From assembly GCF_003286645.3 (NCBI RefSeq), contig NZ_CP127382.2, positions 62,001 to 126,000 of the forward strand: a DNA stretch of 64,000 bases, in the 5' to 3' direction. The translations under genes and the position numbers were made by a program. The DNA is from Aerococcus tenax. GTDB taxonomy: Bacteria > Bacillota > Bacilli > Lactobacillales > Aerococcaceae. Positions 1-64,000 of the stretch are shown here, one piece after another (position 1 is the first letter of the stretch; the number at the start of each line of letters is the position of its first letter). The notes beneath the pieces are model-generated. The model worked only from the letters and a program-made list of their open reading frames with translations. It did not search any database and was not told the DNA's origin.

Positions 1-70
1 TTAAAGGGCCTTAACAAGTCAGAAAATCCCTTTTCTTCGTCTGGAAGCCATGATAGTATATTTCATGTCG

Positions 71-131
71 ACGAGGGAAAGACCTCGTTGAGAGATAAAA
101 ATGAATCTGAATGATTAAGATGCTTAATCAT
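71..131 (+). promoter_or_regulatory. Leader hairpins upstream of the LysM gene
   Basis: Two inverted repeats lie just upstream of the LysM protein gene. The first is a short hairpin, ACGAGG (71-76) with CCTCGT (83-88). The second is a perfect 9-bp arm palindrome, ATGATTAAG (111-119) with CTTAATCAT (123-131) around a 3-base centre. No U-tract follows either one, so they are more likely 5'-UTR structure or an operator than a terminator. I could not match them to a known riboswitch. Confidence 0.35.
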
Positions 132-184
132 ATTAAATAGAAAAAAGAATGAACTTTGCATAGAAGAAAGGATTTTTATTACAC

Positions 185-883
185 ATGAATATGAAGAAAG
201 TTTTAGTAGGTACCTCAATCGCTTTATCAGCCTTAGTAAGTTTTGCTGCTGGGGAAACGACTGAAGCACACGCAGCTGAATGGCAAGCACGTTCAGTTGA
301 AGAAATCAAAGCTGACTTCCAAAAATTAGATGACAACGAAAAAGTTTATGTCATTAAATCTGGTGACACCTTAAACGCTATTGCTCAAGCAGCAGATGTG
401 AACACCAAAGAATTAGCTGAAATCAACAACATCGAAAATGCTAACTTAATCTTTCCAGGAACTAAATTAACCTTCAAATCTGACCAATCAGGTAAGGTTA
501 ATGAAGTTGAAGTAGAAAAACAAGGTCAAGCAGCTCAAGTTTACACCGTTGATGAAACTGCTGGTCAAACTTACCAAGCACCAGCAACTGTTCAAGCTGC
601 ACCAGCTGCTGCTCCAGCACCTGCACCAGCTCCAGCTCCAGCACAAAGCGCTTACACTGGTTCTTCTTCATCCGCTAAAGAAATCATTGCTCAACGTGAA
701 TCTGGTGGTTCATACTCAGCAACTAACGGCCAATACATCGGACGTTACCAATTAAGCGCTTCTTACTTAAACGGTGACTACTCCCCAGCTAACCAAGAAC
801 GTGTGGCTGACCAATACGTAGCCGGTCGTTACGGTTCATGGGACAACGCTTTAGCATTCTGGAACGCTAACGGTTGGTACTAA
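185..883 (+). CDS. Secreted LysM protein with C-terminal lysozyme/transglycosylase-like domain
   Basis: This 232-residue exported protein probably binds and cuts peptidoglycan. Residues 1-31 are a signal peptide (lysine-rich start, hydrophobic core, Ala-rich cleavage zone near AHA-A). A single LysM domain spans about residues 53-98 and carries the VIKSGDTLNAIAQ signature. A low-complexity Ala/Pro linker (about 130-155) resembles a wall-spanning spacer. The last 70 residues (IIAQRESGGSY, IGRYQL, AFWNANGWY) match the small transglycosylase/resuscitation-factor-like domain found at the C-terminus of many LysM proteins of streptococci and enterococci; the Glu of RESGG is the likely catalytic residue. 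An AGAAAGGA ribosome site at 165-172 supports the ATG at 185; a second ATG two codons later is possible. The gene is monocistronic and ends at a terminator. Domain assignment is firm; cleavage specificity is inferred. Confidence 0.9.
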   Translation: MNMKKVLVGTSIALSALVSFAAGETTEAHAAEWQARSVEEIKADFQKLDDNEKVYVIKSGDTLNAIAQAADVNTKELAEINNIENANLIFPGTKLTFKSDQSGKVNEVEVEKQGQAAQVYTVDETAGQTYQAPATVQAAPAAAPAPAPAPAPAQSAYTGSSSSAKEIIAQRESGGSYSATNGQYIGRYQLSASYLNGDYSPANQERVADQYVAGRYGSWDNALAFWNANGWY

Positions 884-925
884 GATAAAAAGAGTGTAAC
901 AGTCACACCAAAGGACGAAACCATT

Positions 926-957
926 AACTCCGGCTCACTGGGCTGGAGTTTTTTTAT
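926..957 (+). terminator. Rho-independent terminator after the LysM gene
   Basis: AACTCC (926-931) pairs with GGAGTT (945-950), extended inward by three pairs including one G-T wobble, and runs into a T-tract. Just after the LysM stop codon, GAGTGTAACA (894) resembles the start of the 3'-UTR repeat family described at 36057. Confidence 0.85.
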
Positions 958-994
958 TTATCTCAGCTTTCATAAGGAGTTTAAGCGCTTCGCC

Positions 995-1023
995 TTGAAT
1001 AGGTAAGCGGTTTCTGCTATAGT
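995..1023 (+). promoter_or_regulatory. Promoter of the thiamine operon
   Basis: A -35 element TTGAAT (995-1000) and a -10 element TATAGT (1018-1023) are separated by exactly 17 bases. Transcription would start near 1030, immediately before the TPP riboswitch. Confidence 0.75.
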
Positions 1024-1032
1024 TAGAAAGTA

Positions 1033-1116
1033 CTCACAAGAGGTGCTTTTGCTGAGATAGGTGGAAACCTGGACTCTTTGAACCTGAGAAAGTTAAGACT
1101 TGCGTAGGGATGTGAG
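1033..1116 (+). promoter_or_regulatory. TPP (thi-box) riboswitch
   Basis: The conserved TPP aptamer landmarks occur in order: GCTGAGA (1051-1057), CTTTGAACCTGA (1075-1086) and GCGTAGGGA (1102-1110). A closing P1 stem is formed by CTCACA (1033-1038) and TGTGAG (1111-1116). It precedes thiM, as expected for thiamine biosynthesis and salvage genes. Binding of thiamine pyrophosphate should favour the terminator at 1174-1220 and switch the operon off. An intervening perfect 8-bp hairpin, TATCGTTA (1125-1132) with TAACGATA (1162-1169), may take part in the switch. Confidence 0.93.
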
Positions 1117-1173
1117 AATTCAAATATCGTTATAAGGCACAGCCAAGCTTTTGCTAAAGCCTAACGATAAGAA

Positions 1174-1220
1174 GTCCTGCAAAGTACACGAAGTGGAGTA
1201 TACTTTGCAGGGCTTTTTTT
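1174..1220 (+). terminator. Riboswitch-controlled terminator before thiM
   Basis: GTCCTGCAAAGTA (1174-1186) pairs with TACTTTGCAGGGC (1201-1213), with one G-T wobble, and is followed by a run of T. It lies between the TPP aptamer and thiM, so it is the likely expression platform. Confidence 0.88.
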
Positions 1221-1285
1221 CTGTCTAGAAGTAAAAGACCTGCAGAGAAAATGTGTAATCTAAACAGAATAAGAGAGATGAGTCA

Positions 1286-2125
1286 ATGTCTAAAAAAACA
1301 AGCATTCCCTTTGCGAAATATAGTCAGCAGGTCAAGGAGAAAGCCCCGCTGATCCAAGTTTTAAATAATTATGTCACTATCCATGATGTGGCCAATGTGA
1401 TTTTGGCCAGTGGCGGGCGTCCCGTGATGACCGATAACTTACCTAATAGTCAGGATGTGGTCAAGACAGCTGACCTTTTGCTATTGAATGCCGCTAGTCC
1501 CAGACCTAATCAGGAATTGTTGGACCTCGCCGCCATAGCGAAAAATGACTACCATCCCGTGGTCTTAGATCCAGTGGGGGTTTCAGCTATGCCGTCTAAA
1601 TTAAAGCTCTGTCAAGATCTGATTGACCGGGATCTAGTAAGCGCGGTAAAGGGGAATGCTTCGGAAATTCGAAGCCTCCTCTTTGAAAAAAGCCAAGGAT
1701 CTGGGGTTGACCTGGGTCCTGGAGACGAGGTGACCTTGGCTAACCTGGCTGATTTTGCCCCGGCCTTTAAAGCTTATGCCCTAGAAAAAGGAATTATCCT
1801 AGCCATGTCAGGTCCGATTGACTTAGTGACTGATGGCGAACGGCTGGCAGTCATTGAAAATGGTCACCCCTGGATGGCTTCTTATACGGGATCAGGTTGC
1901 CAGTTAAGCGGCGTCTTAGCCAGTTTTTTAGCCGGTAATCCGGATGAGGATTCTTTTTACCTAGCTACAGCAGCTATGATTAGCTATGGGGTGGCGGGAG
2001 AAATCGCTGCTCAAGTGCTCCAGCCTTATGAGGGCAATGCCACTTATTCCAACCGGGTGATTGACCAGGTCTTCTTATTAGAGGCCAAAGAATTAGAAAG
2101 GAGAGCCAAGTATGACATTCAATAA
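1286..2125 (+). CDS. thiM: Hydroxyethylthiazole kinase
   Basis: ThiM phosphorylates the thiazole alcohol (THZ) so that it can be joined to HMP-PP, a thiamine salvage step in the cytoplasm. The 279-residue length is typical. Family signatures visible are VLNNYVTIHDVANVILASGG near the N-terminus, the VLDPVGVSA strand, and the C-terminal TGSGCQLSG loop that carries the catalytic cysteine of this ribokinase-like fold. It is the first gene after the TPP riboswitch. Its last 14 bases overlap the start of the next gene, indicating translational coupling with the ThiE-ThiD fusion. A GAGAGATGAG ribosome site precedes the ATG. No thiC, thiG or thiS is nearby, so this operon performs salvage rather than full synthesis. 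Confidence 0.93.
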   Translation: MSKKTSIPFAKYSQQVKEKAPLIQVLNNYVTIHDVANVILASGGRPVMTDNLPNSQDVVKTADLLLLNAASPRPNQELLDLAAIAKNDYHPVVLDPVGVSAMPSKLKLCQDLIDRDLVSAVKGNASEIRSLLFEKSQGSGVDLGPGDEVTLANLADFAPAFKAYALEKGIILAMSGPIDLVTDGERLAVIENGHPWMASYTGSGCQLSGVLASFLAGNPDEDSFYLATAAMISYGVAGEIAAQVLQPYEGNATYSNRVIDQVFLLEAKELERRAKYDIQ

Positions 2126-3560
2126 AAATGATTTATTGGTCTATGCCATTACGCCCGACCGTTTTGATCATGACGAATTAATCCAGCAAGTCAAAGAGGT
2201 CTTAGCAGGTGGGGCGACGATTTTACAGTTACGTTTAAAGGACCATCCCTTTAAAGACCAAGAGGAGAAGCTGGATCTAACTAAAAAAATTAAAGCCCTC
2301 TGCCAAGAAGCAGGTGTCCCCTTTATTATTGATGATGATTATGAACTGGCCCTGGCGGTAGATGCTGACGGCCTCCATGTTGGAGAAGATGACCTGCCAG
2401 TCGACCAGGCTAGACAACTGCTCGGCCCGGAAAAAATTATCGGGGCTTCGGCTAAAAGTTTGGATGCCGCTCTAAAAGCCCAGGCGGCTGGTGCAGACTA
2501 CTTGGGAGTTGGCGCCCTCTATCCGACCCAGTCTAAGGCCAATGCCCAAGGCACTAGTCTGACCACCTTGCGAGCTATTGCCCAAGGGGTGAATATTCCC
2601 ATTGTAGGCATTGGTGGGATTAACTTAGATAATATGGCCAATTTACGGGACCAGGGGCTGGCCGGGGTGGCTCTGATTTCTGCTTTGTTTAAGGCGGAAA
2701 ACCCCTACCAAGCGACTCAAGAAATCCGTAAAGCTGCTGAAAAGCTTTTTAAACTCCAAGCCGTCCTTACCATTGCCGGCTCAGATTCCAGTGGGGGAGC
2801 GGGTATTCAAGCGGACCTCAAGACCATGCAGGCCAATGGAGTCTTTGGCATGAGTGCTATTACTTCAGTGACCGCCCAAAATACTAGGGGTGTGACCGGG
2901 GTCTATGACCTCAGTCCCGAGGCCTTGGCTAGCCAACTCCAGGCTGTTTTTGAGGATATCCCTCCGGCTAGTGTCAAGATTGGCATGGTCTCCCAAGTGG
3001 AATTAGTAGAGGAAATCGCCAAAGCCCTTAAAAACTATCAGGCTAAATATGTCGTAGTAGACCCGGTCATGGTCGCAACGAGCGGGTCCAACTTGATCCA
3101 AGACCAAGCGGTACAGGTCTTGGCTGACCAGGTATTCCCGCTCGCTTGCTTAATTACTCCCAATATTCCTGAAAGCCAGGTCTTAGCAGGACAAGATATC
3201 CATTCGGCAGCCGATATGGAAGCCGCCGCTAAGAAAATTAGTCAGACCTACCAAGTCGCAGTCCTCTGTAAGGGCGGCCATCGAGTTAATGATGCTAACG
3301 ATGTCCTGGTGACTCCTGAGGGCCAGGTCCACTGGTTTAAGGGCGAGCGGGTTGATAACCCCAATACCCATGGCACCGGCTGTACGCTATCCAGTGCCAT
3401 TGCCAGCAACTTAGCCAAGGGGGATGACTTAGTTACTGCCATTGCTCGGGCTAAGACCTATCTCAGCCTGGCCCTTAAAGATCAATTAGACCTTGGCCAG
3501 GGGAGTGGGCCTTTGAACCATGGCTTTGGACTATTGACTTATTACCCCAGTGACCATTAA
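2112..3560 (+). CDS. thiED: Bifunctional thiamine-phosphate synthase / HMP-phosphate kinase (ThiE-ThiD fusion)
   Basis: This 482-residue protein joins two thiamine enzymes. Residues 1-210 are ThiE (condenses HMP-PP with THZ-P): TLQL-type strand LQLRLKDHPF, DDDYELALAVDADGLHVG, GALYPTQSK and a GIGGIN phosphate loop. Residues from about 214 to the end are ThiD, the HMP/HMP-P kinase: AGSDSSGGAGIQADLKT, DPVMVATSG, and NTHGTGCTLSSA with the catalytic cysteine. Together with ThiM this makes a complete salvage route from HMP plus THZ to thiamine phosphate in two polypeptides. The usual arrangement in lactic acid bacteria is separate genes, so the fusion is less common but known in other bacteria. An AAAGGAG ribosome site lies inside the end of thiM. 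Confidence 0.92.
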   Translation: MTFNKNDLLVYAITPDRFDHDELIQQVKEVLAGGATILQLRLKDHPFKDQEEKLDLTKKIKALCQEAGVPFIIDDDYELALAVDADGLHVGEDDLPVDQARQLLGPEKIIGASAKSLDAALKAQAAGADYLGVGALYPTQSKANAQGTSLTTLRAIAQGVNIPIVGIGGINLDNMANLRDQGLAGVALISALFKAENPYQATQEIRKAAEKLFKLQAVLTIAGSDSSGGAGIQADLKTMQANGVFGMSAITSVTAQNTRGVTGVYDLSPEALASQLQAVFEDIPPASVKIGMVSQVELVEEIAKALKNYQAKYVVVDPVMVATSGSNLIQDQAVQVLADQVFPLACLITPNIPESQVLAGQDIHSAADMEAAAKKISQTYQVAVLCKGGHRVNDANDVLVTPEGQVHWFKGERVDNPNTHGTGCTLSSAIASNLAKGDDLVTAIARAKTYLSLALKDQLDLGQGSGPLNHGFGLLTYYPSDH

Positions 3561-3652
3561 TTGCCTTAACTTCCCTTGGCACATAGTTCCTAGTCTTTCA
3601 ACCCTTCTACGAGGCTAGACCTGCTAGGGGAAGAGTATCTGTACACCGATAA

Positions 3653-3683
3653 GGGTCATGATAGCTTGTCATGGCCTTTTTTC
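3653..3683 (+). terminator. Terminator after thiED
   Basis: GGTCATGA (3654-3661) pairs with TCATGGCC (3669-3676), with one G-T wobble, followed by six T. It ends the thiamine operon; the rest of 3561-3959 holds no gene and carries the adhE control region. Confidence 0.75.
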
Positions 3684-3797
3684 TATATTTAGAAAAGGGT
3701 CTATCTGTTTTTAAAAAGAGTGTTTATTCCTAACATTGTGAAAACAAACACATATTTTCTCTTTTTAATTAAAATATAAAAATATTCTTTTAAAAGC

Positions 3798-3811
3798 TGT
3801 AAGCGATTACA
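3798..3811 (+). promoter_or_regulatory. cre site (CcpA operator) upstream of adhE
   Basis: TGTAAGCGATTACA matches the degenerate cre consensus TGWAANCGNTNWCA at every position. A second, poorer half-match starting TGTAAGCG lies at 3839-3852. Two cre-like sites ahead of a fermentation gene suggest CcpA control by sugar supply; activation versus repression cannot be told from sequence. Confidence 0.65.
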
Positions 3812-3888
3812 AGGCTAAATTACTAATGTTTAAGTGATTGTAAGCGGTTGTGGGTAAAAAGAAAAACAAAAAAGAACTTGCTTTTTAA

Positions 3889-3906
3889 TTGTGAATAATT
3901 TAACAT
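3889..3906 (+). promoter_or_regulatory. Candidate Rex operator overlapping the adhE promoter
   Basis: TTGTGAATAATTTAACAT matches 12 of 14 defined positions of the Rex consensus TTGTGAA-N4-TTCACAA. It overlaps a possible -10 (TAACAT, 3901-3906) placed 17 bases after a -35 TTGCTT (3878-3883). Rex senses NADH/NAD and is a known regulator of adhE in Gram-positive bacteria. A weaker half-site begins at 3736. Confidence 0.5.
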
Positions 3907-3959
3907 AATAGCCATAAAGATGAAAGTCATTAAAAATCAAAGAAAGGTTAGGAAGAACA

Positions 3960-6605
3960 ATGGCTAAAGGAAAAGAACAAAAAGTAGATATTCCACAATT
4001 TATCGATGAGACAGTGGCTAAGGCTAAACAGGCCTTAGAAGATTTTATGGCCTTAGACCAAGAGCAAATCGACCATATTGTTACTAAGGCGTCGATTGCT
4101 GCCTTAGACCAACATGGGGTCTTAGCTAAACATGCCGTTGAAGATACTGGACGGGGTGTCTTTGAAGATAAGGCCACCAAGAACTTATTTGCCTGTGAAC
4201 ATGTGACCAACCACATGCGCCACTTGAAAACAGTAGGTATTATTGATCGTGATGAGGCCAAGGGATTGACCTATATTGCTGAACCGGTCGGAGTAATTTG
4301 TGGGATTGTCCCTACTACCAACCCAACATCGACAGCAATCTTTAAGTCCTTGATTTCCTTGAAGACCCGTAACCCGATTGTCTTCTCCTTCCACCCCCAA
4401 GCCCTGGAATCTTCTATCCATGCGGCCAAAGTGGTGCGGGACGCGGCCATTGCGGCAGGGGCTCCTGAAAACTGTATCCAATGGATCGATCCCAAACACG
4501 CTTCTATGGAAGCCACCAATTTACTGATGAACCACCCTGATGTCGCTACGATTTTAGCTACTGGGGGATCTGCCATGGTTAAGGCTGCCTATTCTTGTGG
4601 GAAACCAGCCTTGGGTGTGGGACCAGGGAATGTGCCTGCCTATGTTGAAAAAACGGCCAACCTCAAGCAAGCCGTGAATGATATTGTCATGAGTAAGGCC
4701 TTCGATAATGGGATGGTTTGTGCTTCAGAACAAGCTGCCATTGTTGACAAAGAAATCTACCCCGACTTCATTAAAGAAATGAAGTCCTACCATGTTTACT
4801 TTGTCAACCAAAAGGAAAAAGCTCTCTTAGAAGAATTCTGCTTTGGAGCTAAAGCCAATAGTGATGCGGTTGACCAAGCCAAACTCAATGCCGATATTGT
4901 CGGGAAATCAGCGGTTTGGATTGCTAAAGAAGCCGGCTTTGAAGTGCCAGAAGAAACCGTCATCCTAGCAGCAGAAGTTCCTGAAGTGGGTCCTGCCCAA
5001 CCCCTTACCCGAGAAAAATTATCCCCAGTGCTTGCCATCTTAAAGGCTGAAACAACCGAAGATGGGATGGCTAAGGCCGAAGCCATGGTTGAATTTAATG
5101 GCCTAGGTCACTCCGCCGCCATCCATACCAATAACCACGACTTAGAAATCGAATACGCCAAACGGGTGAAAGTGGCCCGGGTCATTGTCAATGCGCCGTC
5201 AACCTTTGGGGGAATTGGGGATGTTTATAACTACTTTATTCCTTCCTTAACCCTAGGCTGTGGGTCTTATGGACATAACTCCGTAGCTGGTAACGTGGGA
5301 CCTTTAGATTTGATTAATATTAAACGAGTAGGGGAGCGGCAAAATAACATGCAATGGTTTAAAGTCCCTCGGGTTTACTTCGAAAAGAATTCCATTAAAT
5401 ACTTACAAGAATTAGACCATGTGGAAAGGGTATCGATTATTTCTGATAAAGGCATCGCCAAACTCGGCTTTGTTCAAAAAGTCATTGACCAACTTCAACA
5501 ACGGCAAAATAAGGTGGTCTATGATGTCTTTGATAACATTGAACCGGATCCAGATATTTCCACGGTTCAAGCGGGTGCTGACGCTATCCGGGCCTTCCAA
5601 CCGGATACCATTATTGCTATTGGTGGGGGATCGGTTATGGACTCCGCTAAGATCATGTGGCTCTTCTATGAACGTCCTGACGTTGACTTCCGCGACCTGG
5701 TTCAAAAATTCATGGATATTAGAAAACGGGCCTTCCGTTTCCCAGCCCTCGGTGACAAAGCCCAATTAGTGGCTATCCCAACCACCTCAGGGACAGGTTC
5801 CGAAGTAACGCCTTTTGCGGTCATTTCCGATAAGAAGAACAATAAGAAGTACCCGCTTGCTGACTACGCCCTCTTACCTAAGGTAGCTATCGTGGATTCC
5901 AGCTTTGTCGAAAAGGTACCAAGTCGGGTGACCGCCGCTACCGGGATGGACGTCTTAACCCACGCTATTGAAGCTTATGTATCTATCTTTGCCTCGGACT
6001 ATACCGATGGACTCTCCCTCCAAGTCATTAAGATTGTCTTTGACTACTTGGAAAAATCAGTCAAAGACTTTGACCCGCTAGCTAGAGAGAAGATGCATAA
6101 TGCGGCAACCATGGCGGGGATGGCCTTCGGTAACGCCTTCTTGGGAATTGTTCACTCCATGTCCCATAAGATCGGTGGGGTCTTCCATACCGTTCACGGG
6201 GAAAACAATGCCATCCTCCTACCTTATGTGATCCGCTACAATGGGGAAAAACCAGGTAAGCTTTCTACCTGGCCAAAATACAACTACTACAAGGCCGGCG
6301 AACGTTACCAAGACATTGCCCGTATGTTAGGCTTAAAGGCTAATACTGTTGAAGAAGCCGTTGCTTCCTTGGCTCAAGCCTGCTATGAACTCGGTGAAAA
6401 AGTCGGTCTCCCAATGAGCTACCAAGTCCAAGGTCTTGACAAGAAAGAATGGGAAAAGGCCTTAGAACAACTGGCTTATGATGCTTATGAAGACCAATGT
6501 ACCCCATTAAACCCTCGTCTGCCATTAGTTCCTGATATGATGGCCATGATGCGGGCTGCTTACCAAGGTTATGGAAAGGCTCCAGAGCCAATTAAGAATA
6601 AGTAA
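3960..6605 (+). CDS. adhE: Bifunctional acetaldehyde-CoA / alcohol dehydrogenase
   Basis: AdhE converts acetyl-CoA to acetaldehyde and then ethanol, re-oxidising two NADH in fermentation. The 881-residue length is standard. The N-terminal aldehyde dehydrogenase half (about 1-440) has the catalytic cysteine in NGMVCASEQ at residue 254 and the GVGPGNVPAY loop. The C-terminal iron-dependent alcohol dehydrogenase half (about 460-870) has the NAD-binding AIGGGSVMDSAK motif and metal-binding histidines in THAIEAYVS and GIVHSMSHKIGG (around residues 730-740), then HTVHGENNA. The protein forms long filaments (spirosomes) in other species. The gene is monocistronic with its own promoter, cre and Rex-like sites, and a terminator shared with pgeF. 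An AGGAAG ribosome site precedes the ATG. Confidence 0.97.
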   Translation: MAKGKEQKVDIPQFIDETVAKAKQALEDFMALDQEQIDHIVTKASIAALDQHGVLAKHAVEDTGRGVFEDKATKNLFACEHVTNHMRHLKTVGIIDRDEAKGLTYIAEPVGVICGIVPTTNPTSTAIFKSLISLKTRNPIVFSFHPQALESSIHAAKVVRDAAIAAGAPENCIQWIDPKHASMEATNLLMNHPDVATILATGGSAMVKAAYSCGKPALGVGPGNVPAYVEKTANLKQAVNDIVMSKAFDNGMVCASEQAAIVDKEIYPDFIKEMKSYHVYFVNQKEKALLEEFCFGAKANSDAVDQAKLNADIVGKSAVWIAKEAGFEVPEETVILAAEVPEVGPAQPLTREKLSPVLAILKAETTEDGMAKAEAMVEFNGLGHSAAIHTNNHDLEIEYAKRVKVARVIVNAPSTFGGIGDVYNYFIPSLTLGCGSYGHNSVAGNVGPLDLINIKRVGERQNNMQWFKVPRVYFEKNSIKYLQELDHVERVSIISDKGIAKLGFVQKVIDQLQQRQNKVVYDVFDNIEPDPDISTVQAGADAIRAFQPDTIIAIGGGSVMDSAKIMWLFYERPDVDFRDLVQKFMDIRKRAFRFPALGDKAQLVAIPTTSGTGSEVTPFAVISDKKNNKKYPLADYALLPKVAIVDSSFVEKVPSRVTAATGMDVLTHAIEAYVSIFASDYTDGLSLQVIKIVFDYLEKSVKDFDPLAREKMHNAATMAGMAFGNAFLGIVHSMSHKIGGVFHTVHGENNAILLPYVIRYNGEKPGKLSTWPKYNYYKAGERYQDIARMLGLKANTVEEAVASLAQACYELGEKVGLPMSYQVQGLDKKEWEKALEQLAYDAYEDQCTPLNPRLPLVPDMMAMMRAAYQGYGKAPEPIKNK

Positions 6606-6628
6606 GAAATTCCTCTTGTATAGATAGA

Positions 6629-6660
6629 AAAAAAGTGAGCCCCAGCAGCTCACTTTTTTC
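6629..6660. terminator. Bidirectional terminator between adhE and pgeF
   Basis: GTGAGC (6635-6640) pairs with GCTCAC (6648-6653), flanked by A-rich sequence on the left and T-rich on the right, so it can stop the convergent adhE and pgeF transcripts from either side. Confidence 0.85.
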
Positions 6661-6678
6661 GTCTCTTATCATATTTTA

Positions 6679-7452
6679 TTAATTCACACGGTTCTTTTGC
6701 CAGATGAAGCCCATGTGGCGGCCTTTAGTTTGGTTTTGACGATAGGAGAAGCCTTGGGGGCTGGCATAGGTGTCCATGGAGTCCACTTGGATGTTTTCGG
6801 GGCGGATACCTAGACTGAGGCATTGATTTCTAACAACGGCTTGGTTATCAATGTGCCACTTACTCGTGTCGGCTTGGTAGGAGATATTTCCCTCTGAACC
6901 CTCCAAGTTCTTGAATTGAAGATAAACATCCTCATCGACTTCAAAGTGTTTTTGGGATAGGGCTGGGCCAATTTGGACCTGGATATTTTCTGCTTTGACC
7001 TCAGGATGGTCGGCAAAGATTTGCTCAAAGGTTACATGGGTAATGTTTTGGACCGTTCCCCGCCAACCGGAATGGATGACGCCGATCAGGGGAGTCTTTT
7101 GGTCGTAGAAGAGAATAGGGACGCAGTCAGCCGTGAAAATCCCTAACATGAGGTCATCATCAAAGCTGTAGAGGGCGTCGGTTTGGGGGATGGCTGTGTC
7201 ATTAGTTAGGGCGCCCTTACCGCCGTCAGCCAGGGAAACTTCCACTGCCCGTTTGGAGTGACTTTGATGGGCTTGGACAAAGTGGTCGGGACTTATATGG
7301 GTTGCTTGGAAAAAAGCCCGGCGGTTAGATAAGACCGCATTGAAGTTCTGGTAGGAATGGATCCCCATATTGCCCTCCTCGGGTAATTCGGGATCTCTTA
7401 GGGTAATTCCCATTTGTAAGTGGGGATTATTTTGATAGTAGTGAATACTCAT
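6679..7452 (-). CDS. pgeF: Peptidoglycan editing factor / multicopper-oxidase-fold (YfiH) protein
   Basis: This 257-residue member of the YfiH/laccase-domain family is related to E. coli PgeF, which edits wrong amino acids out of peptidoglycan precursors; other members act on purine nucleosides. Family signatures are present: the QAHQSH histidine region, FTADCVPILFYD with the metal-binding cysteine, and VIHSGWRGTVQNI with the metal-binding histidine. Translation could begin at GTG 7461, but the GAAGGAAG ribosome site lies directly against that codon, whereas ATG 7452 has a normal spacing, so I chose 7452. It is a single gene on the minus strand, convergent with adhE. The substrate in this organism is not shown by sequence. 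Confidence 0.85.
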   Translation of the reverse strand: MSIHYYQNNPHLQMGITLRDPELPEEGNMGIHSYQNFNAVLSNRRAFFQATHISPDHFVQAHQSHSKRAVEVSLADGGKGALTNDTAIPQTDALYSFDDDLMLGIFTADCVPILFYDQKTPLIGVIHSGWRGTVQNITHVTFEQIFADHPEVKAENIQVQIGPALSQKHFEVDEDVYLQFKNLEGSEGNISYQADTSKWHIDNQAVVRNQCLSLGIRPENIQVDSMDTYASPQGFSYRQNQTKGRHMGFIWQKNRVN

Positions 7453-7550
7453 CAGGAACACTTCCTTCTATATAATAATGGCAAAGTATCTTGCTTATTA
7501 TAAGCGGATTTTTTCCCACCCGCAATCTTTAGGCTTTTTTTATTAAATGA

Positions 7551-7779
7551 TGTTGGTGAGCATTCGTTCTGCTTTTGAATTTTGGTCGTTGAAAAGCCAT
7601 GGCATCGGTTCGGGCCAAGGTCCCTCACCTAGCGAGCTTCAAAGGGCTAGTAAGGCTAAAGCCAACTATCCCTAATTCACATCGCTTGCTTGTTCATGGC
7701 TAACGACCCAATTCAAAGCGCCACTCATGCTCATAGCTTCTTATCAAGAGAAATCTTGCTTAATTAATGCTCACCAACA
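7551..7779. repeat. MITE-like palindromic element, family 1 copy 1
   Basis: A 229-bp non-coding element is bounded by perfect 14-bp terminal inverted repeats, TGTTGGTGAGCATT (7551-7564) and AATGCTCACCAACA (7766-7779). A second, inner set of arms pairs GCTTT-GAATT...GGTCGTT (7571-7590) with AACGACC...AATTCAAAGC (7702-7719), and GCCATG (7596-7601) with CATGGC (7695-7700). Its sequence recurs, diverged, around 27174-29910. It fills most of the gene-free stretch between pgeF and the M16 peptidase. There is no transposase inside, so it would need one supplied in trans. Confidence 0.8.
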
Positions 7780-7834
7780 GTAAAAAAAATAAAAGTCTCA
7801 TTTTAGACAGTCGCAAGCGATCTGATTTCCTGGA

Positions 7835-7863
7835 TAGTGACTCTAGGGAAAATTTGTTATACT
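7835..7863 (+). promoter_or_regulatory. Probable promoter of the M16 peptidase gene
   Basis: A good -10 TATACT (7858-7863) lies 17 bases after a weak -35 TAGTGA (7835-7840), about 30 bases before the start codon. Confidence 0.5.
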
Positions 7864-7894
7864 AGGGAAAGATTCTTTAAGAGGAGTGCTTGTT

Positions 7895-10822
7895 GTGAAT
7901 AAGGAAAACCATGGTTTTGTTGAAAGTGAAAAAATCGTTTCAAAAGAGCAAGGAGCGGTCATCCACCAATTTCGCCATCCGGCTTCAGGGGGCCAGGTGA
8001 TTTGGATTGCAAATGATGACCCCCACCGGGCCTTTGGAATCGGTTTTTTAACCCCAGCTAAGGATTCTACGGGGGTGGCCCATATTGTTGAACATACGGT
8101 CCTATCTGGCTCGCGGAAGTATCCCGTCAAAGACCCCTTCATGTACATGCTCAAAAGCTCCATGAATACTTTTTTAAATGCCATGACTTATAAGGACATG
8201 ACTCTCTTTCCGATTTCGTCCATGAATGAGACCGACTTTGAGAACTTAATGTCGATTTATTTGGATGCGGTCTTTTTCCCGCGGATGTATGAAGAAGAAA
8301 ATATCTTCCGCCAAGAAGGCTATCATAAGGAACTCCACCATCTGGAAGATCCTATCACCATTACCGGGGTGGTCTACAATGAAATGCGGGGCGTTTATTC
8401 CGATGCGGACGCGGAGGTCTGCCAGCAAATTGACGCCAACTTCCATCTCAAGACGAGCGTGGCTTATGAATCGGGTGGTTATCCCTATGACATCCCTAAG
8501 CTCTCCTACCAAGATTTTCTTGCCTTCCATAAGAAACATTACCGGCCTGATAATGCCTTAGTGGTTGTCTATGGGGATGTCAACATCGATCGGGTCCTGG
8601 ATCAGATTGATGGGGAGTATTTCTCACATTTCGAGCCTAGTGATGACCAGATCCAATTAGAATTAGCTGACCTTCCTGCTGGCGACCGGCGGATGACCCT
8701 TTATTTTGATGCTGATGACAAGCAGGAGGCTGAAGGGCTGGCTTACCTGTCCTATAATATTCCTTTTTCAAAAAATCAGAGGGTTGAAGATGGCTTTTTA
8801 TATGGGATTATCATGAACGCTCTAGCCAACGGCGAGTCCAGCCCCCTCCATAAGGCTCTAGTTGAGGGCGGCTACTGCCAAGATGTGTCAGTCTATAGCT
8901 CAGGGACTTATTACAATGACTTTTCCCTAGTTTTAGAAAAGGTTGATCCTGACCAGGTTGATACCATTATTGAAGTGATTGAAAGGACCTTAAAGAAAAT
9001 TGCCGACCAGGGCTTAGACCGCGACTTGGTCAAGGCCTGCCTCAACCAAACCGAGCTTCAACTCCGGGAAAAGGGCGGATCTTCACGAGGAGTCAAGACC
9101 TTTATCCAATTAATGTCGGCTTGGCGCTATCTAGACCGCCCGCTTGAAGTCTTGTCCTATGAAGAGATTCTCAGTCACTTGGACCAAGTTCTCTCATCCG
9201 CTCAACTTGAAGACTTAATCCGAGACCGTCTCGTTGACTTCAACTCGCGCTTAGTCATTGTCCACTTGCCTAAGCAGGGTTACCACCAAGCCAAAGATCA
9301 AGATCTGGCTGAAAGTCTGGCCCAAGAAAAGGCCCAAGCCAGTGACAATGAGCTTGAGGCTTTAATTCAAGAAAATGCCGATTTGAAGGCTTACCAAGAA
9401 GCTCCCGATAGTCCAGCAGCCCAAGCTAGTCTACCAAAACTGACCTTAGCTGATATTGAAGCAGAAATTACCGATGCTAGTGAAGAAGAGATCAATCACC
9501 CGACCTTAGGTAAGGTGCTCTACCATCCGCAAGCTGCTAGCCAAGGGATTGCCTACTTTAATTTTTCTTTTTCAGCCAATCATTTAACCAGTGACCAGCT
9601 CTTTTTATTAAAGACCTGGACCATTCTCCTAGGGGCCTTGGGAACGGCTTCCTATACTTATGATCAAATTGAAGTCCAATTAATCCAGTTAACGGCTGGC
9701 TTAACCACTCGACCAAAAATTTATCTGAATAGCCAAGAGCCGGGCCAGTTTAACTTGCAGGTCCAAGCCAGCTTTGCGGCTATGGCAGATAAGAGCCAAG
9801 CTGCTTTGGACTTAGTCAAAGAGATCTTAACCAGTACCCGCTTTGAAGATCGCAAACGGATTAGAAATATCCTTGACCGGGTCAAATACCAAATGGAGCA
9901 ACAATTTGACCAAGCCGGCCATCAATTAGCTATGGGGTTGCTCAAGGCCCAATATTCGTCGGCTCAAGCCACTAGTCAGGCCCTATCTGGCTTAGATTAC
10001 TATGACCAATTAGCTGATTTCTTGGCTGACTTTGACCGGGCCCTACCCGATCTCCTTGAAGACTTAGCCCATTTCCAAGAGCAAGTGCTCTTTTCCAATA
10101 CAGCAACAGTAGCGGTGACAGCCAGTCCAAATGATAAAGACCTTTTAGTCGACCAAGTTCACGACTTTTTAGCTGACTTGCCGCAAAGCGCCCAAGCCGG
10201 ACTGGACCATATGAAAAACCCCGCTCCCTTACATGAAGCGGGTAATATTGGCTTGATATCCAATAGTAATGTTCAATATGTGGTCCAAGGCGGTCCCCTA
10301 AATGACTTAAAGGCTGGCCAAAGAGGTCAACTTCCCGTCTTTACTAATATTATGAGTAATGAAATCCTCCATGAAAAAATCCGCGCCCAAGCGGGAGCCT
10401 ATGGGGCGGGACTGACTATGAGTCCTGCCGGTGGAGTCTTAGCTTATTCCTACCGTGATCCCCATCTGAAACAAAGTCTAGCAGTCTACCAAAATATGGA
10501 CCAATCCTTCAGGGACTTAGATTTAAACCCAGACTTTGTTGAGCAGCGGATTATTGGTTCCCTTACCCATTATCAGTATCCACTGACCCCTAAAGAAGTC
10601 AATGCTCTCAAATTAAAGCGTTACTTCTGTAAGCAAAGCAAGTCCGACCTAGACCAGGAATTCTCTGACCTCATTCATACCCAGCAAGAAGACTTATTGT
10701 CACTCAATGATAGCGTCAGTCAAGTGATGGATGATGCTAAGATTGTAGTTTATGGTAACCGCGATAAGCTGCAAGCCAACCAAGAGCTCTTTGACCAATT
10801 AAGAGAGTTAAAACGGGATTAA
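7895..10822 (+). CDS. M16C-family zinc metallopeptidase (insulinase / presequence-protease type)
   Basis: A 975-residue cytoplasmic peptidase of the M16C family, which degrade short unfolded peptides inside a closed chamber. The inverted zinc motif HIVEH is visible (His63, Glu66, His67), followed by a conserved downstream segment NEMRGVYSDAD that supplies further active-site residues. The N-terminal half carries the catalytic lobes and the C-terminal half the inactive M16 domains, linked by an acidic helical stretch near residues 490-540. No signal peptide is present. Start choice: GTG 7886 lies inside the AGAGGAG ribosome site, so GTG 7895 (MNKENHGF) is better spaced. It is a single-gene unit with a promoter before and a terminator after. 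The natural substrate is unknown. Confidence 0.9.
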   Translation: MNKENHGFVESEKIVSKEQGAVIHQFRHPASGGQVIWIANDDPHRAFGIGFLTPAKDSTGVAHIVEHTVLSGSRKYPVKDPFMYMLKSSMNTFLNAMTYKDMTLFPISSMNETDFENLMSIYLDAVFFPRMYEEENIFRQEGYHKELHHLEDPITITGVVYNEMRGVYSDADAEVCQQIDANFHLKTSVAYESGGYPYDIPKLSYQDFLAFHKKHYRPDNALVVVYGDVNIDRVLDQIDGEYFSHFEPSDDQIQLELADLPAGDRRMTLYFDADDKQEAEGLAYLSYNIPFSKNQRVEDGFLYGIIMNALANGESSPLHKALVEGGYCQDVSVYSSGTYYNDFSLVLEKVDPDQVDTIIEVIERTLKKIADQGLDRDLVKACLNQTELQLREKGGSSRGVKTFIQLMSAWRYLDRPLEVLSYEEILSHLDQVLSSAQLEDLIRDRLVDFNSRLVIVHLPKQGYHQAKDQDLAESLAQEKAQASDNELEALIQENADLKAYQEAPDSPAAQASLPKLTLADIEAEITDASEEEINHPTLGKVLYHPQAASQGIAYFNFSFSANHLTSDQLFLLKTWTILLGALGTASYTYDQIEVQLIQLTAGLTTRPKIYLNSQEPGQFNLQVQASFAAMADKSQAALDLVKEILTSTRFEDRKRIRNILDRVKYQMEQQFDQAGHQLAMGLLKAQYSSAQATSQALSGLDYYDQLADFLADFDRALPDLLEDLAHFQEQVLFSNTATVAVTASPNDKDLLVDQVHDFLADLPQSAQAGLDHMKNPAPLHEAGNIGLISNSNVQYVVQGGPLNDLKAGQRGQLPVFTNIMSNEILHEKIRAQAGAYGAGLTMSPAGGVLAYSYRDPHLKQSLAVYQNMDQSFRDLDLNPDFVEQRIIGSLTHYQYPLTPKEVNALKLKRYFCKQSKSDLDQEFSDLIHTQQEDLLSLNDSVSQVMDDAKIVVYGNRDKLQANQELFDQLRELKRD

Positions 10823-10851
10823 TCCACGGATAAAGAGAAGGGAGTATTCCC

Positions 10852-10890
10852 AAGTGAGCTTAGCTTTCAAAAAACTAGGCTCGCTTTTTG
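10852..10890 (+). terminator. Terminator after the M16 peptidase
   Basis: AAGTGAGCTTAG (10852-10863) pairs imperfectly with CTAGGCTCGCTT (10875-10886), followed by T-rich sequence. Confidence 0.75.
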
Positions 10891-10948
10891 TCTTTTATTA
10901 TTTATGACCGATAACTAGCTATAAAATTAGATTCATCAATATGATTTT

Positions 10949-11134
10949 CTAATTCAACCCCAGGTATTGGCCGAAGGAAGCAGCAATAATGGCCAGACCG
11001 ATAAAGACCCAAAAGGAAATTTTTAAATAATGGTCGAGCTGTTCCTTACCAGGGACCCGGGTCTTGAAGAGACGATAGAGAGCAATAGCGAAGGCAATTA
11101 AGCCAAAAATGAAGGCAACGGTATAACGATTCAT
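10949..11134 (-). CDS. Small two-helix membrane protein
   Basis: This 61-residue protein has two clear hydrophobic segments (about residues 6-22 and 39-56) joined by a short basic loop (RLFKTRVPGKEQ), so it should sit in the membrane as a hairpin. An excellent AAAGGAG ribosome site lies 8 bases upstream of the ATG on the minus strand, which supports it being a real gene. It stands alone between the M16 peptidase and dut and diverges from dut. I do not recognise a named family and assign no function. Confidence 0.72.
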   Translation of the reverse strand: MNRYTVAFIFGLIAFAIALYRLFKTRVPGKEQLDHYLKISFWVFIGLAIIAASFGQYLGLN

Positions 11135-11243
11135 AATAAACTCCTTTATTAGTGGTTTTAGTCGTTGTATTTCTTAATCATTGTAAGGGAAAAAATCTCC
11201 TAGGCAAAGAAGGATAAAATTTGTTTAAGGCTTTGGCTTTTGT

Positions 11244-11272
11244 TTTGGGAAGTGGTCCTTCCATTATATAAT
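11244..11272 (+). promoter_or_regulatory. Probable promoter of dut-radA
   Basis: A consensus -10 TATAAT (11267-11272) is preceded at 16 bases by TTGGGA (11245-11250). It lies 30 bases before the dUTPase start. Confidence 0.5.
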
Positions 11273-11302
11273 GAATAAAAGAAGCGGAGCGTGAAGAAAG
11301 TA

Positions 11303-11812
11303 ATGGCAAAAAGAGGATTTGAAATTGTCAGTTCCTACCAAGATCAAGGGATTCATCTGCCCCAAAGGCAAACCACTTCAGCGGCTGGCTATGACATTGA
11401 AGCCGCTGAACGGGTGCTTTTACCCTCCTTTTGGTCGGCGGCGGTCAAAGCGGCTAGTGGTCAAGGGGAAGGCGACCTGGCTAAGATTACCCAACCTACT
11501 CTGGTTCCCACTGGGCTTAAGGCCTATATGCCTAGTGATGAATACCTGCAGATTATTTCTCGGTCCAGTAACCCTTGGAAACGTAACCTCACCCTACCTA
11601 ATGGAGTTGGGATTATTGATAGTGACTACTATAATAATGCCAACAATGAAGGTCACATCTATGTCCAACTGCTCAACTTTGGATTGGAAGATGTGGTGAT
11701 TGAGAAGGGTGAGCGGATTGCCCAGGGAATTTTTACCCCCTACCTGAAGACTGACCAAGATAGTGGGGGTCTGAAGGAGCGGAGTGGTGGTTTTGGAAGT
11801 TCCGGACAATAA
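11303..11812 (+). CDS. dut: dUTP diphosphatase
   Basis: Trimeric dUTPase hydrolyses dUTP to dUMP, keeping uracil out of DNA and feeding dTMP synthesis. All five family motifs are visible in the 169-residue protein: SAAGYDIEA, ISRSSNPWKRN, PNGVGIIDSDYYNN (uracil-binding hairpin with catalytic Asp), GERIAQGIF, and RSGGFGSSG at the C-terminus. Translation could start at GTG 11291, but that codon abuts the GGAG, so ATG 11303 is preferred, with moderate confidence. It is followed 19 bases later by radA, so the two are probably cotranscribed as a DNA-maintenance unit, as in many Gram-positive bacteria. Confidence 0.93.
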   Translation: MAKRGFEIVSSYQDQGIHLPQRQTTSAAGYDIEAAERVLLPSFWSAAVKAASGQGEGDLAKITQPTLVPTGLKAYMPSDEYLQIISRSSNPWKRNLTLPNGVGIIDSDYYNNANNEGHIYVQLLNFGLEDVVIEKGERIAQGIFTPYLKTDQDSGGLKERSGGFGSSGQ

Positions 11813-11831
11813 GAGAAAGTAGAGGGAAGGA

Positions 11832-13220
11832 ATGGCTAAAAAGAAGCGAAAAACTGTCTACACCTGCCAGGCCTGTGGCTATGAATCGCCTCAGTGGTAT
11901 GGGAAATGCCCCCAATGTGGAGCTTGGAATACCCTGGAAGAGGAAGTGATTGCGGGTAAGCCCATCCGCCAAGCTGGGACAGAAGTCAATCAGAAAAAAG
12001 CCAAGCCTGAACGTCTCAAGGAAGTCAGCCAGGCGGAAGAAAAACGGGTAAAGACTGGCTTAGGCGAGTTCAACCGGGTCCTCGGTGGCGGGGTAGTCCC
12101 TGGGTCTTTGGTCCTGATTGGTGGGGATCCTGGTATTGGGAAGTCGACCCTGCTCCTCCAGGTAGCTAAGCAATTAAGTGATAATGGTGGCCGAGTTCTC
12201 TATGTTTCTGGGGAAGAAAGTTTGCATCAAATCAAGATGCGGGCCGACCGCTTGGGCTACCAGGATGCGGACTTCTTTGTTTATGCCGAAACCGACCTCT
12301 TAGCCATTGAAGCGGCTATTTCTGATACCCAGGCGGATTTTGTGGTGATTGACTCCATCCAAACCATGGTCCATCCCAATAATGAATCTTTAGCCGGTAG
12401 TGTCAGCCAGGTCAGAGAAGCGACCGGAGAACTCATGCATATCGCCAAAAGTTCTGGGATCGCCATCTTTGTCGTCGGCCATGTGACCAAGGAAGGTAAT
12501 ATTGCCGGACCGCGGATTCTCGAACATATGGTGGACACGGTCTTATACTTGGAAGGGGAGAAACACAACACCTTCCGGATCCTCAGAGCGGTCAAAAACC
12601 GTTTTGGGTCGACCAATGAAATCGGCGTTTTTGACATGAAGAGCCAGGGACTGGAAGAGGTCACCAATCCCAGCCAGCTCTTTTTAGAAGAACGGCTCAT
12701 GGGAGCCAATGGGTCGGCGGTGGTCGCTTCCATGGAAGGAACCCGTCCGATCCTAACCGAAATCCAAGCCCTCTTGTCGGCCACGGCCTTTGGTAATGCC
12801 CGTCGTACGGCCAGTGGTTTGGACTATTCCCGGGTGACTCTCATTATGGCGGTCTTAGAGAAGCGGGCCCATCTCATGTTGCAAAACCAAGACGCCTATC
12901 TCAAGTCAACCGGTGGGGTTAAACTGGATGAACCAGCCATTGACCTAGCTATTGCTATAGCTGTGGCTTCCAGTTACTGGGAGAAGGAGACCCAGGCCAG
13001 CGATTGCTTTGTGGGTGAGATTGGCCTAACCGGTGAAATTCGCCGGATTTCCCGGATTAATGAACGAATCCAAGAAGCGGAAAAATTAGGATTTAAACGG
13101 ATTTTTATCCCCTATGGGAATCTCCAGGGCCTGGCGACTGATAGTCAAGATATTGAAATTATTGGCGCCAAGACCCTGACTCAAGTTCTCAAAGAAGTCT
13201 TTCCCCCTCAGGGGCGATAG
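11832..13220 (+). CDS. radA: DNA repair / branch-migration protein RadA
   Basis: RadA is a RecA-like ATPase that extends recombination intermediates, and in transformable cocci it helps natural transformation. The 462-residue protein has the N-terminal zinc finger [18 protein letters not shown] (residues 11-28), a Walker [11 protein letters not shown] around residue 97, the diagnostic KNRFGSTNE motif, and a C-terminal Lon-protease-like domain ([10 protein letters not shown], from about 330). It follows dut by 19 bases with a GAGGGAAGG ribosome site and is followed by the yacL-type gene, which has its own promoter. Confidence 0.97.
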
Positions 13221-13234
13221 GGAGTATAATTAAC

Positions 13235-13263
13235 TAACACTTAAAAGATATATTGTGTATAAT
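13235..13263 (+). promoter_or_regulatory. Probable promoter of the PIN/TRAM gene
   Basis: A consensus -10 TATAAT (13258-13263) lies 17 bases after a weak -35 TAACAC (13235-13240) in the 86-base gap after radA. Confidence 0.45.
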
Positions 13264-13306
13264 GTAATAGAAAATAAAATAATAGTTATTGAAAGGAGGT
13301 GACAAG

Positions 13307-14479
13307 ATGAAACGATTAGATGTATGGGCCAAGATTATTGATTTTCTGTGGTTATTAGTGGGCGCAGGCTTTGGTTACTATCTCCTCCCCATCTTATGGC
13401 GGTGGACCAATTTGTCCCACACCTTTATTAATCAAGCGTGGATTAATATCATCATTGGAGCACTTATTTTTCTAATTCTTATTAAATTATTAGAACCGCT
13501 TGAAAAGAAACTGGTCAGACGTTTAGAGAAGGAGATTCGCGATCTACCGATCAGCAATATCCTCATCGCCCTCTTAGGGATTGTTATGGGGCTGATTCTG
13601 GCTTGGTTGATTAATATTCCTTTGATTGCCTTGGATATTTACTTTATCAGTAATGTCTTGCCGGTTGTTCTAACTATTCTCTTTGCTTTTTTAGGGTATT
13701 TTGTCCTCTGGGTGAAGAGTGATGAAATACTGGCCTTCTTCCGTAATATCCGTATCAGTAATTTAAGGGACCGTGTCCAAGACAAGGAGACCGCTAGTGA
13801 TGAAGAGGAGGCTGAAAGTGAGCCTAGTCCAGCCAAGTCCGATAAGGAGTCGGGTCAAGAGAGCGCAGCATGGGAAAACTTCAAGCCTTATAAGATATTG
13901 GATACCAGTGTCATTATTGATGGTCGGATTCTGGACGTCTTAAAGACTGGGATTATCGAAGGGACAATTTTAGTGCCCAACTTTGTTCTCAAGGAACTTC
14001 AATACATTGCCGATTCTTCCGATGCCTCTAAGCGGGTTCGAGGACGGCGGGGGTTGGATGTCTTAAATGCTATCCAAGCCTTAGATGACTTGCCGGTGGA
14101 ATTTTATGCGGGCGACTTTGAAGAAGAGGAAGAAGTGGATTTGAAGTTGCTGCTACTGGCTAAGGAAGTCAATGGGGTGGTAGTGACCAACGACTATAAT
14201 CTCAACAAGGTCAGCCATTTCCATCAAATTAAGGTCCTCAACTTAAATGAATTAGCCAATGCCATGAAGACCGTGGTTATTCCTGGCGACCGCATGCAAG
14301 TCCATATCATTAAAAAGGGAACTGAACGCCAACAAGGGGTTGGTTACTTGGATGATGGCACCATGATTGTGGTGGAAGAAGGACGCTTGCATATGGATGA
14401 AGAACTCGAAGTTGAAGTGACTAGTGCCATTCAAACCAATGCTGGGAAGATGATCTTTGCCAAATTAGCCGATGACTAA
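13307..14479 (+). CDS. PIN/TRAM-domain membrane protein (YacL family)
   Basis: This 390-residue membrane-anchored putative nuclease resembles B. subtilis YacL. Four hydrophobic segments fill the first 140 residues. A charged linker of Glu/Ser residues (about 158-190) leads to a PIN domain starting KILDTSVIIDGRILDVL, with the acidic PIN residues D, E and VTNDYNLNKV visible. A TRAM-like RNA-binding domain follows at the C-terminus (GDRMQVHIIKKGTERQQGVGYLDDGTMIVVE). The dut-radA-yacL order is common in Firmicutes. A perfect AAGGAGGTGA ribosome site decides the ATG at 13307 over an in-frame upstream codon. RNA target unknown. Confidence 0.9.
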   Translation: MKRLDVWAKIIDFLWLLVGAGFGYYLLPILWRWTNLSHTFINQAWINIIIGALIFLILIKLLEPLEKKLVRRLEKEIRDLPISNILIALLGIVMGLILAWLINIPLIALDIYFISNVLPVVLTILFAFLGYFVLWVKSDEILAFFRNIRISNLRDRVQDKETASDEEEAESEPSPAKSDKESGQESAAWENFKPYKILDTSVIIDGRILDVLKTGIIEGTILVPNFVLKELQYIADSSDASKRVRGRRGLDVLNAIQALDDLPVEFYAGDFEEEEEVDLKLLLLAKEVNGVVVTNDYNLNKVSHFHQIKVLNLNELANAMKTVVIPGDRMQVHIIKKGTERQQGVGYLDDGTMIVVEEGRLHMDEELEVEVTSAIQTNAGKMIFAKLADD

Positions 14480-14483
14480 AAAT

Positions 14484-14584
14484 AAAAAATGCCCAAACCT
14501 ATTCTGTGGAAGCAGGTCAAAGCAAGCTAGTTGATATTTCTTCAACGGCTTGTTGACCGCTACAGAATGAGCTGGGCATTTTTT
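14484..14584. terminator. Very long bidirectional terminator palindrome
   Basis: Between two convergent genes, AAAAAATGCCCA (14484-14495) pairs perfectly with TGGGCATTTTTT (14573-14584). Inside it ATTCTGT (14501-14507) pairs with ACAGAAT (14562-14568), then GGTCAA with TTGACC, CAAGC with GCTTG, and TTGA with TCAA. The cruciform-like stem is about 45 bases per side and ends in T-tracts on both strands. Confidence 0.9.
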
Positions 14585-14590
14585 GATGGC

Positions 14591-15406
14591 TTAAGCTTGT
14601 TTAGCTTGGAGGACTTGGTCCATGACCTGGATCACTCCGTGGTCATTGTTAGAAGGAGCCAAATATTTAGCGACCGCTTTAATATCGTCATGGGCATTAG
14701 CAACGGCATAGCTATATGCGGCGACTTCTAGCATGGGGATATCGTTATAATTATCACCGATGGCTAGCATTTGATGGGGAGCGATTCCCTCGGCTTGGCC
14801 CAGATGGCTAATGCCTTGGCCCTTGTCAACACCGGGAGCAGTGATATCAATCCAGTCTAAGCCTGAGACAGCCACTGAGAAGTCATCCCCAAATTTTGGG
14901 GCATAGTCTTGGTCATGGTGGGCCTTACTATTATTATTAGGTAGGTAAATGGTGAATTTGTTGGCTGGAAGGTCCAGTTGGGTCAAGTCATCCACATAAT
15001 TCAGTTGGTAGTAGTAATAGCGCAAGGCTTCATCATAGCGCTTGGCTTCCTTAGTCACATAGGCTCCGTCTAAGCCACACAGGACCCCAATGTTATGGGG
15101 GATGGTTTCGGTAAAGCGGGCCATGGCTTGGTAGTTCTTAGGGTCGATTAATTCTTGGTAAAGGGCTTGACCTTGGTAGCTGACATAACCGCCGTTATCA
15201 GAGATAAAGGCCACTTGGTCCTCTAAGTGAGGAAACATAGCTCTTAAGGTATAATTGGGGCGTCCACTAGCAATAGCGACCAAGACACCGACTTGGGCGA
15301 GCTCTTTCACCAGGCTGGTAAAGCGGTCGGGAAGCTCGCCACTATCGGTAATCAGGGTCTTATCCATATCGATAGCAATGAGGCGGACATTTTCTAAGTT
15401 GGGCAT
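14591..15406 (-). CDS. Cof-type HAD-superfamily phosphatase
   Basis: A 271-residue haloacid dehalogenase-like hydrolase of the Cof subfamily, which dephosphorylate sugar phosphates, FMN or similar small metabolites. Motif I is IAIDMDKTLI (residues 11-20, with the nucleophilic Asp), motif II is the SGRP segment, a lysine for motif III lies before QGISHL, and motif IV is GDNYNDIPML. The cap domain occupies the middle third. A GAGGAG ribosome site precedes the ATG on the minus strand. It is convergent with the PIN/TRAM gene and shares its terminator. The substrate cannot be told from sequence. Confidence 0.9.
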   Translation of the reverse strand: MPNLENVRLIAIDMDKTLITDSGELPDRFTSLVKELAQVGVLVAIASGRPNYTLRAMFPHLEDQVAFISDNGGYVSYQGQALYQELIDPKNYQAMARFTETIPHNIGVLCGLDGAYVTKEAKRYDEALRYYYYQLNYVDDLTQLDLPANKFTIYLPNNNSKAHHDQDYAPKFGDDFSVAVSGLDWIDITAPGVDKGQGISHLGQAEGIAPHQMLAIGDNYNDIPMLEVAAYSYAVANAHDDIKAVAKYLAPSNNDHGVIQVMDQVLQAKQA

Positions 15407-15572
15407 GTAAAAATCTCCTCTTCTTTATTCGATTAATTTAGTTTTACTCTATCATATTCTTTGTAGGGAGGCTATTTTCAGCGAACGATATCGGTTGCTT
15501 TTCTGTTTCTTTCATGAGAAATTAGTATAATTATATTAATAAGAAGTATTTTGTACAAAAAGGGTGGTCAAC

Positions 15573-16274
15573 TTGTCTTATATTGAACTAAAAGATGTTT
15601 GCAAGAGCTATGGCCAAGGCAATAGCCAAGTGATTGCTAACGATAATGTCTCCTTCACCATTGAAGAAGGTGAATTTGTGGTGATTTTAGGACCTTCTGG
15701 TGCCGGAAAGTCAACAGTTTTAAATATTTTAGGTGGTATGGACCAGGCCACCAGTGGTGAAATCTGGGTAGCCGGTAAAAATATTGCCAACTTTAATGAA
15801 CGTGAGCTCACCGCTTATCGCCGCGATAATGTGGGTTTTGTTTTTCAGTTTTATAATTTAATTCCTAATCTAACCGCTAAGGAAAATGTGGAAATGGCAG
15901 AGCAGATTGCCGACCAGTCCTTTACCGCTAGCGAGGTTTTAAAGGAAGTGAACTTGGCAGACCGGGAAAATAACTTCCCCGCCCAACTTTCTGGTGGGGA
16001 ACAGCAACGGGTATCGATTGCTCGGGCTATTGCCAAGAACCCCAAACTCTTACTTTGTGATGAACCTACCGGGGCCTTGGATAATGACACCGGCCAACAA
16101 GTGCTCAAGCTCCTACAAAAACAGTCGGTGGAAAATGGCACTACGGTCGTGGTCATTACCCACAACCAAAATATTGCCCACATGGCAGACCGGGTAATCC
16201 GGATTAAGAACGGCCAGGTGGAATCCAATGTCACCCAGGACGACCCTAAGCAAGTAGAAGAGATTGAGTGGTAG
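15573..16274 (+). CDS. ABC transporter ATP-binding protein (MacB/LolD type)
   Basis: This is the ATPase of an FtsX/MacB-type ABC system. The protein (about 233 residues) has Walker A GPSGAGKST, the Q-loop FVFQFYNLIPNLTAKENV typical of MacB/LolD ATPases, the signature LSGGEQQRVSIARA, Walker B LLLCDEPTGALD, and the switch histidine VITHNQ. Start choice: GTG 15564 overlaps the AGGGTGG ribosome site, so TTG 15573 (MSYIELKDV) is favoured; this is not certain. It ends three bases before the permease gene, so the pair forms an operon. Such systems in lactobacilli export lipids or peptides or remove antimicrobial peptides from the membrane; the substrate here is unknown. Confidence 0.9.
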   Translation: MSYIELKDVCKSYGQGNSQVIANDNVSFTIEEGEFVVILGPSGAGKSTVLNILGGMDQATSGEIWVAGKNIANFNERELTAYRRDNVGFVFQFYNLIPNLTAKENVEMAEQIADQSFTASEVLKEVNLADRENNFPAQLSGGEQQRVSIARAIAKNPKLLLCDEPTGALDNDTGQQVLKLLQKQSVENGTTVVVITHNQNIAHMADRVIRIKNGQVESNVTQDDPKQVEEIEW

Positions 16275-16276
16275 GC

Positions 16277-19099
16277 ATGAAGAAAACAGCTTTATGGAAG
16301 AACGCTTGGCGGGAGATTAGAAATTCCTGGGCACGCTTCCTAGCCCTCTTTGGCATTATTTTATTGGGGACGGGTTTCTTTGTGGGAATCCGGGCCGCAG
16401 CGCCAAACATGTTAAACACTTCCAGCCAATATTATGACGATTATTACTTAGAAGACCTTTCCCTCCAGTCAACCTGGGGGATTCGTTCTGAAGATAAGGA
16501 AGCTTTGGAAAGGGTGGATGGGATCGATAGCTTATCTTATAAGACGGTCGACCGTCAGTCCGAAGACTCGGAACTGCTTTATCGGATCTTCCCAAATTTC
16601 AATGCCTTAGACGCAGAAGTTAACCATTTCAGGGTGAAGGAAGGCCGCCTGCCTGAAAATGACCAAGAGATTGCCCTTGACCATATGTTGGTCGCTGAAA
16701 ACCAGGTCGACATTGGTATTGGGGATACCATCACTTTCAACCAAGTGGGTAAGTCTGATAATGACAAGGCCCCCCACCTTAAGCAGGATAGCTTCACGGT
16801 GGTTGGCTTTGTCGATTCCCCCATGTATATTGATAAGTTAATCCGGGGACAAACTAGCATTGGAGATGGCGCTTTGGATGCCTTTGCGGTGGTAAGTCCG
16901 GATGCCTTTGAAGGTGAATACGACTCAGCCATTTCTATCCGCATCCCTAAAGCCCGTCCCTATCAGGCTTATAGTGAGGACTACGACCATCTGGTTGCTG
17001 ATAAAAAAGCTGAGGTTGAAGCGGCGGTTGAAGACCGGCCTCAAAGTCTACTGGAACAAGCAAAAAGTGATGGGCAAGAAGCCATTGACCAGGGCCGAGA
17101 CCAGCTTAATCAGGCCCAGGATGACTTAAACACGAAAAAGAGTGAACTTGACCAGGCCAAGTCGGCTTTAGACCAAGCCCAAGGGCGTTTGGACCAAGAA
17201 GTCCAAGGGGTCAAGAGTCAGCTGCCTGAGGGAATGAGTCTAGAGGAAGCTGGTTTAGGCCAAGTTGCTGGCCAATTCCAAGCCAACCAAGACCGGCTCA
17301 ACCAGGAAAAGGATAAGCTTTCAAAAGGTCAGGCGCAAATGAATTCAGCTAAGGAAGAGCTCGACCAAAAAAACAAAGACTTAGACGAGCAAGCCAAACA
17401 GCTAGAAGAACTCCAAGCACCCACTTACCTGGTCAATGACCGGAGCGCCTTATCGGGGATTAGTGAATACGGGGATAATGCTGAACGGATTTCTGCCATC
17501 GCCCAAGTCTTTCCTTGGATCTTCTTCTTGGTGGCCGCCCTCGTGTCCTACACCTCCATGTCAAGGATGGTAGACGAGCAACGTAGCCAAGTAGGAACCA
17601 TGAAGGCGATTGGCTATGGGTCAGGCGATATTGCCATGCAGTTCCTTCTCTATGCCAGCCTAGCCAGCCTCTTAGGAACCGTGATCGGGGTAGGGATTGG
17701 GAACTTCCTCTTCCCTAATATTATCTACAACGCTTACCGGATGATGTATACCCTGCCGGATATCCAGTACGGTTTCTACCTGAAAGATATCCTCCTAGCC
17801 CTGGGCATAGCCCTCTTAACTACAGTGGGACCGGCCATCTTTACCACCAGCTACTTGCTCCAAGAGAATGCCGCCCAATTGATGCGGCCCAAACCACCTA
17901 AGCAAGGGGAACATATCCTCTTAGAGAAATGGCGCTGGTTCTGGAGTCATCTCAACTTCTCGATGAAAATTACTCTCCGTAACTTGTTCCGTTATAAGGG
18001 CCGGAACTTGATGACCGTCATTGGGGTGGCCGGTAGTACCGCCTTGGTCTTGACTGGCTTTGGGATTTCTGACTCCATTTCAGGTCTGGCTGACCGCCAA
18101 TATACCGTGATTGAGTCCTATGATATCGTGGCCCAATACGCCAATGATTTAAATGCGGAAGACAACCAAGCTGTCCGAGAAGCGGTGGAAGCGACTGATG
18201 GCGTCGACCAAGTCCTCCATTCCTATACCACTAACCTGGAAACTACTGATCCTAATGTTAATACCCAAACTGTTCGCCTCCGGGTCTTTAATAACGATAG
18301 TCCTTACCATGACTTTTACGCTTTCAATGCGGTAGATGACCCAGCGGAATCTTATGACTTAAAAGATAATGAAGCCCTAATAAGTCAAAAATTAGCCCGT
18401 TTACTCGGAGTATCTAAGGGAGATACGATTGAACTGGCCAATGAATCCGGGCAAACCATTAGCCTGCCGGTTGGTGGCATTGTAGAATCTTATATCTTCC
18501 ATGATTGTTTTATCAATGAGAAGACCTATAAGAACCTGATTGCTAAAGATTTACCGGCACCGAATATGGGGCAAATCCAATTAAGCCAGTCAGCCAGCCA
18601 AGGGCAGGTCTTGGAAGACTTACAAAACACCGACCATGTCCTGGCTGCTTACGCTAGTCAAAGTCTCCGTGATGCCTTTAATGACACCATTGAAAGCTTA
18701 AATGTGGTGACTTTAATTCTTATTATTGCCGCCGCCTTACTCGCCTTTATTGTGCTCTATAGTTTAACCAATATTAATGTGTCGGAACGGATTCGGGAAC
18801 TATCTACCATCAAGGTCCTTGGTGCCTATCCTAATGAAGTGACTATGTATATCTTTAGGGAAACCTTACTCTTAACCACAGCAGGAATTCTCTTTGGTCT
18901 CTTGATGGGCTATGGTCTGACAGGTTATATCCTAAAAACCGTGGAAGTAGATAATTTAATCTTCCCCCACACCATCCACTGGACCTCCTACCTCTATTCC
19001 ATTGCCCTAACCTATCTCTTTACCCTGATAGTCATGGGGATCATGCATGTCAAACTCAAACACGTCGACATGGTAGAAGCACTGAAAGGGGTCGAGTAG
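16277..19099 (+). CDS. ABC transporter permease with two FtsX domains and a coiled-coil insert
   Basis: The 940-residue permease partners the ATPase just upstream. A first transmembrane helix (about 15-37) is followed by a large extracellular region. This contains a MacB-like periplasmic-type domain and a heptad-rich coiled coil (about residues 255-385, rich in Gln, Asp, Leu and Lys). Three helices of a first FtsX domain come next (about 415-545), then another extracellular domain and a second FtsX domain at the end (about 810-940, with LTNINVSERIRELSTIKVLGA). This architecture belongs to large lactic-acid-bacterial permeases that act mechanically on outer-leaflet substrates rather than importing nutrients. 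ATG 16277 is chosen over the in-frame GTG that overlaps the ATPase stop codon. A strong terminator follows. Confidence 0.88.
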   Translation: MKKTALWKNAWREIRNSWARFLALFGIILLGTGFFVGIRAAAPNMLNTSSQYYDDYYLEDLSLQSTWGIRSEDKEALERVDGIDSLSYKTVDRQSEDSELLYRIFPNFNALDAEVNHFRVKEGRLPENDQEIALDHMLVAENQVDIGIGDTITFNQVGKSDNDKAPHLKQDSFTVVGFVDSPMYIDKLIRGQTSIGDGALDAFAVVSPDAFEGEYDSAISIRIPKARPYQAYSEDYDHLVADKKAEVEAAVEDRPQSLLEQAKSDGQEAIDQGRDQLNQAQDDLNTKKSELDQAKSALDQAQGRLDQEVQGVKSQLPEGMSLEEAGLGQVAGQFQANQDRLNQEKDKLSKGQAQMNSAKEELDQKNKDLDEQAKQLEELQAPTYLVNDRSALSGISEYGDNAERISAIAQVFPWIFFLVAALVSYTSMSRMVDEQRSQVGTMKAIGYGSGDIAMQFLLYASLASLLGTVIGVGIGNFLFPNIIYNAYRMMYTLPDIQYGFYLKDILLALGIALLTTVGPAIFTTSYLLQENAAQLMRPKPPKQGEHILLEKWRWFWSHLNFSMKITLRNLFRYKGRNLMTVIGVAGSTALVLTGFGISDSISGLADRQYTVIESYDIVAQYANDLNAEDNQAVREAVEATDGVDQVLHSYTTNLETTDPNVNTQTVRLRVFNNDSPYHDFYAFNAVDDPAESYDLKDNEALISQKLARLLGVSKGDTIELANESGQTISLPVGGIVESYIFHDCFINEKTYKNLIAKDLPAPNMGQIQLSQSASQGQVLEDLQNTDHVLAAYASQSLRDAFNDTIESLNVVTLILIIAAALLAFIVLYSLTNINVSERIRELSTIKVLGAYPNEVTMYIFRETLLLTTAGILFGLLMGYGLTGYILKTVEVDNLIFPHTIHWTSYLYSIALTYLFTLIVMGIMHVKLKHVDMVEALKGVE

Positions 19100-19128
19100 A
19101 AGAGGAAAGTGTGACAGTAATACCTTTT

Positions 19129-19159
19129 GAGCTGAGATTTTTGTCTCAGCTCTTTTTTT
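19129..19159 (+). terminator. Terminator after the ABC exporter operon
   Basis: GAGCTGAGA (19129-19137) pairs perfectly with TCTCAGCTC (19144-19152), then seven T. Just before it, after the permease stop codon, GTGTGACAGT resembles the start of the 3'-UTR repeats. Confidence 0.9.
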
Positions 19160-19186
19160 GGCTAATTTTCAAGTTATAAAATATTA

Positions 19187-19215
19187 TTGACAGGGATAGA
19201 TAAATAAAATACAAT
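19187..19215 (+). promoter_or_regulatory. Promoter of the first BCAA receptor gene
   Basis: A perfect -35 TTGACA (19187-19192), a 17-base spacer and a -10 TACAAT (19210-19215) form one of the strongest promoters in the window. Confidence 0.85.
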
Positions 19216-19235
19216 AAAAAATAAATTAAAGACAG

Positions 19236-19250
19236 AATTGTCTGATATTT
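19236..19250 (+). promoter_or_regulatory. CodY-like box, first BCAA receptor
   Basis: AATTGTCTGATATTT differs from the CodY consensus AATTTTCWGAAAATT at three positions. It lies about 20 bases downstream of the -10, a typical repressor position. CodY binds when branched-chain amino acids and GTP are plentiful. Confidence 0.5.
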
Positions 19251-19284
19251 AATAATCAATTAGTAGAGAAAAGGAGGATGAGCT

Positions 19285-20448
19285 ATGAAGATCAAGCGCA
19301 ATTTAAAGGGGTTGGCCTTAGCCGTCAGCTGCTTAATGATGACTGCTTGCGGGTCTTTAACCCAAACTCAGGAAAAGGCTAATGACCAAGCAGATGTGAT
19401 TAAGATTGGCGGTAACTGGGAACTCTCCGGTGCCACAGCAGGCTATGGTAGCCCAGGAAATGAAGGGGTGGAATTAGCCGTCGACCAGGTCAACCAGGCG
19501 GGCGGAATACTTGGCAAACAAGTGGAATACGTGTCTTTGGACAATAAGTCTACCAGTGAAGAAACCACGGCCAATACTTCGCGGTTAATCTCTAATGACC
19601 AAGTATCCTTAATCATTGGTCCAGCTACCACTGGCTTAATGGAAGCGCAGATCTCTAGCGCCTCCTCCCTGCCTGTGATTGCGCCTATGGCAACCGGCGA
19701 CAGCTTGACTACCGATAGTTACGGCAAGGTCTTAAACAATGTCTTCCGGGTTTGCTTCCAAGATGCCTTCCAAGGGCAAGCCTTGGCTAAGTTTTCTAAT
19801 GATAACCAGTTCAAGAAAGCTGTTTTAATCCGGGACAATTCGACCGACTATGGGCAAAACTTGACCAATGAATTTAAGAAGTATTTCCAAGGTGAGGTTG
19901 TCGATGAATTAGCTTATAATGCTAAGGATACCGACTTCAACTCCCTGGTTACCCGTTTGAAGGCTAAGGAACCCGATGTGATTTTTGTGGCCGGTTACTA
20001 CGAGGAAGCTGGACCCTTGATTAAGCAAGCTCGTGAACAAGGGGTTAAGGCAGCGATTCTAGGGCCAGATGGTTTTGGTAACCAAGAGATTATTGATCTC
20101 GCCGGCAAGCAAAACATGACCAATGTCTATTACACGGCCCATTACACCACCAATGACCCTAGTCCAGAACTCAAGAAATTCATGGAGGCCTACCAAGAAA
20201 AATTTGGCCATGCCCCTGATATGTTTGCTGCCTTGGCCTACGATGGGGCGCGTTTAGCCTTTGACGCCATTGAACGGGCCCAATCGCTTGATAACAAGGC
20301 CGTCAACCAAGCCCTAGCAGAAACCAAGGACTTTTCAGGGATTACTGGGAACTTTACCATCAACGACCAACATAACCCGATTAAGACCGCCTATGTGCAA
20401 AAGGTGGACCAGGGAGAAATTGTTGACACCACACCAATTGAACCCTAA
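19285..20448 (+). CDS. Branched-chain amino acid ABC transporter receptor lipoprotein (paralogue 1)
   Basis: This 387-residue LivJ-type solute-binding lipoprotein is the first of three tandem paralogues. The signal peptide ends in a lipobox (MMTAC, cysteine about residue 22). The mature part has the two-lobed type I periplasmic-binding fold of the Leu/Ile/Val family: IKIGGNWELSGATAGYG near the start, the IIGPATTGL loop, RDNSTDYGQNL, GPDGFGNQEII and ALAYDGARLAFDAIERA. These segments line up with both downstream paralogues. It has its own promoter with a CodY-like box and its own terminator, so it can be expressed separately from the permeases. Which of Leu, Ile, Val or another amino acid it binds is not evident. 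A GGAGG ribosome site precedes the ATG. Confidence 0.92.
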   Translation: MKIKRNLKGLALAVSCLMMTACGSLTQTQEKANDQADVIKIGGNWELSGATAGYGSPGNEGVELAVDQVNQAGGILGKQVEYVSLDNKSTSEETTANTSRLISNDQVSLIIGPATTGLMEAQISSASSLPVIAPMATGDSLTTDSYGKVLNNVFRVCFQDAFQGQALAKFSNDNQFKKAVLIRDNSTDYGQNLTNEFKKYFQGEVVDELAYNAKDTDFNSLVTRLKAKEPDVIFVAGYYEEAGPLIKQAREQGVKAAILGPDGFGNQEIIDLAGKQNMTNVYYTAHYTTNDPSPELKKFMEAYQEKFGHAPDMFAALAYDGARLAFDAIERAQSLDNKAVNQALAETKDFSGITGNFTINDQHNPIKTAYVQKVDQGEIVDTTPIEP

Positions 20449-20463
20449 AGGGTTAGCAAGTTG

Positions 20464-20492
20464 AAGCCATGACTTTTGTCGTGGCTTTTTTA
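20464..20492 (+). terminator. Terminator after the first BCAA receptor
   Basis: AGCCATGAC (20465-20473) pairs with GTCGTGGCT (20478-20486), with one wobble, followed by T6. Confidence 0.85.
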
Positions 20493-20607
20493 TTTCTAAA
20501 TTTAATCACAAAAGGAAAGCGCCGTTCTATTGACTAAGGGGGCTTGAGCGAGCTGGTCGCAGTCTATTTTAAATATTCTTTATATCTTTTAATTATCCAA
20601 TATTTCA

Positions 20608-20622
20608 AAAATTCAGACAATT
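20608..20622 (+). promoter_or_regulatory. CodY-like box upstream of the Ile attenuator
   Basis: AAAATTCAGACAATT differs from the CodY consensus at three positions and lies just upstream of the -35 of the leader promoter. It shares the CAGACAATT core, inverted, with the boxes at 19236 and 22288. Confidence 0.5.
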
Positions 20623-20635
20623 ATCACAAAAGGGC

Positions 20636-20664
20636 TTGCTTTCTATGGAAAGCCCTGCTAGAAT
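20636..20664 (+). promoter_or_regulatory. Promoter of the Ile leader
   Basis: TTGCTT (20636-20641), a 17-base spacer and TAGAAT (20659-20664). The start point would fall near 20671, about 27 bases before the leader peptide. Confidence 0.7.
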
Positions 20665-20697
20665 AAGTTCAAGATTATTTCGAAAGGAAGTTTATCC

Positions 20698-20748
20698 ATG
20701 TTTAGCTCCCATCAAGCAATTATTATTATTATTAATACTAGGGCTTAA
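20698..20748 (+). CDS. Isoleucine-rich leader peptide
   Basis: A 16-residue open frame, MFSSHQAIIIIINTRA, with five consecutive ATT isoleucine codons at 20719-20733. A strong ribosome site GAAAGGAAG (20682-20690) sits 7 bases before the ATG, and a promoter with 17-base spacing lies upstream. It has no sign of being a functional protein. Its role is inferred to be sensing charged tRNA-Ile: a ribosome starved for Ile stalls on the run, whereas a well-fed one reaches the stop codon at 20746-20748, which lies within the first attenuator arm. It is followed by mutually exclusive hairpins and a terminator, then the second BCAA receptor gene. Such leaders are known for amino acid biosynthetic operons; here it precedes an uptake gene. 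Confidence 0.88.
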   Translation: MFSSHQAIIIIINTRA

Positions 20749-20856
20749 CGCTGTTTCAATAAAAAACAGACTAAGTCCTATTCGTGCTTGTTAAAATGAA
20801 TGGGACTTGGATAAACAATAAAGCCACCCATTCATTCTAAGATGGGTGGCTTTTTC
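20739..20856 (+). promoter_or_regulatory. Ribosome-dependent transcription attenuator (Ile)
   Basis: Alternative pairings are visible. Arm 1 TAGGGCTTA (20739-20747, overlapping the leader stop codon) pairs with arm 2 TAAGTCCTA (20772-20780). Arm 2 AAGTCCTATTC (20773-20783) pairs with arm 3 GAATGGGACTT (20798-20808). Arm 3 ATGAATGGG (20796-20804) pairs with arm 4 CCCATTCAT (20827-20835). Arm 4 AAGCCACCCAT (20821-20831) pairs with arm 5 ATGGGTGGCTT (20842-20852), giving the terminator with T5. A ribosome at the stop codon masks arm 1, so 2:3 forms and the terminator is free. A ribosome stalled on Ile codons lets 1:2 form, so 3:4 forms and transcription continues. Confidence 0.85.
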
Positions 20857-20971
20857 TATGGCTGCTGACTTGAAATAATTGTTATGTAACGCTTCTCTGT
20901 TGGCCAACAAATCAGCGTTTGATGATTCTAAGGAAATTGCCGTGAGCAATACTTGAGAAAGGGTTTTAAAG

Positions 20972-22147
20972 ATGAAGAAAAAAATGAAGAAATTAGCCGC
21001 CTTATTTGGAACTGCTATGATGCTAGGGGCCTGTGGATCGATGACCGAAACCGCTAAGAATGATTCTGCTAACAGTGATGTGGTGAAGATTGGTGGGAAC
21101 TGGTCCTTGTCTGGGCAATATTCTGCCTATGGAACCCCTCACGACAACGGGGTCAAAGTTGCCGTTCAAAACCTTAACGATAATGGTGGGGTACTGGGTA
21201 AGAAGGTTGAATACGTCAGTGCCGATAACAAATCCGACAACGCTGAATCGACTTCCCAAGCCACCCGCTTAGTGGAACAAGAAGGTGTTAATGTTCTGGT
21301 AGGTTCAGACACCACAGGGAACTGTGAAGCGCAAATTCCTGTGGCCCAACAATTTAAGGTGCCTATGGTCGCTCCTGCAGCTACAGGGAATGGCTTGACC
21401 CTCGACGATAACGGTAACCTCTACGACTACGTCTTTAGAACTTGTTTCGAAGATGCTTACCAAAGTAAGGAATTAGGGAAGTATGCCGCTCAAAAGGGTT
21501 GGAAGAAGGTTGCCGTCTTAAAAGACAATTCCTCTGACTACGGTCAAAACGTGGCCAATGACTTCAAGGCTTCCTTTGAAGAACATGGCGGTCAAGTGGT
21601 TGGCGAAGAGTCTTACACTAGTGGAGATACCGACTTTAAGGCCCTCTTAACCAACTTAAAACAAAATTCACCTGATGTTGTCTTTATCGCTGGTTACTAC
21701 CAAGAAGGTGGATTAATCATCAAACAATTACGGGAAATGGGTGTGAATGCAGCAGTCTTAGGACCTGATGGCTTCGGTAACCAAAAACTCATCGACTTAG
21801 CTGGCACAGAAAATGCCCACGATGTCTTCTTCGTGACCCACTTCTCCCATAATGAAGACTCACCTGAAAACGTCAAAGAATTCATCAAGAAATACGAAGA
21901 TGCTTACGGCACTTCACCTGACCACTTTGCTGCTCTAGCTTATGATGCAACCAACCTCATCGCCCAAGCTATGGAAAAAGCTGGTTCAACAGATAGCGAA
22001 GCGGTTCAAAAAGCCTTAGCTGAAACCAAGGACTTCCAAGGGGTGACTGGTAAATTCTCCTTTGATAAAAACCATAACCCAGTCAAAGAAGTCTTTGTCC
22101 AAGAACTTCAAGGTGGCCAAGTGGTCGATACTGAAGTGGTTAAATAA
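20972..22147 (+). CDS. Branched-chain amino acid ABC transporter receptor lipoprotein (paralogue 2, Ile-attenuated)
   Basis: A 391-residue LivJ-type lipoprotein, close in sequence to the first and third receptors. The lipobox is MLGAC (cysteine about residue 21). Shared landmarks are VKIGGNWSLSGQYSAYG, VLVGSDTTG, LKDNSSDYGQNV, GPDGFGNQKLIDLAG and FAALAYDATNL. It lies 116 bases after a terminator that is controlled by an isoleucine-codon leader peptide. It should therefore be made mainly when Ile-tRNA is short, which suggests that isoleucine is among its ligands. An AAAGGG ribosome site precedes the ATG. No clear terminator follows. The fold and family are firm; the ligand is inferred from the leader only. 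Confidence 0.93.
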   Translation: MKKKMKKLAALFGTAMMLGACGSMTETAKNDSANSDVVKIGGNWSLSGQYSAYGTPHDNGVKVAVQNLNDNGGVLGKKVEYVSADNKSDNAESTSQATRLVEQEGVNVLVGSDTTGNCEAQIPVAQQFKVPMVAPAATGNGLTLDDNGNLYDYVFRTCFEDAYQSKELGKYAAQKGWKKVAVLKDNSSDYGQNVANDFKASFEEHGGQVVGEESYTSGDTDFKALLTNLKQNSPDVVFIAGYYQEGGLIIKQLREMGVNAAVLGPDGFGNQKLIDLAGTENAHDVFFVTHFSHNEDSPENVKEFIKKYEDAYGTSPDHFAALAYDATNLIAQAMEKAGSTDSEAVQKALAETKDFQGVTGKFSFDKNHNPVKEVFVQELQGGQVVDTEVVK

Positions 22148-22280
22148 TCCTTTTAATCCGAGAATTTTTAAATTAGACTTTGTTCATTGAAAATTAGACC
22201 TAAAGAGTCTTTGTTATATCGCTAAGTTTCTTGATCTCCACAAAAGTTTGATAAATAATTTCAAAAAAATTAAAAAGTGT

Positions 22281-22309
22281 TTGACAGAATTGTCAGACTA
22301 TTTTAGAAT
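22281..22309 (+). promoter_or_regulatory. Promoter of the third BCAA receptor with embedded CodY-like box
   Basis: A perfect -35 TTGACA (22281-22286), 17-base spacer and -10 TAGAAT (22304-22309). Between the two hexamers lies AATTGTCAGACTATT (22288-22302), which has three mismatches to the CodY consensus, so bound CodY would directly occlude RNA polymerase. Confidence 0.75.
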
Positions 22310-22369
22310 ATTGAGTATCAGCAATTGAATACTTATTCTTTTGTCAAATTTTAATGAGGAGGAGTTAGC

Positions 22370-23548
22370 ATGAATAAGAAATGGTTGAAAGCCTTTGTGA
22401 CATTGGGGAGTGTCATGGCCTTAGCCGGCTGCGGTTCGGGTTCCTTGACTGAAACGACTAATCAATCCGCTGAAAATGCAGATGAAATTCGTATTGGGGG
22501 GAACTGGGAGTTATCGGGCAACGTTTCTGCTTATGGTGTTGTACAGAACAATGCGATCAAGCTCGCCGTAGATGAAAAAAATCAAGCTGGCGGCCTTCTC
22601 GATAAGAAGATCAACTACTTAGAATATGATAATAAGTCCACGACTGAGGAAGCGGTTTCTGGTGCGGAAAAACTCGTTGATGAAAATGCGGCAGTAATTA
22701 TTGGACCTTCTACCACCAATAATACTGAAGCGACGATTTCAACGGTAACCCGGGCCAAGACCCCTTTGATTTCAGCAACTGCCACTGCTGATAATATTAC
22801 CCTTGACCAAGAGGGCAATGTCTTGGATTATATCTTTAGAATCTGCTTCCAAGATTCCTTGCAAGGGGGCTCCTTGGCGGAATTCTCTAACAAGGAAGGC
22901 TATACTAAGGCAGCGATCATCAAGGATAATTCTTCTGACTACGGTCAAAACCTATCTGACGAATTCCACAAGCACTTTGATGGTGAAGTGGTTCGGGAAG
23001 AATCCTATGTGGCTAAGGAATCTGACTTTAACAGTATTTTGAGCAATATTAAGAATTCAGATGCCCAAGTGATCTTCGTTGCTGGTTATTATGAAGAAGC
23101 TGGTCCAATTATTAAACAAGCGCGCGAAATGGGCATTGACCTGCCAATTCTTGGTCCAGACGGCTTTGGGAATAAGGAAATTATTAACTTAGCAGGGGAA
23201 GAAAACTGGGATAACATTTACTATGCGGCCCACTTCGTTGAAAACGAAGATTCTCCTCAAGAAGTCAAAGACTTCTTAGCGAAGTACCGGGAGACCTACC
23301 AATCTGAACCAGATATGTTCGCAGCTTTAGCATATGATGCGGCTAACCTGGCCTTTGACGCCATCGAGCGTGCAGGCACTACAGATGGTGAAGCGGTCCA
23401 AAAAGCTCTGGCTGAAACCAAGGACTTTACCGGAGTCACTGGGAACTTCTCTATGGATGAAAAACACAATCCTTCTAAGACTGTCTTTATCCAAGAGGTA
23501 AAAGACGGCCAAGTGGTTGGTTCTCAAGCCATCGAAGCGGTTAAATAG
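22370..23548 (+). CDS. Branched-chain amino acid ABC transporter receptor lipoprotein (paralogue 3)
   Basis: A 392-residue LivJ-type lipoprotein adjoining the permease genes. The lipobox is LAGC (cysteine about residue 21). It shares IRIGGNWELSGNVSAYG, VIIGPSTTNN, IKDNSSDYGQNL, GPDGFGNKEIINLAG and FAALAYDAANLAFDAIERAG with its neighbours and looks closest to paralogue 1. It has an independent TTGACA promoter with a CodY-like box inside the spacer, and a GAGGAG ribosome site. The three receptors probably share the single LivHM channel, giving different ligand preference or affinity under different supply. Whether it binds Leu, Val, Ile or a wider range is not shown. Confidence 0.93.
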   Translation: MNKKWLKAFVTLGSVMALAGCGSGSLTETTNQSAENADEIRIGGNWELSGNVSAYGVVQNNAIKLAVDEKNQAGGLLDKKINYLEYDNKSTTEEAVSGAEKLVDENAAVIIGPSTTNNTEATISTVTRAKTPLISATATADNITLDQEGNVLDYIFRICFQDSLQGGSLAEFSNKEGYTKAAIIKDNSSDYGQNLSDEFHKHFDGEVVREESYVAKESDFNSILSNIKNSDAQVIFVAGYYEEAGPIIKQAREMGIDLPILGPDGFGNKEIINLAGEENWDNIYYAAHFVENEDSPQEVKDFLAKYRETYQSEPDMFAALAYDAANLAFDAIERAGTTDGEAVQKALAETKDFTGVTGNFSMDEKHNPSKTVFIQEVKDGQVVGSQAIEAVK

Positions 23549-23578
23549 TGAAAAAGTTTAATATTTAAAAATTAAAGC

Positions 23579-23616
23579 AAGCAGAGTTGTCCAAGGGATG
23601 ACTCTGCTTACTGTTT
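23579..23616 (+). terminator. Hairpin between receptor 3 and livH (possible attenuator or processing site)
   Basis: AAGCAGAGT (23579-23587) pairs perfectly with ACTCTGCTT (23601-23609). The following sequence is only moderately T-rich, so it may be a leaky terminator that keeps receptor levels above permease levels. Confidence 0.45.
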
Positions 23617-23696
23617 GTTAATAGGATGTAAGGGCTTTAAAGTGAATTTTTTATATCTAGGTCTAAAAATTATTGAAATAGGATGGAGTGAGAAGT

Positions 23697-24575
23697 GTGA
23701 ATAATGTCATTCAACAATTAATCAATGGCGTGGCGCTAGGAAGCATCTATGCCTTGATGGCCTTGGGTTATACCATGGTTTATGGGATTATTGGTTTGAT
23801 TAACTTTGCCCATGGGGATATTTATATGGTGGGGGCCTTTGTCGGTTTCACCTTGATTACCAATGTGGGAATGGGTGTCTTCCCAGCACTTATTTTAGCT
23901 ATGTTATTTACTGCTGTATTAGGGGTTATTATTGAGCGGGTGGCTTATAAACCCTTGCGTGGGGCAACCCGGATTGCTGCTTTGATCACCGCGATTGGGG
24001 TATCCATGCTCCTACAAAATGTGATGATCTTCCTCAGAGGGCCTGAAGTACGGGCTTTTCCAGCAGATCTGCCTGACTGGTCCTTACAATTGGGAGCCTT
24101 TACCATTAACTCCCAACAAATTCTGATCTTAGCGGTAACTATTGTTTTAATGATTGCCTTACAAGTGATCGTACAAAAGACCAAGTTAGGCCAAGCCATG
24201 CGGGCGGTTTCGGTTGACCCAGATGCGGCTCAATTGATGGGGATTAATGCCAACACCATTATTTCCTTTACCTTCTTAATTGGTTCAGCCTTAGCAGGTG
24301 CAGCAGGGGTGTTAGTAGGGATTTACTATAATTCCATTTCACCATTAATGGGTGTCAATATTGGGACTAAGACCTTTGTTGCAGCTGTGGTCGGCGGGAT
24401 TGGATCCATTCCTGGCGCCGTTCTCGGGGGCTTGATTATCGGTATTGTGGAAACCTTTGTCTCCATGATCGGTCTTTCCACCTGGAAAGACGCTGCAGTT
24501 TATATTATTTTGATTATTATTTTACTGGTCAAACCAACCGGCTTGCTCGGTAAACCGCAAGTAGAGAAAGTGTAG
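23697..24575 (+). CDS. livH: Branched-chain amino acid ABC permease LivH
   Basis: The first of two channel subunits of the BCAA importer. About 292 residues with eight hydrophobic segments. It contains LGYTMVYGIIGLINFAHGD, the hallmark of LivH proteins, and a cytoplasmic coupling segment MGINANTIISFTF. An in-frame GTG at 23688 lies inside the GGATGGAG ribosome site, so the GTG at 23697 (MNNVIQQL) is preferred. The stop codon is followed after nine bases by livM, and livG and livF follow closely, so livHMGF is one transcript fed by the upstream receptor promoter(s). Confidence 0.94.
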   Translation: MNNVIQQLINGVALGSIYALMALGYTMVYGIIGLINFAHGDIYMVGAFVGFTLITNVGMGVFPALILAMLFTAVLGVIIERVAYKPLRGATRIAALITAIGVSMLLQNVMIFLRGPEVRAFPADLPDWSLQLGAFTINSQQILILAVTIVLMIALQVIVQKTKLGQAMRAVSVDPDAAQLMGINANTIISFTFLIGSALAGAAGVLVGIYYNSISPLMGVNIGTKTFVAAVVGGIGSIPGAVLGGLIIGIVETFVSMIGLSTWKDAAVYIILIIILLVKPTGLLGKPQVEKV

Positions 24576-24584
24576 GTGGCAAAG

Positions 24585-25592
24585 ATGAAAGAAAAGAAAA
24601 CTTCTTGGTTCAATCAGTTTTTCACCAAGACTACTTTAGCTTGGATTGGTGTCATCGTGCTCGGCTTTGTCTTAATGGCAGCCTCCTACATTGCTGGTTT
24701 AGTTTCGGCCTACACCCAAAACATTATTATGAATATTGCCATTAATATTATTCTTTCTGTGGGGCTCAACTTAGTGGTTGGTTACGCTGGCCAGTTCTCC
24801 CTAGGCCATGCTGGTTTTATGGCGATTGGGGCTTATGTGGGAGCCATCGTTTCCCAAGAAATCCCTGGCCAAGCTGGCTTCTTAGCTGGTTTACTAGCAG
24901 GTATGGTAGTGACTGCAGTCGTGGCCTTAATCGTAGGGATTCCTACCCTGCGTTTACGGGGCGACTACTTAGCCATTGCTACGCTAGGAGTTTCTGAAAT
25001 TATCCGGATTACCATTATGAACTTAGAGATTACCAATGGGGCCGCCGGAATTTCTGGGGTTCCCCGTCATGTGACCTGGATTACCATGTATGTCTTTGTG
25101 GTGATTACTACCTTATTAGTGGTTAACTACATTTATTCCAGTCCTGGTCGGGCCACCATTGCTGTCCGTGAAGATGAGATTGCGGCCGAATCAGTAGGGA
25201 TCCACACCACCACCTATAAGACCCTGGCCTTTGTGATCGGGGCGGTAACCGCAAGTATTGCTGGGACCCTCTATGCCTCCTACTTTGGCGTGATTAACCC
25301 CAGTCAGTTTACCTTCCAAAAATCCATCGACATCTTAGTGATCGTGGTTTTCGGTGGGATTGGGTCTATTTCCGGGAGCTTCGTGGCTTCGATCTTATTG
25401 GGGCTATTGAATACCTTCCTAGCGCCTTTTGGTCAAGTGCGTCCCATCCTCTATGCGGCCGCTTTGATCTTAATTATGATCTTCAAGCCGTCAGGATTAA
25501 TGGGTGAATATGAATTCCAATTCTCCAAGCTCTTTAATCGCAAACGAGGGCAATCACAAGCCGTAGCCAAAGAAGAAAGTGAGGACCAATAG
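24585..25592 (+). CDS. livM: Branched-chain amino acid ABC permease LivM
   Basis: The second channel subunit, about 335 residues with 8-9 membrane segments. The family segment SVGLNLVVGYAGQFSLGHAGFMAIGAY is present near residues 60-85, and the coupling region RDDEIAAES-like EDEIAAESVGIHTTTYK near 205. ATG 24585 is taken as the start because the AGGTGG overlapping the livH stop gives it a better spacing than GTG 24576. The C-terminus carries a charged tail. It forms a heterodimer with LivH in known systems. Confidence 0.93.
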   Translation: MKEKKTSWFNQFFTKTTLAWIGVIVLGFVLMAASYIAGLVSAYTQNIIMNIAINIILSVGLNLVVGYAGQFSLGHAGFMAIGAYVGAIVSQEIPGQAGFLAGLLAGMVVTAVVALIVGIPTLRLRGDYLAIATLGVSEIIRITIMNLEITNGAAGISGVPRHVTWITMYVFVVITTLLVVNYIYSSPGRATIAVREDEIAAESVGIHTTTYKTLAFVIGAVTASIAGTLYASYFGVINPSQFTFQKSIDILVIVVFGGIGSISGSFVASILLGLLNTFLAPFGQVRPILYAAALILIMIFKPSGLMGEYEFQFSKLFNRKRGQSQAVAKEESEDQ

Positions 25593-25593
25593 T

Positions 25594-26367
25594 ATGAGTA
25601 TCTTAAGCTTAAGCCATCTCAGCAAGTCCTTTGGGGGCCTAACCGCCGTTTCCGATGTCAGTATTCATGTGGAAGCGGATGAATTGATTGGTTTGATTGG
25701 TCCGAACGGGGCCGGGAAAACCACCCTATTTAACTTGATTACTGGGGTTTATGCACCGACTTCTGGGTCCATTGAATTAGAAACCGACCAAGGCAGCCAG
25801 TCCCTAGCTGGTCAACGCCCAGACAAGATTAATGAAATGGGGGTGGCCCGGACCTTCCAAAATATACGTCTCTTCGCCAACCGTTCGGTCTTGGACAATG
25901 TCCTCATTGCCATGCACAACAAACGCGGAGTCGGGCTTTGGCACAGTCTCCTAAGAACGCCCAAGTACTACCAAAACCGTGATGCCCTCCATGCTAAGGG
26001 GATGGAGTTATTAGCCATCTTTGGCCTGGAAGGCTACGCCAATGAAAAAGCCAAGAACCTGCCTTATGGCCAACAACGGGCTTTGGAAATCGTTCGGGCC
26101 TTGGCGACTGAACCCAAGATCCTTTTCTTAGATGAACCAGCCGCCGGGATGAACCCTAATGAAACCACGGACTTGAAACAGACTATTCGTAAGATCCAAA
26201 AAGAATTTGGAATTTCTGTTGTTCTGATCGAACACGACATGTCTTTGGTGATGGATATTTGTGAACGGATCTATGTTTTGGAATATGGAAAAGTGATCGC
26301 TGAAGGTACACCAAGCGAAATCCAAAGCAATCCGAAAGTTATCGAAGCCTACCTAGGAGGTGCCTAG
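25594..26367 (+). CDS. livG: Branched-chain amino acid ABC ATPase LivG
   Basis: The first ATPase subunit, 257 residues. Walker A GPNGAGKTT, the family-specific ARTFQNIRLFANRSVLDNV Q-loop, a slightly unusual signature NLPYGQQRALEIVRA (LPYGQQR in place of LSGGQQR, which is normal for LivG), Walker B ILFLDEPAAGMNPNE, and switch histidine VLIEHDMSLV. ATG 25594 starts two bases after the livM stop. An upstream in-frame GTG inside livM is unlikely because the GTGAGGA ribosome site would then lie within the coding start. Confidence 0.94.
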   Translation: MSILSLSHLSKSFGGLTAVSDVSIHVEADELIGLIGPNGAGKTTLFNLITGVYAPTSGSIELETDQGSQSLAGQRPDKINEMGVARTFQNIRLFANRSVLDNVLIAMHNKRGVGLWHSLLRTPKYYQNRDALHAKGMELLAIFGLEGYANEKAKNLPYGQQRALEIVRALATEPKILFLDEPAAGMNPNETTDLKQTIRKIQKEFGISVVLIEHDMSLVMDICERIYVLEYGKVIAEGTPSEIQSNPKVIEAYLGGA

Positions 26368-26370
26368 TTC

Positions 26371-27078
26371 ATGTTAGAAATCAAAAATATCAAGGTTGCC
26401 TATGGGATGATCCAAGCTATCAAGGGCATTTCCTTTACCGTTAATGAAGGGGAAATTGTTTCTCTGATTGGGGCCAATGGGGCCGGAAAGTCAACCATTC
26501 TCAAGACGATTTCTGGACTCTTAAAACCCAGCCAAGGGGAGATTCTCTACAACCATGAACCCCTACAAACTAAGTCCTGTGCCCAAATCGTCCAAGCCGG
26601 GGTTTCCCAAGTTCCTGAAGGCCGTCATGTCTTTAGCGGTATGTCCGTTAAGGAAAATTTACTGATGGGAGCCTATACCCGTAAGGACCGCGACAACTTA
26701 GCCAGCGATATGGAACGTTACTTTGATTATTTCCCGATTCTTAAGGAACGTTTCAACCAGGACGCGGCGACTTTATCCGGTGGGGAGCAACAGATGCTGG
26801 CTATGGCTCGGGCCCTGATGGCACGTCCCAAGCTCTTGCTCTTAGATGAACCGTCTATGGGTCTAGCGCCGATTTACATCCAACAAATTTTTGAAATTAT
26901 TCAAACCATTAATAGTGAGTTGAATACCACCGTCTTACTGATTGAACAAAACGCTAAGGCGGCCCTAGAAATCTCTGACCACGCCCACGTCCTCGAAGTA
27001 GGTAAAATTACCGCTTCCGGAACTGGGAAAGAACTCCTGTCTTCTGAAGTGGTCCAAAAAGCATACCTGGGAGCTTAA
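26371..27078 (+). CDS. livF: Branched-chain amino acid ABC ATPase LivF
   Basis: The second ATPase, 235 residues, ends the operon. Walker A GANGAGKST, SQVPEGRHVFSGMSVKENL (the LivF-type Q-loop region), signature LSGGEQQMLAMARALM, Walker B LLLLDEPSMGLAP, and switch region LLIEQN with Gln-Asn after Glu as usual for LivF. A CTAGGAGG ribosome site lies at the end of livG. A strong terminator follows. Confidence 0.94.
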   Translation: MLEIKNIKVAYGMIQAIKGISFTVNEGEIVSLIGANGAGKSTILKTISGLLKPSQGEILYNHEPLQTKSCAQIVQAGVSQVPEGRHVFSGMSVKENLLMGAYTRKDRDNLASDMERYFDYFPILKERFNQDAATLSGGEQQMLAMARALMARPKLLLLDEPSMGLAPIYIQQIFEIIQTINSELNTTVLLIEQNAKAALEISDHAHVLEVGKITASGTGKELLSSEVVQKAYLGA

Positions 27079-27111
27079 AACCTTCCTTAAATAAAATAAT
27101 AATGACCTAGT

Positions 27112-27162
27112 AAAACCCTTAGCCGCTGTGGCAACCGTCACAGTGACTAAGGGTTTTGTTTT
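27112..27162 (+). terminator. Terminator of the liv operon
   Basis: AAAACCCTTAG (27112-27122) pairs perfectly with CTAAGGGTTTT (27147-27157); an inner TGTG/CACA pair tightens the loop. T-rich sequence follows. Confidence 0.9.
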
Positions 27163-27187
27163 TGACAAATAGCCTTGATGAGCATGC

Positions 27188-27195
27188 GTTCTGCT
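27188..27195 (+). repeat. Target-site duplication of IS66 copy 1 (left)
   Basis: GTTCTGCT directly abuts the left IS end and is repeated at 29414-29421. Eight bases is the standard IS66-family duplication. Confidence 0.95.
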
Positions 27196-27223
27196 GTAAG
27201 CGTCAAATAGGAGAATAGAATTC

Positions 27224-27290
27224 AAAAAATCTTGATAAGCTAGCGAAGAGTTCTTAAGTACTCTGTATGCTAAACTTATCAAGATTTTTT
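27224..27290 (-). terminator. Terminator inside IS66 copy 1
   Basis: AAAAAATCTTGATAAG and CTTATCAAGATTTTTT form 16-bp arms around a 35-base centre that itself contains a smaller palindrome. It lies just beyond the tnpC stop codon and would stop transcription in both directions. Confidence 0.8.
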
Positions 27291-27291
27291 G

Positions 27292-28929
27292 TTATTTAAG
27301 TAATTCTCTTTTTAATTTTTTTCGACAGATCGCTTGGATAGCGGGATGCCAGGGAAGATAATCTTCAAGCACTTTTTCACTTAGATGCTTTTCATTCGGC
27401 ATGGCACTTAATAAGAAAGTGAGATATTTTTCAGGATCAAGGCCGTTGGCCTTAGCAGTTTCAATGATCGATAGAATAATTCCAGAATACTGAGCACCTT
27501 TAAAAGAGGTAGAAAATAACCAATTTTTTCTACCTATTACGAGTGCTTTTATGCCACGCTCTGCCCGGTTATTGCTCATTTCAACCGCACCATTTTCCAA
27601 AAATGCTTTAAAATAAGCTTCATATTTTAAGGCATAGGCGATGGCTGTTACTAATTTTCCTCCAGCAGTAGATGATTCCTCACGAAGGCGTTCGAAAAAG
27701 TGGTCAATTTTCACTTTTAAAATTTTCTGGCGTTTATCTAAACGTTCGGTTATCGATAAATCTTGCCATTTCTTTTCTAAAGTGAAAAATTGGTCACATT
27801 GTTTTACTGCCCATGAGCTGAGGAATTGACCTTGATATTTTTTAGGTGGTAAGGCATCATAAAACTTTCGTCTTAAATGCGCCCAACAGCCAGCAATAGT
27901 CACTCTATTTATTTTTGGATAGACATGCCACATATCGCAATGAATCACACCCTCATATTCAGCCATTCCCTTGGGAAGGTCATTAAAGTCTCGCCCAGGA
28001 GAATGGTGGTAGAGATAGATTTGTTGCTGAGTTTCTCGAGAAGAGCACGTTAACCAGTAATAGGTCTTTTCTTTCTCATGCTCAATGACCTTATAACTCG
28101 TTTCATCCATATGGATGACTGGCTGTTTGATTAGCTTTCCAGAAAGCAGTCGATAAAGAGGCTCAAAGTAATATTCTGCTGCTTTTTCATGCCAATTAAT
28201 GAGCGTTTGACGAGAGAGCGGTAAGCCCATCTTTTCCCATTCACCTTCCTGGCGGTAAGCAGGAATTTTCAGCTCATATTTTTGTTGAAGTGAGTGAGAG
28301 ACAAGACCTGCGGTCGCATAGCTCCCATTAAAGACAGGTTTTGGAACATCCGCACTGATCACCATTTCTTTCCCCGCTTTTTCTGAACAATTCGTACATT
28401 TATAGCTATGCTGAATAACATTCTCACAACGAATTTCCGCAGGAACGTAGCGTAACTGTTGGCGAATCTTCTTTTGGCCAATTTCTGCCATTTCTTGTTG
28501 ACATCCAGAGCAATTGCGATCTTCACCTTCTAAGGTGTAATGAAGATCATAATCAGGAAAATTGTCAAGAATTACTTGTTTACGACCTTTTGGTCGTTTT
28601 TTGCGACGATAACTAATCGTTTCAAAAGTTTCATCCTCTTTTTCACTGATCAAATCACTAGCATCGACTTCGAAAAGACTTAGCTGATTATTATCCACTA
28701 AGTTTTCTTTCGAACGACCATAGAGCTTTTTCTTCAAATAGTGAATCAATTCATCTTGATGAGCAATCGTTACTTCTTTATTTTTTAGTAGTTTATTCTG
28801 ATGATTTAATTCATTCTGTTTATTGTCGATGGATGACTGCTGACTGTCGATGACACGTTTTTGATGATTGATCATTTTCTTCAATACTTTAATTTCTTCA
28901 AGTAATTGCTGTTCTCTATTTGAAGCCAT
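27292..28929 (-). CDS. tnpC: IS66-family transposase TnpC, copy 1
   Basis: This 545-residue DDE transposase catalyses movement of the element. It has an N-terminal coiled coil (about 10-65), then a zinc-binding region with CSGCQQEM and CTNCSEKAG. The catalytic core follows, with acidic residues in HMDETSYK, HCDMWHVYPK and NNRAERGIK. The frame is open further upstream into tnpB, but an AAGGAGG ribosome site seven bases before ATG 28929 (MASNREQQ) fixes the start. It differs from copy 2 by one residue, Asp in HHSPGRDFND where copy 2 has Gly, caused by one base (27989). Confidence 0.95.
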   Translation of the reverse strand: MASNREQQLLEEIKVLKKMINHQKRVIDSQQSSIDNKQNELNHQNKLLKNKEVTIAHQDELIHYLKKKLYGRSKENLVDNNQLSLFEVDASDLISEKEDETFETISYRRKKRPKGRKQVILDNFPDYDLHYTLEGEDRNCSGCQQEMAEIGQKKIRQQLRYVPAEIRCENVIQHSYKCTNCSEKAGKEMVISADVPKPVFNGSYATAGLVSHSLQQKYELKIPAYRQEGEWEKMGLPLSRQTLINWHEKAAEYYFEPLYRLLSGKLIKQPVIHMDETSYKVIEHEKEKTYYWLTCSSRETQQQIYLYHHSPGRDFNDLPKGMAEYEGVIHCDMWHVYPKINRVTIAGCWAHLRRKFYDALPPKKYQGQFLSSWAVKQCDQFFTLEKKWQDLSITERLDKRQKILKVKIDHFFERLREESSTAGGKLVTAIAYALKYEAYFKAFLENGAVEMSNNRAERGIKALVIGRKNWLFSTSFKGAQYSGIILSIIETAKANGLDPEKYLTFLLSAMPNEKHLSEKVLEDYLPWHPAIQAICRKKLKRELLK

Positions 28930-28985
28930 AGTCATCCTCCTTACTGTTTTTCCTATTTTACCAATTGTTTTGGAAAATGAAAATT

Positions 28986-29336
28986 TCAATAAAACTTTTT
29001 CTTTTGTGTTTTTCTTACAGAACTTTCGATAGAAAAACCATCGAGTAACCATTGCCACTGTTGCTTTGAAATCTGTTTCAATTCTCTATGAGTCTTAGGC
29101 CATTGCATTTTACCATCTTCAAATCGTTTGTAGAATAGCCAAAAGCCACTGCCATCCCAATAGAGTGCTTTAAAACGATCATTGCGGGTTCCACAAAATA
29201 AAAATAATGACTGACTGAACGGATCCATTTTAAATTCTTCCTGAACAATAGTTGTTAGCGAATCAATTCCTTTCCTTAAATCAGTTTTGCCGTAGGCAAT
29301 GTAAATATGATGAAGGTCATCCATATTAATAATCAT
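28986..29336 (-). CDS. tnpB: IS66-family accessory protein TnpB, copy 1
   Basis: A 116-residue protein of the IS66 Orf2 family: IYIAYGKTDLRKGIDSL, FCGTRNDRFKALYWDGSGFWLFYKRFEDG and a C-terminal basic tail. It is required together with TnpC for transposition in studied IS66 elements, though its biochemical role is unclear. A GGAGGG ribosome site precedes the ATG. Its sequence is the same as that of the second copy. Confidence 0.95.
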   Translation of the reverse strand: MIINMDDLHHIYIAYGKTDLRKGIDSLTTIVQEEFKMDPFSQSLFLFCGTRNDRFKALYWDGSGFWLFYKRFEDGKMQWPKTHRELKQISKQQWQWLLDGFSIESSVRKTQKKKFY

Positions 29337-29413
29337 ATAAAAACCCTCCTAACTATTAGAAGTATAGTTTGGAGGGCTTACATTTTATAGCCGTGTTTCT
29401 ATTTGACGCTTAC

Positions 29414-29421
29414 GTTCTGCT
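29414..29421 (+). repeat. Target-site duplication of IS66 copy 1 (right)
   Basis: GTTCTGCT, identical to 27188-27195. Confidence 0.95.
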
Positions 29422-29469
29422 TTTGAATTTGGTCATTGAAATATAGTGGGTCAATAACGGCTATCGCCG

Positions 29470-29825
29470 TTTTGTACTTTATCCGTAAGTCGCTAAAGCT
29501 CCAACGGCTAAAGCAGCACCGGCTCGAGCACAAGGTCTCTCGCCTAGCGAGACTCAAAGCCAGAGTGTGACAAAAGTACAAAAGCCCTGAAGAGCTACGC
29601 ATACTATATCTGTAACTCGCTAGCGCTTCGAACAGCTATAGCAACTGGAATAAACGAAGGTAGAGCCTTACCAAAGGCTCGGACATCGTTTATGAAGTGG
29701 ACGTCAGGGCTACTTTTGGAACAGGTTTGGACTAGTACGGCTTAACGCCTACGATACAGCTACGCATACTGAATCCGTAACTCGCTTTGCTTCGAACGGC
29801 TTCAGCATAATTCGCATCGCTTGCT
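29470..29825. repeat. Degenerate repeated units inside the split family 1 element
   Basis: Three related units of about 50 bases share the pattern ATCYGTAASTCGCTnnnGCTnCnAACnGC, at about 29480-29515, 29597-29635 and 29762-29805. The middle unit contains a 30-base stretch (29592-29621) that recurs perfectly in inverted orientation at 36390-36419. The gene-free stretch 29422-30051 holds only these repeats, the family 2 copy at 29563-29730 and the ppdK promoter. Confidence 0.6.
29563..29730 (+). repeat. Family 2 palindromic element, copy C
   Basis: Starts GAGTGTGACA and ends TTTTGGAACAGGTTTGG. Arms: AAAAGTA (29572-29578) with TACTTTT (29711-29717), AGCCCTGA (29583-29590) with TCAGGGCT (29704-29711), ATAAACGA (29650-29657) with TCGTTTAT (29686-29693), and GAGCCTT (29663-29669) with AAGGCTC (29674-29680). 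The conserved blocks ACTGGAA and TGAAGTGGA flank the inner arm, as in the copy at 36057. Confidence 0.75.
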
Positions 29826-29957
29826 TGTTCATGGCTAATGACCAATTCAAAGCGTCACTCCTGCTCAAAGCTATTTCTCATAATAAATTTTAATAGCTAG
29901 TCAACAATGAAAATAGAAACCTATGTTTCCAGACCTCAAATTAAGGATTTCTTAATA

Positions 29958-29971
29958 AGAAAGCGCTTGCT
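29958..29971 (+). promoter_or_regulatory. cre-like site at the ppdK promoter
   Basis: AGAAAGCGCTTGCT contains the palindromic AAGCGCTT core of CcpA operators, with three mismatches to the full consensus. It overlaps the -35 region, so CcpA binding would repress ppdK when sugar is abundant, which would fit a role in pyruvate-to-PEP conversion. Confidence 0.5.
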
Positions 29972-29996
29972 ATTTATATGTGATGCACTATATAAT
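29967..29996 (+). promoter_or_regulatory. ppdK promoter
   Basis: TTGCTA (29967-29972), 18-base spacer and a consensus TATAAT (29991-29996). Around and downstream, GTGATGCACTAT and ATAGTACACAT (29980-30011) form an imperfect inverted repeat that could be the operator for the CcpN-like regulator encoded downstream. Confidence 0.6.
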
Positions 29997-30051
29997 CTAA
30001 TAGTACACATTATATACTTTAATATGCCATCTTATAAAAGGAGGAAGTCCA

Positions 30052-32691
30052 ATGAAACAAGTGATTTATGCTTTTAACCAGGGGTCTGCCAAGATGCGTG
30101 ATCTCTTGGGAGGCAAGGGGGCTAACCTGGCGGAAATGACCCGGCTGGGTTTTCCTGTTCCTAAGGGTTTTACCCTGACCACTGAGGCCTGCCTAGATTA
30201 CTTAGCCCAGGAAGATAGTGAAGAATTAAGTGATCCAGTCATAGCGTCTATTGACCAAGCGCTAGCTGACTTGGAAAGCGCTACTGAGAAGGCCTTTAAT
30301 GATCCTGAAAAATTACTATTGGTGTCGGTACGGTCCGGGGCTAGAGAATCTATGCCGGGGATGATGGATACCATTCTCAATGTGGGACTGAACGACCGCA
30401 ATGTGGAAAGCCTGGCCCAAATCACCCAAGATGAGCGCTTCGCCTATGACTGCTACCGCCGGCTTTTACAAATGTATGGCAATGTGGTCTATGGCTTGGA
30501 CAGTCAACTTTTTGAGGAGCACTTGGCCCAAGAAAAAACTAAGGCCCAAGTTCGCTTTGACCATGAATTAAAGGTGGATCAATTGAAAGCATTAGTGGCC
30601 GCCTACAAAAAGGTTTACCAAGACCAACTAGACTTTGACTTCCCCCAAGAGGTTAAGACCCAGATCTATGAAGCCGTTAAAGCGGTCTTTAAGTCCTGGA
30701 ACAACCACCGAGCCCGGGTCTACCGAGAGATGAATCACATCCCACATGACTTGGGAACTGCGGTCAATATTCAAGAAATGGTCTTTGGTAATAGTGGCCA
30801 AAATAGTGGGACAGGGGTTCTCTTCACCCGTAATCCCGCCACCGGGGAAAGCAAGCTCTTCGGTGAATACTTGGTCAATGCCCAAGGGGAAGATGTGGTT
30901 GCCGGCATTCGTACCCCAGCAGTTATTGAAGACCTAAAAGCAGATATGCCAGAAATTTACCAAGAGATCCATGACCTGGCCAAGCAATTGGAAGGTTACT
31001 ACCACGACATGCAGGATATTGAATTTACCGTTGAAAAAGGCAAACTCTACTTCCTACAAACCCGGAACGGTAAACGGACGGCTAAGGCTGCTGTTAAAAT
31101 TGCCGTAGACATGGTAGAAGAAGGCCTGATCGATGAAAAAGAGGCCCTTTTGCGGATTAAACCGGCCATGATTGACCAATTACTCCATCCTTCCTTTGAT
31201 CCCCAAGCCCTGGACCAGGCAGAGGTCTTCTCAAGTCTCGGTTTGGCAGCTAGTCCGGGAGCTGGGTCAGGACAAATTGTCTTCAGTGCCCAAAAGGCTA
31301 AAGAATGGCAAGCAGCGGGTAAAAAAGTTATCCTCATGCGTAATGAAACCTCCCCAGAAGATATCGAAGGCATGTCTGCATCAGAAGCCATTGTCACTGC
31401 CCATGGTGGGATGACCTCTCATGCCGCGGTGGTGGCCCGGGGGATGGGGAAATGCTGCGTCAGTGGCTGTAGCGACTTGACCATTGATGAAGCAGAGAAA
31501 GTAGTCCACTACCCAGGTGGTCAATTGCAAGAAGGGGACACTATTTCAGTTGACGGCAGTCAGGGGAAACTCTACCTGGGAGAAATTCCTACCGCCCTGT
31601 CGAACACTGACGAAAACTATCAGAAAATGATGGCATGGGCTAGAAAATATAGCCGACTCAAGGTGCGGATGAATGCTGAAACCCCTGAAGATATCCAAAC
31701 CGGCTTTAGCTTTGGAGCGGATGGGATTGGTTTAGTCCGGACCGAGCACATGTTCTTTAAGGCCGAGCGCCTGCGGGAGATCCGCCGTTTTATCCTCTCA
31801 GTTGATGAAGACCAACGCCAGGCTGCCCTGGAGAAGATCCGTGACTACCAGGTGGAAGACTTTACCAGGATTTTCCAACTCTCACAAGAGGCTCCCGCGG
31901 TAATCCGTTTATTGGACCCACCCCTCCATGAATTTATGCCCAAGAGTGATGCTGAAGTAGATGAAGTGGCGACTGACCAAGGCATCAGTGAAGCAGAATT
32001 ACGCAGTCGGATGGTGCAACTGGCTGAAGTCAACCCCATGTTGGGTCACCGAGGCTGCCGCTTAGCTATGACCTATCCCGAGCTCTATGACCGCCAAGTG
32101 GAAGCCATTATTTATGGGGCCATTGCTGCAAGACAAGAAGGCCTTGATCCTCAAGTAGAGATTATGATTCCTTTGGTGAGTGTGGAGCCAGAATTAAATA
32201 GGCTGCGTGAGCGCCTCAGCCAAGTCATTGACCGACTCTTAGCCCAGGAAAATGTGACAATCGCTTACACAATTGGTACAATGATAGAGATTCCAAGAGC
32301 CTGTTTCATTGCCGATCAATTGGCTCAAGAGGCGGACTTCTTCAGTTTTGGGACCAATGACCTGACCCAAATGACCTATGGCTTTTCACGGGATGATGCC
32401 GGGAAATTCATTAACCAGTACCTAGAAGACGGTACCCTAAAACAAGACCCCTTCCAAACCATCGATCCAGAAGGGGTAGGTGCCCTGGTCAAAATCGCAG
32501 TCGACAAGGCCCGCCAGACCAAAGCAGGGCTCAAGATTGGGGTCTGTGGGGAACTCGGTGGCGATCCAGCCTCGATTCAGTTCTTTGACCAAGTGGGCTT
32601 GGACTATGTCTCCTGCTCGCCTTACCGGGTGCCCCTGGCTCAATTAGCCGCCGCCCAATCCGCCATCCGGCAAGCAAAAGGAAGTCACTAG
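30052..32691 (+). CDS. ppdK: Pyruvate, phosphate dikinase
   Basis: PPDK interconverts pyruvate, ATP and phosphate with phosphoenolpyruvate, AMP and pyrophosphate. Its 879 residues follow the standard plan. An N-terminal ATP-grasp nucleotide domain (GGKGANLAEMTRLGFPVP, then SVRSGARESMPGMMDTILN) is followed by a central swivelling domain with GGMTSHAAVVARGMGKCCVSG. That domain carries the phosphorylated His457 and the regulatory Thr455. The C-terminal PEP/pyruvate barrel has GTNDLTQMTYGFSRDD and GVCGELGGDP with the catalytic Cys832. The two regulators of PPDK lie immediately downstream. An AAAGGAGG ribosome site precedes the ATG. In an organism without full gluconeogenesis genes in view it may serve pyruvate use or pyrophosphate-linked glycolysis. 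Confidence 0.97.
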   Translation: MKQVIYAFNQGSAKMRDLLGGKGANLAEMTRLGFPVPKGFTLTTEACLDYLAQEDSEELSDPVIASIDQALADLESATEKAFNDPEKLLLVSVRSGARESMPGMMDTILNVGLNDRNVESLAQITQDERFAYDCYRRLLQMYGNVVYGLDSQLFEEHLAQEKTKAQVRFDHELKVDQLKALVAAYKKVYQDQLDFDFPQEVKTQIYEAVKAVFKSWNNHRARVYREMNHIPHDLGTAVNIQEMVFGNSGQNSGTGVLFTRNPATGESKLFGEYLVNAQGEDVVAGIRTPAVIEDLKADMPEIYQEIHDLAKQLEGYYHDMQDIEFTVEKGKLYFLQTRNGKRTAKAAVKIAVDMVEEGLIDEKEALLRIKPAMIDQLLHPSFDPQALDQAEVFSSLGLAASPGAGSGQIVFSAQKAKEWQAAGKKVILMRNETSPEDIEGMSASEAIVTAHGGMTSHAAVVARGMGKCCVSGCSDLTIDEAEKVVHYPGGQLQEGDTISVDGSQGKLYLGEIPTALSNTDENYQKMMAWARKYSRLKVRMNAETPEDIQTGFSFGADGIGLVRTEHMFFKAERLREIRRFILSVDEDQRQAALEKIRDYQVEDFTRIFQLSQEAPAVIRLLDPPLHEFMPKSDAEVDEVATDQGISEAELRSRMVQLAEVNPMLGHRGCRLAMTYPELYDRQVEAIIYGAIAARQEGLDPQVEIMIPLVSVEPELNRLRERLSQVIDRLLAQENVTIAYTIGTMIEIPRACFIADQLAQEADFFSFGTNDLTQMTYGFSRDDAGKFINQYLEDGTLKQDPFQTIDPEGVGALVKIAVDKARQTKAGLKIGVCGELGGDPASIQFFDQVGLDYVSCSPYRVPLAQLAAAQSAIRQAKGSH

Positions 32692-32740
32692 GTAAAACCA
32701 GGATGAGGGGCCAAGTCCACTGGCAGAATAGAGGTAAGCT

Positions 32741-33370
32741 ATGCAATTCACTGACCGACAAAAACAAATCATTGCTATTGTCAAAGACCAAGAACCCATT
32801 AGTGGGGAGGCCATTGCCAAGCAATTTGGCCTGTCTAAATCGACCCTAAGAAGTGACTTGGCCTTACTGACCATGACTGGGATCTTAGATGCCCGTCCTA
32901 AAGTGGGCTACTTTTATACCGGACTGGGTTTTGATCCCTTATTAGGTCAGAAACTGAGCGAAGTCAAGGTGGCGGAACTCATGGCCAGTCCGGTCAATAT
33001 TTCAGCCAAGACTACGGTTTACGAGGCCATTACCACCATGTTCCTCTATGATAACGGCTCTTTATATGTGACCGATGAGGACCAACACCTGCAAGGGCTG
33101 GTTTCTCGTAAAGACTTATTGCGGTTTTTGGCTACTAAGAGCCAAACAGAATCCCCTGCTGTAGCCTTGATTATGACCCGGATGCCCAATATTGTGGTGG
33201 TGGAAAAAGAGACCCTAGTCTTGGAAGCGGGAAAGCTCCTGGTTGACCATAAGGTGGATTCCTTACCGGTCGTTAATAACCGCAAAGACTATCAAGTTCT
33301 AGGTAAGATTACCAAAAGCCATTTAGTCGAATTTTTTGTCAATACCTTAGCGAGTGAGGGAGAGTTATGA
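32741..33370 (+). CDS. CcpN-like transcriptional repressor with CBS domains
   Basis: This 209-residue regulator resembles B. subtilis CcpN (YqzB), which represses gluconeogenic genes in response to the energy state. Residues 1-60 form a winged-helix domain (TDRQKQIIAIVKDQEPISGEAIAKQFGLSKSTLRSDL, shown here in parts). Two CBS domains follow (about 75-130, KVAELMASPVNISAKTTV; and 140-205, LIMTRMPNIVVVEKETLV) that should bind an adenine nucleotide. It lies 49 bases after ppdK and overlaps the next gene by four bases (ATGA). Its most likely target is the ppdK promoter, giving self-regulation of the three-gene unit. Confidence 0.88.
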   Translation: MQFTDRQKQIIAIVKDQEPISGEAIAKQFGLSKSTLRSDLALLTMTGILDARPKVGYFYTGLGFDPLLGQKLSEVKVAELMASPVNISAKTTVYEAITTMFLYDNGSLYVTDEDQHLQGLVSRKDLLRFLATKSQTESPAVALIMTRMPNIVVVEKETLVLEAGKLLVDHKVDSLPVVNNRKDYQVLGKITKSHLVEFFVNTLASEGEL

Positions 33371-34173
33371 CAGAAGCCAAGCAAGTATTTTTTATCATAT
33401 CTGACGCTGTCGGCGAAACGGCCCGGCAGGTTACCCGGGCGGCTTTAGCCCAATTCGCTCCCGACTTGAAGAGCGACTTACGCCGCTTTCCCTTTGTGAA
33501 GACCCAGGAGGAATTAGGCGAAATCCTTCGTGATGCCCAGGCAGAAGGAGCAATTGTGGCAGCCACCTTTGTCAATGACGACTTGGACCGCTTTGCCCGC
33601 CAATATGCCAAGGAACATCAACTCACCTATATTAACTTCCTCCATGAGCTGATCCAGGGGATTGGTCAAGCCACTGGTCTAAGTCCTAAGGAACAGGCTG
33701 GAGGCTTACGTAAGGTGGATGACGCCTACCTGGCTCGGATGTCAGCAGTGGAATTTGCTATCAAGTATGATGATGGTAACTACTCCAAGAAAGCTTTCTC
33801 CCAGGCGGATATTGTTATCCTGGGCGTGTCACGGTCTTCCAAAACTCCGCTGTCTCTCTATTTGGCTAACCGGGGCTACCGGGTGGCTAACTACCCCTTG
33901 ATTCCAGAAGTCCGCTATCCCGAAGAACTCTACCAAGTTGACCCTAAGAAAATCTTTGGACTCATGGCTTCGCCCCAATACATTATGAATATCCGAACCA
34001 ACCGCTTGAAATATTTGGGACTCACATCAGACGCTAAGTATAGCCAGTTAGAACGGATTAAATATGAATTGGTGATGGCTAACGACTTATACCGGGAATT
34101 AGGGGCCCATGTCATTGATATTGAGTACAAGTCCATTGAAGAGAGTGGCGCCGAAATTATTGAACATCTTTAA
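33367..34173 (+). CDS. PPDK regulatory protein (bifunctional kinase/pyrophosphorylase, DUF299 family)
   Basis: The 268-residue protein belongs to the PDRP/PSRP family (B. subtilis YqfL, plant RP1). It inactivates pyruvate phosphate dikinase by ADP-dependent phosphorylation of the threonine next to the catalytic histidine, and reactivates it by phosphate-dependent phosphorolysis. The P-loop GVSRSSKTPLSLYLA is at about residues 152-166, and the N-terminus VFFIISDAVGETARQVTRAAL is typical. With ppdK carrying the TSH target site, the operon encodes enzyme, transcriptional repressor and post-translational switch. The ATG overlaps the stop of the CcpN-like gene, so they are coupled. Confidence 0.95.
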   Translation: MTEAKQVFFIISDAVGETARQVTRAALAQFAPDLKSDLRRFPFVKTQEELGEILRDAQAEGAIVAATFVNDDLDRFARQYAKEHQLTYINFLHELIQGIGQATGLSPKEQAGGLRKVDDAYLARMSAVEFAIKYDDGNYSKKAFSQADIVILGVSRSSKTPLSLYLANRGYRVANYPLIPEVRYPEELYQVDPKKIFGLMASPQYIMNIRTNRLKYLGLTSDAKYSQLERIKYELVMANDLYRELGAHVIDIEYKSIEESGAEIIEHL

Positions 34174-34207
34174 GAATAGAAATGAAGATTTTAACACAAT
34201 AACTAAC

Positions 34208-34241
34208 AAAAGGGACTGTTGTCGAGCACAGTCCCTTTTTT
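34208..34241. terminator. Terminator between the PPDK operon and the small membrane gene
   Basis: AAAAGGGACTGT (34208-34219) pairs perfectly with ACAGTCCCTTTT (34228-34239). T-tract on the plus strand and A-run on the other side make it bidirectional for the convergent neighbours. Confidence 0.92.
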
Positions 34242-34251
34242 AGCAATGTTT

Positions 34252-34413
34252 TTATTCTTTAGCTCTAGCGAAGAGGCTACGGATAATGATAAAGATAATA
34301 ACGAAAGACAGGAAGTCGATGAAAAGATTATCTAAGTTGATCCAGTTGCCTATGATACTCTGAATAATAAAAGATATAGCAAAGATGACAACATCGATTA
34401 TAAAATTTTTCAT
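34252..34413 (-). CDS. Small hydrophobic membrane protein (53 residues)
   Basis: A short frame on the minus strand encodes a 53-residue protein beginning MKNFIIDVVIFAISFIIQSI and ending RSLFARAKE. Two isoleucine/phenylalanine-rich membrane segments (about 4-21 and 31-44) are linked by a short polar turn, GNWINLDN. The ribosome site AGGAGTGAG lies 5-6 bases before the ATG, and a bidirectional terminator follows the stop codon. These signals and the clean membrane pattern support a real gene that automated callers may miss because of its length. Similar two-helix proteins occur widely in Firmicutes with unknown roles. Confidence 0.72.
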   Translation of the reverse strand: MKNFIIDVVIFAISFIIQSIIGNWINLDNLFIDFLSFVIIFIIIRSLFARAKE

Positions 34414-34660
34414 ATTTTCTCACTCCTAAAATTAAGTAAATGTCGTCTCTATCTGTAAATTAACATAGTTGAGAATTTCATCCAAGTGAGAAAACTAGCT
34501 TCACTTAATAGGACGTAAAAGCTCTTTTTCTTGATGATTTTGATCTTCTTGGGAAATTAATGGGCTTAGGCTGGGGAAAATGATACAATTAAAGATAGAA
34601 CAATAAGTTTTGGTAGAAGTGATCATCTATTAAGACTTAAGAGGTGAAAGGGGAGGCCCG

Positions 34661-35314
34661 GTGGCGCGTAAAAGAAAGAAAGCTCCTAAGGTAAAACTTA
34701 AAAAGTACTTTTGGCCCAAACAAAGAAAGCGACGATTCGCTGTGATGATCTTGATGGCCCTCTCTTTACTGGGCTTGACCTACTGTGCCAATCACTTCTT
34801 GCCTTATTTTAATTTTTCTGCCTACCAATGGAAGGATAAGGAAATGAGTGACCAAGAGGCTGCCTTCATCAATCAAATTGGTAACTATGCCACGCTTAAT
34901 TATTCCCAATCCCAAGTCTTACCCAGTGTCGTCATTGCCCAAGCCATTTTGGAATCGGACTTTGGCAAGAGCCAGTTGGCTAGCCAGTATGGGAATCTTT
35001 TCGGGCGTAAGGCAGGGGCGGGGGAACCGAGTGTGGCCCTGTCGACTCAAGAACATGGTCCAGGGGGCTGGGTAACCATTACCGATCACTTTAAGGTTTA
35101 TCCCGACTGGCAGAGCGCGGTGATTGACCATGGCAATTTAATGGTTAATGGCACCGATTGGAACCCCGATCTCTACCTAGGTGTCAGACAAGCGCGTCAT
35201 TACCGTCAGGCGACCAAGGCCCTGGCTGAGGCGGGTTATGCGACAGATCCCGGCTATGCGGACAAATTGAACCACTTAATTGAAAGTTACGGTCTCATGC
35301 AATTTGATCCCTAG
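34661..35314 (+). CDS. Membrane-anchored glucosaminidase-domain autolysin
   Basis: This 217-residue protein has a very basic N-terminus (RKRKKAPKVKLKKYF), one membrane helix (about residues 28-48) and an extracellular GH73-type N-acetylglucosaminidase domain to the end. The segment VVIAQAILESDFGKSQLASQYGNLFGRKA carries the expected catalytic glutamate (ILESDFG), and the AGYATDPGYADKLNHLIESYGL ending is typical of this family. It should cut the glycan backbone during growth or separation of cells. It lacks wall-binding repeats, so the membrane helix is likely to hold it in place. It starts with GTG after a strong GGGGAGG site. Confidence 0.9.
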   Translation: MARKRKKAPKVKLKKYFWPKQRKRRFAVMILMALSLLGLTYCANHFLPYFNFSAYQWKDKEMSDQEAAFINQIGNYATLNYSQSQVLPSVVIAQAILESDFGKSQLASQYGNLFGRKAGAGEPSVALSTQEHGPGGWVTITDHFKVYPDWQSAVIDHGNLMVNGTDWNPDLYLGVRQARHYRQATKALAEAGYATDPGYADKLNHLIESYGLMQFDP

Positions 35315-35394
35315 ACCAAAAAAGGAATATATTTAGCTAATAATTTTTGGTATCATTAAAAGGAAATTTAACGTTTGCGAGGGAGGAAGCAAGA

Positions 35395-36051
35395 ATGGCT
35401 AAGTCTATGAGTTATAAGGAGAAAGCTTATCGCTATTTGAAAGAACAAATTGATAATAACGTGTTGTTAGCAGGCACTCATTTAAAAGAAAATGATTTAG
35501 CTAAACAATTGGATATGTCGCGTACCCCCATTCGCAAGGCCTTGGACCAACTGGCCAAGGAAAAATATGTCCGGATTGAGCCCTATAAGGGGGCCGTGGT
35601 TTGTAAGAATACCCTTAATTCCAAGGCGATTGTGGAACGGCTCCAATTTATTGAGCTCTTGGTGACGGCCCTCTTTAAGCAAATGGAAAATAAGGGCATC
35701 ACGGTCAATACCAAGCAGTTAGACGAAATCGCCCACCATTTAAAGTGGGATAAGACCATTGACCAGATTAATGACTATTATGATGCTGAGGCCAAGCTCT
35801 TCCAGCTCTTGGTTTCTTATCATTCCAATGCTTACTTCCGCCGGGTGACTCTGGATACAGTCTTAAACCTGCATGAACTCTATATCAATGAAGCCAAAAA
35901 ACGGGAAGAGCGCTTCTTAGCAGAGTTAGAAGACATGCAAAATATCTATCCACCCTTCATTCAGGCCCTCAAAGACGGCGACTACCCACAGGCTAACAAA
36001 TATATCCGCATGTGGATCAATAAACTGATCCTGCAACAAATAAATTATTAA
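35395..36051 (+). CDS. GntR-family transcriptional regulator (FadR/FCD-like)
   Basis: A 218-residue regulator. Residues 5-75 form a GntR winged-helix domain (LKENDLAKQLDMSRTPIRKALDQLAKEKYVRIEPYKGAVV, in parts). The remaining 140 residues are all-helical like the FCD ligand domain, but the usual metal-binding histidine pattern is not obvious. Translation could begin at 35347, but a GAGGGAGGAAG ribosome site just before ATG 35395 decides the start. A family 2 palindromic repeat begins five bases after its stop codon. Target genes and ligand are unknown; its neighbours do not form an obvious catabolic operon. Confidence 0.85.
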   Translation: MAKSMSYKEKAYRYLKEQIDNNVLLAGTHLKENDLAKQLDMSRTPIRKALDQLAKEKYVRIEPYKGAVVCKNTLNSKAIVERLQFIELLVTALFKQMENKGITVNTKQLDEIAHHLKWDKTIDQINDYYDAEAKLFQLLVSYHSNAYFRRVTLDTVLNLHELYINEAKKREERFLAELEDMQNIYPPFIQALKDGDYPQANKYIRMWINKLILQQINY

Positions 36052-36056
36052 AAGAA

Positions 36057-36178
36057 GAGTGCGACAAGCGCGTCAAAAGGCAAGACCACTGGAACGGAAA
36101 GGCGGAAGAATTCACGTAGAGAATTCGTCGACTTTCCGTGAAGTGGATGCTTGCCTTGCGCTTGGAGCAGGTTTTGAT
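36057..36178 (+). repeat. Family 2 palindromic 3'-UTR element, copy A
   Basis: Starts GAGTGCGACA five bases after the GntR stop and ends GGAGCAGGTTTTG. Nested arms: CAAGCGC (36065-36071) with GCGCTTG (36158-36164), AAGGCAAG (36077-36084) with CTTGCCTT (36150-36157), ACGGAAAG (36094-36101) with CTTTCCGT (36132-36139), and GAATTC with GAATTC at the tip. The fixed blocks CACTGGAA and TGAAGTGGA flank the inner arm. A minimal copy, GAGTGTGACTGGAGCACATT, follows at 36180. Confidence 0.85.
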
Positions 36179-36199
36179 TGAGTGTGACTGGAGCACATT

Positions 36200-36520
36200 T
36201 TGATTAGATAATTCGTATTTTGAAAAGAGACTTTCGTCTCGTCATCTCTTTTAATGATCACCAAGACGATTTAGTAAACAAGTTAAACAAAATACCAAAG
36301 AGGTTGGACTCAAATCCAGCCTTTTTCCATTTCAATGCATTTAGCCTAAAGGTACTTCAAGCTCGAGGTGAGCTCTATCTCAGAAGTGAAGCGAGTTACA
36401 GATATAGTATGCGTAGCTCTACCGATCTTTGGCGCACCCTTCACACTCTATATCTAAACTGTTTGATGGCGGGATATAGAAGTGATAGACTATTAAAGAA
36501 TATCAGAACGGAGGTTTGGT
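36200..36520. other. Gene-free repeat-containing spacer before pcrA
   Basis: After the family 2 element and terminator, this spacer holds a 30-base segment (36390-36419) that is an exact reverse complement of 29592-29621. A 104-codon TTG-started frame spans the stretch but overlaps the terminator and this repeat and lacks a ribosome site, so I do not call it a gene. The pcrA promoter should lie near 36440-36500 but I see no convincing hexamers. Confidence 0.6.
36301..36327 (+). terminator. Terminator downstream of the GntR gene
   Basis: AGGTTGGA (36301-36308) pairs with TCCAGCCT (36315-36322), with one G-T wobble, followed by TTTT. It ends the GntR transcript after the palindromic repeat. 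Confidence 0.65.
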
Positions 36521-41022
<4,502 letters not shown>

Positions 41023-41085
41023 TCACTTGATTTCGTGTTAGAATAGTATGGACTCTACAGATATCGTGATAAAGGAGAGCATACC

Positions 41086-42222
41086 GTGAAAAAACGCATC
41101 CAACATATGATCGTGATTGGCTTAGCGTCACTGAGCCTGTTAGTAGCTTGTGGGAGGGACGCCCAACCTAAATCAACCGCTGGGCAAACCCAAACCACGG
41201 AAGAATCAAGTAGTGAAGAGGAAGAAAGTGGTAAGAAGAACACCCTTACCGAGGCTTACTATCCTGCCGCTATCAAAGATGGCAGCTATCCCTTAAGTAA
41301 CAGCCGGGGGACCCTGTCTAGTCGGACTAGCCAGGCCAACCTGGAAAATATGGAACGTGGTCTCTATGAATTAATGAAGAATGCCTATCCCACCGATGAG
41401 TATTCCTTGGCGGAAGGCCAGGTCCTCTCCAAAGACAAGATCACTTCCTGGCTCAAGCCCAAGTCTCAGGACAATCCTGAAGGGCTTAACCCCGAAGCCA
41501 GCGCCGCGAGCGACCGCGATCAATTCCAACACCGTTATTTGAATTCCATCTTGGAATACAATTTAATGCAAGAAAATGGGGATGACTATGACTTGAAAGT
41601 CATCAGTCTCGGCCTGGCCATGAACGCCGAAGACCGCTTCCAAAACAAGGATACCGAAGAAACGGTGGAAATTAGCCGCGACCAGGCCCTCCAAGAAGGC
41701 AAGGCCATGGCCCAAACCGTTGTTGAACGCATCCGCCAAGAAGGGAAATACGGTCAAACCCCGATCCAAATCGCCCTTTTCTATAATGATAAGCAAAACA
41801 GTCTAGGTGGCGGGGCTTACATGGCTGAAGCCATTGCTGAACCAGGAGCAGGCCTAGGGAAGTGGAAGGAATACAACCGCCAATACGTCGTTTACGGGGT
41901 CGACCAAGCTCCCCGTGAGGAAGACAATACCTCATTCAGCCGCTTCCGTGGCGAAATTGAGTCCTTCTTCCCTGAATTAAGTGGGATTGTCGGCGTCGGC
42001 CAGTACGATAACGGCAAGTTAAATGGGATTGACTTCCATATCAATACTCCCTTTGACGGCTATACTGAAAATATCGCTCTGGTCCAACACGTCATTGCCA
42101 GTCTGGACGCCATCTATCCTAAAGACGTACAAATGCAGGTGACCGTCGAAGGCCCAAGCCGAATGACCGCCAACATCACCCGCCTCTCCGGCCAAGGTAA
42201 ATTCCAATATACAGTTTATTAA
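41086..42222 (+). CDS. camS: CamS-family sex-pheromone lipoprotein
   Basis: A 378-residue lipoprotein of the CamS family, with a lipobox at LLVAC (cysteine about residue 22). In staphylococci and enterococci the released lipoprotein signal peptide of such proteins can act as a plasmid-transfer pheromone. The mature protein function is unknown. The mature part begins with a Ser/Thr/Glu-rich tether, then conserved segments YYPAAIKDGSYPLSNSRG and GIDFHINTPFDGYTENIALVQHVI. Here the end of the signal peptide reads LASLSLLVAC, which would release a short hydrophobic peptide. The ligA-camS-gatC order is conserved in related bacteria. Start is GTG with an AAAGGAG site. A family 2 repeat starts four bases after the stop. 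Confidence 0.92.
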   Translation: MKKRIQHMIVIGLASLSLLVACGRDAQPKSTAGQTQTTEESSSEEEESGKKNTLTEAYYPAAIKDGSYPLSNSRGTLSSRTSQANLENMERGLYELMKNAYPTDEYSLAEGQVLSKDKITSWLKPKSQDNPEGLNPEASAASDRDQFQHRYLNSILEYNLMQENGDDYDLKVISLGLAMNAEDRFQNKDTEETVEISRDQALQEGKAMAQTVVERIRQEGKYGQTPIQIALFYNDKQNSLGGGAYMAEAIAEPGAGLGKWKEYNRQYVVYGVDQAPREEDNTSFSRFRGEIESFFPELSGIVGVGQYDNGKLNGIDFHINTPFDGYTENIALVQHVIASLDAIYPKDVQMQVTVEGPSRMTANITRLSGQGKFQYTVY

Positions 42223-42226
42223 TAGA

Positions 42227-42352
42227 GAGTGCGACAAGCGCAAAAAGAGGGGAGACCATTGGAAGAAGTACGCAGTAAATCCTCAAAGAGGATTTGCAAG
42301 GACTTCTGAAATGGAGCTCACCTCGCGCTTGGAGCAGGTTTGGAAAGAGTGC
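42227..42352 (+). repeat. Family 2 palindromic 3'-UTR element, copy B
   Basis: Starts GAGTGCGACA and ends GGAGCAGGTTTGG. Arms: CAAGCGC (42235-42241) with GCGCTTG (42325-42331), GAGG with CCTC, AGAAGT with ACTTCT, and AAATCCTC with GAGGATTT around a three-base loop at 42278-42296. Compared with copy A the outer arm is the same but the inner arms differ and are still self-complementary. A second start-like block, GAGTGCGACAGTCACG, follows at 42347. Confidence 0.85.
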
Positions 42353-42479
42353 GACAGTCACGTCCAACTCTTAATTTGTGAGATTTTTTTACAAGAATAA
42401 GTAAGTCAGTAAAAATGCCCTAAGAACTTATGTTAAAATAGAACAGTAAATATTTTGAAAAAGAAAAAAGGAGGCCATT

Positions 42480-42779
42480 ATGTCTATCAGCGAACAAGAC
42501 TTTAAACACGTGGCACAACTTGCAAAACTATCCTTTTCTGACGAAGAGGTAGGTCCCATGAACGACCGCTTTACTGAAATCCTCGATATGGTTGAACAAC
42601 TCTCTGAAGTGGATACCGAAGGAGTCGAAGTCATGACTCACGGTATTAACCTAAAAAATATTATGCGCGATGATAAACCTGAAGCAGGTACCGATCGTGA
42701 CCTAATGTTAAAAAATGCGCCAACCAAACGGGATGGCTTTATTGTCGTACCAGCCAGTTTTGATGAAAGTGAGGATTAA
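42480..42779 (+). CDS. gatC: Asp-tRNA(Asn)/Glu-tRNA(Gln) amidotransferase subunit C
   Basis: This 99-residue subunit wraps around GatA and GatB and stabilises the amidotransferase. Family features: [14 protein letters not shown] near the start, [20 protein letters not shown] in the middle, and the C-terminal AFVVP-like [10 protein letters not shown]. It opens the gatCAB operon, with gatA five bases after its stop. A strong AAAGGAGG ribosome site precedes the ATG. The complex makes Gln-tRNA(Gln), and perhaps Asn-tRNA(Asn), by amidating mischarged tRNAs, as usual in Gram-positive bacteria. Confidence 0.97.
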
Positions 42780-42784
42780 TCCAT

Positions 42785-44236
42785 ATGAGTCGATTTGATG
42801 AAAGCATTAAAGGCTTAAACCAACAATTGGTCGATGGAAAAATCACTGCCGTTGAATTGGTACAGTCTACCATTGATCGTATTAAGGAACTCGATGAAAC
42901 TTACAAGGCCTTTCTCACCCTAGATGAAGAAGGCGCTCTTGCAGCCGCAAAAGCCAGTGATGAAAAAGGTTATTCTACCGACCGTCCCCTACAAGGGATT
43001 CCAGTCGGAATTAAGGACAACATCATTACAGAAGGCATTGAAACGACTGCTTCTTCCCATATCTTGGAAGGCTTTGTGCCAGTTTACCAATCCGCCGTGG
43101 TGGAAGCCTTAGAAGCCGCTGGCGCCATTACTATTGGTAAATTAAACTTGGACGAATTCGCTATGGGGTCTTCTACCGAAACCTCCTACTTTGGACCAAG
43201 TAAAAACCCTTGGGACACCAGCCGGGTACCAGGTGGTTCTTCCGGTGGTTCTGCCGCCGCTGTTGCCTCTGGTGAAGTTGTCGCTTCCCTAGGTTCTGAT
43301 ACCGGTGGTTCTATCCGTCAACCAGCCGCCTATAACGGGATTGTGGGGATGAAACCTACTTATGGCCGGGTATCACGCTGGGGCTTAATTGCCTTTGGCT
43401 CTTCCCTAGACCAAATTGGTCCTATGACTAGAACCGTTGAAGACAACGCCTTGGTGCTTAACGCCATTGCTGGCCATGACCACCGTGATTCTACTACTGC
43501 TGATATTGAAGTTCCTGACTTCACCGCCCAATTAGGGGAAAGCATCGAAGGTCTACGGATCGCCGTTCCTGAAGAATTCTTCACCAACGGGATCGAAGCC
43601 GATGTCCAAGACCGGGTCGAAAAAGCCATTGACAAACTTGAATCCATGGGAGCCATCGTGGAAAAAGTCCACTTCCCACTCTTAAAATACGGGATTCCAG
43701 TTTATTACATTGTGGCTTCCTCAGAAGCTTCTTCCAACTTGCAACGTTTTGACGGGGTTCGTTACGGCTACCGGGCAGACGACATCCAAGACCTGGAAGA
43801 CCTCTATGTCCGCAGCCGTTCAGAAGGTTTCGGTGACGAAGTCAAAATGCGGATTATGTTAGGGACCTTCTCCCTATCATCAGGCTACTATGACGCTTAC
43901 TTCAAGAAAGCCGGTAAGGTCCGTACCATGATCCGTCAAGAATTTGAAGAACTCTTTGAAAAATATGATGTTGTTGCTGGTCCAGTCACCACCTCAACCG
44001 CCTTCAAATTCGGTGAAAAATCCGATGACCCAATTGAAATGTACTTAGCCGACCTCTTAACCGTTCCTGTGAACTTGGCCGGCCTACCAAGTATTTCGGT
44101 ACCTTGTGGCTTCGACAGCGATAACTTACCAATCGGTTTACAATTAATTGGTAACTATTTCGACGAAGCGACCTTGTACAAGACCGCTTATGCCTACGAA
44201 CAAGCTACCGACCACCATACCAAACATCCAGAGTAG
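42785..44236 (+). CDS. gatA: Asp-tRNA(Asn)/Glu-tRNA(Gln) amidotransferase subunit A
   Basis: The glutaminase subunit, 483 residues, of the amidase-signature family. The catalytic triad Ser-cisSer-Lys is visible: Lys77 in [10 protein letters not shown], Ser152 in [17 protein letters not shown] and the nucleophile Ser176 in [10 protein letters not shown]. It frees ammonia from glutamine and passes it through a tunnel to GatB. It is tightly linked to gatC upstream and gatB 15 bases downstream. Confidence 0.98.
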
Positions 44237-44251
44237 AAGGGAGATTATTAC

Positions 44252-45682
44252 ATGAATTATGAATCAGTTATTGGCTTAGAGATCCACGTTGAGTTAAAAA
44301 CGCAATCCAAAGTTTTCTCCCCAACACCTACCAGTTTTGGTGCCGATCCTAATACCCAAACTAACGTTATTGACTGGGGTTACCCTGGTGTCCTACCAGT
44401 CACCAACCACCACGCCGTTGAATTTGGTTTACGGGCAGCCTTAGCCTTGAATTGTGAAGTTAACCCGGTTCAAAGCTTTGACCGCAAGAACTACTTCTAT
44501 CCAGACAACCCTAAGGCCTACCAAATTACCCAATTAGACCGTCCTTTAGGGGAACACGGTTATGTGGATATTGAACTGGAAAATGGGGAAACTAAACGTA
44601 TCCGCATCGAACGAATCCACTTAGAAGAAGACGCTGGGAAGAGTATCCACGCTGAAGGTGACACCTTAGTCGACTTAAACCGTCAAGGGACGCCTTTGGT
44701 GGAAATCGTTTCTGAAGCCGACATGCGTTCACCAGAAGAAGCTTACGCTTACCTAGAAAAAATCCGCGAAACCATGATGTTTATCGATGTTTCTGACGTG
44801 AAGATGGAAGAAGGCTCCATGCGTTGTGACGCCAACATCTCCTTGCGCCCTTATGGCCAAGAAGAATTCGGGACCAAGACCGAAATCAAGAACTTGAACT
44901 CCTTCTCCAACGTCCGTCGCGGTTTGGCTTACGAAGAAAAACGTCAAGCCCAAGTCTTAAACCGGGGTGACCGGGTGGTTCAATCTACCCTCCGTTGGGA
45001 CAAGGATAATCAAAAGACCATCCTCATGCGGGTTAAAGAAGGGGAAGCTGATTACCGTTACTTCCCAGAACCTGACCTGCCTGAATTTACCGTCAGTGAA
45101 GAATGGTTGGACGAAATCAGAAAATCGATTCCAGAAATGCCAGCTGAACGTCGGAAACGCTATGTCGAAGAATACGACCTGCCTGACTATGACGCTATGG
45201 TCTTGACCCAAACCTTAGTGATGTCTGACTTCTTCGACCAAGCCGTTAAACTGGGTGGCGACCCTAAGCAAGTCTCCAACTGGTTGATGGGTGAAGTCTC
45301 CGCTTACATGAATGACAATGAAAAGACCTTAGACGAAATCGGTCTAACGCCAGAAAACTTGACCGAAATGATCGACTTGATCGCTAACGGGACCATTTCT
45401 TCAAAAATTGGTAAGAAAGTCTTCAAGCACCTGGCTGAAAACGGCGGTTCTGCTAAGGAATATGTGGAAAAAGAAGGTTTGGTTCAAATTTCTGACCCAG
45501 AAACCTTGCTACCAATGATTAACGAAGTCATTGACAATAACCCACAATCCCTAGAAGACTACCGGGCTGGTAAGAAGAAAGCTATGGGCTACTTGGTTGG
45601 TCAATTGATGAAACAAACCAAGGGTCAAGCCAACCCACAAGTCTTGAACAAACTCTTAAAACAAGAATTAGATAAACGTTAA
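44252..45682 (+). CDS. gatB: Asp-tRNA(Asn)/Glu-tRNA(Gln) amidotransferase subunit B
   Basis: The kinase/transamidase subunit, 476 residues. The N-terminal catalytic cradle contains [32 protein letters not shown] and [13 protein letters not shown]. The C-terminal helical and YqeY-like tail domain ([13 protein letters not shown]) binds tRNA. It phosphorylates the mischarged Glu or Asp and amidates it with ammonia from GatA. A GAAGGGAG ribosome site precedes the ATG and a terminator follows within 60 bases. Confidence 0.98.
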
Positions 45683-45708
45683 TGTACTTTCTCAGTATAT
45701 AAAAAAAT

Positions 45709-45738
45709 GTCACATCCGTTTGGGTGTGGATTTTTTCT
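45709..45738 (+). terminator. Terminator of gatCAB
   Basis: CACATCC (45711-45717) pairs with GGGTGTG (45722-45728), with one wobble, followed by T6. Confidence 0.8.
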
Positions 45739-45870
45739 TGGATTCTTTGCCTTTGTTTCTCGAGAAGATGCAAAAAGAGACAGACTAGAACAAATATTGT
45801 TTATTTACTGTCAACTTAAGCTAAAAAGTTGGTTTATTGGTATTGTTTGGGGTATTATTAGGGCTAATTA

Positions 45871-45888
45871 TACAGTGCGATCACTGTA
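45871..45888. promoter_or_regulatory. Palindrome upstream of the giant adhesin gene
   Basis: TACAGTG and CACTGTA form a perfect 7-bp inverted repeat around CGAT. It lies about 130 bases before the adhesin start in an AT-rich promoter region with no gene (45739-46017). The size and symmetry suit an operator for a dimeric regulator; the regulator is unknown. Confidence 0.45.
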
Positions 45889-46017
45889 GCTTTAATATAA
45901 ATAAAAAAAGAATTTAATTATGCTTTTAAGATGTTAATATATAGTTTAACTAAATTAACTTATATCATTAGTGTAATATTGTATAAGTTAAAGTCTTCGA
46001 TTGCATGGAGGAGAACA

Positions 46018-49000
46018 ATGGAGAAGAATTATAGATATGCCATAAGAAAAACCACCTTGGGGGTGGGGAGTGTCGCCATTGCTGCCTTCTTAGCTGGCCA
46101 AGGCCAAGAAGTGCAAGCGGCGGAACAGCCCGCTCAGCCAAGTTCGGCTCTAGCAGTTGATGCAGTCAACCCTGCTGACCAAGCCGGCTACTATGCCTCA
46201 GAAGGGGCGCCGGTCAACACTGACCAGCCCACATCTGGTGAAGCCGCTAACACATCCGGTCTACCTGCCGATACTGTCAACGGGCCAATTGTGCCAGCCA
46301 ATGCATCCAATCCGGACTATTCAGATAATGAGAAGAATGTTGGAACCTACCGGCAGTCAGAAATGGCCAATAATGGGATAGGTTATACAACTAGTGAACA
46401 AGCAGGGAAGACGGAAGGGGTAAGTCATCAAGTACTTAACCCTTCGAACTCATCACCTGATAAGAAAGCTTACGGAATTGATATTTCAATTGATCGTAAT
46501 GACTCTGAAAGGACTTATAACCTTGTAGCGATTACTGATTCAAGTAGAACAGCTCCTGTTAGATTTGGGACTAAAGACTATGAAGAAGTAGGAAATCCTA
46601 CGATAATTAATAATAAGGTTGTAGATTATAAGCCAACAGCTGAAGTAGTAATTGCTAGGGCTGGCCAACAAAAGAACATCAATTCAGAGCTAAATGAAGA
46701 AGATCTCAAACATATAAACAATTTTAATAATAAGAGTACTACTATTTCATTTAGGGATAATTATACAAAAAATAATACAATTACTGCCGATCATTTATTA
46801 AGTGGAGGAAATTTTAACCTTACTTTTGGTGTTAATCCCTATCCAAATGAGAATGCTAACTTATCTCTGATCAAGGTAGCTGGGGATACCAATGTTAATC
46901 GGGTAGCTGTCAAGGAAGGTTATATTAAGACTGGGGCCCATATTGAAAATCTCGATCCGGCTGATTATGACCGAGTAGTGGGCCAAGTCTACCATCCAGA
47001 TGGATCTGTGGTGAAAGAAGCCAATGCCTTTATCGTAACACCTTCTAACATTGAAGAATTCAAAACTAAGTTAGGTAATGATATTAAACTTGGGCAAATC
47101 ATCTTTGCAATGCCTAAGGGAGCTTTGGAAGACCCTAATTCTATCTTCAACACTGAAAAATTTAAGGGCATCCAAACTCTTAAAGCTCAGTTCTTTGCAC
47201 GTCCACGTACTAAGGAAGAATTTGAATCTGTAGCATCTACGGGTGTGGATACTACTGGTTATGTTCATACTTACGTCGAAACTGGCGCCGGCACCCAAGC
47301 TCTCAACCACAACGGTGAGACGGTTATTGCTGACAAGCAAGGTATCGCCCGCTACGATAACTACAACGACCTAGGTTCCATCACCATCAATCTAGACGAC
47401 ACACGATTCTATGATCAATCATTCCTAGATCAAAACCAGAAAGATACAGAAAAGCATACTCACTCGGAAGTAAAACCTGGTCAAGAGTTTAAGGTAGAAA
47501 TGTATGTGCCTAAGACTCCTGAGGAAAATCAAAAAACAGCTGATGAAATGAAGGCAGCCGATCAGGCAGGTTTGTCAAGGGGTAAGCTTGATAAGCAATT
47601 TATAGATATTGCAAATCAAAAAATAGCCGAGCGATTAGGTACAACTGTTGATAAGTTAACTGATGATCAAAAGTGGACCGTAAGTTTTAATAGTAAAAAA
47701 GATAGTCAGGGGAATCCAGAAAAAGATGAGGGTAAGATAATAGGAGATATTACAAGCCTTTCTGTTAAAGCTCCAACCAATGCCAGGGCAGGAGACTTTG
47801 TAGCAATCCCTGTTGAGTATACTTATACAAATGGTTCAACAGATACCCATTGGTTCCACTTTGTTGTTCAAGATTCTGACAATAACAAGCCAGAATACCA
47901 TGCTGAAGTTGGTTTCCAAGGGGACAAGCTTGTCAATAAACCAAACCTTCCTGAAAATCCTAATGATAAAAAGAGGGAACCACAATCTTATGAACTTATA
48001 CCACAAGAGGGTGGCTACAAGGACGATCGAGGCAATGTTTGGTCAGATGTTAAGATTGACCCTAACACAGGTGTAGTAACAGCAATCGTTCCAGAAGATG
48101 CAGAGATTATAGGTGGGGAAAATCTTTACATACCAGTAAGGGTTAACTATGGAACTGATTCCGTTACTAACAAACCAATAACCGAAGAAGTCAGAGCCCA
48201 ATTCATCGCCCGTTCCAAATACAAGACCACCGTTACCGATACCGATGACAAGCTGATCCCTTATGAAACTAAGGAAGAATATGACGACACTCTACCTGCA
48301 GGGACCATCCAAGTGGTGACCCCAGGTAAGCCTGGTAAGGAACGGACCATCTTCGAACAAGATGTCATCAATGGCCAAAAAGGTTTGATTGACCCTGCCA
48401 CTGGCCAATTTACAGCTGGCGACCAACTTTTCCGTAAACGGACTGAAACTATCGAAGAAAAACAAGACCGTTTAGTCAAAGTGGGGGTTAAACCGGTCGA
48501 AGAAACGGTAACTATCCCTCGGACCGTCGAAGTCGAAGTGGATCCCAACATGGAAGCAACTGCTGAGCCGGTTGTGGTTGAAGAAGGCCAAGACGGCGTG
48601 GTAACTGTGAAGACGACCAGAGACCCACAAACGGGCGCGGTTAACATCACTAAGACCACCACGACACCAGCCCAGCCTAAGAAGGTCAAAGTCGGCACCA
48701 AGACCACAGGGACCGTTGTCGATACCGACGAGATCCCATTCGCCTACACCGTGGAATTCGACCCTAACTTCTACACCAACTATCCTGACGCGACTGAAAA
48801 CTACAAGGTCGTGACCCCAGGACAAGCTGGGTCCAACAAGAAGACCTGGACTATTGAGAACTCCAAGGTCGTGGGTGAGCCTGTTGTGGAAACCGTGGCG
48901 CCAGTCAACGCGGTCATCAAGGTCGGCCAAAAAGATTACAATGGCTCCTTTGAAACCGTGGACAAGGACCCAGTTCCTTACGAAACCGAATATATTGTCG

Positions 49001-52000
49001 ATAATACTTTGGCACCAGGTACAGAAGTGGTTGAAAACCCAGGTGCTCTCGGTGAGAAGACCACCACAACCACCCATACCATCCAAAATGGTCAAGTGAC
49101 TGGCTCAACCCCAGGACAAACTGTTCAGACCAAGGATCCCGTTAAACGCGTTGTACGCATTGGGGCGAAGACCAATGGCAGTCACCAAGTGACGGAACCG
49201 ATTCCATTCCAAGTGGAAGTGAAGACCGACCCATCACTTAAGAAGGGCGAATACAAGGTCGCAAATCCTGGTAAGGCAGGCAGCCAAACCAAGACTCTGA
49301 CCATCGAAAATTCTCAAGTGATCGCTACTTCTGAGCCAACCATTAATGAACAAGCAACCAATGCGGTTGTTTTAGTGGGCGACCAAGACTTTACCGGCGA
49401 AGTCAGCCACGATGTGACTGAAAAAGTTCCATTCCCTGTCAAGGTCATTGAAGATCCAAGCCTAGATAAGGGCACTTACCATGTGGACCAAGAAGGGGTT
49501 CCAGGAACTAAGACCACCACTTACACCCAAGCCATCAAGAATGGGGCTGCGGATGGGGCATTGACCTCAACCGTCAAGTCGGAAACGGCACCAACCGAAC
49601 ACATCATCCGTGTTGGCACCAAGCCTTTAGCGGGTTCAACCAATGTGACGACCACTAACCAAAAACCATTCGACGTAGAAATTAAATACGACAACACCAA
49701 GCCAGCTGGCACGGTCGAAGTCCTGCCAAATACAGGGATTCCAGGTGAAGAGACCCAGACCACTCCAGTTACTGCTGAAGATGGGACAGTGACACCAGGA
49801 TCTACCACAACAACCGAAACCAAGGCTCCTGTCAACAAGGTGATTGTTGTCGGGACCCAGGGCTATAACGGTGAATTCAGCCATGAATACACCAATGTGG
49901 TTCCTTTTGAAACCGAAGTTGAAGTCGACCCAAGTCTGGCTCCAAATGCAGTGGTTGAAGTTCAAAAAGGCCAATTAGGTGAAACCATCACCAAGGTCAG
50001 CCAAAGCATTACTAACGGTGTTCCTGGTGAGAAAGTGGTTTCTGACCCTGTTCAAACTAAGGCACCAGTTAACCGCAAGATCAAGGTAGGCGCCAAGACC
50101 AATGGCCAACATTCTCACACCGAAGAGATTCCGTTTAAATACACGGTTGAGTATGACCCAAGCATTAAAGCAGGCGAATACAAGATAGAAGTTCCTGGTA
50201 CGCCAGGCCAAAGAACAACGACATGGACCATTGAAAATTCCAAGATCGTTGGCCAAGCAGAAGTCACTGAAACAGCTCCTGTAGATGCTGTCATCAAGGT
50301 TGGCAATAAGGACTTTGAAGGTAGCTTTACCACCGTCGACAAGAACCCAATTCCATTCCAAGTGGAAGTCAAGGTTGACCCAAGTCTGGCTCCCGGAACG
50401 GAAGTTGTGGACCAAGAAGGTGTCCTCGGAGAAGAAGAAACACCAACCAACCATAAGATTGTCAATGGCCAAGTGACCGAATCGACACCAGGTGAGACCA
50501 AGCAAACCAAGGCGCCAGTCAATAAGGTTGTTCGCGTTGGGGCCAAGACAGATGGTACTTACACCCATAAGGAAGCTATTCCGTTTGAAGTAGAAGTGCG
50601 GAAGGTTAACGACCTCAAGAAGGGCGAATCCAGAGTCGCTCAAGAAGGTCAACCAGGTGAACAAACCACTACCGTAACTATCGAAAACTCCCAAGTTGTC
50701 GGTACACCAAGGACTACGACAAGCAAGCAACCTGTCAAACACATTATCGAAGTGGGCGACCAAGACTTTACCGGCGAAGTCTCCCATAATGTCACTGAAA
50801 CTCTTCCATTCAAGGTGGACATCCAAGAAGATCCAAACCTCCCACTCTTTGAAATCCAAGAAGTTCAAAAGGGTGAGAACGGATCTAAGACCACCAAGTA
50901 CAGTCAAGCCATTAAGAATGGGGCGGCTGATGGCCAGCTGAAGACGGAAGAAATCGCTCGTACAGAACCGAAGACCCATATCATCAAGGTCGGTACTAAG
51001 GCACCAGAAAATGTTGAAAGCAGAGTCAAAGAAGTGCCAGCCGAGATTGAATACGTTTACGATAATACCAAGGACAAGGGAACCGTTGAAAAAGGTGCCT
51101 ACACCCCAGGTAAGGTTGAAACGAAGATTAAGAATGTCTTCAACCCACAAACTGGTCAAATTGAAACCACAACGGAAGAAGTGGTGACCCCAGCCAAACA
51201 AGTGATTGTGGTGGGTACCAAGGACTACACCGGTGAATTCAAGCACACCGAACAAAGCCTGGCACCATTCAAGACCGAATACAAACTTGACCCAAGCTTG
51301 AAGCCAGGCCAAGAAGTGGTTGAACAAGAAGGTAAACTCGGTTTAATCGAACGTGATGTCAGTCAGAAATACGTCAATGGAACCATGTCTGATAAGGTCT
51401 TTGGTGAAACCCGAGAAGTGATTGCTCCTGAAAATCGGATCGTTCGCATCGGTGCCAAGACCAATGGCAGCCATACCTCTACAGAAGAAATTCCATTTGA
51501 TGTTAAGGTTGAAGTCGATCCAAGCTTGCCTAAGGGTGAGTATAAAGTGGTGACTCCAGGTCAACCAGGGACTAAGGAAACGACCGTCACCATTGAGAAC
51601 TCTCAAATTGTTGGCCAACCAGTATCTAAAGTGACCAAGGAACCGGTGACTCAAGTGATCAAGGTCGGCAACCAAGACTTTACCGGTCAAGTGAGCCACA
51701 CTGAACGCTTCGAAGTGCCTTACAAGGTGGAAGTGCGCGAGAATCCAAATCTCAAGGCTGGCGAAACCAAGCTCGTCCAAGAGGGTCAACCAGGGTCTTA
51801 TGACGTGACTTACACTCAAGTCATTAAGAATGGCCAAGCTGAAGGTGACTTAGGGCGTACAATTACCAACCCAGTCGAACCAAAAGCTCATATTGTTGAA
51901 GTCGGGACTAAGCCTGTTGCAGGCACAGAAACAGCTATCAACAAGGAAATTCCAGTTGAAATTGAATACGTCTTTGATGACAGCCTTGAAAAAGGTCAAG

Positions 52001-53319
52001 TGGAAACCGGTCAATTGACCCCAGGCAAGACAGAAACTAGAGTCGTTTCTAAAGTAGTGGACGGCCAAGTAGTTAATACGGAAGAGACGGTAGTAACCCC
52101 TGCTAAACAAATCGTCCGCGTGGGGTCTAAGGACTTTACCGGTGAATACAAGTTCTCCAATACTTGTCCTGTCCCATTCCCAGTTGAAATCAGAGAAAAT
52201 CCTGATTTAGCAATTGGAACAACCAAGACGGTTCAAGAGGGAGTGCCTGGTTCTAAGACCACGGACTACACCCAAACCATTAAGAATGGCCAGGCTGAAG
52301 GTGCACCGGTCAGCCAAGACGGCGCCTACACCGCACCAAAAGCCCACATCATTGAAGTGGGAACCAAGCCAGTTGCAGGCAATACCCATGAAGTCAACAA
52401 GGATGTGCCAGTCGAAACCATCTTTGAATATGACCCGAGTCTTGACAAGGGCAAGGTGGAAACCGTCCAAGTTGTGCCGGGTCATGTGACGACCCAAATT
52501 GTCAACAAGGTGGTTGACGGCAAGGTTGTAACAGAAGAAGTCCCAGTAGTGACCCCAGCCAAACATATTGTTAAGGTGGGCACCAAGGACTATACTGGCA
52601 GCTTCACTACGGTCGACAAGAATCCAGTGCCATTTGAAGTCGAGTACAAACTGGATCCGACCTTGGAAACCGGCAAAGAAGTTGTTGACCAAGAAGGCGT
52701 CTTAGGCGAAGAAGAAACTCCAACCACCCATACCATTGTCAACGGTCAAGTCACCCAATCTAAGCCAGGTGAGACCAAGCAAACTAAAGCGCCAGTCAAG
52801 AAGAGTGTCCGCATTGGTGCTAAGACTGATGGTAGCTACACCCATACGGAAGAAATTCCATTTAAGGTGAAAGTGGAAGTTGATCCAAGCCTTAACAAGG
52901 GCGAATACAAGGTTGAAACCCCAGGTCAAGTGGGGCATAAGACCACTACGGTGACGGTTGAAAACTCTCAAGTTGTCGGCACACCAAAGGTCGAAGTGAC
53001 CAAAGAACCGGTAACAGAAGTCATTAAGGTAGGCGATAAAGACTTTACTGGTCAAGTCAGCCATACCGAACACTTCGAGACCGCCTTTAAGGTGATCGTG
53101 CGTCGTAACGATGCCCTCAAACCAGGTCAAGTGAAGACCGTTCAAGAAGGCGTAAAGGGCTCCTATGATGTCACCTTTACCCAAAAGATTAAGAATGGCC
53201 AAGCGGACGGTTCACTCCAAGCTGACAGTCACAATGAAATTGCTGCGGTTGATCATATCATTGAAGTGGGACCAGATTGTCCAATCTGCCCATCCCGGCC
53301 AAGACAAACCAAATCCTGA
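46018..53319 (+). CDS. Giant G5-repeat surface adhesin, frameshifted before its LPxTG anchor
   Basis: A 2433-residue exported protein. Residues 1-36 are a YSIRK-like signal (RYAIRKTTLGVGSVAIAAFL). A Pro/Ser-rich segment (40-130) leads to about 600 residues of unique adhesive-type sequence with a YPDG/Rib-like unit near 48000-48180. About twenty-two G5-type modules of 65-85 residues follow, each ending near a V-x-V/I-G motif, up to the stop. The plan resembles biofilm proteins Aap and SasG. It ends at a stop (53317-53319) in the wrong frame; one base removed near 53288-53296 would join it to a Pro/Asp/Lys-rich wall-spanning region and LPQTG anchor, giving about 2624 residues. The true start is ATG 46018 after GGAGGAGA, not the upstream in-frame ATG. 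Confidence 0.9.
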   Translation: MEKNYRYAIRKTTLGVGSVAIAAFLAGQGQEVQAAEQPAQPSSALAVDAVNPADQAGYYASEGAPVNTDQPTSGEAANTSGLPADTVNGPIVPANASNPDYSDNEKNVGTYRQSEMANNGIGYTTSEQAGKTEGVSHQVLNPSNSSPDKKAYGIDISIDRNDSERTYNLVAITDSSRTAPVRFGTKDYEEVGNPTIINNKVVDYKPTAEVVIARAGQQKNINSELNEEDLKHINNFNNKSTTISFRDNYTKNNTITADHLLSGGNFNLTFGVNPYPNENANLSLIKVAGDTNVNRVAVKEGYIKTGAHIENLDPADYDRVVGQVYHPDGSVVKEANAFIVTPSNIEEFKTKLGNDIKLGQIIFAMPKGALEDPNSIFNTEKFKGIQTLKAQFFARPRTKEEFESVASTGVDTTGYVHTYVETGAGTQALNHNGETVIADKQGIARYDNYNDLGSITINLDDTRFYDQSFLDQNQKDTEKHTHSEVKPGQEFKVEMYVPKTPEENQKTADEMKAADQAGLSRGKLDKQFIDIANQKIAERLGTTVDKLTDDQKWTVSFNSKKDSQGNPEKDEGKIIGDITSLSVKAPTNARAGDFVAIPVEYTYTNGSTDTHWFHFVVQDSDNNKPEYHAEVGFQGDKLVNKPNLPENPNDKKREPQSYELIPQEGGYKDDRGNVWSDVKIDPNTGVVTAIVPEDAEIIGGENLYIPVRVNYGTDSVTNKPITEEVRAQFIARSKYKTTVTDTDDKLIPYETKEEYDDTLPAGTIQVVTPGKPGKERTIFEQDVINGQKGLIDPATGQFTAGDQLFRKRTETIEEKQDRLVKVGVKPVEETVTIPRTVEVEVDPNMEATAEPVVVEEGQDGVVTVKTTRDPQTGAVNITKTTTTPAQPKKVKVGTKTTGTVVDTDEIPFAYTVEFDPNFYTNYPDATENYKVVTPGQAGSNKKTWTIENSKVVGEPVVETVAPVNAVIKVGQKDYNGSFETVDKDPVPYETEYIVDNTLAPGTEVVENPGALGEKTTTTTHTIQNGQVTGSTPGQTVQTKDPVKRVVRIGAKTNGSHQVTEPIPFQVEVKTDPSLKKGEYKVANPGKAGSQTKTLTIENSQVIATSEPTINEQATNAVVLVGDQDFTGEVSHDVTEKVPFPVKVIEDPSLDKGTYHVDQEGVPGTKTTTYTQAIKNGAADGALTSTVKSETAPTEHIIRVGTKPLAGSTNVTTTNQKPFDVEIKYDNTKPAGTVEVLPNTGIPGEETQTTPVTAEDGTVTPGSTTTTETKAPVNKVIVVGTQGYNGEFSHEYTNVVPFETEVEVDPSLAPNAVVEVQKGQLGETITKVSQSITNGVPGEKVVSDPVQTKAPVNRKIKVGAKTNGQHSHTEEIPFKYTVEYDPSIKAGEYKIEVPGTPGQRTTTWTIENSKIVGQAEVTETAPVDAVIKVGNKDFEGSFTTVDKNPIPFQVEVKVDPSLAPGTEVVDQEGVLGEEETPTNHKIVNGQVTESTPGETKQTKAPVNKVVRVGAKTDGTYTHKEAIPFEVEVRKVNDLKKGESRVAQEGQPGEQTTTVTIENSQVVGTPRTTTSKQPVKHIIEVGDQDFTGEVSHNVTETLPFKVDIQEDPNLPLFEIQEVQKGENGSKTTKYSQAIKNGAADGQLKTEEIARTEPKTHIIKVGTKAPENVESRVKEVPAEIEYVYDNTKDKGTVEKGAYTPGKVETKIKNVFNPQTGQIETTTEEVVTPAKQVIVVGTKDYTGEFKHTEQSLAPFKTEYKLDPSLKPGQEVVEQEGKLGLIERDVSQKYVNGTMSDKVFGETREVIAPENRIVRIGAKTNGSHTSTEEIPFDVKVEVDPSLPKGEYKVVTPGQPGTKETTVTIENSQIVGQPVSKVTKEPVTQVIKVGNQDFTGQVSHTERFEVPYKVEVRENPNLKAGETKLVQEGQPGSYDVTYTQVIKNGQAEGDLGRTITNPVEPKAHIVEVGTKPVAGTETAINKEIPVEIEYVFDDSLEKGQVETGQLTPGKTETRVVSKVVDGQVVNTEETVVTPAKQIVRVGSKDFTGEYKFSNTCPVPFPVEIRENPDLAIGTTKTVQEGVPGSKTTDYTQTIKNGQAEGAPVSQDGAYTAPKAHIIEVGTKPVAGNTHEVNKDVPVETIFEYDPSLDKGKVETVQVVPGHVTTQIVNKVVDGKVVTEEVPVVTPAKHIVKVGTKDYTGSFTTVDKNPVPFEVEYKLDPTLETGKEVVDQEGVLGEEETPTTHTIVNGQVTQSKPGETKQTKAPVKKSVRIGAKTDGSYTHTEEIPFKVKVEVDPSLNKGEYKVETPGQVGHKTTTVTVENSQVVGTPKVEVTKEPVTEVIKVGDKDFTGQVSHTEHFETAFKVIVRRNDALKPGQVKTVQEGVKGSYDVTFTQKIKNGQADGSLQADSHNEIAAVDHIIEVGPDCPICPSRPRQTKS

Positions 53320-53893
53320 CAAGCCTAATGAAGACAAACCAGGCAATGACACACCAGGTGGACATAGCTCAGAGGATGAAAAACCAGACCAGCCAACACC
53401 AGGTGGAAACACCCCAGAAGATGGCAGTCCGGAAGATCCTAGTTCAAATGCTGACAAGCCAGGCAATAAGATCCCAGGTGGTCAAACATCAGAAGATCCT
53501 AAGCCAAATGACAAGAAACCAGGTCAAGGCACTTCTGACTCGGACAGACCGGGCGGATCCAAGACCAATGAGGGAGTTCCAGGAAAACATCCATCCGATG
53601 AAGACACGCCAGGAAATCCTAGACCAGGAGACAATGTTTCAACGGATAAACACCCAGATGGCAATGTCATAAATGATAAACCTGCAAGTGAGGATCTAAA
53701 GATTGACCCTGATTCATCCGCTAGCCTCAGTCCAGTTAGTCATAAGACTAGCTCTACAGATAGCCGCAAACAAGTGCAAGTGGCTTCAGTCTTACCACAA
53801 ACCGGTGCGGTTGCCTCAGTAAGCGGACTTGGTCTATCCCTACTCCTTGCTGGACTAGGCTGTCTCGGCTTAGACCGTAAGAAGAAAAAATAA
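53297..53893 (+). pseudogene. Wall-spanning and LPQTG anchor segment, out of frame with the adhesin
   Basis: In the frame one base off the adhesin body, an open stretch encodes repeated Pro/Asp/Lys/Gly-rich sequence (GQDKPNPDKPNEDKPGND, then similar units), the sortase signal LPQTG (about 50 residues before the end is LKIDPDSSASL), a hydrophobic helix (GLGLSLLLAGLGCLGL) and a DRKKKK tail. This is the missing cell-wall anchor of the preceding gene. It has no start codon or ribosome site suited to independent expression, so it is silent unless the frame is restored by reversion, slippage, or correction of a sequencing error. Confidence 0.85.
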
Positions 53894-53929
53894 GCCTTAT
53901 ATAAAAAACCGTTAACTTTTTAGGAAGTT

Positions 53930-53990
53930 TGATAAAAGTCAAAAAGTGCCCTAGAGTGGAGTTCGGGGTCAACTTTTGGAATAGGTTTTT
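53930..53990 (+). repeat. Degenerate family 2 element, copy D
   Basis: AAAAGT (53934-53939) pairs with ACTTTT (53972-53977), and the ending ACTTTTGGAATAGGTTTT closely follows the family 2 end TACTTTTGGAACAGGTTT seen at 29711. The inner arms are shortened. It lies after the adhesin stop codon, in the same 3' position as the other copies. Confidence 0.5.
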
Positions 53991-54020
53991 AGCCGAAGTG
54001 TTAAGCTTCGGCTTTTTTTA
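53991..54020 (+). terminator. Terminator after the adhesin locus
   Basis: AGCCGAAG (53991-53998) pairs perfectly with CTTCGGCT (54006-54013), followed by T7. Confidence 0.92.
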
Positions 54021-54063
54021 TTGATTGAGATGAAAATTCATAAAAGTTAAAAACATTTGCCTA

Positions 54064-54071
54064 ATTAATTC
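54064..54071 (+). repeat. Target-site duplication of IS66 copy 2 (left)
   Basis: ATTAATTC, repeated at 56290-56297. Confidence 0.95.
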
Positions 54072-54148
54072 GTAAGCGTCAAATAGAAACACGGCTATAA
54101 AATGTAAGCCCTCCAAACTATACTTCTAATAGTTAGGAGGGTTTTTAT

Positions 54149-54499
54149 ATGATTATTAATATGGATGACCTTCATCATATTTACATTGCCTACGGCAAAA
54201 CTGATTTAAGGAAAGGAATTGATTCGCTAACAACTATTGTTCAGGAAGAATTTAAAATGGATCCGTTCAGTCAGTCATTATTTTTATTTTGTGGAACCCG
54301 CAATGATCGTTTTAAAGCACTCTATTGGGATGGCAGTGGCTTTTGGCTATTCTACAAACGATTTGAAGATGGTAAAATGCAATGGCCTAAGACTCATAGA
54401 GAATTGAAACAGATTTCAAAGCAACAGTGGCAATGGTTACTCGATGGTTTTTCTATCGAAAGTTCTGTAAGAAAAACACAAAAGAAAAAGTTTTATTGA
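54149..54499 (+). CDS. tnpB: IS66-family accessory protein TnpB, copy 2
   Basis: The 116-residue protein is identical to copy 1 and shows the Orf2 signature YGKTDLRKGIDSL. It starts 77 bases inside the left IS end, leaving no room for a tnpA gene. A TAGGAGGG ribosome site precedes the ATG. Confidence 0.95.
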   Translation: MIINMDDLHHIYIAYGKTDLRKGIDSLTTIVQEEFKMDPFSQSLFLFCGTRNDRFKALYWDGSGFWLFYKRFEDGKMQWPKTHRELKQISKQQWQWLLDGFSIESSVRKTQKKKFY

Positions 54500-54555
54500 A
54501 ATTTTCATTTTCCAAAACAATTGGTAAAATAGGAAAAACAGTAAGGAGGATGACT

Positions 54556-56193
54556 ATGGCTTCAAATAGAGAACAGCAATTACTTGAAGAAATTAAAGTA
54601 TTGAAGAAAATGATCAATCATCAAAAACGTGTCATCGACAGTCAGCAGTCATCCATCGACAATAAACAGAATGAATTAAATCATCAGAATAAACTACTAA
54701 AAAATAAAGAAGTAACGATTGCTCATCAAGATGAATTGATTCACTATTTGAAGAAAAAGCTCTATGGTCGTTCGAAAGAAAACTTAGTGGATAATAATCA
54801 GCTAAGTCTTTTCGAAGTCGATGCTAGTGATTTGATCAGTGAAAAAGAGGATGAAACTTTTGAAACGATTAGTTATCGTCGCAAAAAACGACCAAAAGGT
54901 CGTAAACAAGTAATTCTTGACAATTTTCCTGATTATGATCTTCATTACACCTTAGAAGGTGAAGATCGCAATTGCTCTGGATGTCAACAAGAAATGGCAG
55001 AAATTGGCCAAAAGAAGATTCGCCAACAGTTACGCTACGTTCCTGCGGAAATTCGTTGTGAGAATGTTATTCAGCATAGCTATAAATGTACGAATTGTTC
55101 AGAAAAAGCGGGGAAAGAAATGGTGATCAGTGCGGATGTTCCAAAACCTGTCTTTAATGGGAGCTATGCGACCGCAGGTCTTGTCTCTCACTCACTTCAA
55201 CAAAAATATGAGCTGAAAATTCCTGCTTACCGCCAGGAAGGTGAATGGGAAAAGATGGGCTTACCGCTCTCTCGTCAAACGCTCATTAATTGGCATGAAA
55301 AAGCAGCAGAATATTACTTTGAGCCTCTTTATCGACTGCTTTCTGGAAAGCTAATCAAACAGCCAGTCATCCATATGGATGAAACGAGTTATAAGGTCAT
55401 TGAGCATGAGAAAGAAAAGACCTATTACTGGTTAACGTGCTCTTCTCGAGAAACTCAGCAACAAATCTATCTCTACCACCATTCTCCTGGGCGAGGCTTT
55501 AATGACCTTCCCAAGGGAATGGCTGAATATGAGGGTGTGATTCATTGCGATATGTGGCATGTCTATCCAAAAATAAATAGAGTGACTATTGCTGGCTGTT
55601 GGGCGCATTTAAGACGAAAGTTTTATGATGCCTTACCACCTAAAAAATATCAAGGTCAATTCCTCAGCTCATGGGCAGTAAAACAATGTGACCAATTTTT
55701 CACTTTAGAAAAGAAATGGCAAGATTTATCGATAACCGAACGTTTAGATAAACGCCAGAAAATTTTAAAAGTGAAAATTGACCACTTTTTCGAACGCCTT
55801 CGTGAGGAATCATCTACTGCTGGAGGAAAATTAGTAACAGCCATCGCCTATGCCTTAAAATATGAAGCTTATTTTAAAGCATTTTTGGAAAATGGTGCGG
55901 TTGAAATGAGCAATAACCGGGCAGAGCGTGGCATAAAAGCACTCGTAATAGGTAGAAAAAATTGGTTATTTTCTACCTCTTTTAAAGGTGCTCAGTATTC
56001 TGGAATTATTCTATCGATCATTGAAACTGCTAAGGCCAACGGCCTTGATCCTGAAAAATATCTCACTTTCTTATTAAGTGCCATGCCGAATGAAAAGCAT
56101 CTAAGTGAAAAAGTGCTTGAAGATTATCTTCCCTGGCATCCCGCTATCCAAGCGATCTGTCGAAAAAAATTAAAAAGAGAATTACTTAAATAA
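54556..56193 (+). CDS. tnpC: IS66-family transposase TnpC, copy 2
   Basis: A 545-residue DDE transposase with an N-terminal coiled coil, two Cys-x-x-Cys pairs and catalytic acidic residues in HMDETSYK, HCDMWHVYPK and NNRAERGIK. ATG 54556 lies seven bases after AAGGAGG, which decides the start over in-frame codons that run back into tnpB. The only amino acid difference from copy 1 is Gly in HHSPGRGFND (base 55496). It lies between the two catalytic aspartates; either version may be the functional one. Confidence 0.95.
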   Translation: MASNREQQLLEEIKVLKKMINHQKRVIDSQQSSIDNKQNELNHQNKLLKNKEVTIAHQDELIHYLKKKLYGRSKENLVDNNQLSLFEVDASDLISEKEDETFETISYRRKKRPKGRKQVILDNFPDYDLHYTLEGEDRNCSGCQQEMAEIGQKKIRQQLRYVPAEIRCENVIQHSYKCTNCSEKAGKEMVISADVPKPVFNGSYATAGLVSHSLQQKYELKIPAYRQEGEWEKMGLPLSRQTLINWHEKAAEYYFEPLYRLLSGKLIKQPVIHMDETSYKVIEHEKEKTYYWLTCSSRETQQQIYLYHHSPGRGFNDLPKGMAEYEGVIHCDMWHVYPKINRVTIAGCWAHLRRKFYDALPPKKYQGQFLSSWAVKQCDQFFTLEKKWQDLSITERLDKRQKILKVKIDHFFERLREESSTAGGKLVTAIAYALKYEAYFKAFLENGAVEMSNNRAERGIKALVIGRKNWLFSTSFKGAQYSGIILSIIETAKANGLDPEKYLTFLLSAMPNEKHLSEKVLEDYLPWHPAIQAICRKKLKRELLK

Positions 56194-56194
56194 C

Positions 56195-56261
56195 AAAAAA
56201 TCTTGATAAGTTTAGCATACAGAGTACTTAAGAACTCTTCGCTAGCTTATCAAGATTTTTT
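56195..56261 (+). terminator. Terminator inside IS66 copy 2
   Basis: The mirror copy of 27224-27290: AAAAAATCTTGATAAG (56195-56210) and CTTATCAAGATTTTTT (56246-56261). Confidence 0.8.
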
Positions 56262-56289
56262 GAATTCTATTCTCCTATTTGACGCTTAC

Positions 56290-56297
56290 ATTAATTC
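56290..56297 (+). repeat. Target-site duplication of IS66 copy 2 (right)
   Basis: ATTAATTC, identical to 54064-54071. Confidence 0.95.
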
Positions 56298-56366
56298 ATA
56301 GCTTTTTCACAAATGTCTTCTATGATAAAGATAGTCCAAATAAATTTCTTTATATTTTTCTCCCAG

Positions 56367-56395
56367 CGAGCTTTCAAGCGAAAGCTCGTTTTTTG
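56367..56395 (+). terminator. Terminator between IS66 copy 2 and the phn-like operon
   Basis: CGAGCTTTC (56367-56375) pairs perfectly with GAAAGCTCG (56380-56388), followed by T6. No gene lies directly upstream other than the IS, so it may insulate the operon or be what remains of a former upstream transcript. Confidence 0.85.
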
Positions 56396-56415
56396 TTGGA
56401 AAATTTTATTAAGAG

Positions 56416-56450
56416 GTAAAAATTTTTACTAAAACATGTGAAAATTTACA
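56416..56450. promoter_or_regulatory. Tandem AT-rich palindromes before the phn-like operon
   Basis: GTAAAAATTTTTAC (56416-56429) is a perfect 14-base palindrome, and TGTGAAAATTTACA (56437-56450) is an imperfect one 21 bases further on, about two helical turns. They lie upstream of a possible TTGACG -35 element at 56467 and could be paired operators. The LacI-type regulator at the end of the operon is a candidate, but its family usually prefers a CG-centred site. Confidence 0.4.
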
Positions 56451-56543
56451 AAAACTATACTTTGAATTGACGGTATTTTTATATAAATATGAGATCCTTT
56501 AGGTGTAAGAGTAATTCTATCAAAAGCCTACAAGGAGGATAAA

Positions 56544-57587
56544 ATGAGTATCAAAAAATGGCTATTAAGTGGTTTAAGCGTATTAACTGCTTTTGGTTTG
56601 GCAGCTTGTGGTAATGAAGGTGGAGACAGTGGGGATTCAGCTGATTCAAGTAATCATATCGATACCTTATCAGTAGAATTCGTTCCTTCTCGTGATCCCG
56701 AGGAAATTATTACCGTTACTGATCCTTTGAAAGACATTTTGAAGGAAGAATTAGAAAAACAAGGTTTTACTGTTGATAATGTCGATATCAACGTGGGAAC
56801 CAGTTATGAAGCGACGGGAGAAGCTTTAGAGGCTGGAACTACTGACGTTGGTTTTATCCCTGGTGGAACCTATGTTCTTTATGAAGAAGGTATCGAACCA
56901 ATTTTAACTGCTACTCGTGGTGGACTTTCGGTTACTGGAGAAAATCCTCAAGACTGGAATAAAGAACCTGTCACTAAAGTAGACGACCAAGTCACTTACT
57001 ATCACGGCCTAATCCTAGCGGGACCTAGTGAAAAAGGTCAAGAATTAGCCGAAAAGGTGAATAATGGCGAAGAACTTAACTGGGAAGACCTCAATTCAGC
57101 GAATTGGTCAGTGATGGGAACTTCCTCTCCAGCGGGTTACATCTATCCATCCCTTTGGTTGCAAGATCACTTTGACAAAAATATTACCGATTTAGATAAT
57201 GTGGTTCAAGCGGACTCCTATGCTTCTGCTTTTGCGCGCTTAGCCTCTGGTCAAGTGGATGTCATGGTCACTTACGCTGACGCCCGTTTAGATAATGAAG
57301 AGAAATGGCAAGAACAACTTGGTGGATCTGATGAAATTTGGCAAGAAGTTCAAGTGATTGGGGTAACTAAACCCATGATGAACGACACCATTTCCGTGTC
57401 TAAGAACTCTGAAAACATGACTCCTGAATTAGCTGAAGCTTTACAGGAGGCTTTCATTAATATTGCCCAAACTGATGAAGGAAAAGAAATCATTGCGGTC
57501 TACACCCACGAAGGGTATGAAAAGGCAGAACCCTCTGACTATGATACCGAACGTGAAGCCCAAAAATTAGTGCAAGAAATGAATTAG
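56544..57587 (+). CDS. phnD: Phosphate/phosphite/phosphonate-type ABC receptor lipoprotein (PhnD family)
   Basis: This 347-residue lipoprotein has a lipobox at LAAC (cysteine about residue 22) and a Gly/Asp/Ser-rich tether. The type II binding-protein fold carries PhnD-family segments: LSVEFVPSRDPEEI, GTSYEATGEALEAGTTDVGFIPGGTYVLY, GTSSPAGYIYPSLWL, and SYASAFARLASGQVDVMVTYADAR. The proteins of this family bind phosphonates or other small phosphorus compounds. It heads a six-gene cluster with an ATPase, two permeases, a 5'-nucleotidase-like enzyme and a LacI-type regulator. A hairpin after it probably keeps it more highly expressed than the transporter. AAGGAGG site. The exact ligand is unknown. 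Confidence 0.88.
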   Translation: MSIKKWLLSGLSVLTAFGLAACGNEGGDSGDSADSSNHIDTLSVEFVPSRDPEEIITVTDPLKDILKEELEKQGFTVDNVDINVGTSYEATGEALEAGTTDVGFIPGGTYVLYEEGIEPILTATRGGLSVTGENPQDWNKEPVTKVDDQVTYYHGLILAGPSEKGQELAEKVNNGEELNWEDLNSANWSVMGTSSPAGYIYPSLWLQDHFDKNITDLDNVVQADSYASAFARLASGQVDVMVTYADARLDNEEKWQEQLGGSDEIWQEVQVIGVTKPMMNDTISVSKNSENMTPELAEALQEAFINIAQTDEGKEIIAVYTHEGYEKAEPSDYDTEREAQKLVQEMN

Positions 57588-57641
57588 TTGAGATAATCGC
57601 TCGATGGTTATTTTGAGTTTAAGAATAAGTGATTAGGATAA

Positions 57642-57692
57642 AAAAGTGCTTCAATCAATGATTAACTATTGGTTGAATGCACTTTTCCTATT
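57642..57692 (+). terminator. Strong hairpin between phnD and phnC (probable partial terminator)
   Basis: AAAAGTGC and TTCAATCAAT (57642-57659) pair with ATTGGTTGAA and GCACTTTT (57668-57686), apart from one bulged T; about 18 pairs. A short T-rich stretch follows. As it lies between two genes of one system it probably tapers transcription and protects the receptor mRNA. Confidence 0.75.
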
Positions 57693-57763
57693 TCTAATTA
57701 TGCAATGAAGTAGTTTGCTTGAGCGGTAGTGAGCGATCATGTTTTTGGAGAAAGGAATAAAAA

Positions 57764-58501
57764 ATGATTCGATTTGAACATGTGGATAAGGTTTATGAAG
57801 GTGGATTAAAAGCCTTAGATGACATTAATTTAGAAATTCCCAACGGACGTTTTGTCGCCATTGTGGGGAAATCAGGTGCCGGTAAATCGACTTTAATTCG
57901 TACCATTAATAAGATGCATGATATTAACGGAGGACAATTGACCGTTAACGATAGGGATGTGTCTGCTTTAGAAGGTAGCCAATTAAGAAAATTCCGGAGA
58001 GATATTGGCATGGTCTTTCAATCTTTTAACCTCGTGGAAAAGACCACCGTACTAAATAATGTATTGAATGCCTTTTTACCTGACTTAGCCTGGTATCAGA
58101 AACTCTTTTCCCTGTTTACCGAGGAGCAAAAGGTTAAAGCCTTGGAAGCCCTAGAAAGTGTGGATATCCTTGATAAGGCCTATGACCGGGTCGACCAATT
58201 ATCTGGTGGGCAGAAACAAAGGGTAGCCTTAGCGCGGACCCTGGTTCAGGAGCCCTCCATCATTTTAGCCGATGAACCGGTGGCCAGTCTGGACCCAATT
58301 TCTTCTAAACAAGTGATGGATTACTTTAAAAATATTAATCAAAACCAAGACATCACTATCTTAATTAATATCCATGATGTAGATATGGCCCTTGATTATG
58401 CCGATAGCGTGATCGGAATTAATGCTGGAAAGATTGTTTATTATGGCCCAAGTAGTGAGGTTAATCAAGAGATTTTAGATACGATCTACAAGAAGTCTTA
58501 G
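57764..58501 (+). CDS. phnC: Phosphonate-type ABC transporter ATPase
   Basis: The 245-residue ATPase of the PhnCDE-type importer. Walker A GKSGAGKST, Q-loop GMVFQSFNLVEKTTVLNNV (the PhnC-type pattern), a PhnC-typical insertion LPDLAWYQKLFSLFTEEQK, signature LSGGQKQRVALARTL, Walker B IILADEPVASLDP and the switch histidine in INIHDVDMAL. It is followed after 10 bases by the first permease. GAAAGGAA site before the ATG. Confidence 0.92.
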   Translation: MIRFEHVDKVYEGGLKALDDINLEIPNGRFVAIVGKSGAGKSTLIRTINKMHDINGGQLTVNDRDVSALEGSQLRKFRRDIGMVFQSFNLVEKTTVLNNVLNAFLPDLAWYQKLFSLFTEEQKVKALEALESVDILDKAYDRVDQLSGGQKQRVALARTLVQEPSIILADEPVASLDPISSKQVMDYFKNINQNQDITILINIHDVDMALDYADSVIGINAGKIVYYGPSSEVNQEILDTIYKKS

Positions 58502-58511
58502 GGGGATTAAA

Positions 58512-59315
58512 GTGTTTAAACGAAAAGAATATCAACTGGCTTCTGGGAAGGTATTTAAAGAAAAACGTTCGTGGACACCAGTGATTGTATTAGTTTTAGC
58601 CATTGCTTTATATGTTGCTTTGCAAGTGACGGAGTTTGATTTCGGTGATGTAATAAAACGGGGTCATCAATTAACGACTATCGTTGCTCAACTCTTCCAA
58701 CCGGATTGGTCCTACCTATCTGATGTGATTCAACCCTTGATGGATACTATTAAGATGTCTTTATTTGGTTCTTTTGCTGGGGCAGCGGTTGCCCTTCCCT
58801 TTGCCTTTTTAGCTTCATCCAATATGGTCCATTTTGCGCCGGTGAACTGGTTGGTTAAGGTGCTATTTACCATTATTCGTACCATCCCCACCCTAGTTTC
58901 CGCCTTGATCGCGACTTATTTGTTTGGTCTAGGAACCCTAGCAGGTACGGTAGCCATCTTCCTATTTTCATTTTCCTATGTGGGTAAGCTATTGTATGAA
59001 GAGATTGAAACCACTAATTTAGGCGCCTTTGAGGCCATGATTGCCATGGGTTATACCCGTCCTTTTGCCTTTTTAAAGGGTGTGATTCCTAATATTATGC
59101 CTTTCTATCTCTCTACCGCCCTCTTTAACTTTGAAGGGAATGTGCGTTATGCATCGATTCTAGGTTATGTGGGTGCCGGAGGTTTAGGGTTACTGATTAA
59201 TGAAAATATTGGTTGGCGCGATTATGAAAAAGTAGGAACCATTCTCTTTGTTCTATTAATAACTGTTTTTATTATCGAGAACTTAAGCCGTTATATCCGG
59301 CGTAAGATTAGTTAG
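58512..59315 (+). CDS. phnE: Phosphonate-type ABC permease, subunit 1
   Basis: A 267-residue membrane protein with about six helices. The cytoplasmic coupling (EAA) loop is at GAFEAMIAMGYTRPFAFLKGVIPNIMP, and the family ending FNFEGNVRYASILGYVGAGGLG is present. Together with the next gene it should form a heterodimeric channel. The start is GTG after a GGGGG-rich ribosome site, 10 bases from phnC. Confidence 0.9.
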   Translation: MFKRKEYQLASGKVFKEKRSWTPVIVLVLAIALYVALQVTEFDFGDVIKRGHQLTTIVAQLFQPDWSYLSDVIQPLMDTIKMSLFGSFAGAAVALPFAFLASSNMVHFAPVNWLVKVLFTIIRTIPTLVSALIATYLFGLGTLAGTVAIFLFSFSYVGKLLYEEIETTNLGAFEAMIAMGYTRPFAFLKGVIPNIMPFYLSTALFNFEGNVRYASILGYVGAGGLGLLINENIGWRDYEKVGTILFVLLITVFIIENLSRYIRRKIS

Positions 59316-59326
59316 GAGGGCTAGCT

Positions 59327-60142
59327 GTGACAGATTCAATTCAAACCGTATTAGACAAAGAGCCGAATTACCGTGCCATTCAGGGAGTCATCACTGTCCT
59401 TGTGCTGCTGGTATTATTTTGGTCATCCAGTGTGATTGATTTTTCCAATTATAGCCAGGACGGTTGGGCTGTAGCTGGAGAAATCATCTCCGGGGTGCTT
59501 CATCCCGATATGACTATGCTGACTGATTTTTCTTCCAGTGGTTTATGGTTTTTATTATTTGAAACCGTCTGTATTGCTTTTGTTGGGACCTTAATTGGTG
59601 GTATCATTTCTTTACCTTTAGCTTTTTTATCATCCAGTAATGTGGTTCCCGCTTGGCTAGCAGCAATCTTCCGGGTGGTGATTATGATGCTTCGGACCGT
59701 CCCAGCCATTGTTTACGGACTGATGTTTATCCGAGTGACTGGTCCTGGGCCAGCTGCTGGGGTCTTAACCATGACCTTTACCTCAATTGGAATGTTAACT
59801 AAGCTCTTTTCAGAGACTATTGCCGATTTAAATACCGACATCTTGGAAGCCTTTCGCGCTATGGGAACGACCACCATGGATCAAATCATGTTCGGTATTA
59901 TCCCGCAGTTATCGGCGAGTTTCTTATCGACTTTAATCTATCGTTTTGATATGAATATTCGAGATGCAACGACTTTAGGTTTGGTTGGTGCTGGCGGGAT
60001 TGGGGCTCCCCTACTATTTGCGATTAACTCTTATCGCTGGAACCAAGTGGGCGCCATTCTAATTGCTTTAATCTTACTGGTCTTCTTAGTGGAAGCCATT
60101 TCTACCCGCCTACGTCAATACCTCGCCTATGGACACTTTTAG
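59327..60142 (+). CDS. phnE: Phosphonate-type ABC permease, subunit 2
   Basis: The second PhnE-like permease, 271 residues, paralogous to the gene upstream: coupling loop DILEAFRAMGTTTMDQIMFGIIPQL and ending YRFDMNIRDATTLGLVGAGGIG. Two tandem phnE genes are common in Gram-positive phn-type importers. The start is GTG after GGAGGG; the gene follows its partner by 11 bases. Confidence 0.9.
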   Translation: MTDSIQTVLDKEPNYRAIQGVITVLVLLVLFWSSSVIDFSNYSQDGWAVAGEIISGVLHPDMTMLTDFSSSGLWFLLFETVCIAFVGTLIGGIISLPLAFLSSSNVVPAWLAAIFRVVIMMLRTVPAIVYGLMFIRVTGPGPAAGVLTMTFTSIGMLTKLFSETIADLNTDILEAFRAMGTTTMDQIMFGIIPQLSASFLSTLIYRFDMNIRDATTLGLVGAGGIGAPLLFAINSYRWNQVGAILIALILLVFLVEAISTRLRQYLAYGHF

Positions 60143-60153
60143 AAAGGACAAGC

Positions 60154-61734
60154 ATGAAATTAACTTTACTCGCCATGAGTGATGTTCATGGACATTTTTC
60201 AATCCAAAGTTTTCAAGCAAGAAATAAAAAGACGACTAACGGTCTATCCCGTTTTGCCAGTGTTTTAAAGGCCAAGCGTCGCCAGGAAGAGCATCTCCTG
60301 TATCTGGAAAGTGGGGATATGATTCAGGGCTCGCCCTTGACCAATTATGAGGAAAGCCATCATGACTATGCCAAGATATCCAGCCAGGTCTATAATTATG
60401 TGCAGCCTGATGTCTGGACCTTGGGTAACCATGAATTTAATTTTGGCTTAGATTATTTAAAGAAATCCATTAGCTATATGCCTGATTCCCTGGCTTTGGC
60501 TAACGTGATTTCAGATGGAGAGGTTTTTTGCCATAAGCCCTATCGGATTTTTCAATGTGAAGATATTCGAATTGGTGTCCTGGGATTGGTTACCCAGTAT
60601 ATTCCTCATTGGGAGAAGGAAGAAAATATTGCGGGCTTAGAATTTAAGTCCGCCCTGGAGACGGCCCAATACTATATCCCATTGATGAAAGAAAGCGAAC
60701 ACTGTGATCTTATCTTCATTACCTACCATGGGGGCTTTGAATGCAACCTGGAGACCGGAGAACCAGAAGAAGATTTAACCGGGGAAAATGAGGGCTATGC
60801 GATTTTAAGTAGTGGCTTGCCGATTGACGCCTTCTTTACGGGCCACCAACACCGTGAGATTGCCACAATCTGGCAGGGCATACCTATCATTCAACCGGGC
60901 TTTCGGGCTCAGAAATATGGAGAAGTTGTTTTTGAGCTTGATAAGGATGCGAATGGCAAGCTGAACAAAAAGGTGGAGAGCTGCCAACTACATTCACTCG
61001 CTGACCAGCCGGCTGACCAAGAGCTAGAAGAACTTTTGGCAGAGGATAATGCAAAGATTCAAGACTGGCTTGACCAACCGCTTGGACATTTGGATCGACC
61101 CGCCTTAGTTGATAATTTCTTTGAGGCTCAAGTTGAGGGTAATCCGTATTTTGCCTTGACCAATAAAATTCAGATGGAAGCCGCAGGGACTGATATTTCA
61201 GCTTCTTCAGTTTTTAACTTGGACGTCTACGGCTTAAAGCAAGAGGTGACCATGCGTGATTTGGTCATTAATTATCCCTTCTCGAACGGTTTGTGTAAGA
61301 TTAAGCTCACCGGTAAAGAATTAAGAGAGAACTTAGAAAAAAATGCCGAATATTTTGCCTTAGATGACCAAGGTAGGCTAGTCGTTAGTGAGGACTATCT
61401 CAATCCTAAAGTAGAAGTCTATAACTATGATATTTATTCGGGGATTGACTATACCATTGATGTCTCTAAAGACCGAGGTCAACGGGTTGTTAAACTGAAC
61501 TACCAGGGACAGGCGGTTGAAGATGATGATGAATTATACCTAGCCATTAACCAATATCGAATGGCAGGGGGCGGTAACTTCCCGCATTTCTCTAGAGATA
61601 AGGTCCTAGAAGAACTGGACACTGATATTCCCAACTTAATTATTAATTATTTTGCTAACCATGATGTCGTTGAAGTCCCAGAAAACAATAATTATCAAGT
61701 GATTGGTTATCAAAACATAAGTGACGCTATTTAA
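60154..61734 (+). CDS. Cytoplasmic bifunctional metallophosphatase / 5'-nucleotidase-like enzyme
   Basis: This 526-residue enzyme has the UshA/YunD plan: an N-terminal calcineurin-type metal domain (SDVHGHF, ESGDMIQGSPLTNY, LGNHEFNFG, ITYHGGFEC, FTGHQHR) and, from about residue 325, a 5'-nucleotidase C-terminal substrate domain (NPYFALTNKIQMEAAGTDIS, VINYPFSNGLCKIKLTGKEL). Classical UshA proteins are exported, but this one has no signal peptide and should act inside the cell. Its position 11 bases after the second permease suggests that it hydrolyses the imported phosphorus compound or a phosphate ester made from it. AGAAAGGA ribosome site. The substrate is not known. Confidence 0.88.
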   Translation: MKLTLLAMSDVHGHFSIQSFQARNKKTTNGLSRFASVLKAKRRQEEHLLYLESGDMIQGSPLTNYEESHHDYAKISSQVYNYVQPDVWTLGNHEFNFGLDYLKKSISYMPDSLALANVISDGEVFCHKPYRIFQCEDIRIGVLGLVTQYIPHWEKEENIAGLEFKSALETAQYYIPLMKESEHCDLIFITYHGGFECNLETGEPEEDLTGENEGYAILSSGLPIDAFFTGHQHREIATIWQGIPIIQPGFRAQKYGEVVFELDKDANGKLNKKVESCQLHSLADQPADQELEELLAEDNAKIQDWLDQPLGHLDRPALVDNFFEAQVEGNPYFALTNKIQMEAAGTDISASSVFNLDVYGLKQEVTMRDLVINYPFSNGLCKIKLTGKELRENLEKNAEYFALDDQGRLVVSEDYLNPKVEVYNYDIYSGIDYTIDVSKDRGQRVVKLNYQGQAVEDDDELYLAINQYRMAGGGNFPHFSRDKVLEELDTDIPNLIINYFANHDVVEVPENNNYQVIGYQNISDAI

Positions 61735-61757
61735 AGCAATGTGTTGAAGGTGAGTAG

Positions 61758-62744
61758 ATGACAACTTTAAAGGATATTGCCAAGGCAACAGGTTATTCTG
61801 TATCAACAATTTCTAGAGTATTGAGAGAAGATCCTACCCTATCCGTTAAGAGCTCTACCCGTCAAGAGATTAATGCTGTGGCGCAGGCCATGAACTATAC
61901 CATTCGTGGAGTCAGTAGCTATGCCTATGATATTCTCGTTATCCATAAAGATGACCATTTCCGCGATCATATTGACAATGCCTATTATTTTAATATGCGT
62001 TTTGGCATCGAGTCCATCGTTCATGAATATGGTTACAGCTGTTATTTTGTCCCCATTAGTCGCTTAAAGAAATTCAAACGGACTTTTGATGGCATCCTAT
62101 TATTGGGCAATTTTACTCGAGAAGAACAAAAAGAGATTGTAACTTCCTACCACAATTGCCCCATTGTTACGGTTTGTTTAATGAATTTTTTTCCTGATCA
62201 CATGGACCAGGTGGCCTATGATATTGAAAAAACGATGGAACTTTTGTTAGACCAGGTCGCTGATGAAGGTTATCATTCCTTGGTTTATGTATCTGGTGAA
62301 GAAATTGACCAGGCTCATTTGACCAGCAGTAAGGAACAAATCTTGCGGGCTATCTTGCCGAAGTATCAGACAATCGAGTGCCAAGGAATTATTTCTATCA
62401 AACAAAGTTCCTATTCCGGCACGCAAGCCGCCAAGAAATTCTTTAGTCAAAGCGAGTCCTTGCCTGAGGTGATCATCTGTTCCAATGATCCCATCGCTTT
62501 TGGCTTTTTAGGGGTCATGCAAGATTTAAAAATCAATGTGCCACTCTTATCCATCAATGGGGATTCCTACGGGGAAGTTACAAGCCCACAGCTGACTAGT
62601 GTTGATGTGAAAACTGAAGAAATTGGTCAGGTGGCAGTGGAAAGATTATTAGAACGTTTGAAGGAACCTCAATCCTCCTACCAAAAAATCTTAATCCAAC
62701 CGCAAATGGTCTTGCGGCAAAGCCATCTGAATAGACCAAGCTAG
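61758..62744 (+). CDS. LacI/GalR-family transcriptional regulator
   Basis: A 328-residue regulator. The helix-turn-helix is at residues 3-23 (LKDIAKATGYSVSTISRVL), then a hinge (about 45-60) and a periplasmic-binding-like ligand domain with IICSNDPIAFGFLGVM and LTSVDVKTEEIGQVAVERLLERL. It is 23 bases after the nucleotidase gene and ends the apparent operon, so it probably controls it. LacI-type regulators usually sense sugars or nucleosides/nucleobases, which hints that the imported compound may contain a sugar or nucleoside part; this is inference. Confidence 0.9.
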   Translation: MTTLKDIAKATGYSVSTISRVLREDPTLSVKSSTRQEINAVAQAMNYTIRGVSSYAYDILVIHKDDHFRDHIDNAYYFNMRFGIESIVHEYGYSCYFVPISRLKKFKRTFDGILLLGNFTREEQKEIVTSYHNCPIVTVCLMNFFPDHMDQVAYDIEKTMELLLDQVADEGYHSLVYVSGEEIDQAHLTSSKEQILRAILPKYQTIECQGIISIKQSSYSGTQAAKKFFSQSESLPEVIICSNDPIAFGFLGVMQDLKINVPLLSINGDSYGEVTSPQLTSVDVKTEEIGQVAVERLLERLKEPQSSYQKILIQPQMVLRQSHLNRPS

Positions 62745-62810
62745 ACCCATAGCTCATTATCACTGCCTGTGTTATTATTAATAATGAAAGTGATAAAGGA
62801 GCGTGGAAAT

Positions 62811-63296
62811 ATGGCAAAAGTTGAAAGTTTTGATTTAGACCACAATAAAGTAAAACCCCCTTATGTACGGGTGGCTGGTCGTGAAGAGGGTGAACATGGG
62901 GATCAAATCACTAAGTTTGATATCCGTTTAGTTCAACCCAATGAACAAGCGATTCCTACTGCAGCCCTCCATACCATTGAGCATATGTCAGCGGCTTATA
63001 TCCGTGACTACTTGGATGGGGTCATTGACCTCTCACCCATGGGTTGCCGGACGGGCTTCTATTTAATCATGTGGGGCCAACACCAGCCAGAAGAAGTTGC
63101 GGTGGCCTATACTAAGGTTTTGCGTGACATTGTCAAGAGTGACTGGTCGGATGTCCAAGGAACTGAAGCGGTGTCCTGCGGGAATTACCGTGACCATTCC
63201 CTCTTTGGTGCTCAAGAGTGGGCCAAGAAGATCCTTGACCAAGGCTTCTCCAAAGATCCCTTTGACCGCCAAGTAGTTGAAGTCCCTGAAGACTAG
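62811..63296 (+). CDS. luxS: S-ribosylhomocysteine lyase
   Basis: LuxS splits S-ribosylhomocysteine into homocysteine and the precursor of autoinducer-2, serving the activated methyl cycle and possibly quorum sensing. The 161-residue protein has the metal ligands His54 and His58 in HTIEH and Cys123 in [12 protein letters not shown], and the catalytic Cys79 in MGCRTGFY. An in-frame ATG at 62769 exists, but the AAAGGAG ribosome site directly precedes ATG 62811 (MAKVESF), the family's usual start. It appears monocistronic and ends at a bidirectional terminator. Confidence 0.97.
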
Positions 63297-63314
63297 TCAA
63301 GTTAAAGGCAAAAG

Positions 63315-63354
63315 AAAAAGCGTTAGTCCCAAATTGCGGGCCTAACGCTTTTTT
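63315..63354. terminator. Bidirectional terminator between luxS and the aldo/keto reductase
   Basis: AAAAAGCGTTAG (63315-63326) pairs with CTAACGCTTTTT (63342-63353); A and T runs on either side serve both convergent genes. Confidence 0.92.
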
Positions 63355-63362
63355 CTTAGCCT

Positions 63363-64000
63363 TTAGAAGGGTTTACTATCAGGATCAGGCGCTTCTACGT
63401 CAGCTACTGTATCCAGTAATTCTATATCGCGGTCAGTCAGTTGGATATCAAAGACATCTAAATTGGACTTGATATTTTCTGGGGTCTTGGACCGTGGGAG
63501 TGGGACAAAGCCATGTTTCAAGGACCAGGCTAGGGCGATTTGAGCCACCGAGTAGCCTAAGCGGTCGGCAATGGCTTGGACTTCTTCATTATCGAAGATT
63601 TCTCCTGACCCTAATGGACTGTAGCCCTCCAGAAGAATATTATGTTTCTTGCAATACTTGACGATGTCTTCTTGGACCAGTCCAGGAGTTAACTTAATTT
63701 GGTTAACCATAGGAATGACCTTAGCGGATTCTAAGAGGGCATCCAGGTGGTAGGGGAGGAAGTTAGAGACCCCAATGGCCTTGGCTTGGCCTTTTTCATA
63801 GATGGCTTCCAAAGCCCGCCAGACTTCAGCGTTCCGTGCTTTATAGCCAGGTTCTTCTCGGTAAGGCTTGGGATTAGGCCAGTGGATGAGGAGAAGGTCG
63901 ACATAGTCAGTGCCCAGTTTTTCTAAGGATTCTTCAAAGGAAGCTAGGGTATCTTCATAGCCCACCTTGTCGTTCCAAACTTTTGTGGTTAGGAAGATGT
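63363..64000 (-). CDS. Aldo/keto reductase, 5' end beyond the window
   Basis: The 3' two thirds or more of an NAD(P)H-dependent aldo/keto reductase. The frame stays open to the window edge; codons past the internal GTG at 63965 read IFLTTKVWNDKVGYEDT, a normal family sequence, so the start lies outside. Visible: the catalytic lysine in LTTKVW, LGTDYVDLLLIHWPNPKPY with the active-site His, KAIGVSNFLPYHLDALL, VNQIKLTPGLVQ, GYSPLGSG and the cofactor segment VPLPRSKTPENIKSNLDVFD. Enzymes of this group reduce methylglyoxal, diketo-gluconate or other carbonyls; the substrate is not defined. Confidence 0.92.
   Translation of the reverse strand, partial: IFLTTKVWNDKVGYEDTLASFEESLEKLGTDYVDLLLIHWPNPKPYREEPGYKARNAEVWRALEAIYEKGQAKAIGVSNFLPYHLDALLESAKVIPMVNQIKLTPGLVQEDIVKYCKKHNILLEGYSPLGSGEIFDNEEVQAIADRLGYSVAQIALAWSLKHGFVPLPRSKTPENIKSNLDVFDIQLTDRDIELLDTVADVEAPDPDSKPF

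Follow-up and report, generated by a model that had tools for sequence, protein, structure and literature searches.

The region at 20636–20856 of the window, by which is meant the whole 64,000-nucleotide (64-kb) stretch of Aerococcus tenax DNA analyzed here, is very probably a ribosome-mediated transcription attenuator that makes expression of a branched-chain amino acid (BCAA) receptor gene at 20972 depend on how much charged tRNA-Ile is available. Comparison among relatives lends good support to the view that this would be a genuine attenuator, new in its target, in one of its arms and in its breadth, and not in principle. The gene that it would control (20972–22147; forward strand, as are all features described below) encodes a LivJ-like substrate-binding lipoprotein, with a Peripla_BP_6 domain and the LivJ fold, whose start lies 116 nt after the attenuator and whose counterpart in genome G015 is 99% identical.

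A short ORF that is preceded by a ribosome-binding site and carries regulatory codons toward its end, as expected of a regulatory leader peptide, is present, as judged from the sequence and from the codon bias discussed below. The leader ORF of 16 codons (20698–20748; ATG TTT AGC TCC CAT CAA GCA, five ATT, AAT ACT AGG GCT, TAA) reads as the peptide MFSSHQAIIIIINTRA, which is identical in G015 (L053) and has the form MFSLSQNIIIIIKSRA in G008 (L027). Its regulatory run of five consecutive ATT (Ile) codons occupies 20719–20733, and its ribosome-binding site, AAAGGAA (20683–20689), ends 8 nt before the leader start; all three of these elements had been named in the initial annotation. That annotation had also given the leader a promoter of its own. 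Promoter boxes can be read in the sequence (TTGCTT at 20636–20641 and TAGAAT at 20659–20664, 17 nt apart, with TG before the −10), but they fall below the threshold of a consensus promoter scan and are weak by consensus; a putative promoter at 20636–20664 is plausible, and not a strong one. From an assumed start near 20671, the RNA ending at 20856 would be about 186 nt long, which agrees with the short RNA of about 185 bases that had been predicted. Upstream of the putative promoter lies a CodY-like box, AAAATTCAGACAATT (20608–20622), that matches 12 of the 15 positions of the CodY consensus.

Downstream of the regulatory run, the RNA can adopt a chain of alternative pairings among five arms. 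Arm 1 (20739–20747) overlaps the leader stop codon and is followed by a small hairpin, CTGTTT/AAACAG (20751–20769), and then by arm 2 (20771–20785), which contains GTCCTATT, by arm 3 (20795–20810; GAATGGGACTT), by arm 4 (20820–20836), which is both the 5′ side of the terminator and a partner of arm 3, and by arm 5 with the U-tract of an intrinsic terminator (20842–20856). Pairing computation identifies all of these, with covariation as further evidence for all five arms, alignment also for arm 2, a terminator scan also for arm 5, and direct reading of the sequence for the small hairpin. The nested pairings 1:2, 2:3, 3:4, and 4:5 that had been proposed for this locus are all recovered by the computation: 1:2 joins 20739–20747 to 20772–20780 (9 bp, −11.7 kcal/mol), 2:3 joins 20771–20785 to 20796–20810 (15 bp, −21.9 kcal/mol), the core of 3:4 joins 20795–20804 to 20827–20836 (duplex of −16.3 kcal/mol), and 4:5 joins 20820–20831 to 20842–20853 (−22.1 kcal/mol), followed by T residues at 20851–20855, so that an intrinsic terminator stands between the leader and the gene.

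The proposed mechanism distinguishes three states of the leader. A ribosome that has read the leader to its stop would cover arm 1, so that 2:3 would form, arm 4 would be left free, and 4:5 would terminate transcription. A ribosome that lingers over the early Ile codons would instead leave arm 1 free to take arm 2, and arm 3 would then take arm 4 before arm 5 is made, allowing RNA polymerase to read through. In a leader that is not translated, a further arm at the leader start, arm 0, would pair with arm 3, closing the leader start and favoring the terminator. Folding of the unfinished window RNA, in which the ribosome edge was assumed to lie 16 nt downstream of the first base in the P-site, bears on the first two of these states. 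With the RNA ending at 20841, the probability of 3:4 is 0.73, 0.70, and 0.62 for Ile1, Ile2, and Ile3 in the A-site, respectively, 0.03 for Ile4, and 0.00 from Ile5 to the stop. The computed absence of 3:4 with a ribosome at the stop and its computed formation upon stalling at Ile1–Ile3 follow the logic originally proposed; stalling at Ile4 or Ile5 is predicted not to give 3:4. With Ile1 in the A-site, the value is only 0.36 if the RNA ends at 20836, the pairing being favored only once arm 4 is complete. Equilibrium folding of the full-length window RNA gives 4:5 a probability of 0.96–0.97 in every ribosome state, so that the switch would have to be kinetic, settled before arm 5 exists. Such a decision, taken while the last arm of the terminator is still missing, is usual for attenuators.

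Leaders of this kind are common in the receptor family. A set of 131 distinct receptors, many of them close copies from related species, was assembled from 76 family genomes, 60 of which have a relative of the receptor at E <= 1e-40, and from named Aerococcus contigs. A strict finder, which required a BCAA run of at least three near the end of a short ORF, a ribosome site, and then a terminator, called a leader in 65 of the 131 upstream regions, compared with 10 in the reverse complements and 12, 5, 13, 9, and 5 in five shuffles; runs of at least five codons were found in 44 of the 131, compared with 1 in the reverse complements and 2, 0, 0, 2, and 0 in the shuffles. Three calls (L031, L101, and L106) were dropped as false by their peptide and surroundings before classes were counted, and the remaining 62 comprise 29 Ile, 17 Leu, 8 Val, and 8 mixed leaders when residues are counted over the last nine of the peptide. 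Homopolymer runs of at least three near the ORF end are made of Ile for 32 receptors, Leu for 19, Val for 9, Asn for 4, and Arg and Lys for 1 each. The expectation that an attenuator in front of a receptor would be unusual in this group has accordingly to be given up, as 62 of the 131 receptors have one. The same finder detected no leader before the two paralogous receptors that flank the controlled gene, at 19285 and 22370.

Leader type follows the phylogeny of the receptors. Five labels placed on the tree of the 131 receptors require 20 changes, compared with 56.4 when the labels are shuffled (0 of 200 shuffles as low), and the receptors of the window, G015, and G008 form a single clade in which all three have Ile leaders, so that the Ile run, the conservation of which had been proposed as a check, is kept in 3 of 3. 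Because near-copies alone would make labels cluster, this clustering indicates that leader type is inherited with the receptor and is not proof that the run names the ligand. It remains plausible to predict Ile as the ligand of the receptor at 20972, with leader type following receptor clade. Pocket residues, at positions picked from expected contacts, give no guide to the ligand when set against leader type: residue 44 is Leu in 8 of 8 receptors with Val leaders, and also in leaderless receptors and in one receptor with an Ile leader.

The runs favor particular synonymous codons. Over the runs of the 62 receptor leaders, among which related leaders are not independent, GTC accounts for 77% of 53 Val codons as against 15% in the genes of the same receptors, TTA for 92% of 91 Leu codons as against 62%, and ATT for 91% of 150 Ile codons as against 60%. 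According to the available text of PMC1183508, high sensitivity of attenuation needs a particular choice among synonymous codons. The distance from the first regulatory codon to the GG of arm 1 is likewise constrained, falling at 22–25 nt in 26 of the 35 receptor leaders, out of 45, that show the motif and in 56 of 80, out of 85, from the order-wide set described below.

Both of the mutually exclusive folds are kept by compensatory change. In 21 aligned leaders, the “OFF” fold (2:3 with 4:5) has 87.0% of its cells paired, compared with at most 50.7% when the structure is slid along the alignment, and 13 pairs and 41 cells have both sides changed, compared with 7.8 and 14.0 in shuffles (0 of 500). 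The “ON” fold (1:2 with 3:4) has 85.9% of its cells paired, compared with at most 46.9% when slid by one to three columns, and 15 cells with both sides changed, compared with 6.0 in shuffles (0 of 500); counted by pairs, 5 have both sides changed, which is not above the shuffles (3.8; 131 of 500). The compensatory changes in the arms, for which the initial annotation had suggested looking, are thus seen for both folds. The alignment was made with MAFFT without structure and includes the copies of both the window and G015; the structure was supplied by the window, which favors the true over the slid versions. The 21 leaders were drawn from 23 of one sub-type, itself picked partly by the GTCCTATT motif, and L021, whose terminator was mis-assigned, L126, which nearly duplicates L125, and L078, which fitted poorly, were left out.

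The position of the region between two genes on the same strand might suggest a simpler origin, in which a chance ORF happens to precede the terminator that would normally end the upstream receptor gene. That gene already has a terminator-like hairpin of its own at 20463–20488, about 15 nt past its stop, and both the shuffle counts and the covariation contradict a chance association, so that the probability left to it is negligible. The switch was also computed for the relatives. The 62 leaders reduce to 59 non-redundant ones, 45 of which belong to “architecture A,” the other 14 forming “group B.” Across the 45, arm 4 pairing drops by a mean of 0.28 from stall to stop, compared with 0.04 in shuffles, and the drop exceeds 0.2 in 30. 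Tested leader by leader, 18 of the 45 have at most 1 of 30 shuffles performing as well, and 5 have a negative sign, two of these being about zero and one (L021) having a terminator that is probably mis-assigned.

A second, longer architecture was observed before some receptors (L071, L050, L075, L076, L079, L088, L036, and L072), in which the peptide ends in ..IIISIIIR or in a ..SIIIR-like sequence and is followed by TGTTTGT repeats and several alternative hairpins; it seems to have more arms. Group B consists mostly of this architecture, only part of its 14 leaders being ..IIISIIIR-like, and its computed switch is weak, the mean drop in arm 4 pairing being 0.165 compared with 0.01 in shuffles, with 4 of 14 above 0.2.

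Another structural element, which was absent from the initial annotation, is the sixth arm. Arm 0 (20690–20718), made up of the start region and first codons of the leader, is complementary to 20784–20816, with a core of 20690–20697/20809–20816; the duplex is worth −24.3 kcal/mol, a strength reached by 2 of 40 shuffles, and over the 12 nt of 20690–20701/20805–20816, where arm 0 meets arm 3 and its 3′ flank, complementarity is 92%. It spans the leader start and, in some relatives, the ribosome site too. In A. christensenii, the pairing is that of GTTTTATCC with GGATAAAAC, one base longer than in the window on both sides. Arm 0 and its partner have coevolved. In 15 leaders of the window’s sub-type, chosen by the author as non-redundant, the cognate duplex averages −20.8 kcal/mol, compared with −12.3 kcal/mol for non-cognate duplexes (0 of 10,000 permutations), the true partner being the strongest for 7 of the 15. 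Among 68 leaders from across the order, a set found by a covariance model that omits arm 0 and containing a few poor leader picks as well as members of the first family, the corresponding means are −18.6 and −12.9 kcal/mol (0 of 10,000 permutations), with first rank in 16. Arm 0 is unsupported in the second sub-type of architecture A (11 leaders; −11.8 compared with −11.7 kcal/mol, 3838 of 10,000 permutations).

The folding models suggest that arm 0 may close the leader and favor termination in the untranslated state. It would not do so cleanly: in the window without a ribosome, 3:4 is 0.19 with the RNA ending at 20836 and rises to as much as 0.51 with the RNA ending at 20841, and in the 45 leaders modeled upstream pairing of arm 4 averages 0.42 without a ribosome, compared with 0.57 when the 5′ part is shuffled, 0.53 when the ribosome is stalled, and 0.25 at the stop. 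These intermediate values would also suit the same wiring with a different part for arm 0, in which it only limits translation of the leader, has no role in the terminator, and leaves untranslated RNA to read through. Arm 0 does cover the start region, and in Escherichia coli trpL the ribosome site pairs with a distal leader segment. In window RNA ending at arm 4, arm 4 pairing is nevertheless 0.01 with the native 5′ part and 0.31 with the 5′ part shuffled, as would be expected if arm 0 frees arm 4; the translation-limiting alternative deserves serious attention and is the less likely of the two roles.

A different kind of reader could also be imagined, with a metabolite riboswitch or an RNA-binding protein recognizing the GTCCTATTC element and the ORF being incidental. 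The invariance of GTCCTATT in 21 of 21 aligned leaders points in that direction, its weight being small in a set selected partly by that motif, and conservation of the 2:3 loop is at least partly explained by arm 0. An incidental ORF would not account for the way in which the runs have been kept or retuned in their presence, in codon type, in distance from arm 1, and in synonymous choice. In two tandem receptor pairs (80% and 81.5% identical) the run differs, VVVIVI/IIIII in one (L087) and VVVDAV/IIIII in the other (L125), while the element stays. Recognition of the element in this manner is improbable.

Three paralogous receptor genes lie in a row around the attenuator. The upstream paralog (19285–20448) is preceded by a CodY-like box at 19236–19250, and the downstream paralog (22370–23548) by a promoter-like site at 22281–22309 and by CodY-like boxes at 22257–22271 and 22288–22302. 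Beyond them, ORFs for two permeases and two ATPases (23688–27078) are, by the family features of their translations, presumably livHMGF. A terminator-like hairpin of 14 pairs (23579–23609) separates the third receptor from the first permease gene and perhaps sets the ratio of receptor to permease. Farther downstream in the window lies an ORF of 2462 codons (45931–53319).

CodY-like boxes with at most three mismatches are not enriched in the window overall, 5 being present where 6.04 are expected, and 4 of the 5 sit before the three receptors. The CodY gene is present in G015 and G008, and in 36 of the 76 family genomes. In the 60 genomes with a receptor, leaders go with the absence of CodY: the gene is missing from 19 of 21 genomes with a leader and from 10 of 39 without one (2 genomes having both and 29 CodY only), and Fisher’s test on these counts gives 1.5e-6, a value that ignores kinship and depends on leaders assigned to genomes by hand from locus tables. 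In the window’s species, CodY and the attenuator seem to be layered, as in Staphylococcus aureus, whose ilvD leader responds to Leu and whose CodY is a sensor of Ile, according to the available text of PMC5794164. The ilvD gene was not found in G015 or G008, as in 7 of the 10 genomes checked, which makes it probable that the window’s species imports branched-chain amino acids.

Relatives of this scaffold occur in many of the Lactobacillales genomes searched. A covariance model built from the 21 aligned leaders has matches at E <= 1e-3 in 111 of the 395 genomes covered in the order, and it matches 33 of the 76 family genomes. Ninety of the matches, in 85 fetched loci, were read in detail; they include two loci twice (L143/L167 and L144/L168), one truncated copy (L136), and, on the opposite strand, four weak shadows (L146, L148, L156, and L164), and 85 of the 90 have a BCAA run of at least three in the leader. 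Immediately downstream stand ilvD (37 matches), a bile-acid-symporter-like carrier (16), ilvB (8), ilvE (6, the two duplicated loci being counted twice), a receptor (6), ridA (3), leuA (3), an iron alcohol dehydrogenase-like gene (2), an oligopeptide permease (2), brnQ (1), and another gene (1); the 5 matches without a downstream gene are these shadows and the truncated copy. Next genes were named by sequence motif, the script catching 4 of the 6 receptors, with brnQ and the other two receptors named by reading, and the names are backed by Pfam and NCBIfam for one example of most kinds. Nearly all of the downstream genes found across the order are BCAA-related.

Several of these associations extend beyond biosynthesis. 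The scaffold, mostly with Ile-rich leaders, was observed before ilvE (L143, L144, L170, and L171) and before the carrier (L145–L152, L154, L163–L165, L169, L173, L193, and L212), and this sharing suggests that the cargo of the carrier is a branched-chain amino acid or the corresponding keto acid. Three of the carriers examined score under the cut-offs of the BASS and PanS models, and one scores above that of Pfam SBF. BCAA-rich scaffold leaders were also seen before ridA (L186, L190, and L204) and before the oligopeptide permease gene (L200 and L206).

None of the loci searched reaches the threshold of an Rfam leader family. Rfam 15, searched at the gathering score over the whole window, gave only a TPP riboswitch at 1029–1127 and no leader family at the locus, where the best weak matches were to Phe_leader and trpB (26.1 bits against thresholds of 55 and 59); the Leu/phe leader RF01743 of Lactococcus lactis and the livK motif RF01744 of Pseudomonadales, listed in a table of PMC2864571 and similar to the present case by name, are absent from the Rfam matches at the locus. 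The same search of 20 loci of relatives gave only two tRNAs and no leader family. A T-box, which senses uncharged tRNA directly rather than through a ribosome and which likewise ends in a terminator with an antiterminator, would be an alternative. Nineteen T-box matches occur in genome G015, and the available text of PMC9413887 gives T-boxes as the usual His control in Lactobacillales, with His attenuators in other Firmicutes. No T-box match was found at the locus at the gathering score, nor down to E 5 in 20560–20971, although the model works in G015, and a translated codon run with synonymous bias has no place in a T-box, which makes this alternative highly improbable.

The principle of such control is long established. 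Leader attenuators of ilv, leu, his, and trp are known in enteric bacteria, and they resemble the one described here in their short leader peptide with regulatory codons, their alternative arms, and their intrinsic terminator. The resemblance is one of architecture, with differences: here a receptor for uptake would be controlled, arm 1 of a five-arm chain would be masked once the ribosome reaches the stop codon, and there is an extra arm at the start region. An outline of ilv/leu leader attenuation is given in the available text of PMC6123439, which together with that of PMC5794164 describes or cites biosynthesis under the control of BCAA leader attenuation for S. aureus, Listeria, L. lactis, Corynebacterium glutamicum, and streptococci and contains no transporter case. 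The ilvD leaders of S. aureus (PMC5794164) and Listeria (PMC5864092) share with the window’s a BCAA-rich peptide and ribosome-mediated action together with CodY, and the S. aureus antiterminator includes a segment named GAAUGG; as far as the available texts describe them, they differ in controlling biosynthesis and, in S. aureus, in an antiterminator that pairs with the poly-U tail. The predicted ilv leaders of L. lactis and streptococci (PMC6123439, PMC5794164) also have BCAA leader peptides and come from Lactobacillales, but as described in these portions they serve biosynthesis only. As 37 of the 90 matches precede ilvD, the covariance model probably includes this group.

Parallels among transporters come from other systems. 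The Bacillus subtilis bmrCD leader provides ribosome-mediated attenuation of a Gram-positive transporter, although this is a multidrug ABC transporter responding to antibiotics (PMC4191407, available text). In bacilli, PMC2965389 describes leader peptides of the His type for genes like hisS, and it also describes attenuators upstream of ABC transporter genes; its available part does not mention branched-chain amino acids or isoleucine. T-box codons have been used to assign transporter substrates, an approach that similarly lets a regulatory codon predict cargo but involves no translated leader; the available text of the same study, PMC2494555, expects BCAA symporters to be broad despite specific control and greater specificity from ABC systems that have a binding protein. 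A literature search of mostly open-access sources found no published leader attenuation of BCAA receptors and no description of the scaffold or RNA family.

Taken at its broadest, the comparison would define an RNA family outside Rfam that extends across Lactobacillales, a proposal about as likely as not to be right. Its members would be leader-peptide attenuators of six arms, with arm 0 covering the start, that have spread to genes of biosynthesis (ilvD, ilvB, leuA, and ilvE), of transport (LivJ receptors, BrnQ, the bile-acid-symporter-like carrier, and oligopeptide permease), and of RidA; in Aerococcaceae, they would have been duplicated with the receptors, the run being retuned to Ile, Leu, Val, or mixtures for each paralog so that it names the amino acid served, and they would be used most where CodY has been lost. 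If this is true, receptors for uptake join the BCAA regulon of lactic-acid bacteria, probably along with RidA and an unassigned carrier. Natural pairs in which one scaffold carries different codons would suit direct tests of stalling, of codon choice, and of arm 0. The codon run would also become a readable label for the branched-chain amino acid served by each receptor paralog, something that the sequence of a binding protein rarely tells.
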